This document shows positions 1 to 43,635 of a stretch of DNA of 43,635 nt, in pieces (positions within the stretch are counted from its first letter, which is position 1; each line of letters starts with the position of its first letter). The notes under the pieces were generated by a model. That model did not search any database. It was not told the origin of the DNA and saw nothing but the letters and a program-made list of their open reading frames with translations. The stretch is from an uncultured Oscillospiraceae bacterium (GTDB lineage Bacteria; Bacillota; Clostridia; Oscillospirales; Oscillospiraceae), in contig CANRFU010000003.1 in NCBI GenBank assembly GCA_947629975.1, positions 1 through 43,635 of the forward strand, written 5' to 3'. The translations under genes and the position numbers were made by a program.

Positions 1-25
1 TGTAAAAGTGATGCGATGACAAACC

Positions 26-383
26 CTCAGTACCCCTTAGAGGGGTCAGCAAGTACTGACCCCTCTGGGGTCTGAGCGAACCACTAGTTTACTAGTGGTT
101 TTGATTGGCGCTTTAGCGTCAATAAACCCCCAGTTCAACTGGGGGTCGATAAAAATGCTTTAGCGAAAGCCAAGAACCCGCCGCATTACAAGAAAGTGCG
201 GCGGGTTCTTGAAAAGCACAGGGGACAACAAAAGGGTGAGAATCAGAGAATATAGTCCCCGAGCAGGGGACTTGCAGTGCAAAAAGTGTGATTGATGCTC
301 TTTTTCAGTGCCCCCTTCAGGGGGCTACCACAGGAGATAGGCCCTTATAGGGTCTGTTCAAACCACCGGTTCAACCGGTGGTT
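26..383. repeat. Cluster of about ten short perfect or near-perfect hairpins (possible structured RNA or non-autonomous mobile element; may continue left of the window)
   Basis: Inverted repeats read directly: 26-76 (AGAGGGGTCAG/CTGACCCCTCT plus CCCC/GGGG and CTCAG/CTGAG), 79-100 (AACCACTAGT/ACTAGTGGTT), 104-123, 126-146 (ACCCCCAGTT/AACTGGGGGT), 157-170, 171-211 (CAAGAACCCGCCGCA/TGCGGCGGGTTCTTG), 254-272, 310-325, 339-355, 361-383 (AACCACCGGTT/AACCGGTGGTT). Confidence 0.85.
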
Positions 384-389
384 TTGATT

Positions 390-2831
390 TTATGAGCCGA
401 GCTGATCTCTGGCGTCAATATAGTACGCGATGAGAACCGCGACGGCGCCCCGGGAGAGGACTTCGCCGTCCTCGCCGTTCTGCCGGGCCTCCCCGGCCGT
501 CCGCTCCCAGGCGTCTTCCGCCCAGCGCTCCGCGTCTGGGATGCCCGCGTATTCCGCGAAGGGGACCAAGAACTCCAGCGCGTCCTCCCGCGTCAGCAGG
601 TCGAGGGGGCGGCAGAGGTCGCCGTCCCGCAGGAGGCCGGCGGCCCAGGCGGCGGAAAACGCCTGCCCGCGCCAGTCGTCCGTCAGGTCGGTATAGGGCG
701 TCCGCTCCCCGGAGGACGGCAGGCCGGCGGAGGACACCAGCATGGTGAGGAACATGGAGCGGTCGGCGCTGTCCGCTCCCATGAACAGCCCGAAGCCGTT
801 GCCGGAGATGACGCCCCGGTAGCCCAGTTTGTTTACCGCGTCCCGGTACCAGGTGCCGGCGATGTCGGCGAAGCAGTCCCCCTGCTCGGCGTGGGGGCCG
901 GTGGAGGCCAGGCCGGCGGCGGAGTAGGCGAAGCCGTAGTAGTCCGAGTAGAGGACGTTCCGGGATACGGCGAACAGGTTTTTGACGGCGGCGGTGAGAT
1001 CGGCGGCGTAGTTCTCCGGCAGGTCCTCCTCCGGGGTCCGGTAGGTGACCTGGCCGGAATTGCTGTCATAGATCAGATCCCTGGTGAGATAGCTGCCGTC
1101 GAACAGCACCGCCATGTGGATGCTGTCGGAGAACACATCGGTGCCGGTGAGCAGGCGGGAGTCGTACTCCATGCCGAACAGGTTCAGAATGGTGGGCAGG
1201 ATGTCCTGGGTGCAGCAGTAGTCGTCCACATGGACAGGTCCCTCCATGCCGGGATTCCAGCAGACAAAGCTGTTGCGGTAGCGCCAGAAGGGGTCGCCCG
1301 CCGCGTCCCCGGCCAGCTGTTCAAAGTCCGCGTCGGACAGGGCATAGGGGAAGTGGTCGCCGGTGAGGACGATCACCGTATGGTCGGCGATCCCCGCCTC
1401 CTCCAGCCGCTGGACCAGGTAGGTCAGCGCGTCCTCCAGCTCCAGCTGGCAGGCGTAGTAGGCCTTCAAATCCTCGGAGCAGTCCATACCGGCCACCCGG
1501 TCCCGGTTCTTGATGGCCATCTCGTTGGTGTCAAAGTTGTATGGGGCGTGGCCGGAGTAGGTCATGTAGTGGACCACGAAAGGCTCCTGGCCTATGTAAT
1601 CGTCCACTGTCTTCTCCATCATCTCCAGATCGGAGGAGGGGTAGCCCTGCGCCATATCCAGCCCGCAGCCGATCGCCCGGAAATCATAGCCCATATTGGG
1701 GTGGGTGTTGACCCGGTTATAGAAGGAACCGATGTTGTCGTGATAGGCCAGGGTGTTGATCCCCGCCTGATCCCGGAAGATCCGCCCAAGGCAGTTGGGC
1801 AGGTAGTTCTGCATGGAGGGGAGGAAGCTGAGGCTGCCGGTGTCGGGGATCAGCCCCATGCTCAGGCAGTACTCCCCGTTGGTGGTGAGGTTGGGGAAGG
1901 TGCCGTAGAAATTGTCAAAGACGAAGCCCTCGTGGGTGAGGCGGTACAGGGTGGGGGTGAGCTCCTCCGAGATCAGATAGGGGCTGTAGGACTCCGCGCA
2001 GATCTGGATGAGGTTATACCCCTTGAACATCCCGGTGTACTCGTTTTGGGCGGTGCCGGGCAGGCCGGAGAAGTACTTGTTCAGGGCGAGGAGTCCGGGG
2101 TCGTCCGTGGCCCTGTTGAGGGCGTCGAAGTCGATGGCATCGATGACATTCCGGGGGACGTCCTCCCCGCCGCCGCCCTGGAGGTCGATGCCCGCATCCG
2201 CCAGCTCCGCGTGGCCGCCCCCCAGCCGGAGCAGCTCCAGCCGCTCGGCGGTGAGCAGGCCGAAGTACTCTGTCTGCCGGTCCACCGAGGTCAGCTCGTC
2301 GCGATAGACGGCGCCGGGGCCCTCCTCGCTCTCGGGGGGGATGGACAGGGCGAACGCCAGCACCCCGCAGCTCATCATCAGCAGCCAGCTCTCCAACCCG
2401 GCCCGCTCGCCGGAGAGGACCTTCTTATGCTGGAGGACCGCCAGGACGGGGTACGCCGCCAGATACGCCAGCAGCAGGGGGATGCTGCGCACGATGCCGC
2501 CGACCACGATGGGGATGAAATTGCCGATGGCGTCGCCCCCCATGCCCACGTAGGACAGGGACAGCAGAGAGCCGAAAATGATGTAATAGACGGTCTGGAT
2601 GGAGAACACCGCCAGCATGGCCGTCAGCAGGACGAAGCGGGTGATCTTGTTGGCCAGCGGCCGCTTCCACAGGTGGGAGAGCAGCGTGAGAAGGAGGGCG
2701 CCGGCGAGAGTGAAGCCGATGGCGCTCAAAAAGCGGAGGGACAGGCCCTTGAACACGACGAGATGAAAAATCAGTTCCCATAATAGGAGCACCGCCGCCC
2801 AGAACGCGGCGGTTTTGCACAGAGGTCTCAT
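390..2831 (-). CDS. LtaS-like membrane sulfatase/phosphotransferase with C-terminal SLH-type repeats
   Basis: N-terminal TM segments, LtaS-family sulfatase motifs (NLTTNGEYCLSMGL, YHDNIGSFYNR, YMTYSGHAPY, TGDHFPYAL), then SLH-like DCFADIAGTWYRDAVNKLGYRGVISG and YTDLTDDWRGQAFSAAWAAGLL; start at 2831 preferred because of the upstream AAAGGA RBS. Confidence 0.88.
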   Translation of the reverse strand: MRPLCKTAAFWAAVLLLWELIFHLVVFKGLSLRFLSAIGFTLAGALLLTLLSHLWKRPLANKITRFVLLTAMLAVFSIQTVYYIIFGSLLSLSYVGMGGDAIGNFIPIVVGGIVRSIPLLLAYLAAYPVLAVLQHKKVLSGERAGLESWLLMMSCGVLAFALSIPPESEEGPGAVYRDELTSVDRQTEYFGLLTAERLELLRLGGGHAELADAGIDLQGGGGEDVPRNVIDAIDFDALNRATDDPGLLALNKYFSGLPGTAQNEYTGMFKGYNLIQICAESYSPYLISEELTPTLYRLTHEGFVFDNFYGTFPNLTTNGEYCLSMGLIPDTGSLSFLPSMQNYLPNCLGRIFRDQAGINTLAYHDNIGSFYNRVNTHPNMGYDFRAIGCGLDMAQGYPSSDLEMMEKTVDDYIGQEPFVVHYMTYSGHAPYNFDTNEMAIKNRDRVAGMDCSEDLKAYYACQLELEDALTYLVQRLEEAGIADHTVIVLTGDHFPYALSDADFEQLAGDAAGDPFWRYRNSFVCWNPGMEGPVHVDDYCCTQDILPTILNLFGMEYDSRLLTGTDVFSDSIHMAVLFDGSYLTRDLIYDSNSGQVTYRTPEEDLPENYAADLTAAVKNLFAVSRNVLYSDYYGFAYSAAGLASTGPHAEQGDCFADIAGTWYRDAVNKLGYRGVISGNGFGLFMGADSADRSMFLTMLVSSAGLPSSGERTPYTDLTDDWRGQAFSAAWAAGLLRDGDLCRPLDLLTREDALEFLVPFAEYAGIPDAERWAEDAWERTAGEARQNGEDGEVLSRGAVAVLIAYYIDARDQLGS

Positions 2832-2849
2832 GGCGGGCATCCTTTCAGA

Positions 2850-2887
2850 CCGGGGATTTCGCAATTATCCGGGGATTTCGCAATTAT
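2850..2887. repeat. Perfect 2 x 19-bp tandem repeat CCGGGGATTTCGCAATTAT in the 5' leader/promoter of the LtaS-like gene
   Basis: Copies 2850-2868 and 2869-2887 are identical. Confidence 0.95.
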
Positions 2888-2913
2888 TATATAGAGCCAT
2901 TTCAAAAAGTCAA
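2886..2913 (-). promoter_or_regulatory. Sigma-A-type promoter for the LtaS-like gene
   Basis: Minus strand TTGACT-16 nt-TATAAT. Confidence 0.75.
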
Positions 2914-2940
2914 GGAAATTCCGGTGAACAGAACGTGAAC

Positions 2941-2973
2941 AAAAAAAGTCCCCGGGATCCAGTCCCGGGGGCT
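2941..2973 (-). terminator. Rho-independent terminator of the NYN-domain gene
   Basis: Minus strand GCCCCCGGGACTGGATCCCGGGGACTTTTTTT. Confidence 0.85.
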
Positions 2974-2984
2974 TGGCGGAAAAC

Positions 2985-3749
2985 TCACTTCCTGTTGCGG
3001 ACGTATACCTGGGTGCCCTGATAGTTGGCGTTGTGCCGCTCGTCGGTCTCGAAGCCGTCCAGGGAGGAGATGAACCGGGACAGCTTGGAGAAGCCGTAGT
3101 TCCGGGGGTCGAAGTCGGGCTGCTTTTTCATCAGCAGGTTGCCCAGATCCCCCAGATAGGCGTAGCCGTCCTCGTCGGCCAGGTCCTCCACCGACTGGGC
3201 GATCAGCTCCTTGATGCCCAGGCTCTGGGCCTCCGGCTCGGGGGCGGGGGAGGACGCGCCGGCGGCCTTCTTTCTGGTCTTGGGGGCGGTCTCCTTCGCG
3301 GCGGCGGCCTCGGCGGCCTTCAGCGACTCGATGTAGACGAACTTGTCGCAGGCCACGATGAAGGGCTTGGGGGTCTTTTTCTCCCCCATGCCGTAGACCT
3401 TCATCCCCGCCTCCCGCAACCGGGTGGCCAGGCGGGTGAAGTCCGAGTCGCTGGACACCAGCACGAACCCGTCGCAGTTGCCGGAGTAGAGGATGTCCAT
3501 GGCGTCGATGATCATGGCGGAGTCGGTGGCGTTCTTGCCGGTGGTGTAGCTGTACTGCTGGAAGGGGGTGATGGCGTGCTCCAGCAGCAGGGGTTTCCAG
3601 GAGTTCATATTGGGGGTGGTCCAGTCCCCGTAGATGCGCTTGACGGTGGCGGCGCCGTACACGGCCACCTCCGCCATGATCTCCCGCAGGGCGGAGCGGG
3701 GGGCGTTGTCCGCGTCGATGAGGACGGCCAGCCGGAGTTCCTGATCCAT
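2985..3749 (-). CDS. NYN-domain (LabA/DUF88-like) putative RNase with C-terminal OST-HTH domain
   Basis: LAVLIDADNAP, TTGKNATDSAMIIDAMDILY, DGFVLVSSDSDFTRLATRLREAGMKVYG motifs; C-terminal winged-helix-like region. Confidence 0.88.
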   Translation of the reverse strand: MDQELRLAVLIDADNAPRSALREIMAEVAVYGAATVKRIYGDWTTPNMNSWKPLLLEHAITPFQQYSYTTGKNATDSAMIIDAMDILYSGNCDGFVLVSSDSDFTRLATRLREAGMKVYGMGEKKTPKPFIVACDKFVYIESLKAAEAAAAKETAPKTRKKAAGASSPAPEPEAQSLGIKELIAQSVEDLADEDGYAYLGDLGNLLMKKQPDFDPRNYGFSKLSRFISSLDGFETDERHNANYQGTQVYVRNRK

Positions 3750-3883
3750 ACGCGCTCTCCTTTCGGTTGAATGATCGTTGAAAACAGTATATCATAGAGG
3801 GACAGGTTTTTCCATAAAAATTTTTCTTCTCTTGCAGCAATGGGGCCCGGTTTTGCGTTTTATGAGTGAAAGGGGGCAAGGGC

Positions 3884-4351
3884 ATGACCCCGTCCAACCG
3901 GTTGGAGGAATTGGTAGGCAAATACGAGAACACGCTGTACCGGGCCGCCCTGGCCATCCTGGGGACGGCGCCGGAGGCGGAGGACGCGGTGCAGGACACC
4001 TTCCTGCGCTATCTGCAGACGCGCCCGAAATTCAGGGATGAGAGCCATGAAAAGGCGTGGCTGCTGCGGGTGACGGCCAACTGCTGCAAGGACGTCCTCC
4101 GGGACCGGCAGCGCCACCCCACCGTGGAGCTGCTGGACGTGTACCCCGCCCCCAACGCCGAGACAGGCGACCTGCTGGAGGCCGTGCTGGAGCTGCCCCC
4201 GGACCAGCGGGCGGCGGTCCACCTCTTTTACTACGAGGGGTACTCCACCGGGGAGATCGGCAGGATATTGGGCCGGCGGCCGGGCACGGTGCGCTCCGAC
4301 CTGAGCCGGGCACGGGAGGCCCTGCGGCGGAAGCTGAAAGGAGAATTCTAA
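3884..4351 (+). CDS. ECF-type RNA polymerase sigma factor (sigma-70 family)
   Basis: YRAALAILGTAPEAEDAVQDTFLRYL (region 2) and YSTGEIGRILGRRPGTVRSDLSRAREALRRKL (region 4); RBS AAGGGGG before ATG 3884. Confidence 0.92.
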   Translation: MTPSNRLEELVGKYENTLYRAALAILGTAPEAEDAVQDTFLRYLQTRPKFRDESHEKAWLLRVTANCCKDVLRDRQRHPTVELLDVYPAPNAETGDLLEAVLELPPDQRAAVHLFYYEGYSTGEIGRILGRRPGTVRSDLSRAREALRRKLKGEF

Positions 4352-5410
4352 GTGAAGCGATATGAGCGCTATATGGACGGCGTCAAGGTGTCCGACGTCC
4401 TCCATGAGAAGCTGACCAACTTAAAAGCGCCGGAGAAGCGGCCCAATCCCTGGCTCAAGTGGGGCGCTCTGGCGGCGGTGGTGGCGCTGGTCATCGGCGT
4501 GGGGGCCTGGGCGGCGAGCCGGCCCGCGTCCTCCGGGCGGTTCCCGGGAGGGCCTGACGCCGAGCTGGGGACGCTGACCACCACCGATCCCCAGTCCGAG
4601 CCGGATCCCTATCCCGTCGAACCCGGCGGCGATCCCCTGGAGACGCCCCGCGGGGGCTGGGGTTACGAGGTCTGGAGGGATCAGGTGGTGGAATATATCA
4701 TGCTGCCCGCCCTGAACTGGGCGGACGCCTCGACGATGGAACGGCTGGACTACTGTCTGGCCCCTCCCGGCGCGGACAGCCGGGGTGCGGAGGCGGCAGA
4801 TGTGACCGCCCTCTGCGGCGGGGAGGAGGCCATGAGGGACCATCTCCTCTGGGACGGCATGGACTGGCGCGGTACGCTCTGGTTTTTGGAGGATGGGACG
4901 CCCCAGGCGGCCTCCCTGTACACTGTGGGGGAGGGCCTGCGCCTGTCCCTGGAGATCATGAAGGGCGGCGAAGTGCCCTCCTGCGTCGTCTGTCCCGACG
5001 AGGCGTATGAGCGCGCGGAGTGGGGGGGCGTGGCAATCACCGCCCTGGAGAACACGGGGTACTGTGTGCAGGACGACGGTACCGAACTGCGCGAGAGCCG
5101 GGAGGTGTCCTTTGTGGCGGACGGCGTGGGGTATAAGCTGTGCCTCTACGCCGCCGACGCGGACCGGGCCGACGAGCTGTGCGCTCGGTTCGCGCGGTAC
5201 GCCATCGACGGCGGGTTAGATCTGGATGTTCTCCCGGCGGACGGCGCGGTGGACAACGCCCACTACTCTGTGGGCGAGCCCCGCTGGAACGACAGCGGGG
5301 AGGCCTCCTCCGCCCTGCCGGACAAGGGCACCCCTCCGCCGGAGATGCCCACCTCCGACATCATCCACCCCGGCGAGGAGGGGTATGTGGAGCCCCTGCC
5401 GGAGCCGTGA
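4352..5410 (+). CDS. Putative membrane anti-sigma factor / sigma-partner protein
   Basis: GTG start abuts the sigma-factor TAA; single TM segment (WGALAAVVALVIGVGAWAA) after a short cytoplasmic N-terminus. Confidence 0.7.
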   Translation: MKRYERYMDGVKVSDVLHEKLTNLKAPEKRPNPWLKWGALAAVVALVIGVGAWAASRPASSGRFPGGPDAELGTLTTTDPQSEPDPYPVEPGGDPLETPRGGWGYEVWRDQVVEYIMLPALNWADASTMERLDYCLAPPGADSRGAEAADVTALCGGEEAMRDHLLWDGMDWRGTLWFLEDGTPQAASLYTVGEGLRLSLEIMKGGEVPSCVVCPDEAYERAEWGGVAITALENTGYCVQDDGTELRESREVSFVADGVGYKLCLYAADADRADELCARFARYAIDGGLDLDVLPADGAVDNAHYSVGEPRWNDSGEASSALPDKGTPPPEMPTSDIIHPGEEGYVEPLPEP

Positions 5411-5423
5411 GTGAGGACAGACA

Positions 5424-5552
5424 TCCTCAGTCAGCCCTGCGGGCTGCCAGCTCCTTCTAAAGAAGGAGCCTTGGTACTTCTATTGCAACGGCTACAAACA
5501 CGCACCAAGCCCCCTTTCGCAAAAGGGGGTGGCCCGAAGGGCCGGGGGATTT
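5424..5552. repeat. Intergenic dispersed-type palindromic repeat
   Basis: CAGCCCTGCGGGCTG, GCTCCTTCTAAAGAAGGAGC, CCCCCTTTCGCAAAAGGGGG, GGCCCGAAGGGCC hairpins in succession with no coding content. Confidence 0.7.
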
Positions 5553-5581
5553 TCCCATAAAACCAGTCCCATTTATATCCC

Positions 5582-5610
5582 TTGCAATTCTGTGCCTCTC
5601 CTGTTATAAT
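5582..5610 (+). promoter_or_regulatory. Promoter of the WYL regulator
   Basis: TTGCAA-17 nt-TATAAT; inverted repeat GGGACC(5623-5628)/GGTCCC(5645-5650) just downstream. Confidence 0.7.
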
Positions 5611-5668
5611 ATCCCCAAATATGGGACCTCTATTTTGGTAGCATGGTCCCGAAAGGAGGGGATGCGCC

Positions 5669-6652
5669 ATGGCGAAGAACGCCAACTACAAGCGCAAGCT
5701 GCCCATTCTGGCAAAACTGCTGCTGGAGCGCAGCGACGAGGACCACCCCGTCTCCCGCCAGGAGATGCAGGAGGAGCTGGAGCGCCACGGGCTGTCCGCC
5801 GAGCGCAAGAGCATCTACGACGACATGGAGCAGCTGCGCCAGCTGGGCCTGGACGTGCAGAGCAGGCGGGGCAAGGGGGGCGGCTGGTTCATCGGGGAGC
5901 GGGACTTCGAGCTGGCCGAGCTGAAGCTGCTGGTGGACGCGGTGCGGTCCAGCCGGTTTCTGACCAACCGCAAGAGCGACGCCCTCATCCGCAAGCTGGA
6001 GGGGCTGGCGTCCGTCCATCAGGCCAGGCAGCTCCAGCGGCAGGTGTACGTGGACCGCCGGATCAAGACCATGAACGAGAGCATCTTCTACAACGTGGAC
6101 AAGCTCCACGCCGCCATCGCCGCCAATAGAGTGATCACCTTCCGCTACTTCGAGTACAATCGCGCCAAGGAGCGGGTCTACCGCCGGGACGGGGCCAGGT
6201 ACCGGCTCACCCCCTACGGCCTCATCTGGGACAGCGAGAACTATTACCTGGCCGGGTGGGACGAGACCCGGGACGAGCTGCGCCACTACCGGGTGGACAA
6301 AATGAGCGACATCGTCATCACCGGCATGGCGGGGCGGCCAAAGGCCGAGTGGGATCCGGAGGGCTACGCCGCCCGCCACTTCGGGATGTACGCCGGCTCC
6401 CCCTGCCGCCTGCGGCTGCGGTGCAAAAACCGGTTTGCCGGCGTGGTGCTGGACCGGTTCGGCCGGGAGATCATGCTGGTGCCCGACGGGGAGGACCACT
6501 TCACCGTCTCCCTGGACGTGGTGGTGAGCCCCATCCTGTGGGGCTGGCTGTTCGGCCTGGAGGACGGGGTGGAGGTGCTGTCCCCCGACTGGGCGGCGGC
6601 GGACTTCAAAAGTCAGCTGGAAAAGACGCTGGCGCTGTACAAAAAGGACTGA
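5669..6652 (+). CDS. WYL-domain transcriptional regulator (HTH + WYL)
   Basis: N-terminal winged HTH; central FRYFEYN...RYRLTPYGLIWDSENYYLAGWDE characteristic of WYL proteins. Confidence 0.9.
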   Translation: MAKNANYKRKLPILAKLLLERSDEDHPVSRQEMQEELERHGLSAERKSIYDDMEQLRQLGLDVQSRRGKGGGWFIGERDFELAELKLLVDAVRSSRFLTNRKSDALIRKLEGLASVHQARQLQRQVYVDRRIKTMNESIFYNVDKLHAAIAANRVITFRYFEYNRAKERVYRRDGARYRLTPYGLIWDSENYYLAGWDETRDELRHYRVDKMSDIVITGMAGRPKAEWDPEGYAARHFGMYAGSPCRLRLRCKNRFAGVVLDRFGREIMLVPDGEDHFTVSLDVVVSPILWGWLFGLEDGVEVLSPDWAAADFKSQLEKTLALYKKD

Positions 6653-6666
6653 ACGGCTCAGAAAAC

Positions 6667-6700
6667 GGGCACACTTCCTTCAAAATGAGGAGGTGTGCCC
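6667..6700 (+). promoter_or_regulatory. RBS-sequestering hairpin upstream of the 6703 ORF
   Basis: GGGCACACTTCCT(6667-6679)/AGGAGGTGTGCCC(6688-6700): 13-bp stem with one G-U; contains the complete AGGAGG Shine-Dalgarno. Confidence 0.8.
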
Positions 6701-6702
6701 TT

Positions 6703-7341
6703 ATGCTGCGTCAGGGGAGAGAACTGTTTGAACTGGGGGCCAGGCTGGCCCGATTGGGGACGCTGGCCATCGGCTCCGCCGGGGGAGAGGAGGCCCGACT
6801 GCTGGCCCGTGCCGCCGGGTGCGGGGCGGCCCTGGCCGGGGGAGAGGTCCGCTTCCACGACGGGACCTGCGCCGCCTGCGGGGTGTGGCTGGCGGGATAT
6901 TACGGTTTCGGGGCCGCCCTGTTCCTCCGGCAGGAGGGGGAGGCGGTCGGCGTATCCCTCCACGACGGAACGGGAGCGGTCATCGACACCGGATCCCTCC
7001 CGGCGGCGGGGGGCGCGGGGACTCCGGGCTCCTGGGACCTGCTGACCGGGGCGGACTGCGCCTGGGCCGCCCACCGGGCGGGGGACCGCGCGGTGAGGGG
7101 CGGGGTGGCCTTCGTCAATGGGCCGGCGGCCCTCACCATGGCCCTGGAGCGGATGGGCTGGACGGTGACCCGCCGGCCCCTCCCCGGCGGGACGGTGTTC
7201 ACGTCGGACCGGGAGGGGTTCGCCCTGACGGTGGAGCGGGGCGGGGCGGTGTCCCATCCCGCCGGGGCGGACGCTCTGGAGGCCGCCGCCGGGTACGGGG
7301 AGGAGCCGAGAGCCATCCCGGCGTTCGGGCCGGGAATCTAA
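6703..7341 (+). CDS. Hypothetical protein, possibly a degenerate alpha-D-phosphohexomutase-like paralog
   Basis: RBS AGGAGG 9 nt before ATG; segments resembling phosphohexomutase domains I-III (LARLGTLAIGSAGGEEARLLARAAGCGAALAG; RGGVAFVNGPAALTMALERMGWTV; SDREGFALTVERGGAVS) but no TASHNP active-site motif. Confidence 0.75.
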   Translation: MLRQGRELFELGARLARLGTLAIGSAGGEEARLLARAAGCGAALAGGEVRFHDGTCAACGVWLAGYYGFGAALFLRQEGEAVGVSLHDGTGAVIDTGSLPAAGGAGTPGSWDLLTGADCAWAAHRAGDRAVRGGVAFVNGPAALTMALERMGWTVTRRPLPGGTVFTSDREGFALTVERGGAVSHPAGADALEAAAGYGEEPRAIPAFGPGI

Positions 7342-7344
7342 CTG

Positions 7345-7440
7345 GCGGACAAACGCTGCCGTAGGGGGCGCCTCCCTGGGCGACCCGTGTCCGCAAATAT
7401 CCTGCTTCAAAAACGGGGCGCCGAGGGCGGCGCCCCCTAC
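7345..7440. repeat. Intergenic imperfect palindromic repeat
   Basis: GTAGGGGGCGCC(7361) ... GGCGCCCCCTAC(7440) and GCGGACA ... TGTCCGC arms; typical of dispersed repeats in GC-rich clostridia (from memory). Confidence 0.65.
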
Positions 7441-7447
7441 ATTTCCC

Positions 7448-7477
7448 TTTACAAAGCGTTGCGGTTGATGGTATAAT
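7448..7477 (+). promoter_or_regulatory. Promoter of pyrE
   Basis: TTTACA-18 nt-TATAAT. Confidence 0.65.
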
Positions 7478-7520
7478 CAGACGAAAAAGACGGCCATTGG
7501 GCCGAAAAGGAGAGAGGGAC

Positions 7521-8198
7521 ATGACCCCCTATCAGGAGGAATTCATCCGCTTCATGGTGCGCTCCGGCGTGCTGACCTTCGGGGACTTTACCACCAAGTC
7601 GGGCCGCAAGACCCCCTATTTCATCAACACCGGCAACTACAAGACCGGCGCCCAGGCCGCCCGCCTGGGGGATTACTACGCCGCCTGCATCCAGGAGCGG
7701 GCCCCCGAGGGGGTGGACTGCCTGTTCGGCCCCGCCTACAAGGGCATCCCCCTGGTGGTGGGGGCGGCGTCCTCCCTGTTCCGCAATTATGGCCGGGATC
7801 TGCCCTACTGCTTCAACCGCAAGGAGGCCAAGGACCACGGCGAGGGAGGGTCCATGGTGGGGTATAAGCCCAGGCCGGGAGACCGGATTGCCATCATCGA
7901 GGACGTGGTCACCGCCGGCACCGCCGTGCGGGAGTCTCTGGAGCTGTTCCAAGCCCTGGGGGACGTGAAGGTCACCCACCTGTTCGTCTCCGCCGACCGG
8001 ATGGAGCGGGGCACCCGGGACTGCACCACCCTGGACGAGCTGCGGGAGGACTACGGCATCACCGTGTGCCCCATCGTCACCATCCGGGAGATCATCGGGG
8101 CCCTCCACAACAGGCCGGTGGACGGGAAGGTCTATATCGACGACGAAATGCGGGGCCGCATGGAGGCGTATCTGGCCCAGTACGGCCCCAGAGGTTGA
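7521..8198 (+). CDS. pyrE: Orotate phosphoribosyltransferase
   Basis: GDFTTKSGRKTPYFINTGNY, FGPAYKGIPL, PRPRT motif IAIIEDVVTAGTAVRES. Confidence 0.93.
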   Translation: MTPYQEEFIRFMVRSGVLTFGDFTTKSGRKTPYFINTGNYKTGAQAARLGDYYAACIQERAPEGVDCLFGPAYKGIPLVVGAASSLFRNYGRDLPYCFNRKEAKDHGEGGSMVGYKPRPGDRIAIIEDVVTAGTAVRESLELFQALGDVKVTHLFVSADRMERGTRDCTTLDELREDYGITVCPIVTIREIIGALHNRPVDGKVYIDDEMRGRMEAYLAQYGPRG

Positions 8199-8201
8199 GC
8201 C

Positions 8202-8915
8202 GTGGCCGATCAGGGAGAGAGGAAAAAGCCCGAAAACCCCCATCAGGACCACCGGAAGCGGGTGAAAAAGGAGTTCCGGGACCGGGGATACAGCCTGACC
8301 GGTATGCCCGACCACCGGGCGCTGGAGCTGCTGCTGTTCTACGCCATCCCCCGGCGGGACGTGAACACTCTGGCCCACGATTTGGAGCGGCACTTCGGGG
8401 GCATCGTGGGGGTGTTCCACGCCACCCCGGAACAGCTGATGGCGGTGGAGGGCATCGGGCCGGAGTCCGCCGCCCTCATCAGGCTGGTGATGGAACTCTC
8501 CGGCCGGTACCTGGAGCGGATGTACTCCTTCGAGGGCCGGGTGGTCACCATGGGCCAGATGGAGCAGCTCCTGCGGCCCCTGTTCTTCGGCGCCCGGGAC
8601 GAGATCGCCTATCTGATCTGCATGGACGGCAAAAACAAGGTCATCGCCCAGAGAAAGCTGGGGGAGGGGATCGCCGACGCGGTGCAGATCACCGCCCGCA
8701 AGGCGCTGGAGGCCGCCCTCAGCTGCAACGCCACGCGGGTGGTGCTGGCCCACAACCACGTGTCCGGGGTGGCCCTGCCCTCCGAGGCGGACATCGCCAC
8801 CACCCGGCGGCTGAAAACCGTCCTGGCCGAGGCGGGGGTCCAGCTGCTGGACCACGTCATCTTCGCCAACGATGAGGCCACCTCCATGGCGGAGAGCGGG
8901 CTGATGAACGACTGA
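8202..8915 (+). CDS. radC: RadC-family JAB/MPN-domain protein
   Basis: HRKRVKKEFRDRG..., LELLLFYAIPRRDVN, C-terminal VVLAHNHVSGVALPSEAD metal-binding motif; GTG start. Confidence 0.92.
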   Translation: MADQGERKKPENPHQDHRKRVKKEFRDRGYSLTGMPDHRALELLLFYAIPRRDVNTLAHDLERHFGGIVGVFHATPEQLMAVEGIGPESAALIRLVMELSGRYLERMYSFEGRVVTMGQMEQLLRPLFFGARDEIAYLICMDGKNKVIAQRKLGEGIADAVQITARKALEAALSCNATRVVLAHNHVSGVALPSEADIATTRRLKTVLAEAGVQLLDHVIFANDEATSMAESGLMND

Positions 8916-8947
8916 AAAGAGAGCGCCGGGGACGGCGCTCTCTTTTT
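8916..8947 (+). terminator. Rho-independent terminator after radC
   Basis: AAAAGAGAGCGCC-GGGGAC-GGCGCTCTCTTTTT. Confidence 0.88.
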
Positions 8948-9048
8948 GCCCGGAAAAGAAAAGTTTCCCGGCAAAAACACCTTGCGGGGCGCGGCGGGAT
9001 ATGATAAGATAATACAATGGATTTTTCCGGGCGGACCCCCGGTCCCCC

Positions 9049-9077
9049 TTGACAGATTAAAACGAATGTTCTATCAT
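9049..9077 (+). promoter_or_regulatory. uvrB promoter with LexA/SOS-type box in the spacer
   Basis: TTGACA-17 nt-TATCAT; AAACGAATGTTC (9060-9071) matches GAACRNRYGTTC at all but the first base. Confidence 0.78.
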
Positions 9078-9111
9078 AGAAGCGGCCCGTCAGCCGGAAG
9101 GGAGGCGCCCC

Positions 9112-11073
9112 ATGCCCAAATTCGAAGTGGTATCCGAATACACCCCCAGCGGGGATCAGCCCGAAGCCATCGAGGCGCTGGCGGCGGGCATCGAGAACGG
9201 CCTGGACGAGCAGGTCCTTCTGGGCGTCACCGGCTCCGGCAAGACCTTCACCATGGCCAAGGTCATCGAGAAGGTCCAGCGGCCCACCCTGGTGCTGGCC
9301 CACAACAAGACCCTGGCCGCCCAGCTCTGCGCCGAGTTCAGGGAGTTCTTTCCCCACAACGCGGTGGAGTATTTCGTGTCCTACTACGATTACTACCAGC
9401 CCGAGGCCTATATCCCCCACACCGACACCTTCATCGAGAAGGATATGTCCATCAACGACGAGATCGACCGCCTGCGGCTGTCGGCCACCGCGTCCCTGCT
9501 GGAGCGGCGGGACGTGATCGTGGTGTCCTCCGTGTCCTGCATCTACGGCCTGGGCGAGCCGGAGGACTTCGCCAAGATGATGGTGTCCCTCCGGGTGGGC
9601 ATGGAGATCAGGATCGAGGAGCTGCTGAAAAAGCTGGTGGCCATCCGCTATGAGCGCAACGACATCGCCTGGGAGCGGAACATGTTCCGGGTGAGGGGGG
9701 ACACGGTGGAGGTGTGGCCCGCCTACTGGAAGGACACCGCCATCCGGGTGGAGTTCTTCGGGGACGAGGTGGACCGCATCAGCGAGATCAACGTGGTCAC
9801 CGGCGTGCCCGTCCGACGGCTGAACAACATCCCCATCTGGCCGGCCACCCACTATGTCACCCCCAAGGAGAAGATGGACGCCGCCATCCAGGAGATCTAC
9901 AAGGAGCTGGAGGAGCGGGTGGCCTTTTTCGAGCGGGAGGGCAAGCTCATCGAGGCCCAGCGCATCAAGCAGCGCACCATGTACGACGTGGAGATGATGC
10001 AGGAGCTGGGCTACTGCTCCGGCATCGAGAACTACTCCCGGGTCATCGAGGGCCGGGCCCCCGGCACCCCGCCCCACACCCTGCTGGACTATTTTCCCAA
10101 GGACTTCGTGCTGTTCATCGACGAGAGCCACGTCACCCTGCCCCAGGTCCACGCCATGTACAACGGCGACCGGGCCAGGAAGACCACGCTGGTGGACTAC
10201 GGCTTCCGCCTGCCCTGCGCCTTTGACAACCGCCCCCTGAAATTCGACGAGTTTACCCAGCGGCTCAATCAGGTGGTCTACGTCTCCGCCACCCCCGGCG
10301 AATATGAGCGGGAGCGGGCGGGGCAGATCGTGGAACAGGTCATCCGGCCCACCGGCCTGCTGGACCCCCGGGTGGAGGTCCGGCCCGTGGAGGGCCAGAT
10401 CGACGACCTCATCGCCGAGATCAACGCCCGCGCCGCCCGCAGCGAGCGGGTGCTGGTGACCACCCTCACCAAGAAGATGGCGGAGAGCCTGACCGACTAT
10501 CTCAAGACCTCCGGCATCCGGGTGCGGTATATGCACCACGACATCGACACCATCGAGCGCATGGAGATCATCCGGGACCTGCGCCTGGGCGAGTTCGACG
10601 TGCTGGTGGGCATCAATCTGCTGCGGGAGGGCCTGGACCTGCCGGAGGTCTCTCTGGTGGCCATCCTGGACGCGGACAAGGAGGGTTTTCTCCGCTCCGA
10701 GACCTCCCTGGTGCAGACCATCGGCCGGGCGGCCCGGAACGCCGACGGCCTGGTGATCCTCTACGCCGACGAGGTGACCCCCTCCATGGCCAGCGCCATG
10801 GAGGAGACCGAGCGCCGCCGGGCCAAACAGGACGCCTACAACCGCGCCCACGGCATCGTGCCCAGGACCATCATCAAGTCGGTGCGGGAGCTGATGGCCC
10901 TGAACCCGGAGGAGAAGGCCGCCTTCGACCCCAACGCCGCCCAGCTCACCAAGCAGCAGCGGGCGGAGACCATCGCCCGGCTGGAGAAAGAGATGAAAGA
11001 GGCGGCCAAAATGCTGGAGTTCGAGATCGCCGCCGCGCTGCGGGATCAGATCATCAAGCTGCGGGGCAAATGA
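9112..11073 (+). CDS. uvrB: Excinuclease ABC subunit UvrB
   Basis: [17 protein letters not shown] Walker [13 protein letters not shown], helicase motifs, C-terminal UVR motif. Confidence 0.98.
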
Positions 11074-11150
11074 GGGCCGCCTCTTTCCCGCGCGAAGCGC
11101 GGGCGCGCCGGGTGTCGGCGTGGGCTCCATCAACGTTCTGAGGTGATCCC

Positions 11151-11639
11151 ATGGCGAAAAAAGAGGACAAAACAAACGTCATGCGCCTGCTGGACCAGGC
11201 GGGGGTGGCGTACATCCCCCACACCTACCCCCATGAGGACGGCGCGGTGGACGGGGTGACGGTGGCCCGCATGACGGGGCAGGACCCGGATAAGGTGTTC
11301 AAGACCCTGGTGACAAAGGGAGCCTCCGGGGGGTACTACGTGTTCCCCATCCCGGTGGCCGCGTCGTTGGACCTGAAGAAGGCGGCCAGGGCGGCGGGGG
11401 AGAAGTCGGTGGCCATGCTGCCCCAGAGGGAGCTGCTGCCCCTCACCGGCTACGTCCACGGGGGCTGCTCCCCGGTGGGGATGAAGAAGCGGTTCCCCAC
11501 CATCTTTGACGAGACATGCCTGCTGTTCGATACCATCCTGGTGTCCGCCGGGAAGATCGGGTATCAGGTGGAGGTAAATCCGGAGGATTTGATCGCTCTG
11601 ACAGGCGGGACCGCCGCCGACGTGACAGTGGAGGGATAA
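11151..11639 (+). CDS. ybaK: Cys-tRNA(Pro)/aminoacyl-tRNA deacylase, YbaK/EbsC family
   Basis: VFKTLVTKG..., YVHGGCSPVGMKKRFPTIFDET. Confidence 0.93.
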   Translation: MAKKEDKTNVMRLLDQAGVAYIPHTYPHEDGAVDGVTVARMTGQDPDKVFKTLVTKGASGGYYVFPIPVAASLDLKKAARAAGEKSVAMLPQRELLPLTGYVHGGCSPVGMKKRFPTIFDETCLLFDTILVSAGKIGYQVEVNPEDLIALTGGTAADVTVEG

Positions 11640-11642
11640 GAG

Positions 11643-12572
11643 ATGACCAAGACGTCAAAGACCATTCTGGAACAATATCAGGTGCGCAAGTCCGGGCGGG
11701 AGAAGGCCGGTTTCCGGGACTGGCTGTGTGGCGAGCTGACCGCCGCCGGGTATTCCCCGGCGGTGGAGCAGAGCGCCTTTGCCCACAACGTGGTGGTGGG
11801 CGACCCGGAGCGGGCGGAGGTATTCTTCACCGCCCACTACGACACCCAGGCCGTGCTGCCCATCCCCAATTTTATCACCCCCCGGAACATGGGGTGGTAT
11901 CTGCTGTACCAGCTGGCGCTGGTGGTCCCCATGTTCCTCATCGCGGCGCTGGCGGAGGTCCTGGTGATCCTCCTGTTTGATCCGCCGATTCGAGTGGCTG
12001 TGTGGGCGTTCACCGCCGTCATGCTGTTCTTCTGCTGGTGGCTGTTCTTCGGCCCTGCCAACCGGCACACCGTCAACGACAACACCAGCGGCGTCATCAC
12101 CCTGGTGGAGACCGCCCTGGCCCTCCCCCCGGAGGATCGGGACAGGGTGTGCTTCGTGTTCTTCGACAACGAGGAGCGGGGGATGCTGGGCTCCTCCGCC
12201 TTCGCGGGGAAGCACAAAAAGGTGCGGGACGGCGGCCTGGTGGTCAACTTCGACTGCGTGTCCGACGGGGAGTCCGTCCAGTTCTTCCCCACCAAGGGGC
12301 TGAAACAGGACGAGGCCGCCCTGAAACGGATCGAGGCCTCTTTCCTGCCCCAGGGCGGGAAAGAGGTGGAGGTGGTCCGGGGCTTCGGCTTCTATCCCTC
12401 CGACAACGCCGCATTCCGGCGGGCCGCCGGGGTGTGCGCGCTGAAAAAGAGCAGGACCTTCGGCTGGTACATGGACCGCATCCACACCGCGAAAGACACC
12501 GTCATGCAGGAGGAGAACATCGAACTGCTCCGGGACGGGTGCCTGCGGCTGGCCGCCGGAACGCAACAATAA
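11643..12572 (+). CDS. M28-family zinc peptidase with internal membrane segments
   Basis: [38 protein letters not shown]; hydrophobic insertion [27 protein letters not shown]... Confidence 0.88.
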
Positions 12573-12584
12573 GGAGAACCATCT

Positions 12585-15410
<2,826 letters not shown>

Positions 15411-15435
15411 CACCCCCGCGATAGGAGGAGACCTT

Positions 15436-15921
15436 TTGAATATTTTACAGTGGCTGACCCAGACAAAAGTGGGCGAGTTCGTCTTCACCATGCTGGTGTC
15501 CATGATCCCGGTGGTGGAGCTGCGGGGCGGCATCCCCTTCGGGGTGACGGCGGGGCTGCCCGTGTGGGCGGCCTGGCTGGCCGCCGTCATCGGCAACCTG
15601 ATCCCCGTGCCCTTCATCATCGTCTACATCCGACGGATCTTCCAGTGGATGCGCCGGCGGATGCCCAGGCTCAACAGCATGGTGGACTGGCTGGAGCAAA
15701 AGGCTCACCTGAAGGGCGAAAGGGTGAGCAGGTACAAGTATCTGGGCCTGGCCATCTTCGTGGCCATCCCCCTGCCGGGGACGGGGGCCTGGACGGGAGC
15801 CCTGGCCGCCGCTTTCCTGGATATGCCCCTGCGGCGGGCCATCCCATCTATCGTGGCGGGGGTGCTGGTGGCGGGGACCGTCATCAGCCTGCTGGCCTTC
15901 GGCGTAGTCAGCCTGATCTGA
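15436..15921 (+). CDS. Small multidrug export-like membrane protein (COG2426 type)
   Basis: MIPVVELRGGIPFGV, IPLPGTGAWTGALAA; TTG start after GGAGGAG. Confidence 0.82.
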   Translation: MNILQWLTQTKVGEFVFTMLVSMIPVVELRGGIPFGVTAGLPVWAAWLAAVIGNLIPVPFIIVYIRRIFQWMRRRMPRLNSMVDWLEQKAHLKGERVSRYKYLGLAIFVAIPLPGTGAWTGALAAAFLDMPLRRAIPSIVAGVLVAGTVISLLAFGVVSLI

Positions 15922-15935
15922 GAGGAGGCGGGCGG

Positions 15936-16529
15936 ATGTATCTGTACCTGGTGCGCCACGGCCAGTCCGTGGGCAATGTGCGTGGGGTGTTTTACGGCTG
16001 GTCCGACTACCCCCTCACCGACCTGGGCCGGGAACAGGCCCGGCAGGCGGCGGAGGCGCTGAAAGAGGTGTCCTTCACCCGCTGCCTGTCCAGCGACATG
16101 AGCCGCGCCTGGGACACCGCCCTCATCTGCGCCGAGGGCCGGGGTGTGACGGTGGAGGCCGAGCCCCGCCTCCGGGAGCAGGACATGGGGGAGATGGAGG
16201 ACATGCCCTTTGAGGAGGGCTTCGCCCGCTGGGGGGACGACTTTCCCCGTATGCTGGGGGACTGGGTCAACGTGCCCCCGCCGGGGGGCGAGCCGGTGGC
16301 CCGCATGAAGGAGCGGGTGGGCGCCGTGGTGGACGAGCTGGTGGACCGGGGGGAGGACGCCCTCATCGTGGCCCACAACGGCTCCCTGTCCCTGATCCTG
16401 AGCCACTTCGGCCTGGTCAAAGAGAGCGAGCTGATGAATCACGAGTACGGCTGGTTCTTTGAGCACGGCACCTACTCCGCCATCGAGATCAAGGACGGCG
16501 CGGCCCGGCTGGCGGTTTTTAATCGGTGA
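15936..16529 (+). CDS. Histidine phosphatase (phosphoglycerate mutase-like)
   Basis: YLVRHGQSVGNVRGVFYGW, SDMSRAWDTA, VAHNGSLSLIL. Confidence 0.92.
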   Translation: MYLYLVRHGQSVGNVRGVFYGWSDYPLTDLGREQARQAAEALKEVSFTRCLSSDMSRAWDTALICAEGRGVTVEAEPRLREQDMGEMEDMPFEEGFARWGDDFPRMLGDWVNVPPPGGEPVARMKERVGAVVDELVDRGEDALIVAHNGSLSLILSHFGLVKESELMNHEYGWFFEHGTYSAIEIKDGAARLAVFNR

Positions 16530-16574
16530 ACAAAACCGCCCCTTTGCCCATAGAATGGGCCGGAGGTGGCGGGA

Positions 16575-18206
16575 ATGGCGCTGTTTTTGGACTGTTTAGT
16601 GGCCCTGCTGGCGGCCTTCGGGCTGGTCTGTATCGTGTGGCCGCCAATCCTGTGGGACAAGATGGCCCGGTATCGCCGGAAAAAACACAAAGGAAGCGAG
16701 GAGAGATCTATGGATCTGAACGAGGCGCTGGAGAAGCTGGACGCGCTCCAGAAGAAAAGCTATGCCTACGGATCGGGGCTGTCCGCCCTGTATCTGGACG
16801 GGGACACCGTGGCTCCGCCCGACACGGAGGAGGGCCGCGCCCTGGCGGTGAGCATCCTGGCGGGGGAGTGGCACGAGAAGTTCACCGCCCCCGAGACGGG
16901 GGAACTGCTCGCCTTCCTGACGGAGCACAGGGAGGAGCTGGATCAGGTCCGGCGGCGGCAGGTGGAGGAGCTGAAGCGGGACTACGACCAGGACCGCCGC
17001 ATCCCCGCGGACGAGTACATGGCGTTCCAGAAACTCACCAGCGAGGCCAACGCCGTGTGGAAGCGGGCCAAGGCGGGGAACGACTTCGCCCTGTTCCTGC
17101 CCTACCTAGAGAAGATCGTGGCCTTCAACCGGAAGTTCGCGGGCTACTATGACCCCGATAAGGCCCCCTACGACGCTCTGCTGAACGAGTACGAGCGGGG
17201 GACCTCCATGGCCTTTTACGACCCCTTCTTCGCCGCCCTGCGGGAGCGCATCGTGCCGCTGATCCGGGCCATGGGGGAGAAGGAGCAGCCCGACGACTCC
17301 TTCCTCCACCGGCACTACCCCGCGGAGGCCCAGCGGAAGTTTTCCGGCTATCTGATGGAGGTCATGGGGCTGGACCGGAACCATGTGGGCATCGGCGAGA
17401 CGGAGCACCCCTTCACCCTCTGCTTCAACAACAGGGACGCCCGCATCACCACCCACTACTATGAGGACGACCTGGCCTCCTCCATGTACTCGGTCATCCA
17501 CGAGGGGGGCCACGCCAAGTACGATATGGGGGTGGCCGACGACCTGCAATATACCCGCCTGGCCGGGGGCGTGTCCATGGGCCTCCACGAGAGCCAGTCC
17601 CGGTTCTACGAGAATCTGATCGGCCGGTCCCTGCCCTTCATCGAGGCCGTCTTCCCCAGGATGCGGGAGTTTTTCCCGGAACAGCTGGCCGACGTGACGC
17701 CGGGGATGTTCTACCGGGCGGTGAACAAGGCGCAGCCCTCCCTCATCCGCACCGAGGCCGACGAGCTGACCTATCCCCTCCACATCATGGTCCGCTACGA
17801 GATCGAGAAGCGGCTCATAGACGGGACCCTGGAGGCCAAAGACGTGCCCGGGACTTGGAACAGGCTCTACAAGGAATATCTGGGGGTGGATGTGCCCGAC
17901 GACACCCGCGGCTGCCTCCAGGACTCCCACTGGGCCGGAGGGTCCATGGGCTACTTCCCCACCTACGCCCTGGGCAGCGCCTACGGCGCGCAGATGCTGA
18001 AGAACATGGAGCGGGACATCGACGTGTGGGGGCCCGTGGGCAGGGGGGACCTCTCCCGGGTGACCGAATGGCTGAGGGAGAAGGTCCACCGGTTCGGCGG
18101 CCTGCTGGAGCCGGCGGACGTGGTGAAAAACGCCTGCGGGACCTTCGATCCCGCCGTCTACACCGGCTACCTGGCCGAAAAGTACGGCCAACTGTACGGC
18201 CTGTAA
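16575..18206 (+). CDS. M32-family metallocarboxypeptidase, with possible N-terminal membrane anchor (internal start at 16710)
   Basis: HEGGHAKYDMG zinc motif, HESQSRFYEN; two in-frame ATGs each with an RBS (GGAGGTGG before 16575; GCGAGGAGAG before 16710). Confidence 0.9.
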   Translation: MALFLDCLVALLAAFGLVCIVWPPILWDKMARYRRKKHKGSEERSMDLNEALEKLDALQKKSYAYGSGLSALYLDGDTVAPPDTEEGRALAVSILAGEWHEKFTAPETGELLAFLTEHREELDQVRRRQVEELKRDYDQDRRIPADEYMAFQKLTSEANAVWKRAKAGNDFALFLPYLEKIVAFNRKFAGYYDPDKAPYDALLNEYERGTSMAFYDPFFAALRERIVPLIRAMGEKEQPDDSFLHRHYPAEAQRKFSGYLMEVMGLDRNHVGIGETEHPFTLCFNNRDARITTHYYEDDLASSMYSVIHEGGHAKYDMGVADDLQYTRLAGGVSMGLHESQSRFYENLIGRSLPFIEAVFPRMREFFPEQLADVTPGMFYRAVNKAQPSLIRTEADELTYPLHIMVRYEIEKRLIDGTLEAKDVPGTWNRLYKEYLGVDVPDDTRGCLQDSHWAGGSMGYFPTYALGSAYGAQMLKNMERDIDVWGPVGRGDLSRVTEWLREKVHRFGGLLEPADVVKNACGTFDPAVYTGYLAEKYGQLYGL

Positions 18207-18211
18207 GGACA

Positions 18212-18248
18212 GAACGCCGCCCTCTCTGAAACAGAGAGGGCGGCGTTC
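18212..18248. terminator. Perfect 17-bp hairpin between convergent genes
   Basis: GAACGCCGCCCTCTCTG-AAA-CAGAGAGGGCGGCGTTC; no clear U-tract. Confidence 0.65.
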
Positions 18249-18250
18249 CG

Positions 18251-20248
18251 CTACTCTTTGTGGCCTTCGGCGATGGCGCCGGAGCGATAGGCGTCCAGCA
18301 GGGCCATCAGGTTGCCGATCTGCTCCCGGAGCTGGACCCCGATGTCGGTGTCGTCGATCTTGGCCCGGCGCTCCAGCCGTTCAAAGACCTGGGAGGTGGA
18401 GGCGATGTCGGTGTTCTCCCGGATGGCGTGGGCGCGGCCCACAAAGGGCTGGTGGGACACCAGGCGCAGGCACCGGGAGTTGTAGATCAGGGTGTAGCCC
18501 GCGATGCCGGTGGTCTGCTGGTACGCCTTGCAGAAGCCGCCGTCGATGACCAGCAGCTTGCCGCCGGCCTTCAGGGGGCTCTCCCCCTTTTTGGACTTCA
18601 CCGGCATGTGGCCGTTGATGATGTGGCAGTGGAGCCCCTCCAGGCCGAACTCCCTCAGCAGCATGTCGCACACCGCCGGGTCGTTGTAGAGGCGGTAGTA
18701 GGCGTTCTTCCGCTCTGTCCAGACAGACTCGTCGTCGATGAGCCGCCGCTCCAGGGTGGTCATCCGGTCCCGGCCGAAGATGGGGCTGTTCCTCCCGCAC
18801 CACAGGAACCAGAGGAAGTCCATCCCCGCCTGCCGCTCCGGGGAACCCGCCTTGTAGTAATAGGCCTTGCGGGCGGTGGCGTCGGCGTAGTCCAGGAAGG
18901 CCCGCCCGCTCAGATTGTCGCAGCCGATGGAGAACTTCATCAGTTCCCCGTCCTCCGTCAGGGGGATACAGCCGTGGAAGAGCAGATTGCCGTTGTAGAT
19001 GGTGTACAGGCTGCCCTTGGAATAGAGGAAGCGCACATGCTTTTGCAGTTTCTCGCTGTGGACGAAGGAGTAGGTCATCCGGTCGATGAGCTGTTCTTCC
19101 TCGCGGGTGAGGGCCCAGGGGTCTTTGGGGTCCACGGTTGGGAAGTCGGCGTCCTCCACCCGGTAGGTCCGCCCGTCGATGACGATGGCCCTGTTCTGGT
19201 AGTCGATCTTGTCCAGCAGCAGCCGGTCGTCCATGCCGAAGGAGGGGTTGCGGAGGATCTTCTGCCCCTCCAGCTTGAACAGAAGGATGGTGATGGCCTT
19301 GTGCATCCGGGCGGCCAGATCCCGGTCCCGGTCGGACAGGCGCTCCTCGTCGGCCTTATCCACCTTCACCTGCCAGCGGCTCACGTCGCAGCCGGCGTAG
19401 ACGCGGGCGGCGAAGTCGGACAGCGGCCGCAGGGAGATGCCGTAGCCCGTCTCGATGACCTCTAAGTTGTTGTACCGCAGGGAGTTGGCCAGCACCGTGG
19501 CCACCAGGGTCCGGGAGCCGGAGGCGGCCCCCATCCACAGGATGTCGTGGTTGCCCCACTGGATGTCCACGCTGTGGTGTTTCATCAGCGAGTCCATGAC
19601 GATGTGGGCGCCGGGCCCCCGGTCGAAGATGTCCCCCACCAGGTGGAGCCGGTCCACCGCCAGGTGTTTGATGAGGCGGCACAGTTCGATGAGGAAGTTG
19701 GGCGCCCGGTCCAGATCGATGATGGAGTTAATGATCCCCTCGTAGTAGTCCCGCTTATCGGCCTCGCTGCGCTCGGAGCGGGTGTGGATCAGTTCGTCGA
19801 TGATGTAGGCGTACTCCTGGGGCATGGCCTTGCGCACCTTGGAGCGGGTGTACTTGGTGGACACCAGGCAGCACAGCTCGATGAGCCGGTGGAGGGTCAC
19901 CCGATACCACTCCCGCATATCGGGGATCTCCTGCTCCAGTTCCTCCAGCTTTTCCTCCGGGTAATAGATGAGGGTGGCCAGCTGGTCCCGGTCCTGCCGG
20001 GGCAGGGAGCCGGCGAACAGCTCGTCCACCTTCTCCCGCACCTCGCCGGAGGCGGAGTGGAGGATGTGGTGGAAGGCCTCGTACTCGCCGTGCACGTCGG
20101 AGATGAAGTGCTCGGTGCCCTTGGGGAGCGCCAGGATGGCGCGGAGGTTGATGATCTCCGCGCTGGCCGCCTGCACCGTGGGGTACTGCCTGGAGAGCAT
20201 TTTCAGATAGTGCAGGTTTTCCGGATCGAAGGCCCTTGTCTGCGCCAT
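18251..20248 (-). CDS. fbp: Class III fructose-1,6-bisphosphatase
   Basis: FISDVHGEYEAFHHIL, LHLVGDIFDRGPGAH, IQWGNHDILWMGAASG; RBS GAGGTG before ATG 20248. Confidence 0.95.
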   Translation of the reverse strand: MAQTRAFDPENLHYLKMLSRQYPTVQAASAEIINLRAILALPKGTEHFISDVHGEYEAFHHILHSASGEVREKVDELFAGSLPRQDRDQLATLIYYPEEKLEELEQEIPDMREWYRVTLHRLIELCCLVSTKYTRSKVRKAMPQEYAYIIDELIHTRSERSEADKRDYYEGIINSIIDLDRAPNFLIELCRLIKHLAVDRLHLVGDIFDRGPGAHIVMDSLMKHHSVDIQWGNHDILWMGAASGSRTLVATVLANSLRYNNLEVIETGYGISLRPLSDFAARVYAGCDVSRWQVKVDKADEERLSDRDRDLAARMHKAITILLFKLEGQKILRNPSFGMDDRLLLDKIDYQNRAIVIDGRTYRVEDADFPTVDPKDPWALTREEEQLIDRMTYSFVHSEKLQKHVRFLYSKGSLYTIYNGNLLFHGCIPLTEDGELMKFSIGCDNLSGRAFLDYADATARKAYYYKAGSPERQAGMDFLWFLWCGRNSPIFGRDRMTTLERRLIDDESVWTERKNAYYRLYNDPAVCDMLLREFGLEGLHCHIINGHMPVKSKKGESPLKAGGKLLVIDGGFCKAYQQTTGIAGYTLIYNSRCLRLVSHQPFVGRAHAIRENTDIASTSQVFERLERRAKIDDTDIGVQLREQIGNLMALLDAYRSGAIAEGHKE

Positions 20249-20376
20249 GGGGAACACCTCGCTGTATGTGATGATACCAGTATACGCCGGGGAGGGGCGG
20301 GCTGTCCAGTTATTTTCCCTTGAACCGGTGAAAAAAACGTGCTATGGTTAAGAAAACGACGGGGAGGGGAGCGCAC

Positions 20377-20895
20377 ATGACGATCCTGTACGCGGTCCGG
20401 GGCGAGGACGGCAGAAAACTGGACTGGCACCTGCTGGCCGAGGCCTGCCGCCGGGTCTGGGGGTGGGAGGCCCTCCCCGCCGTGGAGCGCTCCCCGCGGG
20501 GGAAGCCGTTTTTCCCCGGGGAACCGGACCGCTTTTTTTCTCTCTCCCACAGCGGAGGGTACGCCCTCTGCGCCCTGTCCGACGGGCCCGTGGGGGCGGA
20601 CATCGAACTGATCCGCCCCCGGCGGGAGCGCCTCGCCGAGACCGCCCTCAGTCCCCGGGAGAAGGCCGCCTTCAGCGGCGGCTGGGGGGAGTTTTTCCGC
20701 CTCTGGACCCTGAAAGAGAGCTGGTGCAAGCGGGAGGACGTCCCCCTGTATCCGCCCCGGCTGGTGGAGACCCCGCCCCCATGCCCGCACAGAAGCTGGG
20801 CCGGGGAGGGCTGGACCGCCTCCGTGTGCTGCGACGGCGCGCCCCCGGAGGACATCCTCTGGCTGGACCTTAAAGAAATTTTAAGCAACTCTTAA
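20377..20895 (+). CDS. 4'-phosphopantetheinyl transferase superfamily protein
   Basis: FSLSHSGGYALCAL, VGADIELIRPRRE, FFRLWTLKESWCK. Confidence 0.88.
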   Translation: MTILYAVRGEDGRKLDWHLLAEACRRVWGWEALPAVERSPRGKPFFPGEPDRFFSLSHSGGYALCALSDGPVGADIELIRPRRERLAETALSPREKAAFSGGWGEFFRLWTLKESWCKREDVPLYPPRLVETPPPCPHRSWAGEGWTASVCCDGAPPEDILWLDLKEILSNS

Positions 20896-20963
20896 CGGAC
20901 TTCCCCGTTTCAACTTAAACCGCGTCTGTTACCATGGGGCCATCTTCACCAGGGAGGTGCGCC

Positions 20964-22157
20964 ATGGCGGCTTTTCGACTGATCTGCGCGGTCCTGCTCT
21001 TTGCGCTCAAGGCGTTCGGCGTCTATTTCACGGTGGTGGCGCTGTTCACCGTGCTGCCCCGCCGGAGCTTTTTCCCCGCCCCCTACCGCACCCGGTTCGC
21101 GGTGCTCGCCGCCGCCCGGAACGAGGAGGGGGTCATATCCGGATTCGTCCGAAGCGTGAAGGCCCAGAACTACCCCGCGGATCTCTTCGACGTGTTCGTC
21201 ATCCCCAACAACTGCGCCGACGACACCGAGGGGGCGGCGCTGGCCGCCGGGGCGGAGGTCATCCGCTGCAGCGGGGAGATCGCCGGCAAGGGGGACGCCC
21301 TCCGCCAGGCGTTTGCCCGGCTGATAGGCAGGGGATATGACGCTTTTGTGGTGCTGGACGCGGACAATACCTTGGCCCCGGACTATCTGGCCCGGCTCAA
21401 CGACGCCTTTGCCGCGGGGGCCGAGGTGTGCAAGAGCCGCATGAGGACCGCCAACCCATACGCCTCCCCGGTGGCGGGGTGCTACGGCCTGTTCAACGCC
21501 TCCATGGATCTGGTATGGAACCGGCCCCGGGCGGCCCTGGGGCTGTCCGCCAAGCTGGTGGGCACCGGCTTCGCCGTAAAACGGGAGGTGCTGGAGCGGC
21601 TGGGCGGCTGGAACACCGTCACCATCGCGGAGGACTGTGAGTTCGCCTCCCAGCTGGCCCAGGCGGGGATCCGGGTGACCTGGGTGCCCGACGCGGTGAA
21701 CTACGACGAGGCGCCCACCGGGTTCCTGGTCTCCCTTCACCAGCGGAAGCGCTGGATCAGCGGCATCATGCAGGTGGCCAAGCTCCGCCTGGGGGAGCTG
21801 CTGCGGGCGGAATGCCCCGCGCCCAGGCTCCGCGCCGATATGACCATGTTCCTTCTGCTGCCCTTCTCCCAGGGGATCGCCGCCCTGCTGACGGCGGCCC
21901 TGTTCCTGACGGGGGGCGCCGCCGCCCTGCCGGCCGTCCTGGGCGGGCTGGCCCTGTCGTACTTAGGGGGCGCGGGGGCGGGGGCGGCGCTGGCCCTCTG
22001 CGGCGGCTATGACCTGGCCGGGATGGCGCCCGCCATCCTGTTCTTCCCCGTCTTCACCGCCTCCTGGGCGCCCATCCAGGCGCTCTCCCTGTTCCGCGAC
22101 ACCCGCCGCTGGACCCCCATCGTCCACCGGGGGACCGTCCCCGCGGCGGTGGAATGA
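20964..22157 (+). CDS. Membrane glycosyltransferase family 2
   Basis: AARNEEGVISGFVRSVKAQNYP, VVLDADNTLAPDYL, IAEDCEFASQLAQ, QRKRWISG; GGGAGGTG RBS. Confidence 0.9.
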   Translation: MAAFRLICAVLLFALKAFGVYFTVVALFTVLPRRSFFPAPYRTRFAVLAAARNEEGVISGFVRSVKAQNYPADLFDVFVIPNNCADDTEGAALAAGAEVIRCSGEIAGKGDALRQAFARLIGRGYDAFVVLDADNTLAPDYLARLNDAFAAGAEVCKSRMRTANPYASPVAGCYGLFNASMDLVWNRPRAALGLSAKLVGTGFAVKREVLERLGGWNTVTIAEDCEFASQLAQAGIRVTWVPDAVNYDEAPTGFLVSLHQRKRWISGIMQVAKLRLGELLRAECPAPRLRADMTMFLLLPFSQGIAALLTAALFLTGGAAALPAVLGGLALSYLGGAGAGAALALCGGYDLAGMAPAILFFPVFTASWAPIQALSLFRDTRRWTPIVHRGTVPAAVE

Positions 22158-22259
22158 CAGAAAATTTGATCCGCACCGTTGCCCGCTTTTGTGCATATAC
22201 TGACCTGTAAGTGGGGAATACTTGACCCCAATGGTCTGAGACAAAAAAGGAGCGGCGGT

Positions 22260-22352
22260 ATGAGACAATGTCACATGGACCCCGACGTTCGCCCTCAGGA
22301 CGTGGACGACCTGATCTTCGGTCAGGACGGCCCCCGGGTGAGCGAGCGGTGA
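22260..22352 (+). CDS. Putative 30-aa small protein MRQCHMDPDVRPQDVDDLIFGQDGPRVSER
   Basis: ATG preceded by AAAAAAGGAG RBS; terminated by TGA 11 nt upstream of a rho-independent terminator; below the ORF-track length cutoff. Confidence 0.55.
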   Translation: MRQCHMDPDVRPQDVDDLIFGQDGPRVSER

Positions 22353-22362
22353 GCGGGGCGTG

Positions 22363-22391
22363 AAAAGGGGCTGCGAAAGCGGCTCCTTTTT
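22363..22391 (+). terminator. Rho-independent terminator after the small ORF
   Basis: AAAAGGGGCTGC-GAAA-GCGGCTCCTTTTT (two G-U pairs) with T-tract. Confidence 0.8.
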
Positions 22392-22413
22392 GACTGTCTC
22401 CGCAACTTTCTCC

Positions 22414-22442
22414 TTTACAACCGGCCGCCGGTTCTATATAAT
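22414..22442 (+). promoter_or_regulatory. prfB promoter with perfect palindrome in the spacer
   Basis: TTTACA-17 nt-TATAAT; AACCGGC-C-GCCGGTT at 22419-22433. Confidence 0.8.
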
Positions 22443-22477
22443 ATATGGGACAAATCAAGCCAAATGAGGGAATTCTT

Positions 22478-23602
22478 ATGATCGTGCAATTTGAGGAGTA
22501 CAAGACGAAGCTGAACGCCCTGAGGCCCGAGCTGGAGCTGCTGGGCCAGTCCCTGGATTTGGAGGGGGCCGAGCGGGAGCTGGACGAGCTGCGGGCCCAG
22601 TCCGCCTCCGACGGGTTCTGGAACGACGTGGAGAAGGCCAAAAAAGTCCAGCAGCGGATCAGCCGCCTGGAGGACAAGACCGCCTCCCAGCAGAAGCGGA
22701 TGAACCAGTTGGACGACCTGCTGACCCTGTGCGAGATGGGCCAGGAGGAGGAGGACGAGTCCTTGGTGCCCGAGGTGGAGGAGGGCTTTGCCCGGCTGGA
22801 GAACGAGATCGCCACCGCCCGGCTGGACACCCTGCTGTCCGGGGAGTATGACGGCTCCCCCGCCATCGTGTCCCTCCAGGCCGGGGCCGGCGGCACCGAG
22901 GCCCAGGACTGGGCCCAGATGCTCTACCGGATGTACACCCGCTGGGCGGAGCGCCACGGCTACACCTATACCATCCTGGACTACCAGGAAGGGGACGAGG
23001 CTGGGATCAAGTCCGCTGCCATCCGGGTGGAGGGGGACAACGCCTACGGCCACCTCAAGAGCGAGCACGGCGTCCACCGGCTGGTGCGCATCTCCCCCTT
23101 TGACGCCAACGCCCGACGTCAGACCTCCTTCGCCGCCGTGGAGGTCATGCCCGAGCTGGACGACAGCGTGGAGGTGGACATCCGGGAGGAGGACATCGAG
23201 ATGCAGGTGTACCGCTCCTCCGGCGCCGGCGGCCAGCATATCAACAAGACCTCCTCCGCCGTGCGGCTTATCCACAAGCCCACCGGCGTGGTGGTGTCCT
23301 GCCAGACGGAGCGGTCCCAGTTCCAGAACCGGGAGACCTGCATGAAGATGCTCCGCTCCAAGCTAATGCAGATCAAGGAGCAGGAGCACCTGGACAAGAT
23401 CTCCGACATCAAGGGGGCCCAGCTGAAGATCGAGTGGGGCAGCCAGATCCGCTCCTATGTGTTCATGCCCTACCAGCTGGTGAAGGACAACCGCACCGCC
23501 TATGAGACCTCCAACGTGAACGGGGTCATGGACGGGGATCTGGACGGGTTCATCAACGCCTATCTGACCGCGGCGGCCACGGGGACCTGGGCCGGCAAGT
23601 AA
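22478..23602 (+). CDS. prfB: Peptide chain release factor 2, single continuous frame
   Basis: GAGGTEAQDWAQML, YRSSGAGGQHINKTSSAVRL (GGQ motif); SLDLEG region in frame with no internal UGA. Confidence 0.96.
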   Translation: MIVQFEEYKTKLNALRPELELLGQSLDLEGAERELDELRAQSASDGFWNDVEKAKKVQQRISRLEDKTASQQKRMNQLDDLLTLCEMGQEEEDESLVPEVEEGFARLENEIATARLDTLLSGEYDGSPAIVSLQAGAGGTEAQDWAQMLYRMYTRWAERHGYTYTILDYQEGDEAGIKSAAIRVEGDNAYGHLKSEHGVHRLVRISPFDANARRQTSFAAVEVMPELDDSVEVDIREEDIEMQVYRSSGAGGQHINKTSSAVRLIHKPTGVVVSCQTERSQFQNRETCMKMLRSKLMQIKEQEHLDKISDIKGAQLKIEWGSQIRSYVFMPYQLVKDNRTAYETSNVNGVMDGDLDGFINAYLTAAATGTWAGK

Positions 23603-23613
23603 ATACTGACAAA

Positions 23614-23646
23614 AAGGCGGCCCTCCCAGTTCGGGAGGGCCGCCTT
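23614..23646. terminator. Terminator hairpin between convergent prfB and the membrane protein
   Basis: AAGGCGGCCCTCCC-AGTTC-GGGAGGGCCGCCTT. Confidence 0.8.
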
Positions 23647-23653
23647 GCGCTGT

Positions 23654-24976
23654 CTATCGTCCCAGTATGCTGTCCACGCCGTAGTATTTCGCCATGGACG
23701 AGTTGGGCCAGGTGTCCGGCGTGTCGTCGGCAAGATCCCGCAGGCCGTAGAAGGCGCTGTATTCCGTGGAGGGCCATATCCGATCCAGCACCAGTTCGGT
23801 CTCCCCGGCGGCCTTGTATTCCGCGATGACCGTCTCCCGGTAGCGGAAGTCGAGCCAGGTCCGGAGGATGTCCCCGCAGCCCGATACCAGGGAGAACAGG
23901 AACACCACGGCCAGCACAGCCCCCGCGCAGGCGCGCGGGACCCGGAACCGGGCCCCGGACAGGCCGTCGGCCAAAAGGCCGACGGCAGCCGTCAGCAGCA
24001 GGACGGTGGTACACATACAGCGCTCCTCGTAGTACTGGGCCACGATGAGCATATAGTTGGCCGCCACCGCGCCCGCCGCCAGCGCCAGGGACAGCGCCAG
24101 CCGCTCCGGAGGCAGCTTCGCGTACAGACCCAGGACGAAGGCCACCGCCCAGGCCAGCAGCAGAGGCAGGCAGTGGTCCCGGAGCATGACGGTGGAGCGC
24201 AGGAAATTGTCCAGCAGGGTGCCCAGCGTCATGGCTCCCGTCTTGGCGCTCAGTTCGGCGGGCATCATCAGCATGATCCCGAAGCCGGCCAGTCCGATGA
24301 CCACCGGCAGCCACAGCCAGCACCTCAGCCCGCCCTTTTTCATCAGCGGGCAGAGCAGCAGCAGGCTGGCGGCCAGCAGGAGCCCGATGAAGGAGGTGAT
24401 CTCGGTATACATCCCGAAGGGGAGGGAAAACAGGCAGAACAGGATCTTCTGCCACGCCTTGGTAAGCAATTCCCGGCCATAGTAGAATCGGAACACGAAA
24501 GGGGAGAGGTAGATCAGCCCCCACAGCAGGGCCCAGAGATAGTTCACCGAGCCGATCTGCCACAGACACACCTGCCCGAAGGCGGGCAGGAAGTACCAGA
24601 AGGCGGCGCAGAGGGCCAAAAACAGCAGGAGGTTTTCCTTCCCGTCCATGACGCACAGCCGGTAGAGCAGATACATCAGGGTCGTGTATACAAAGGCGTT
24701 GACCGCGCCGAACACCGGCTTGGGAAACAGCATGAACAGCTGCCCGAAGAAATGGCTCACCACCCGGCCGTTCATGCAGAAGCAGTGGACGTACATGGAT
24801 TGGAGCACCGCCCCCAGGCTGTCCAGCCGCGTCTTGTCGGCGAAACTGAACATATAGACGTAGTCGTCCGCCACATAGGGGGTCAGGCAGTTGAGCAGGA
24901 ACAGAAACAGGAACAGAAGCCCACCGAAGGCCCATACGGCCGTTCTGGACCGGTTGAGGCGCAGCAGCTTATCCAT
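23654..24976 (-). CDS. Polytopic membrane protein, DUF6056/GT-C-like glycosyltransferase
   Basis: Multiple TM segments; early loop TPYVADDYVYMF with acidic pair typical of GT-C folds; overlaps the GtrA gene. Confidence 0.72.
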   Translation of the reverse strand: MDKLLRLNRSRTAVWAFGGLLFLFLFLLNCLTPYVADDYVYMFSFADKTRLDSLGAVLQSMYVHCFCMNGRVVSHFFGQLFMLFPKPVFGAVNAFVYTTLMYLLYRLCVMDGKENLLLFLALCAAFWYFLPAFGQVCLWQIGSVNYLWALLWGLIYLSPFVFRFYYGRELLTKAWQKILFCLFSLPFGMYTEITSFIGLLLAASLLLLCPLMKKGGLRCWLWLPVVIGLAGFGIMLMMPAELSAKTGAMTLGTLLDNFLRSTVMLRDHCLPLLLAWAVAFVLGLYAKLPPERLALSLALAAGAVAANYMLIVAQYYEERCMCTTVLLLTAAVGLLADGLSGARFRVPRACAGAVLAVVFLFSLVSGCGDILRTWLDFRYRETVIAEYKAAGETELVLDRIWPSTEYSAFYGLRDLADDTPDTWPNSSMAKYYGVDSILGR

Positions 24977-25430
24977 CGGCGTTCTCCTTGTTTTCGGGCT
25001 GGGATCCCCCGCCGTCCTCCTCCCGGAAGGCGAAGAAACGCTGGCCGAAGTAGTTCAGCCCCACGAAGAGCACCATGCCGGTGAGCATGGCCACGTTGTC
25101 CTGGATGGTCTGGCCGGCGCCGGACAGCGCCAGGCGCACCAGCGGCCGGGCCACGCCATAGGCGATGGCATAGCAGACGGCGATGTTGATGATGAACCGC
25201 ACCGCCGTCTTTTTGTGGGAGGCCTGGTTGTGGAAGGTAAAGCGCTTATTGAGGAAATAGCTGAGGATACTGCCGAAGACGTAGTTGGCGGCGGTGGAGA
25301 TCCAATAGTTCAGGTGGAGCAGGTTATAGGCCAGGAACATGACGGCGGTGCCGAACAGGGTGTTGACCACCCCCACCGCCAGAAAGGTGAGGAAAGTCCG
25401 GTCGAACAGCTTTTCAAACAGCTTTTTCAT
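24969..25430 (-). CDS. GtrA-family membrane protein (putative polyprenyl-sugar flippase)
   Basis: FLAVGVVNTLFGTAVMFLAYNLL, NYVFGSILSYFLNKRFTF. Confidence 0.9.
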   Translation of the reverse strand: MKKLFEKLFDRTFLTFLAVGVVNTLFGTAVMFLAYNLLHLNYWISTAANYVFGSILSYFLNKRFTFHNQASHKKTAVRFIINIAVCYAIAYGVARPLVRLALSGAGQTIQDNVAMLTGMVLFVGLNYFGQRFFAFREEDGGGSQPENKENADG

Positions 25431-26349
25431 GGCGTACACCACACTCTTCCGCGATGATGTATTTTGGGCGGCCGTTGACCTGCCGGAGGATGCGGGCCAC
25501 ATAGAGGCCCAGGATACCCATGCAGACCAGCAGGCAGCCCGCCGCCAGCAGGTCGAGGACGGCGAAGAGGGTCAGCCAGCCGGCGGAGGCCCCGCCTGAC
25601 GCCAGCATGATGACGGCGAGGAGCGCCGTCAGCGGCAGCAGGACGCAGCCCAGCGCCGTGGCGATGTGCAGCGGGGCGGAGGAGAAAGAGGTCACGCTGG
25701 ACACGGCATAGCGGAACAGCGCGGCGATGGACCACTTGGAGGCCCCCGCCACCCGCTCCGCCACGGAGAACTCCACCGCGGTCCGCTTGAAGCCCACCCA
25801 GGAGGACAGGCCCCGGAAGAACACCTCCCGCTCCGGAATGGAAAGCAGGGTGTCCATCACCTCGCGGTCCAGCAGGCGGAAGTCGGAGGAGCGGCGCATG
25901 TCCAGCCCCGCCGTCCTGCTGATAACGGCGTAGAACAGCCCGGCGCACAGGCGGTACAGGGGGGACTCCCTGCCCCGCTCCGCCTTGACGCCCTCCACCA
26001 CCTGCCAGCCGGACTGCCACAGGCGGTACATCTCCGGCAGCACCTGCGGCGGGTGCTGGAGGTCGCAGTCCATCACGGCGCAGCAGTCCCCCGCCGCCCG
26101 GCTCAGGCCGGCGAAGATGGCCGGGTCCTTGCCGAAGTTCCGGGAGAAGGACACCCCCCGGATCCTGGGATCGGCGGCGGACAGCTTTTGGATCAGGGGC
26201 CAGGTGCCGTCCTTTGAGCCGTCGTCCACATAGATGAGTTCAAAGGGGATGCCCGCCCCCTCCAGCGCCTCCGTGATGGCGGCGGCGGAGGCGGGGAGGG
26301 CTGCCTCCTCATTATAGGCGGGGACGATGACCGATAACAGTCCCTTCAA
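25414..26349 (-). CDS. Glycosyltransferase family 2, polyprenyl-phosphate sugar transferase type (DPM1/CsbB-like)
   Basis: SVIVPAYNEEAALP, YVDDGSKDGTWPLIQ, FSRNFGKDPAIFAGL, CAVMDCDLQHPPQVLPEMY plus two C-terminal TM helices; TTG start with GAGAGGAGCGGAG RBS. Confidence 0.93.
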   Translation of the reverse strand: MKGLLSVIVPAYNEEAALPASAAAITEALEGAGIPFELIYVDDGSKDGTWPLIQKLSAADPRIRGVSFSRNFGKDPAIFAGLSRAAGDCCAVMDCDLQHPPQVLPEMYRLWQSGWQVVEGVKAERGRESPLYRLCAGLFYAVISRTAGLDMRRSSDFRLLDREVMDTLLSIPEREVFFRGLSSWVGFKRTAVEFSVAERVAGASKWSIAALFRYAVSSVTSFSSAPLHIATALGCVLLPLTALLAVIMLASGGASAGWLTLFAVLDLLAAGCLLVCMGILGLYVARILRQVNGRPKYIIAEECGVRHEKAV

Positions 26350-26371
26350 AGTGCTCCGCTCCTCTCTTTCG

Positions 26372-27406
26372 TCACGGGTGGCGGATGTCCAGCGCCCAGG
26401 CGGGCACCTCCTCCTCATACACGTCCAGACCGTTCACCAGCTCCAGCACGGCCTCGTCGTCCAGCTCGTAATAGGGGCTCACCCAGTCCCCGGGCAGCAC
26501 GGCGGAGGACAGGTCGGTATCCAGATCCATGCCGATGGCCTGGGTGGCGAACCACACCATATCGGACAGGGGCATATCGCTCTCCACGTAGGTGTTCAGC
26601 ACGTTGATGAGATCGGTGACCTTGGTCACGTTGGACAGGGTGATGGTCTGCTTCACCAGCGCCGCCAGGAACTTCCGCTGGGTCTGGCCGCGGCCGATGT
26701 CGGCGTTGGGGTAGCAGTTGCGGCACCGCATGACCCCCAGGGCGTCATTGCCGTTCAGCAGCTGATAGCCCTTGGAGATGTGGATATGCAGGTTCTGGAG
26801 GGGGTCGTCGTAGTTCATGTCCACCGGGACGTCAAAATAGACGCCGCCGATCTTCTCCACAATGGCCTTGAAGGCGTAGGTGTCCACCTCCACGTACCGG
26901 TCCACCGGCAGCGCCAGCATATGGGACACGGTCTCCATCAGCAGGGACACGCCGCCGACGCCCTGGACGGTGTTGATCTTCCGGTCCTTGCCGTCCACAT
27001 GGACCACCGTGTCCCGGGGGATGGACACCAGCGAGGCGGTCTTGGCCCCGGTGTCGAACACCCCGAGCATGATGGTGTCGGTGCCGCCTATGTCCGCCGA
27101 ACCGACCAGCAGACAGGTGAATACGCCGTCCCGCCGGTTCAGCACCGTGCCCTGGGAGGTGGGTTCCGGCTCCTCGGACGCGGGGACGGCGCTGGGGGCA
27201 GCCTCCGGCGGCCGGGTCACCGGCGGGTCGCTGGGGGGTTCGATGACGATCTGGGAGTCCACCGTGGGGGCGATGAAATGGAGCGCCGCAAAGCCGATCA
27301 CGATGACCAGCGAAAAGGCGAACACCACGATGTACAGCCCTCTGAAAAAGCTCTGAACGGCGGAGCGCTTGCTGCGCTTCCCGGGAGCGGTTTTTTTCTT
27401 TGCCAT
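26372..27406 (-). CDS. LytR-CpsA-Psr (LCP) family cell-wall ligase
   Basis: GTDTIMLGVFDTGAKTASLVSIPRDTVVHVDGKDRKINTVQGVGG and DALGVMRCRNCYPNADIGRGQTQRKFLAAL. Confidence 0.93.
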   Translation of the reverse strand: MAKKKTAPGKRSKRSAVQSFFRGLYIVVFAFSLVIVIGFAALHFIAPTVDSQIVIEPPSDPPVTRPPEAAPSAVPASEEPEPTSQGTVLNRRDGVFTCLLVGSADIGGTDTIMLGVFDTGAKTASLVSIPRDTVVHVDGKDRKINTVQGVGGVSLLMETVSHMLALPVDRYVEVDTYAFKAIVEKIGGVYFDVPVDMNYDDPLQNLHIHISKGYQLLNGNDALGVMRCRNCYPNADIGRGQTQRKFLAALVKQTITLSNVTKVTDLINVLNTYVESDMPLSDMVWFATQAIGMDLDTDLSSAVLPGDWVSPYYELDDEAVLELVNGLDVYEEEVPAWALDIRHP

Positions 27407-27549
27407 GCCAGGTCCTCTCTGTCTGTGGAAACTGTGAGGCGGCGAAAGGCCGCTTTTCCTCATTATGTCAACTTGAGCCAAAATAGTATATCCGACTGCC
27501 CGGAAAAAAACAAGTACAAAGTGTAAATTTTTTTGGGCACACTACCATA

Positions 27550-27602
27550 TTGACTTCCCACGGGCCACTGCTATAATAAAAGTGTATCAAATGATACACT
27601 TT
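27550..27602 (+). promoter_or_regulatory. Promoter plus perfect palindromic operator for the Crp/Fnr-ABC operon
   Basis: TTGACT-16 nt-TATAAT (27550-27577) then AAAGTGTATCA-AA-TGATACACTTT (27579-27602). Confidence 0.88.
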
Positions 27603-27613
27603 GGAGGTTTGCC

Positions 27614-28270
27614 ATGGAACGGGACTGGGCCGCGAACCACCCCCTGTTCGCGGGCGTGGATGAAAAACTGCTGGAGGCGGCGCTGTCCGCCGCCGAGGCA
27701 CTGTCTTTTCCCAAGGGTGAGACCATCTACACCCAAGGCCGGTTCCGCCGGTGCCTGGGGGTGCTGATCGAGGGCAGGGTCCGGGTGGAGAAGGGCGCGC
27801 TGTCCATGTCCGTGCTGAAGACCGGCGACCTGTTCGGAGCGGCGGCGCTGTTCTCCGGCGGGGCGGACTACCCCACCACCCTCACCGCCCAGACCGCCTG
27901 CCGGATCCTGCTCATCCCCCAGGAGGGGGTGCGGCGGCTCATCCGGGAGGACGGCGGCTTTGCCGAGCGGTACGTGACCTACCTGTCCGGCCGGATCCGG
28001 TTCCTCACCGGGCGGCTGGGGGCGCTGTCCGCCGCCTCCGCCGAGGGCAGGCTGGCCCAGTACCTGCTGGCCAACTGCGGGGAGGACGGGGCGCTCACCC
28101 TGTCCTCCGCTCAGCTCTGCCGGCGCATCGGCGTGGGTCGGGCCACTCTCTACCGGGCCTTCGAGGCCCTGGAGGGGGAGGGGGCCATCGCCCGGGAGGG
28201 CAAGACCATCCGCGTGACCGGCCGGGAAAAGCTGCGCGCCGCCCTGAACGGCCGCGCCTCCCATCCCTGA
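27614..28270 (+). CDS. Crp/Fnr-family transcriptional regulator
   Basis: N-terminal cNMP-like domain (FPKGETIYTQGRFRRCLGVLIEGRVRV) and C-terminal HTH (SSAQLCRRIGVGRATLYRAFEAL). Confidence 0.9.
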   Translation: MERDWAANHPLFAGVDEKLLEAALSAAEALSFPKGETIYTQGRFRRCLGVLIEGRVRVEKGALSMSVLKTGDLFGAAALFSGGADYPTTLTAQTACRILLIPQEGVRRLIREDGGFAERYVTYLSGRIRFLTGRLGALSAASAEGRLAQYLLANCGEDGALTLSSAQLCRRIGVGRATLYRAFEALEGEGAIAREGKTIRVTGREKLRAALNGRASHP

Positions 28271-28290
28271 AAAAGAAAGGAACGATCTCT

Positions 28291-29361
28291 ATGAACTGCA
28301 AGAAACTCACCGCCCTGCTGCTGGCCCTGGCGCTGGCATTTGCCCTGGCCGCCTGCGGCGGACCCGCCGCCAACTCCACTGAGGCCCCCTCTGATGTCCC
28401 CAGCGAGGCCCCGACCGAGGCCCCCAGTGAGGCCCCGACCGAGGCGCCCAGCGAGGACGTCCATGTAGAGCAGGCCGTCCCGCGGCTGGCGGTGCTGTCC
28501 GGCCCCACCGGCATCGGCGCGGCGAAGATGCTGTCCGTCCCCGATGAGAACGAGCAGAGCTACGACTATGTCATCGAGGCGGACAACAGCGCCCTGGTGG
28601 CCGGTCTCACCGGCCCCGAACCCGCCTATGACATCGCCACCATGGCCTCCAATATGGCGGTGAACCTCTACAACAAGACCGAGGGCGGCGTGAAGATCAT
28701 CGCCCTGGGCACCCTGGGGGTCCTCCACATCCTGGAGAGCGGCGGCGGTACCTCCATCAACTCCGTCGCCGACCTGGCGGGGAAGACCGTCTGGTCCGCC
28801 GGCCAGGGGGCCAACCCGGAGTATATCCTCCGCCATCTGCTGGAGAAAAGCGGCGTCGCGGATCAGGTGACCGTCCAGTTCGCCGACGCCTCCGAGATCC
28901 AGGCCAAGCTGCTCACCGGCGAGATCGAGTGCGCTATGCTGCCCGTGCCCGCCGCCACCGCCGCCATTGCCAAGAGCGAGGGGCAGGTCCGGGACGCCGT
29001 GGACGTGACCGAGGCGTGGAACGAGCTGGACGGCGGCAGCCTGGTGATGACCGCCGTGGTGGTCCGCACCGAATTCCTGGAGACCTGTCCCGACGCCGTG
29101 GCCGCCTTCCTGAAGGACTATAAGGCCTCCATCGACTATGTGACCGGCAATGTGGACGAGGCCGCCCAGATGGTGGCCGATCTGGGGATCACCCCCTCCG
29201 CCGGCATCGCCAAGGCTGCCATCCCCCAGTGCCACCTGACCTTCATTGCCGGCGCGGATATGAAGCCCGCCATCTCCGGCTACTTTGAGACCCTGAACGC
29301 CATGGATCCCACCTCCATCGGCGGGAAACTGCCCGACGACGCCATCTACTATGTCCCCTGA
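28291..29361 (+). CDS. ABC transporter substrate-binding lipoprotein (NMT1/SsuA-like)
   Basis: Lipobox LALAACGG; EAP-repeat linker; periplasmic-binding-type fold segments (DLAGKTVWSAGQGANPEYILRHLLEKSG). Confidence 0.88.
   Translation: MNCKKLTALLLALALAFALAACGGPAANSTEAPSDVPSEAPTEAPSEAPTEAPSEDVHVEQAVPRLAVLSGPTGIGAAKMLSVPDENEQSYDYVIEADNSALVAGLTGPEPAYDIATMASNMAVNLYNKTEGGVKIIALGTLGVLHILESGGGTSINSVADLAGKTVWSAGQGANPEYILRHLLEKSGVADQVTVQFADASEIQAKLLTGEIECAMLPVPAATAAIAKSEGQVRDAVDVTEAWNELDGGSLVMTAVVVRTEFLETCPDAVAAFLKDYKASIDYVTGNVDEAAQMVADLGITPSAGIAKAAIPQCHLTFIAGADMKPAISGYFETLNAMDPTSIGGKLPDDAIYYVP
28381..28456 (+). repeat. Short in-frame coding repeat (SEAPTEAP) in the lipoprotein linker
   Basis: GAGGCCCCGACCGAGGCSCCCAGY units repeated in tandem. 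Confidence 0.8.
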
Positions 29362-30100
29362 CGCATGGAAAAGAGCCGTCAAAGCTGTCGTGCCCCCAGT
29401 CTTTTGGCTGGGGGTTTGGCAGCTTGCGGCCCTTCTGGTGGGGCGGGAGCTGCTGCTGCCCGGACCCCTGGCGGTGGCCCGGGCGCTCTGCGCCCTGGCG
29501 GTGACGGGGGACTTCTGGCTGTCCGCCCTGATGACCCTGCTCCGGGTCTTCCTGGGCCTTGCCTGGGGGACGGCGGCGGGGGTCCTGCTGGCCTTCCTGA
29601 CCCATTTCAGCCCGTGGGCAGCCGCCCTGCTGTCCCCGGCGGTGAAGGTGGTGAGGGCCACCCCGGTGGTATCCTTCATCCTGCTGGTGTACCTGTGGGT
29701 GGTCCGGGCCGCCATCCCCGCCGTCATCGCCGGGCTGATGGTCCTGCCCGTCATCTGGGGGAGCATGACCGCCGGCCTCGCCGCCGTGGACCCGCAGCTG
29801 CTGGAGATGGCCAGGACCTACCGCTTCTCCCGGCTCAAGACCTTGCGGCTCATCTACCTGCCCTCTCTGCGGGGGCATTTTACATCGGGAACGCTCACCG
29901 CCTTCGGCCTGGCCTGGAAGTCCGGGGTGGCGGCGGAGGTCATCTGCCCGCCCGCGATGGCCATCGGCTCCCGGCTCCAGGCCGCCCGGCTGGCTCTGGA
30001 GACCCCTGAGCTGTTCGCCTGGACGCTGACTATCATCGCCCTGTCCCTGCTGCTGGAGCGGCTGCTGCGCCTGCTGCTGGAGAGGGGGGAGCGCTCATGA
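29351..30100 (+). CDS. ABC transporter permease (binding-protein-dependent type)
   Basis: Multi-[42 protein letters not shown]-loop-like motif; 11-nt overlap with the SBP gene. Confidence 0.88.
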
Positions 30101-30678
30101 TCCGGATCAGGGATCTGACCTTCCGTTACGGCGGGAAGACCGTGCTGGAGCGCTTTTCCGCCGACCTGCCGGACCGGGGGATCACCGCCCTCCGGGGTCC
30201 GTCCGGCTGCGGCAAGACGACACTGCTCCGGGTGCTGGCCGGATTGGCCCGCCCCGAGAGCGGGACCGTCGCCGGCGTCGATCCGGGGAAAACGGCCGTC
30301 CTGTTCCAGGAGGACCGGCTGCTGCCCTGGCGGACAGTGAACCAGCACATCGCCGACGTGCTCCCCAAAGAGCGCCGGAAGGAGGTCACCCGGTGGCTGG
30401 CCTTCGCCGAACTGGAGGGGGAGGGGGATTCCTATCCGGCCTCCCTGTCCGGCGGCATGGCCCGCCGCCTGGCCCTGGCCCGGTGCGCCGCCCTGAGAGG
30501 GGAGCTCCTCCTGCTGGACGAGCCCTTTACCGGCGTGGATGAGGCCCGGGCCGTCCGGCTGCTGGACCGGCTCCGGGAGATGGGCGCGCCGGTGCTGCTC
30601 ACCTCCCACCAGAGCGGTCTGTTGGACCGGTGCGACGCCGTCCTCTCCCTGGACGGGCCGCCCCTGCGCGTGCTGTAG
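30097..30678 (+). CDS. ABC transporter ATP-binding protein
   Basis: [17 protein letters not shown] Walker [19 protein letters not shown] signature, [13 protein letters not shown] Walker B; ATGA overlap with permease. Confidence 0.93.
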
Positions 30679-30683
30679 ACATG

Positions 30684-30716
30684 AAAAGGCTCTCCCCGCG
30701 GGGAGAGCCTTTTTCC
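30684..30716. terminator. Bidirectional terminator between convergent operons
   Basis: AAAAGGCTCTCCCC-GC-GGGGAGAGCCTTTTT. Confidence 0.88.
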
Positions 30717-30722
30717 GTGCGC

Positions 30723-32933
30723 TCAGAACTGGTTGACCCAGTTGGAGACCACCAGTTCGGGGACCAGCCAGGCCGCCATGAACACGAAGAAGTTCAGCGT
30801 GGTCAGGGAGGCGAAGGCCCCCGCCGACGTGAGGTAGAAGGTGATGATAAGGCCCAGGACCGCCCCGGCCAGGGCGCAGATGAGGCCCAGCTGGGTGGCC
30901 TGCTTCAGCCGGCGGCCTCCGAGCACCGCATCACAGTAGGCGATGAGTCCCTGCCGGGACAGGATGGCAACGGTGGTGGGGTCATGGTCCTGATCCCGGT
31001 CGGACAGCTCCAGCCGCCGCTCCACCGAGGGGAACTCCAGATTGTCCACCGGCAGGTGGAATTTCTGCTTCAGCATGGCGGGGATGAGTACCGGGTCCCG
31101 GGTGGCCAGCACCGGGGAGACTCCCTCCCGGATCAGGGCGTTCAGGCTGGGCGCCACGGCGGGGTTGAGGGAGTAGCGGAGGGGGAACAGGCCGCACAGC
31201 TGCCCGTCGATGGCGCAGAAGATGGCGGCCCGGAGGCTGTGGCCCGCCGGCATGTCGATGTTCATCATGTGCATGAAATCGGCGGTGCCCACCAGCACCT
31301 CCTGGTTGCGGATGACGCCGGACACGCCCCCCTGGTGCTTCACCACCCCCGACACCTCCCGGTAGATGGCGCCCTGGGCGCGCAGCAGATCGTGGAAGGG
31401 CCGGGTGAGGCCGCAGTCCAGCACCCGCATGAGGGTGGCGGTATAGGCCACCACCTTTTCGGTGGCCGCGCCGCCGAACACGTTGACCTGGGTGACGGTG
31501 ACCGAGCCGGTGGGGAAGAGGTCGTTGTCGGTCATGATGATGCCCGCGGGGCCGCAGCGGAGGACCCCCGGCCACCCGGCCAGGGCCGCCCCCACCTTGT
31601 TGAGCCGGTCGGTCAGGCTGCGGTAGGGCAGACCGTAGGCCAGCAGGGCAGACCAGGAGGAGGCCGCCGTGAGGCACACCGACGCCGACCAGACGAACCG
31701 CCCGGGGATGCCCCGGCCGATGGAGGCCAGCATGGCGCCCAGCAGCCCGCCCAGGATCAGCAGCGGCGCGGCGATGCGATAGATCCGCTGGGGGCCGTCC
31801 TCCGCCTGGATCTGGCTGCCCAGGCCCAGGGGCACGTCGGACCGCTTGGAGAAGGCGGGTCTGGCGTTCCACTTGTCCTCGTCCAGGGTGACCACGTAGG
31901 GGGTGTGGACCATGGCCGCCGACTTGGCGGAGGCCCGGTCCGCCGAGCGCCTGGCGTGGATGCCCCAGAGGGAGAAGGCCAGCGCAAAGGCGGTGATGGC
32001 GGAACAGGGCAGACAGCCCGCGCGCTCCTCCAGCCGCCCGGCGGTGAATCCGTCCAGCAGGGTGAGGATCCAGGCCAGGGAGACCACCGTCTCCGCCCCC
32101 ATCTTCATCTCCGTGGCCTGCTGGACGGCGCTGGTCGGGATCTCATAGCACAGCCCGCCCGCGACGGCCAGCAGGACAGTCAGCACCAGCGACTGGAGCT
32201 GGAAGGGGGAGAGGGCCCCTCCCGCCGGCAGGTCCCAGGGAAACAGGGGCAGGCACAGGGACAGGATCAGGGTGAGGATGGCCACCGCCATCGCCCCGAT
32301 GACCCGGCGGCCCTGCCCCACCAGCCCCTTGCGGTACTGGAGGACCAGCTGGGCGGGGGGGATGTCCGGAGGGAGTTCCTCCTGCCGCTTCGGGGGACGG
32401 GACTTGGCCCGGCGGGAGCGGTCTTCCTCCCCGGCGTCTTCCTCCTGGTCCACGCCGGGCAGATATTTCTCCGCCTTCTTTTCCTCCTCGCTGGGTTCGG
32501 CCTCGTCATACATGTGGTCGGCAAAGTGCTCCGCCTGCCGCTTGAGGGCGGACAGCCGGGCGCCGATGGCCCGCCCCACGCCCTGGGGGACGATCTTGGG
32601 CATGGACCCCTCTTTCTGAGCGGCGGGGGCGGCTTTGGCGGCGGGCCGCTCCTCCCGGGGGGGCGCTCCGGCGCTCTCCTGCCCGGCTCCGGCGGCCTGG
32701 GGCCTCTCCCCGGCGGTCTCCTCCGGGCCGGGACTCTGTCTCCCGGCGGCGGGGGAGGGCTTCCGCCTGGCGGGGGGGATCACCGGCTGGGGCCTGCCCG
32801 GCTCCGGCGGGGGGGTCACCCGCAGGTCGGGGAAATCGACTACCTTGGGATTCTTCTGGGGCCTCTCGGAGCCGTATTCCGCCAGGATCTCGTCCACCGA
32901 GTAGCCGGAGGTCTTTTCCTTGTCGTCAGCCAT
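30723..32933 (-). CDS. Degenerate P-type ATPase-like membrane protein with long disordered N-terminus
   Basis: P-type-like order of segments; IIMTDNDLFPTGSVTVTQVNVF occupies the position of DKTGTLT; SGVVKHQGGVSGVIRNQEVLVGTADFM resembles the nucleotide-binding domain; C-terminal TM pair. Confidence 0.7.
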   Translation of the reverse strand: MADDKEKTSGYSVDEILAEYGSERPQKNPKVVDFPDLRVTPPPEPGRPQPVIPPARRKPSPAAGRQSPGPEETAGERPQAAGAGQESAGAPPREERPAAKAAPAAQKEGSMPKIVPQGVGRAIGARLSALKRQAEHFADHMYDEAEPSEEEKKAEKYLPGVDQEEDAGEEDRSRRAKSRPPKRQEELPPDIPPAQLVLQYRKGLVGQGRRVIGAMAVAILTLILSLCLPLFPWDLPAGGALSPFQLQSLVLTVLLAVAGGLCYEIPTSAVQQATEMKMGAETVVSLAWILTLLDGFTAGRLEERAGCLPCSAITAFALAFSLWGIHARRSADRASAKSAAMVHTPYVVTLDEDKWNARPAFSKRSDVPLGLGSQIQAEDGPQRIYRIAAPLLILGGLLGAMLASIGRGIPGRFVWSASVCLTAASSWSALLAYGLPYRSLTDRLNKVGAALAGWPGVLRCGPAGIIMTDNDLFPTGSVTVTQVNVFGGAATEKVVAYTATLMRVLDCGLTRPFHDLLRAQGAIYREVSGVVKHQGGVSGVIRNQEVLVGTADFMHMMNIDMPAGHSLRAAIFCAIDGQLCGLFPLRYSLNPAVAPSLNALIREGVSPVLATRDPVLIPAMLKQKFHLPVDNLEFPSVERRLELSDRDQDHDPTTVAILSRQGLIAYCDAVLGGRRLKQATQLGLICALAGAVLGLIITFYLTSAGAFASLTTLNFFVFMAAWLVPELVVSNWVNQF

Positions 32934-32948
32934 GGGATCGCCTCTTTC

Positions 32949-33725
32949 TCATCGGCCTCTCTGCCGCACTGCCTCGTACAGCACGATGGCCGCGGCGGCG
33001 GAGGCGTTCAGTGAGTTGATCTTCCCTTTCATGGGGATGGACAGCAGAAAATCGCACTGTTCCCGGATCAGCCTGCCCATGCCGCTGCCCTCGCTGCCGA
33101 TGACGACGGCGGCGGGGCCCTTCAGATCGGCGCCATACAGGGGGACGGACCCGTCGGCGGCGGTGCCGAACACCCACAGCCCCCGGTCCTTCAGCTCCCT
33201 GAGGCAGGCCGCCAGGTTGGCCACCCGCGCCACCGGCAGATAGCTCACCGCCCCGGCGGAGGTCTTGGCCACGATGGCGGTCAGCCCCGCGGAGCGCCGC
33301 TTGGGGATGATGACCCCGTGGGCACCGGCGCACTCGGCGGTGCGGATGACCGCCCCCAGGTTGTGGGGGTCGGACAGCTCGTCGCACACCACGATGAGGG
33401 GCGGCTCGCCCTTCGCCTCCGCGGCGGCCAGGATGTCCTCCACCGGCACGTACTCCCGCACGGCGGCCACCGCGATGACCCCCTGGTGGGAGTGGGTGCG
33501 GCTCATGCCGTCCAGCTTCCGCCGGTCGCACTCGGTGACCACGATCCCCCTGTCCCTGCCGGTGGAGGCGATGTGGCCCAGGGCGGCGTCGGTCTCTCCC
33601 CGGGCGATATAGATCTTGTCGATGGCCATCCCGGCCCGCAGGGCCTCGATGACGGCGTTGCGCCCTTCGATGAGGCCGTCGGCCTCCGCCTCCTGGAGGC
33701 GGGCGGGGCGTTTTTCGCTGCGCAT
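32949..33725 (-). CDS. rlmB: 23S rRNA (guanosine-2'-O-)-methyltransferase, TrmH/SpoU family
   Basis: LIEGRNAVIEALRAG, LDELSDPHNLGAVIRTAECAGAHGVIIPKRRS, VIGSEGSGMGRLIREQCDFLLSIPMKGKINSLNASAAAAIVLYE. Confidence 0.94.
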   Translation of the reverse strand: MRSEKRPARLQEAEADGLIEGRNAVIEALRAGMAIDKIYIARGETDAALGHIASTGRDRGIVVTECDRRKLDGMSRTHSHQGVIAVAAVREYVPVEDILAAAEAKGEPPLIVVCDELSDPHNLGAVIRTAECAGAHGVIIPKRRSAGLTAIVAKTSAGAVSYLPVARVANLAACLRELKDRGLWVFGTAADGSVPLYGADLKGPAAVVIGSEGSGMGRLIREQCDFLLSIPMKGKINSLNASAAAAIVLYEAVRQRGR

Positions 33726-33857
33726 GATGAAAGCTCCTTCCAGGTCATTACTTTCCAACTATATAGTTTACCACAAATCCCCGCCGTTGGTAAAGAGGAA
33801 AAACTCCGTTTCCGGCCGTTTGTCATAGAAAGTTTACAGCCAGGCCGCGAACATTTC

Positions 33858-33886
33858 TTGTTTTTACGGAAAAGGTGTGTTATACT
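33858..33886 (+). promoter_or_regulatory. Promoter of ftsH
   Basis: TTGTTT-17 nt-TATACT; leader hairpins CTGGTGGG/CCCACCGG (33895-33915) and TTCGGGGG/CCCCCGAA (33937-33957). Confidence 0.65.
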
Positions 33887-33975
33887 ACAGCATACTGGTG
33901 GGTTTTGCCCACCGGCATCTCTGACGATCCAAGCCCTTCGGGGGTGTTCCCCCCGAATGAAAGGAGGCTTTCTCT

Positions 33976-36168
33976 ATGCCCAATCTCAACGGACCGGGCG
34001 GAAACAATAACCGCAACAACCGAAACGGCGGCGACAACGACCGCCGGCGCTCCCCGTGGAGCTTTCTCTCCATCGTGCTGTGGGCCCTGCTGCTGGTGAT
34101 GATGCTCAACAACTGCAGCAGCCTGCTCCAGAGCGGGAACGTCCAGGAGGTGTCCATCGACGACTTCTGCAGCTGGGTGGAGGCCGGCTATGTGGACCAG
34201 GTGGAGCTGCAGAACACCGCCTACTACTTCACCCTTTACGAGGGCGCACCGCCCCTGCAAAAGTATCTGGACCGGCAGACCGGCGGCTCCCTGTCCCTGT
34301 TCGGAGGCGGCCTGCTGGGCGGCTCGGGTGAGCTCAGCTTTGTGGTGCCCGCCTTCGAGAAACCCGACCTGGTGGGTTGGCTGCGCGAAAACGGCGCTCA
34401 CCCGGACGCCGAGCTGGTCACCGCCGAGCAGCAGATGGTGTCCGCCCTGGTGGGCTACGTGCTGCCCCTGGTGGTCATGGTGGTGGCCATGATCTTCGTC
34501 TACCGCTACATCTTCTCCAAGATGGGCAGCGGCGGCGGGATCGGCGGCATCGGCGGCGTGGGCAAGGCCAACGCCAAGGTATACGTGGAGAAAAAGACCG
34601 GCGTCACCTTCCGGGACGTGGCCGGCCAGGACGAGGCCAAGGAGTCCCTGGAGGAGATCATCGACTTCCTCCACAGCCCCGGCAAGTACACCGAGATCGG
34701 CGCCCGCCTGCCCAAAGGCGCGCTGCTGGTGGGCCCTCCGGGCACCGGCAAGACGCTGCTGGCCAGGGCTGTGGCCGGCGAGGCCAACGTGCCCTTCTTC
34801 TCCATCAGCGGCTCCGACTTCGTGGAGATGTTCGTGGGCGTGGGCGCCTCCCGGGTCCGCGACCTGTTCAAGGAGGCCAGCAAGATGGCCCCCTGCATCA
34901 TCTTCATCGACGAGATCGACACCATCGGCAAGTCCCGTGACAACCGCATGGGCGGCAACGACGAGCGGGAGCAGACCCTGAACCAGCTGCTGGCCGAGCT
35001 GGACGGCTTCGACCCCAGCAAGGGCGTCATCGTCCTGGGGGCCACCAACCGGCCCGAGGTGCTGGACAAGGCCCTGCTCCGCCCCGGCCGGTTCGACCGG
35101 CGCATCACCATCGACCGGCCCAACCTGGCCGGCCGCCTGGCCACCCTCCAGGTCCACACCCGGAAGATCCGCCTGGCGGAGGACGTGGATCTGAAGAAGA
35201 TCGCCCAGACCACCGCCGGCTGCGTGGGGGCCGACCTGGCCAATCTGGTGAACGAGGCCGCTCTGCGGGCCGTCCGCCACGGCCGCAAGGCGGTGAACCA
35301 GCAGGATCTGCTGGCCTCCTTCGAGTTTGTCATCGCCGGCAGCGAGAAGAAGGGCTCCGTCCTCACCGAGATCGAGAAGCGGATGATCGCCTACCACGAG
35401 GTGGGCCACGCATTAGTGTCCTACAAGCAGAAGAACGCCGAGCCGGTGCAGAAGATCACCATCGTCCCCCACACCCAGGGCGCTCTGGGCTACACCCTCC
35501 ATCTGCCCGAGGAAGAGAAGTTCCTCATGACCCAGGAGGACCTGCTGGCCGAGATCCGCACCCTGCTGGCCGGCCGCGCCGCCGAGGAGGTGGTGTTCGG
35601 CTCCAAGTCCTCCGGCGCCGCCAACGACATCGAGCGGGCCACCGACATCGCTCGGAAGATGGTGACCATGTTCGGCATGAGCGACAAGTACGGCATGATG
35701 GGGCTGGCCACGGTGCAGAACCAGTACCTGGACGGCCAGATGGGCCTCACTTGCGCCCAGGAGACCGCCGCCGGCATCGACAACGAGGTCCGCTCCATCA
35801 TCGACCAGTGCCATGACGACGCGGTGCGCACCCTCCGGGAGAACCGGGATATGCTGGACAAGATCGCCGCCTACCTGTTGGAGAAGGAGACCATCACCGG
35901 CGGCGAGATGGTGGCCATCATCGAGGGCCGGGACCCCGCCCTGGTGGAGGAGGCCTACGCATCCACCACCCGTCCCCAGCCCAAGTTGCCCGGGGATATC
36001 GAGCCTCCGGCCCGCAGCGTCCACATCGTCAGCCAACCCATCCCCGCGCCGCCCCCGGCGGGCAGCGGCGAGGGGAAGCCGGAGGGGGATGCGCCCGGGC
36101 CTGACGGCGCCCCGCCCGCGGAGGATCCCGACGATCCCTCCACCTGGACCGGCGACAAGACCGAATAA
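33976..36168 (+). CDS. ftsH: FtsH-like ATP-dependent zinc metalloprotease (HEVGH variant)
   Basis: [67 protein letters not shown] zinc motif. Confidence 0.95.
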
Positions 36169-36177
36169 GCGTGAAAT

Positions 36178-36212
36178 AAGCCCCCGCCGGCTGCTGAACG
36201 GCGGGGGCTTTC
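36178..36212 (+). terminator. Rho-independent terminator after ftsH
   Basis: AGCCCCCGCCG-GCTGCTGAA-CGGCGGGGGCTTT. Confidence 0.82.
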
Positions 36213-36215
36213 ATA

Positions 36216-36284
36216 TTGACAGCCCGGAATAATTGTGCTATTTTAATAAACAAGAGGAAATATACTCGATCAGATGTATATTTC
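36216..36284 (+). promoter_or_regulatory. Promoter and downstream inverted repeat for the FMN-reductase-like gene
   Basis: TTGACA-17 nt-TATTTT; GAAATATAC (36257-36265)/GTATATTTC (36276-36284). Confidence 0.7.
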
Positions 36285-36325
36285 TTGACCATGAGAAAGA
36301 AGAAAAACTTTTAGGAGGTCATACT

Positions 36326-37318
36326 ATGAAAATCCTGGGCGTTTCTTTGGGCACCAAAAATGGCAATAACGACACCATGTGCCGCGTGGCTCTTGAGGCC
36401 GCGAAGGAGATGGGGGCCGAGATCGAATTCATCCATCTGTTGGACTGGAACATCAAATACTGCTCCGGCTGCGTGGCCTGCTCCCGCGGCCTGGTCATGG
36501 GCAAGGGCATGATCTGCTCTCAGAAGGACGACTTTTCCGCGTTTTATGAGAAGGTCGTGGAGGCCGACGGCGTGCTGATGGTCGACCCCATTTTTGAGTC
36601 CGGCGGCTCCGGCCTGTACCACACCATCACCGACCGCATGGGCCCCGGCCACGACACCGGCATGCTGCTCATGCTGGACGGCAAGCTGAAGGAGCAGGGC
36701 AAGCCCGGCCTGAATCCCCGCTACTTCAAGCAGAAGGCCATCTCCTTCGTGGCCATCGGCGGCTCCGACTGGGCCGTCCGCTGCGAGACCGACCACGCCA
36801 TGTTCGCCCTGAGCCAGGGCTGGAAGATCGTTGACAACGACTACTTCTCCTGGTCCAAGGACGTCATCATGCAGGACGACAAGATCGCCCGGATGAAGGA
36901 GATCGGCAAGAACCTGGTGGAGGCCACCCAGTACCTCATCGACAACGATGTGCAGATCGCCGGCTCCGAGAGCCTGGATCTGTGGAAGGGCAAGGAGGGC
37001 GCCTGCCCCCACTGCCACGGCAACGCCTTCTACATCTTCCCCGGCACCACCCACGCCGTCTGCGAGTACTGCGGCATGGAGGGCCACCTGGAGGTGGAGG
37101 ACGGCAAGACCAAGTTCGTCTTTGACCCGTCCATCGTCCCCAACGGCCATCTGGAGCACGCCCACGACGTCCTCAGCGGCAAGTTCGCCCACGGCCAGGA
37201 CATCTTTGAGAACGAGGGCCGCCTGATGGACCTCTACAAGGATCCCGAGTTTAAGGCCCGCAAGGCCCACTACACCGCCGTCTGCGAGCCCACCACCCCG
37301 CCCTCCAAGCAGCAGTAA
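36326..37318 (+). CDS. NADPH-dependent FMN reductase/flavodoxin-fold protein with C-terminal CxxC..CxxC element
   Basis: KILGVSLGTKNGNNDTMCRVALEAAKEMGAEIEFIHLLDWNIKYCSGCVAC; C-terminal CPHC..CEYC; strong RBS TAGGAGG. Confidence 0.88.
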   Translation: MKILGVSLGTKNGNNDTMCRVALEAAKEMGAEIEFIHLLDWNIKYCSGCVACSRGLVMGKGMICSQKDDFSAFYEKVVEADGVLMVDPIFESGGSGLYHTITDRMGPGHDTGMLLMLDGKLKEQGKPGLNPRYFKQKAISFVAIGGSDWAVRCETDHAMFALSQGWKIVDNDYFSWSKDVIMQDDKIARMKEIGKNLVEATQYLIDNDVQIAGSESLDLWKGKEGACPHCHGNAFYIFPGTTHAVCEYCGMEGHLEVEDGKTKFVFDPSIVPNGHLEHAHDVLSGKFAHGQDIFENEGRLMDLYKDPEFKARKAHYTAVCEPTTPPSKQQ

Positions 37319-37335
37319 GGGTACATAACAGACGA

Positions 37336-37365
37336 GGGCCCCTGCCGTAAGGCAGGGGCCCTTTT
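37336..37365 (+). terminator. Rho-independent terminator
   Basis: GGGCCCCTGCC-GTAA-GGCAGGGGCCCTTTT. Confidence 0.88.
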
Positions 37366-37381
37366 CATGTGTTCTGAGCGC

Positions 37382-37879
37382 TCAGTGGAGGCCGTCCACA
37401 GCCTCGGCCAGCCTGTCCGGGTCGCCCACCGCCAGCAGGATGGTGTTGCCGATCCGGCGGATGACGGCGGCTTTCAGACGGGGCACGGCGGCGGGGGCGT
37501 AGTCCTCGGCCGTGCTGATCTGGTCGTCGATCCGCTGCTGGAAGCCCGCCTCCGCGCTGACCGCGGCGGCCTCGTCGTTGAATACGACGACGGTGACCTC
37601 GTCGGCGCTCTCGCTGGTGTTGGCGGCCTGCCAGCTGACGCACTCCTGAATGGCGTCTTCGTCCACATGGTGCTGCATGGCGATGATGTAGGGATCGTCG
37701 ATCTTTCCCATGTCGCCGTTGAACAGCCCCGCGTCCAGGAGCGTCTGCGCGTCGTCCAGGGTGAAGGGGGACGCGGCGGGCTGACTGGGCCCGCAGGAGG
37801 CCATTAGGACGACCGTCACGATGCAGATCACCAAAACGACCAGCGCTATAACGCAGAGCAGCGTTTTTTTCACATTCAT
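37382..37879 (-). CDS. DUF4358-like membrane/lipoprotein
   Basis: N-terminal signal/lipobox-like region (VVLMASCG); size, C-terminal pattern and pairing with an SGNH gene suggest DUF4358. Confidence 0.68.
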   Translation of the reverse strand: MNVKKTLLCVIALVVLVICIVTVVLMASCGPSQPAASPFTLDDAQTLLDAGLFNGDMGKIDDPYIIAMQHHVDEDAIQECVSWQAANTSESADEVTVVVFNDEAAAVSAEAGFQQRIDDQISTAEDYAPAAVPRLKAAVIRRIGNTILLAVGDPDRLAEAVDGLH

Positions 37880-38739
37880 TGGGCGCCCTCCCGGCTGGCA
37901 AAATACCAGTCCCTGTCGATGATGTGGCTGCGCATGTAGTCAGCCCAGAGGCTATAGGCCTCGGGGGTAAAGTGGCAGCCGTCCCGGGTCATCTCGGCGG
38001 GCAGCTGGCCGTCCTCTCCGGTGTAGGGCTCGGCCACGTTCAGCAGGGCGATCTTCAGCTCAGCCGCCACTCGGGCGTTGATCTCGTTGAAAATGTTGAT
38101 GTTCCCGTTGTTCAGCCAGTCCTTGCCGGTCATGGACTCGTTCACCGGCGGCATCAGGTCCAGGTAGATGACGGCATCGGGCTGCGCGGCGATGACCTCG
38201 CTGAGGAACTCCCGCAGGGCGGCCTCGTAGTTCTTCGCCGGATAGCCCAGCTCGTTGAGGCCCAGCATGATGTAGACCTTGCCGTACCGCTTTTGCCTCA
38301 GCGCCTGGAGCAGAGTGACCTTCTGGCCGTTCACCTCTACGGGATAGTCGATGTCGTCGGCGTGGAACACGCTCATGCTCTGCCGGTAGAGGTAATCCCC
38401 GCTGCGCAGGTTCCCGTACAGCTGCAGCCCCTCGGTGCGGGAGTCGCCCACAAAGGCGGCGTCCTCAAAGTAGCTGTCGTCTGCCAGGGGCGCGCTCTCC
38501 GCCACCGGCGTACCGAACTGATAGAGGGTGGGGGTGGGTTCCAGCGTGGGTTCGGGGGTAGGCTCCGGCGTGGATCCGGGAGTGGCCTCCGGCGTGGGGT
38601 CAAGGGCGGGCCCCGCCTGACTGGAGGGCGCGGAGCTGGAGACTGCCGGCGGGTCGGTGGGGGCGGAAGGGCCGCCGCAGGCGGACAGAAGTAACAGCAG
38701 GGACAGTACGCCGGCTGCGGCGCGCAGACGGATATTCAC
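37876..38739 (-). CDS. SGNH/GDSL-hydrolase-type lipoprotein
   Basis: Lipobox LLLLSACGG, Pro/Thr-rich linker, AAFVGDSRTEGLQLYG block I, LGLNELG block III-like, DGCHFTPEAYSLWADY block V. Confidence 0.88.
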   Translation of the reverse strand: MNIRLRAAAGVLSLLLLLSACGGPSAPTDPPAVSSSAPSSQAGPALDPTPEATPGSTPEPTPEPTLEPTPTLYQFGTPVAESAPLADDSYFEDAAFVGDSRTEGLQLYGNLRSGDYLYRQSMSVFHADDIDYPVEVNGQKVTLLQALRQKRYGKVYIMLGLNELGYPAKNYEAALREFLSEVIAAQPDAVIYLDLMPPVNESMTGKDWLNNGNINIFNEINARVAAELKIALLNVAEPYTGEDGQLPAEMTRDGCHFTPEAYSLWADYMRSHIIDRDWYFASREGAQ

Positions 38740-38826
38740 GGACCATCGTCTCTTTCTCGCTAAGTTTATCGAGGGAAGTGCCGGGAAGGCGGGAGTTCGA
38801 AAGCGCCCGCCGGATTTGCCGCCATT

Positions 38827-38855
38827 ATGGTATCACCGGGCTTTTGCCCTGTCAA
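38827..38855 (-). promoter_or_regulatory. Promoter of the SGNH-DUF4358 operon
   Basis: Minus strand TTGACA-17 nt-TACCAT; GGGCAAAAGCCC palindrome in spacer. Confidence 0.7.
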
Positions 38856-38893
38856 GCAACAAAGTGGTAACAATTATGTAAACGCGTGGACCC

Positions 38894-39583
38894 TCACAGG
38901 AGAAGGTCCCGCAGAGCGCCGTAATCGGCCGCGGTATAGGTGGGGACGGCGGGGCCGGAGAGGGGGAGGCCGCCGGGATTATACCACACCGTGTCCAGCC
39001 CCGCGCGGCTGCCGCCTAGGATGTCGGTCTCCAGCCCGTCCCCGACCATCACCGCGGCGGAGCGGTCCGTGACGCCCAGCCGCTCCAGCGCCCGGTCGAA
39101 GAAAGCGGGATCGGGCTTTGCCGCCCCCAGCTCCGCAGACACCAGCAGATGGGGCACCACCCGGTCCAGGCCGGTGCGGCGGTAGCGGCCCCACTGGGCG
39201 GCGGGCAGGCCGTTGGTGGCGATGGCCAGGGTGAGTCCTCCGGCCGCCAGATCCCGGCAGAGCTCCATGGCGCCGGGGAGCAGGTAGGCCTCCTCTCCCA
39301 GGCGGAGTTCATAGTCGTGGTTGAGGGCCTTGGGATCCCCGCCGGCCTCCAGAGCCCGCAGCAGGGCGGAGAACCGCTCCACCACCAGGAAGCCCTGGTC
39401 CACCTCGCCCCGGGCCATGGCCTTCCACAGGGCGTCGTTGATCCTTGAGTAGGCGGACAGCACCTCCTCGTTCCGGGGAAGGCCGTGCCGCTCCAGCACC
39501 CAGCTCAGGGCGGCCCGCTCCGAGCGGCGGAAGTCCAGCAGGGTCATGTCCGCGTCCAGCAGGACGACTTTGTACTTACCCAT
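38894..39583 (-). CDS. yjjG: HAD-family noncanonical pyrimidine nucleotidase, YjjG type
   Basis: VVLLDADMTLLDFRRSE, LAIATNGL, VMVGDGLETDILGGSRAGLDTVWYNP. Confidence 0.88.
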   Translation of the reverse strand: MGKYKVVLLDADMTLLDFRRSERAALSWVLERHGLPRNEEVLSAYSRINDALWKAMARGEVDQGFLVVERFSALLRALEAGGDPKALNHDYELRLGEEAYLLPGAMELCRDLAAGGLTLAIATNGLPAAQWGRYRRTGLDRVVPHLLVSAELGAAKPDPAFFDRALERLGVTDRSAAVMVGDGLETDILGGSRAGLDTVWYNPGGLPLSGPAVPTYTAADYGALRDLLL

Positions 39584-40817
39584 GGCCTGTCCTCCTGGTC
39601 CGCCAGTGGTGGATGGCGGCCACGGCGGTGGAGACGATGAGCAGCCCGATGGCCAGACAGCCGGCGATGCCGAAGGTGCGGAAAAAGGTGTCCCAGAACA
39701 GGTCGGTCTCCCCCCGGATGCCATAGTCCATGGCCTGATAGATGGTGAGGCCGGGCACCAGCGGGAACATGGAGATGACCAGGTAGGAGGTGGCGGGGCA
39801 TTTGCGGACCCGGGCCATGGCCTGGGCGTAGACGGCCACCGCCACGGCGGCCATCAGGCTGGACAGGAACACGTTGCCCGCCAGGGCCTGGGCGGCCAGA
39901 TAGACGCCCCAGCCCAGGGCGCCGCCCAGTCCGCACAGCACCGCCGCCCAGGTACGCACGTTGTAGGCGGGGCAGAAGCCCAGGCAGGCGATGAGGGCAA
40001 ACAGGCAGTACAGCGGGGCGGGGTAGTCCACGGTCTGGCCGCCGTGCTCCGCCACGGTCCACAGGGTCCGGCACAGCAGCACCGCCGCGCCGGTACCGAG
40101 GGCGATGGCTACCGCCGTCAGCACCGCCCGGACGAAGGTGGACAGCCCCGCGATGATGTCCCCGGTGAGCAGATCGCTCATGAAGTTGGTGAAGGCCAGC
40201 CCGGGCACCAGCACCATGATGGCGCCGGCCACCGCGCTGTCGATGTTCACCGCCAGGCCCAGGGCCGGCGGCAGCCAGGCCGCCGCGGCCAGGGCGAAGG
40301 CGGAGACCATGGTGGAGATGAAAAAGTTGGCGCGCAGCCGCCCCATCACGCTGACGCAGACGCCCGCGGTCAGGCCCGCCAGGGCGCCCACCAGCGCCTC
40401 CGCCAGCCCGCCGGAGAAGAACAGGGTAAAGAAGAACGCCCCGTAACAGTATCCGAACAGCCTGGCCCACAGGGGGAAGGGGCGGATGGCGTCCCGCTCC
40501 CGCAGGCACTGGGTCAGGAGCTGGCCGGGGTCGGCGGGCGGATCGGCGCACAGCCGGCGGGACAGGGCGTTGAACCGCTCGATGCCGTCCACGTCGATGG
40601 AGGACATGGGCACCCGGCGCATCCGGGTGTGGACTTTCCCGTCCGGCCCGGCCACGCTGACGATCAGGCAGTTGGGGATGGCGAACACCTCCCCCTCCAG
40701 CCCGTAGGCGGCCAGCAGCCGGCGGACGGTGTCCTCCGCCCGGTGGATCTCGGCGCCCAGCCGCAGAAGCTGGAGGCCCGCCTCGCAGCAGCCCTCCAGC
40801 AGCACATCGTAATCCAT
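39576..40817 (-). CDS. Threonine/serine exporter (ThrE family), two-domain
   Basis: GLQLLRLGAEIHRAEDTVRRLL N-terminal ThrE motif, ten or so TM helices; AGGAGG RBS before ATG at 40817. Confidence 0.88.
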   Translation of the reverse strand: MDYDVLLEGCCEAGLQLLRLGAEIHRAEDTVRRLLAAYGLEGEVFAIPNCLIVSVAGPDGKVHTRMRRVPMSSIDVDGIERFNALSRRLCADPPADPGQLLTQCLRERDAIRPFPLWARLFGYCYGAFFFTLFFSGGLAEALVGALAGLTAGVCVSVMGRLRANFFISTMVSAFALAAAAWLPPALGLAVNIDSAVAGAIMVLVPGLAFTNFMSDLLTGDIIAGLSTFVRAVLTAVAIALGTGAAVLLCRTLWTVAEHGGQTVDYPAPLYCLFALIACLGFCPAYNVRTWAAVLCGLGGALGWGVYLAAQALAGNVFLSSLMAAVAVAVYAQAMARVRKCPATSYLVISMFPLVPGLTIYQAMDYGIRGETDLFWDTFFRTFGIAGCLAIGLLIVSTAVAAIHHWRTRRTGHG

Positions 40818-40961
40818 GGACAACCTCCTGAAAAATATTCCGGGGAGACGCGGTTCGACGGCATTCGCGCCGCCGCCGTGGTATATTGACCATGCGGCCC
40901 AGCCGCGGCATGGGGATCGGTCCCATGCGGTCATTCCATTCTCCCGCGCAATAGACCCCTT

Positions 40962-40996
40962 GGCCCTTTTCCGACTCAGGAAAAGGGCCGCTTTTT
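40962..40996 (+). terminator. Plus-strand rho-independent terminator with no annotated plus-strand gene upstream
   Basis: GGCCCTTTTCC-GACTCA-GGAAAAGGGCC-GCTTTTT. Confidence 0.7.
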
Positions 40997-41002
40997 GTCC
41001 GC

Positions 41003-41031
41003 AAAAAGAGGGATGCCGGGGCATCCCTCTT
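41003..41031 (-). terminator. Rho-independent terminator of the S1-domain gene
   Basis: Minus strand AGAGGGATGCC-CC-GGCATCCCTCTTTTT. Confidence 0.85.
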
Positions 41032-41038
41032 GATCTGC

Positions 41039-41506
41039 TTATTTCCGGCCGCCCCTGCGGCTGCTCCGCCGTTCGTTCATGTGCAGTTCGGACAGCTTGC
41101 TGTCGGAACTGGCCATGAACTGCTTGAGCTGGTCCTCAAAGCTGGCCGGGCCTTTTGGCATGGGGGGATTGGGCGCAAAGGCCGGACCGGACGGAGACCG
41201 GCGGTCCCGGCCGCCGTCGGCGCGGGACTGGGCGCTCCTGGCCGGAGGACGTCGCTCGGGGCGGGGCGGCGGCGGGGCCGCCTGCTTGATGGACAGGTTG
41301 ATACGGTTGCTGGCGTCGATCCCGATGATCTTCACCGTCACCGTCTGCCCCTCGGACAGATGCTCATGTACGTCGCTCACATAGGAGTACGCGATCTCGG
41401 AGATGTGTACCAGGCCGGAGCGGTTGCCGGGCAGCGACACGAACGCGCCAAATTTGGTGATGCCGGTGACCTTGCCCTCTAAAATCTCGCCAACTTCTAA
41501 CGCCAT
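41039..41506 (-). CDS. yabR: S1 RNA-binding domain protein (YabR-like)
   Basis: LEVGEILEGKVTGITKFGAFVSLPGNRSGLVHISEIA; synteny yabP-yabQ-divIC-yabR. Confidence 0.9.
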   Translation of the reverse strand: MALEVGEILEGKVTGITKFGAFVSLPGNRSGLVHISEIAYSYVSDVHEHLSEGQTVTVKIIGIDASNRINLSIKQAAPPPPRPERRPPARSAQSRADGGRDRRSPSGPAFAPNPPMPKGPASFEDQLKQFMASSDSKLSELHMNERRSSRRGGRK

Positions 41507-41544
41507 AGATCTTTTGTTTCCCTCTCCCTGAAATTGTTTGGTGT

Positions 41545-41823
41545 CTACTTGGACGGGTCCGCGAACACAAACTCGTCCGGCTTCAGCAGGCCCAGCTTGT
41601 CTCTGGCGATGTCCTCCAGATAGGCGGGGTCATCGCAGTGGGCGATCTCGTCGGCCAGGGCGATGTTTGCCTCTTTTTGGGCCAGGACCATTTGTGCCAG
41701 AGCGTCCCGGTCGGCCCTGGCCTGATCCAGCCTGGCCTTGATCGACAGAAGAGCCGTGGCCGCCACGGCCAGCAGCACGACGATGAGGATTTTGGTGAAT
41801 ACGCCCGCGCGCTTGAACTTCAT
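41545..41823 (-). CDS. divIC: Septum formation initiator family protein (DivIC/FtsB-like)
   Basis: Single N-terminal TM, coiled coil, AYLEDIARDKLGLLKPDEFVF; synteny with yabP/yabQ. Confidence 0.87.
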   Translation of the reverse strand: MKFKRAGVFTKILIVVLLAVAATALLSIKARLDQARADRDALAQMVLAQKEANIALADEIAHCDDPAYLEDIARDKLGLLKPDEFVFADPSK

Positions 41824-42295
41824 GGCTGAGCTCTCCCTCCTGACATTTTCTGGCAAAACGGTATACTATGTTTATTTTATACCATTCGAGCCAATTTTGG
41901 AAGAGCTTTTTTTGATTTTTCAAAAAATTTTTTTCCGCCTGCCAGAGGCGGCGGAACGGGGCCGTGCAAAACCGCCAGATCCGCCCCAAAAATTCCAGTA
42001 TCTGGAGGAAAACCGGCAGCACGGTCCGGCTCAGGGCGGCGAAATAGGTCCCGCCTCCCAGCAGAAGGGCGGCCCCCTGATAGATGCGCACCTCTCCCGT
42101 GCCCCGGCCGATGGCCAGCAGGAACAGGGCGGCGGCCGTCCCCAGCCAGAAGGTCAGGTCCAGCAGGAAGGCCAGCCATTTCAGCGGCAGGCTCCGCCGG
42201 ACGGCCCGCATCCCGTCGTACACCAGGCCCAGCACCGCGCCCAGCAGAAAGCCCTGGCTGAACAGCGCGGCCTGGGCCGCCACATCCGCGGCCAT
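41630..42295 (-). CDS. yabQ: Spore cortex biosynthesis protein YabQ (C-terminal extension overlapping divIC is doubtful)
   Basis: QGFLLGAVLGLVYDGMRAVRRSL...TFWLGTAAALF; synteny with yabP; the last ~65 codons overlap divIC in another frame. Confidence 0.75.
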   Translation of the reverse strand: MAADVAAQAALFSQGFLLGAVLGLVYDGMRAVRRSLPLKWLAFLLDLTFWLGTAAALFLLAIGRGTGEVRIYQGAALLLGGGTYFAALSRTVLPVFLQILEFLGRIWRFCTAPFRRLWQAEKNFLKNQKKLFQNWLEWYKINIVYRFARKCQEGELSHEVQARGRIHQNPHRRAAGRGGHGSSVDQGQAGSGQGRPGRSGTNGPGPKRGKHRPGRRDRPLR

Positions 42296-42296
42296 A

Positions 42297-42575
42297 TCAG
42301 CGCAGCAGCCGGGAGAAGAAGCCGCCTTTGACCGGCCCCGCGTCGTCCTCGTAGGACACCGAGTCGATGTCCCCCTCCACCTTCAGGTCGCCCCCGTCCA
42401 GGGACAGCTTTTCGATGTGGAGGTCGCTGCCCGCCACCACCATAGCCCCCTTGGAGGTGGACAGGACGATGGAGTTCTCGTCGAACCGCTCCACGTCCTC
42501 CACCCCGGACACGGTGAGGCTTTTCCGCTCCTCGATCACCACATGGTGCGGGGCCGCCATTCCCTCATACGCCAT
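42297..42575 (-). CDS. yabP: Sporulation protein YabP
   Basis: HHVVIEERKSLTVSGVEDVERFDENSIVLSTSKGAMVVAGSDLHIEKLSLDGGDLKVEGDIDSVSYED. Confidence 0.93.
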   Translation of the reverse strand: MAYEGMAAPHHVVIEERKSLTVSGVEDVERFDENSIVLSTSKGAMVVAGSDLHIEKLSLDGGDLKVEGDIDSVSYEDDAGPVKGGFFSRLLR

Positions 42576-42626
42576 TGGACCATCTCCCAAACCTTGATGG
42601 TCCAGTGTATGGGGTTTGTCCGGGAA

Positions 42627-43505
42627 TTAGAACTTTGGATGGACGTCGTCGCCCCGGGCCCGCTCCAGATTGATCTGCTTTTTCCGGCCGGAGGCGTGGG
42701 TGAGCATCTCGGCCAGGGCCTCCGTGTCGCCCGACGCTATGGCCAGCCGGTAGGCGCGCAGCCGCTCCTCCAGCGCCTCCACCGTTTTGGTGAGGGCAGG
42801 GGCGTTGAGGGTGAACAGCTGGGTCCACGTGGGCACGTCCAGGCAGGCCACCCGGGTGCAGTCCCGAAAGGACCCTCCCTCAAAACCCTGGCAGGAGAAG
42901 AAATCCTCCCCGTCGCACACCGACACGGCGATGACGTGCATGAGCTGGCTGGTGTAGGCGATGAGCTCGTCATGGCGCTCCGGGGTGGTGCGGGTCACGT
43001 CCCCAAAGCGGCAGTAGGCCGCCATGCGGTACAGCAGGGCGATGTGTTCCTCGCTGCTGTTCTCCCCCGGAGTGATGATGAAGTGGGTGTTGCGGAACAG
43101 GGTGGCCTCGGCGTTGTCGATGCCGGAGACCTCCTTGCCCGCCATGGGATGGCAGCCAATGAAGTCCACGCCCTCCGGCAGACACCGGGCCGCCTCCGCG
43201 ATGGCGGTCTTGACGCCGCACACGTCGATGACCAGGGAGCCGGGCTTGAACCGGTCCCGGTTGTCCCGCAAAAAGGAGATGATGCCCGCCGGGTCCTGGC
43301 ACAGGATCACGATATCCGCCTCCGGCAGCTCCTCCTCCGGGTGGAAGGTGAGCCGGTCCGCCGCGTGGCGGGCCGCCGCCTTTTCATAGGTCCTCCGGGA
43401 GCGGACGCCGCCCACCACCTCGCAGCCGTCGAACCCCTGCAAGGCCATGGCCAGCGAGCCGCCGATGAGCCCCAGGCCCACCACCAGAATACGCTTCTGC
43501 TCCAT
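42627..43505 (-). CDS. tyrA: Prephenate dehydrogenase
   Basis: ILVVGLGLIGGSLAMAL Rossmann motif, DVCGVKTAI, FIGCHPMAGKEVSGIDNA, SQLMHVIA. Confidence 0.93.
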   Translation of the reverse strand: MEQKRILVVGLGLIGGSLAMALQGFDGCEVVGGVRSRRTYEKAAARHAADRLTFHPEEELPEADIVILCQDPAGIISFLRDNRDRFKPGSLVIDVCGVKTAIAEAARCLPEGVDFIGCHPMAGKEVSGIDNAEATLFRNTHFIITPGENSSEEHIALLYRMAAYCRFGDVTRTTPERHDELIAYTSQLMHVIAVSVCDGEDFFSCQGFEGGSFRDCTRVACLDVPTWTQLFTLNAPALTKTVEALEERLRAYRLAIASGDTEALAEMLTHASGRKKQINLERARGDDVHPKF

Positions 43506-43524
43506 AAAAGAGCGCCTCCGTTCG

Positions 43525-43635
43525 TCAGATCTCCCGGCCCACCGCCGGGGCCAGGACCCGCAGCTTGTCCATCAGGGCCGCGAACTGGTCCGGGGTGATG
43601 GACTGGGCCCCGTCGCACAGGGCGTGGGCGGGGTC
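43525..43635 (-). CDS. 3-deoxy-7-phosphoheptulonate (DAHP) synthase, 3' end only (truncated by window)
   Basis: Translated by hand: [36 protein letters not shown]; typical DAHP synthase C-terminus next to tyrA. Confidence 0.82.

Follow-up and report, generated by a model that had tools for sequence, protein, structure and literature searches.

The first 390 nucleotides of the window (the whole 43,635-nucleotide stretch of an uncultured Oscillospiraceae bacterium analyzed here) are crowded with inverted repeats, and an inverted-repeat search found the palindromes where the initial annotation had seen them (39–49/56–66, 79–88/91–100, 126–135/137–146, 171–185/197–211 and 360–371/373–384, plus several shorter ones). 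Two finer details of that annotation, a GTTCAAC core at 126–146 and 361–383 and a shared motif AACCACYRG...CYRGTGGTTTTGATT at 79–106 and 361–389, were also borne out, both being exact, and the shared motif is the right-end hairpin of two repeat families, called A and B here. What had been described as a single hairpin element is actually two, the right end of a family A copy (33–106) and a whole family B element (107–389), with the following features:

33–106, forward strand: right-end part of family A, corresponding to the final 74 bp of full-length A copies; the left part has diverged or been lost toward the contig edge.
79–106, forward strand: right-end hairpin of A (79–100, an inverted repeat) with its TTGATT tail (101–106), the target site of B, whose left end starts from the next base.
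107–389, forward strand: complete family B element of 283 bp, non-autonomous and IS200-type (PATE), with copies at C8, C44, C55 and G006:C29 in unrelated flanks.
119–126, forward strand: A-rich, guide-like left bases (TCAATAAA) that complement T-rich targets, for example TTATT (guide/target pairing better than in permuted pairs, 9/1000).
126–146, forward strand: left-end subterminal hairpin ACCCCCAGTTCAACTGGGGGT, seen as an inverted repeat, in the fold, in the covariation of 40 relatives and at the same place in tnpA-bearing copies.
171–211, forward strand: internal hairpin with a 15-bp perfect stem, where autonomous copies have a stem covering the tnpA ribosome site; pairing is kept despite sequence change.
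254–389, forward strand: right end common to autonomous tnpA copies, in which it follows the tnpA stop codon (86–88% identity at C48 and C21).
360–389, forward strand: right-end hairpin AAACCACCGGTTCAACCGGTGGTTT (12-bp perfect stem) and TTGATT tail, the right cleavage site, as in relatives with the same right ends.
390–2864, reverse strand: host gene for a sulfatase-domain protein (PF00884, E 1.6e-21), whose stop codon adjoins the right end of B.

Farther on, positions 2985–3749 of the reverse strand encode an NYN nuclease domain and an OST-HTH/LOTUS domain. The boundaries of B come from comparing copies with unrelated flanks, and its right end is uncertain by 1 nt. A search of the window's own genome found positions 104–390 in full at C8 and C44 (100% identity) and at C55 (92–93%), family B having four copies in this genome. 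Another copy, 100% identical over 285 bases, lies in another species of the genus (L024, G006:C29:23194-23478), indicating either a recent transfer or a very recent burst; elsewhere, the two species share only about 79% identity in flanking genes. Family A is comparable in number (four to five copies per family, in units of 283–295 bp): its full copies elsewhere measure 295 bp, and window positions 33–106 recur apart from B at C48, C42, C30 and C12 (95% over 74 bp). At the junction (106/107), B starts directly after the terminal TTGATT of A. A tandem arrangement of two family A copies was also observed (L021, G000:C42:9600-11000), in which the left end of the second copy follows the right-end hairpin of the first, cut at its loop (AACCACTAGTTTA), so that the first copy has lost half of this hairpin.

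The parentage of B can be read from its ends. Y1 transposase (PF01797) matches occur at C48, C21, C18 and C41 in the window's genome, with an E-value of 1.1e-39 beside the same right end as that of B. The C48 product carries an HIH motif (DHIHML) and a tyrosine in KEYIRNQ, both read by eye. At C48 and C21 the sequence of window positions 254–389 comes directly after the tnpA stop codon, leaving no tnpB in the parent elements, while at C18 the sequence of positions 107–155 lies ahead of a degenerate tnpA. Because the left and right ends of B thus flank Y1 genes elsewhere in the genome, B is, to judge from its sequence, a deletion derivative of a tnpA-only IS200-group element that lost the gene and kept both ends. 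Its group is marked by a single Y1 HUH transposase in the parent, subterminal hairpins at 126–146 and 360–384 and the lack of tnpB, and its standing as a PATE by the lack of a transposase, ends as in the C18, C48 and C21 elements, and several copies, found in unrelated contexts and also in a second species. The gene at C41 (L017, G000:C41:15693-16037) is a fourth Y1 transposase-like gene, of 135 aa and another kind; it was ruled out as a parent, having neither the ends nor the hairpins of B. The suggestion of an IS200/IS605-like non-autonomous element in the initial annotation was therefore right, the ends being common to tnpA-bearing copies, whereas its impression of an orphan without a transposase holds inside the contig and fails for the genome, where the region is multi-copy and its ends flank Y1 genes. 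We infer, rather than observe, that a Y1 TnpA mobilizes B in trans, the window copy included, because no intact full-length tnpA is found in the genome assembly, the two best copies running into contig ends.

The fold itself appears to be selected. As single-stranded DNA, window positions 104–389 fold at -74.1 kcal/mol vs -36.5 ± 4.1 kcal/mol in shuffles (z -9.2, 0/200), and positions 1–390 as RNA give a z of -11.7 (0/100 shuffles), which confirms structure beyond chance palindromes, with z about -9 to -12. In the terminal hairpins of 40 relatives, pairing is kept in 94% of cells and seven of nine base pairs show changes on both sides; the covariation score is 0.493 vs 0.130 in shuffles (0/500), and slid structures reach at most 0.143. 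Since the terminal hairpins covary, the earlier proposal of a selected structure (the same fold with different stems) is supported, and both other copies and covariation, for which it had advised a search, were found, which excludes a single-copy sequence with neither arrays nor covariation. The end hairpins would be the TnpA-binding ends. In autonomous copies the tnpA ribosome site is covered by a AAACCTCC...GGAGGTTT stem, at the place matching 171–211 in B, and the internal hairpin of B would be a relic of this leader stem, which masks tnpA translation. Its sequence varies between copies of B, the one in G033 and those of family A, with pairing retained. In the counterparts at L004, L025, L026 and L022, stem pairing is likewise kept though no tnpA start is left to mask; the internal hairpin of such transposase-less elements may serve the single-stranded intermediate or may be a small RNA.

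The position of B behind a hairpin and a T-rich tail is shared by its relatives. From a TnpA scan of prokaryote genomes, 580 relatives were obtained and 80 loci kept, and nearly every element has a hairpin and T-rich tail immediately upstream of its left end. An initial count of 52 copies gave a hairpin score of at least 20 for 88.5% of them, compared with 3.8% for shuffles, 4.5% for random flank positions and 6.2% for motif-matched positions. The final count covered 77 distinct insertion sites (nine from the own genus, many from Firmicutes including Veillonella and Chakrabartyella, and eleven enterobacterial IS200C copies), and at 73 of them the insertion is on the 3′ side of a strong hairpin followed by a T-rich tail, that is, of an intrinsic terminator; the sites were aligned on TT/G, so the last two T's are partly there by construction and the hairpin is not. 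Controls for this count gave 3–7% for the T-rich motif and 11% for noncoding motif-matched positions, and the T-rich motif alone was accordingly rejected as an explanation (3–11% vs about 95%). Three of the four misses (L071, L120 and L180) have by eye a short or bulged terminator that the simple scorer marked down; the fourth, L063 (L063/L190), inside a gene, is the only site without any hairpin. The cut is a median 7–10 nt away from the hairpin's GC core (6–9 nt in IS200C), and the distance is fairly loose in Firmicutes, mostly 5–15 nt. Three single-site copies of family A and the first of the tandem pair are likewise behind terminators, and a Salmonella plasmid relative with 40% TnpA identity has a terminator before the element at the one site read. 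The right end of IS200C also serves as a target (L173), like that of A in the window. As a pattern, the terminator rule of the IS200 group is strongly supported.

The terminator preceded the insertion. For the C8 copy, relatives G023 and G006 have the same gene pair and terminator with no element; at the B sites, relatives can be aligned through the junction of the rejoined flanks, the tail itself having diverged, and the G007 ortholog of the window's sulfatase gene is closely followed by an intrinsic terminator, with no element there. The order is resolved to the base at E. coli fabF, whose terminator region was found in 5,394 of 5,426 genomes: the empty site of strain 961 reads GCGGGCCTTTTTTCTT followed by AGC, and strain 118UI is identical up to the boundary between the two, then carries IS200C and then the right flank. 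This filled and empty pair shows insertion 3′ of a short motif with no target duplication. The upstream hairpin was rejected as a part of the element, its sequence differing at every site and being present at empty sites. Additionally, an IS200C-like left end was found in 2,447 enterobacterial plasmid records, and the ten further copies that were read each occupy a different site, evidence against the view of IS200 as immobile.

Very probably, then, the locus holds two abutting non-autonomous IS200-type elements, and B, which inserts behind a hairpin and T-tract, reached the right end of A in this way: the right end of the sister element (hairpin and TTGATT) offers the same structure, which would be how B landed behind A. 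More generally, IS200-group elements would enter 3′ of a T-rich stretch after a hairpin, chiefly the T-tracts of terminators, and the insertion would leave the host terminator intact. IS608 needs only a tetranucleotide target, read by guide bases (PMC5934647). In all lineages an A-rich stretch precedes the left hairpin on its 5′ side, and by analogy with IS608 TCAATAAA is a putative guide whose A-rich bases would pair with the T-tract of the target; contiguous pairs between a guide and its own target average 3.45 vs 3.23 ± 0.09 when permuted (9/1000), a comparison in which every guide is rich in A and every target rich in T. Guide pairing alone would not select hairpins. A hairpin with a T-rich tail is also what a right end consists of, and right ends do serve as targets; TnpA may therefore take the target hairpin for the right end of an element. 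The hairpin would be read as a DNA structure in the single-stranded lagging-strand template, on which the IS200/IS605 family works (PMC6006769). In this family the transposing form is a single-stranded circle derived from that template. In two complete genomes (V. parvula SKV38 and Chakrabartyella), the transposon strand lies on the lagging-strand template in 10 of 10 copies, a bias that is confounded with co-directional genes; for fork direction, dnaA near position 1 was taken as the origin and the terminus was assumed to be opposite.

Transcription offers a different route: RNA polymerase pausing at the terminator would leave the T-rich non-template strand single and open to TnpA. The strand with the T-tract is the non-template strand at all sites and the hairpin distance fits the termination zone; however, sister right ends, which are putative terminators at most, are used as targets too, and the family is documented on the lagging-strand template (PMC6006769), which all ten copies fit; we consider this route less likely, though possible. 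It is less probable still that elements insert at any guide-read T-rich motif and that only the copies behind terminators survive, being harmless there. The targets are indeed T-rich and match the A-rich guide, and the tetranucleotide suffices for IS608 (PMC5934647), but among noncoding positions that match this motif on these contigs, 11% have a hairpin vs 95% of the insertion sites, and the insertions fall exactly in the tail, 6–9 nt from the GC core in IS200C. The same argument is weakened by ISEfa4, which is of the IS605 type, carries TnpB, has about 30% TnpA identity and is under similar selection on plasmids: 0 of its 6 distinct sites reached the hairpin threshold (best scores 10–14), and its target is TTTAAC or similar. 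That the region is instead a repeated, structured non-coding RNA would suit its very stable fold and the sRNA that the tnpA leader of Salmonella IS200 yields (PMC12594629), yet Rfam gave 0 matches over the whole window at gathering thresholds, the precise ends are common to transposase-bearing copies, copies stand at unrelated sites and empty sites exist; this reading has very little left to recommend it, and the hairpin cluster is mobile DNA rather than an orphan ncRNA. REP/REPIN sequences with a RAYT partner, the least probable reading, would share hairpins, a Y1-type enzyme and an extragenic position, but are refuted by the tnpA-bearing copies with the same ends in the genome and by distinct left and right ends on units of 283–295 bp in four to five copies per family. 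The ornate ncRNA, the REP/RAYT element and the phage remnant that the initial annotation had also considered find no support, given fixed, differing IS200-type ends, low copy number and the lack of an Rfam match.

Several known systems resemble parts of this picture. The nearest is the IS200 group itself (e.g., enterobacterial IS200C), with a Y1 HUH TnpA and no TnpB, subterminal hairpins at both ends, a leader stem over the tnpA start and T-rich 3′ insertion without target duplication, IS200C being behind terminators too; B differs in having no tnpA, and the terminator rule is absent from the open-access literature searched, in which no report of terminator targeting by IS200 was found (older subscription papers on IS200 were outside its scope). 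PATEs were named in Haloquadratum for elements whose core is deleted and whose ends are kept (PMC3119063); those of Haloquadratum and Halanaerobium also lack a transposase, have near-terminal palindromes as in IS200/IS605-type elements and arose by core deletion (PMC3119063, PMC7290912), whereas B is bacterial (Clostridia), comes from a tnpA-only element and shows terminator targeting. IS608, ISDra2 and ISEfa4, which carry TnpB, share the enzyme family, single-strand transposition and guide bases beside the hairpins (PMC5934647) but use linear tetra- or pentanucleotide targets, and the ISEfa4 sites have no hairpin. The REP/REPIN-RAYT systems have Y1 transposase relatives that act on DNA hairpins (PMC2817692, PMC8266576); theirs is a domesticated, single-copy enzyme with numerous short extragenic REPs, often in alternating orientation and commonly as inverted pairs, unlike the transposon ends in few copies found here. 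Group IIC introns insert after the stem-loop formed by an intrinsic terminator or attC site, at a TTGT/T-type motif (PMC7923331, PMC10190682); with a ribozyme and a reverse transcriptase, they are unrelated in sequence and chemistry and only work alike. B as a group IIC intron was rejected, the whole window having no Rfam match and B no room for a reverse transcriptase.

If hairpins with T-rich 3′ tails are captured by TnpA as stand-ins for the right end of the element, the whole IS200 group, from Firmicutes through enterobacterial IS200C to the distant Salmonella plasmid relative, may be a terminator-homing lineage, convergent with group IIC introns and sheltering behind unbroken terminators; we put this forward tentatively, as a possible reading. 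It would provide a testable case of a DNA transposase that chooses its target by structure and not by short sequence alone. The presence of IS200C at eleven different sites and its precise insertion at fabF show mobility directly. In practice, the rule can help to place the precise termini of IS200 elements and of their PATEs, and it calls for caution in the annotation of terminators and small RNAs beside them. A near-strict rule, under which an intrinsic terminator precedes about 95% of sites, would account for the spread of these elements with little harm and for their silence.
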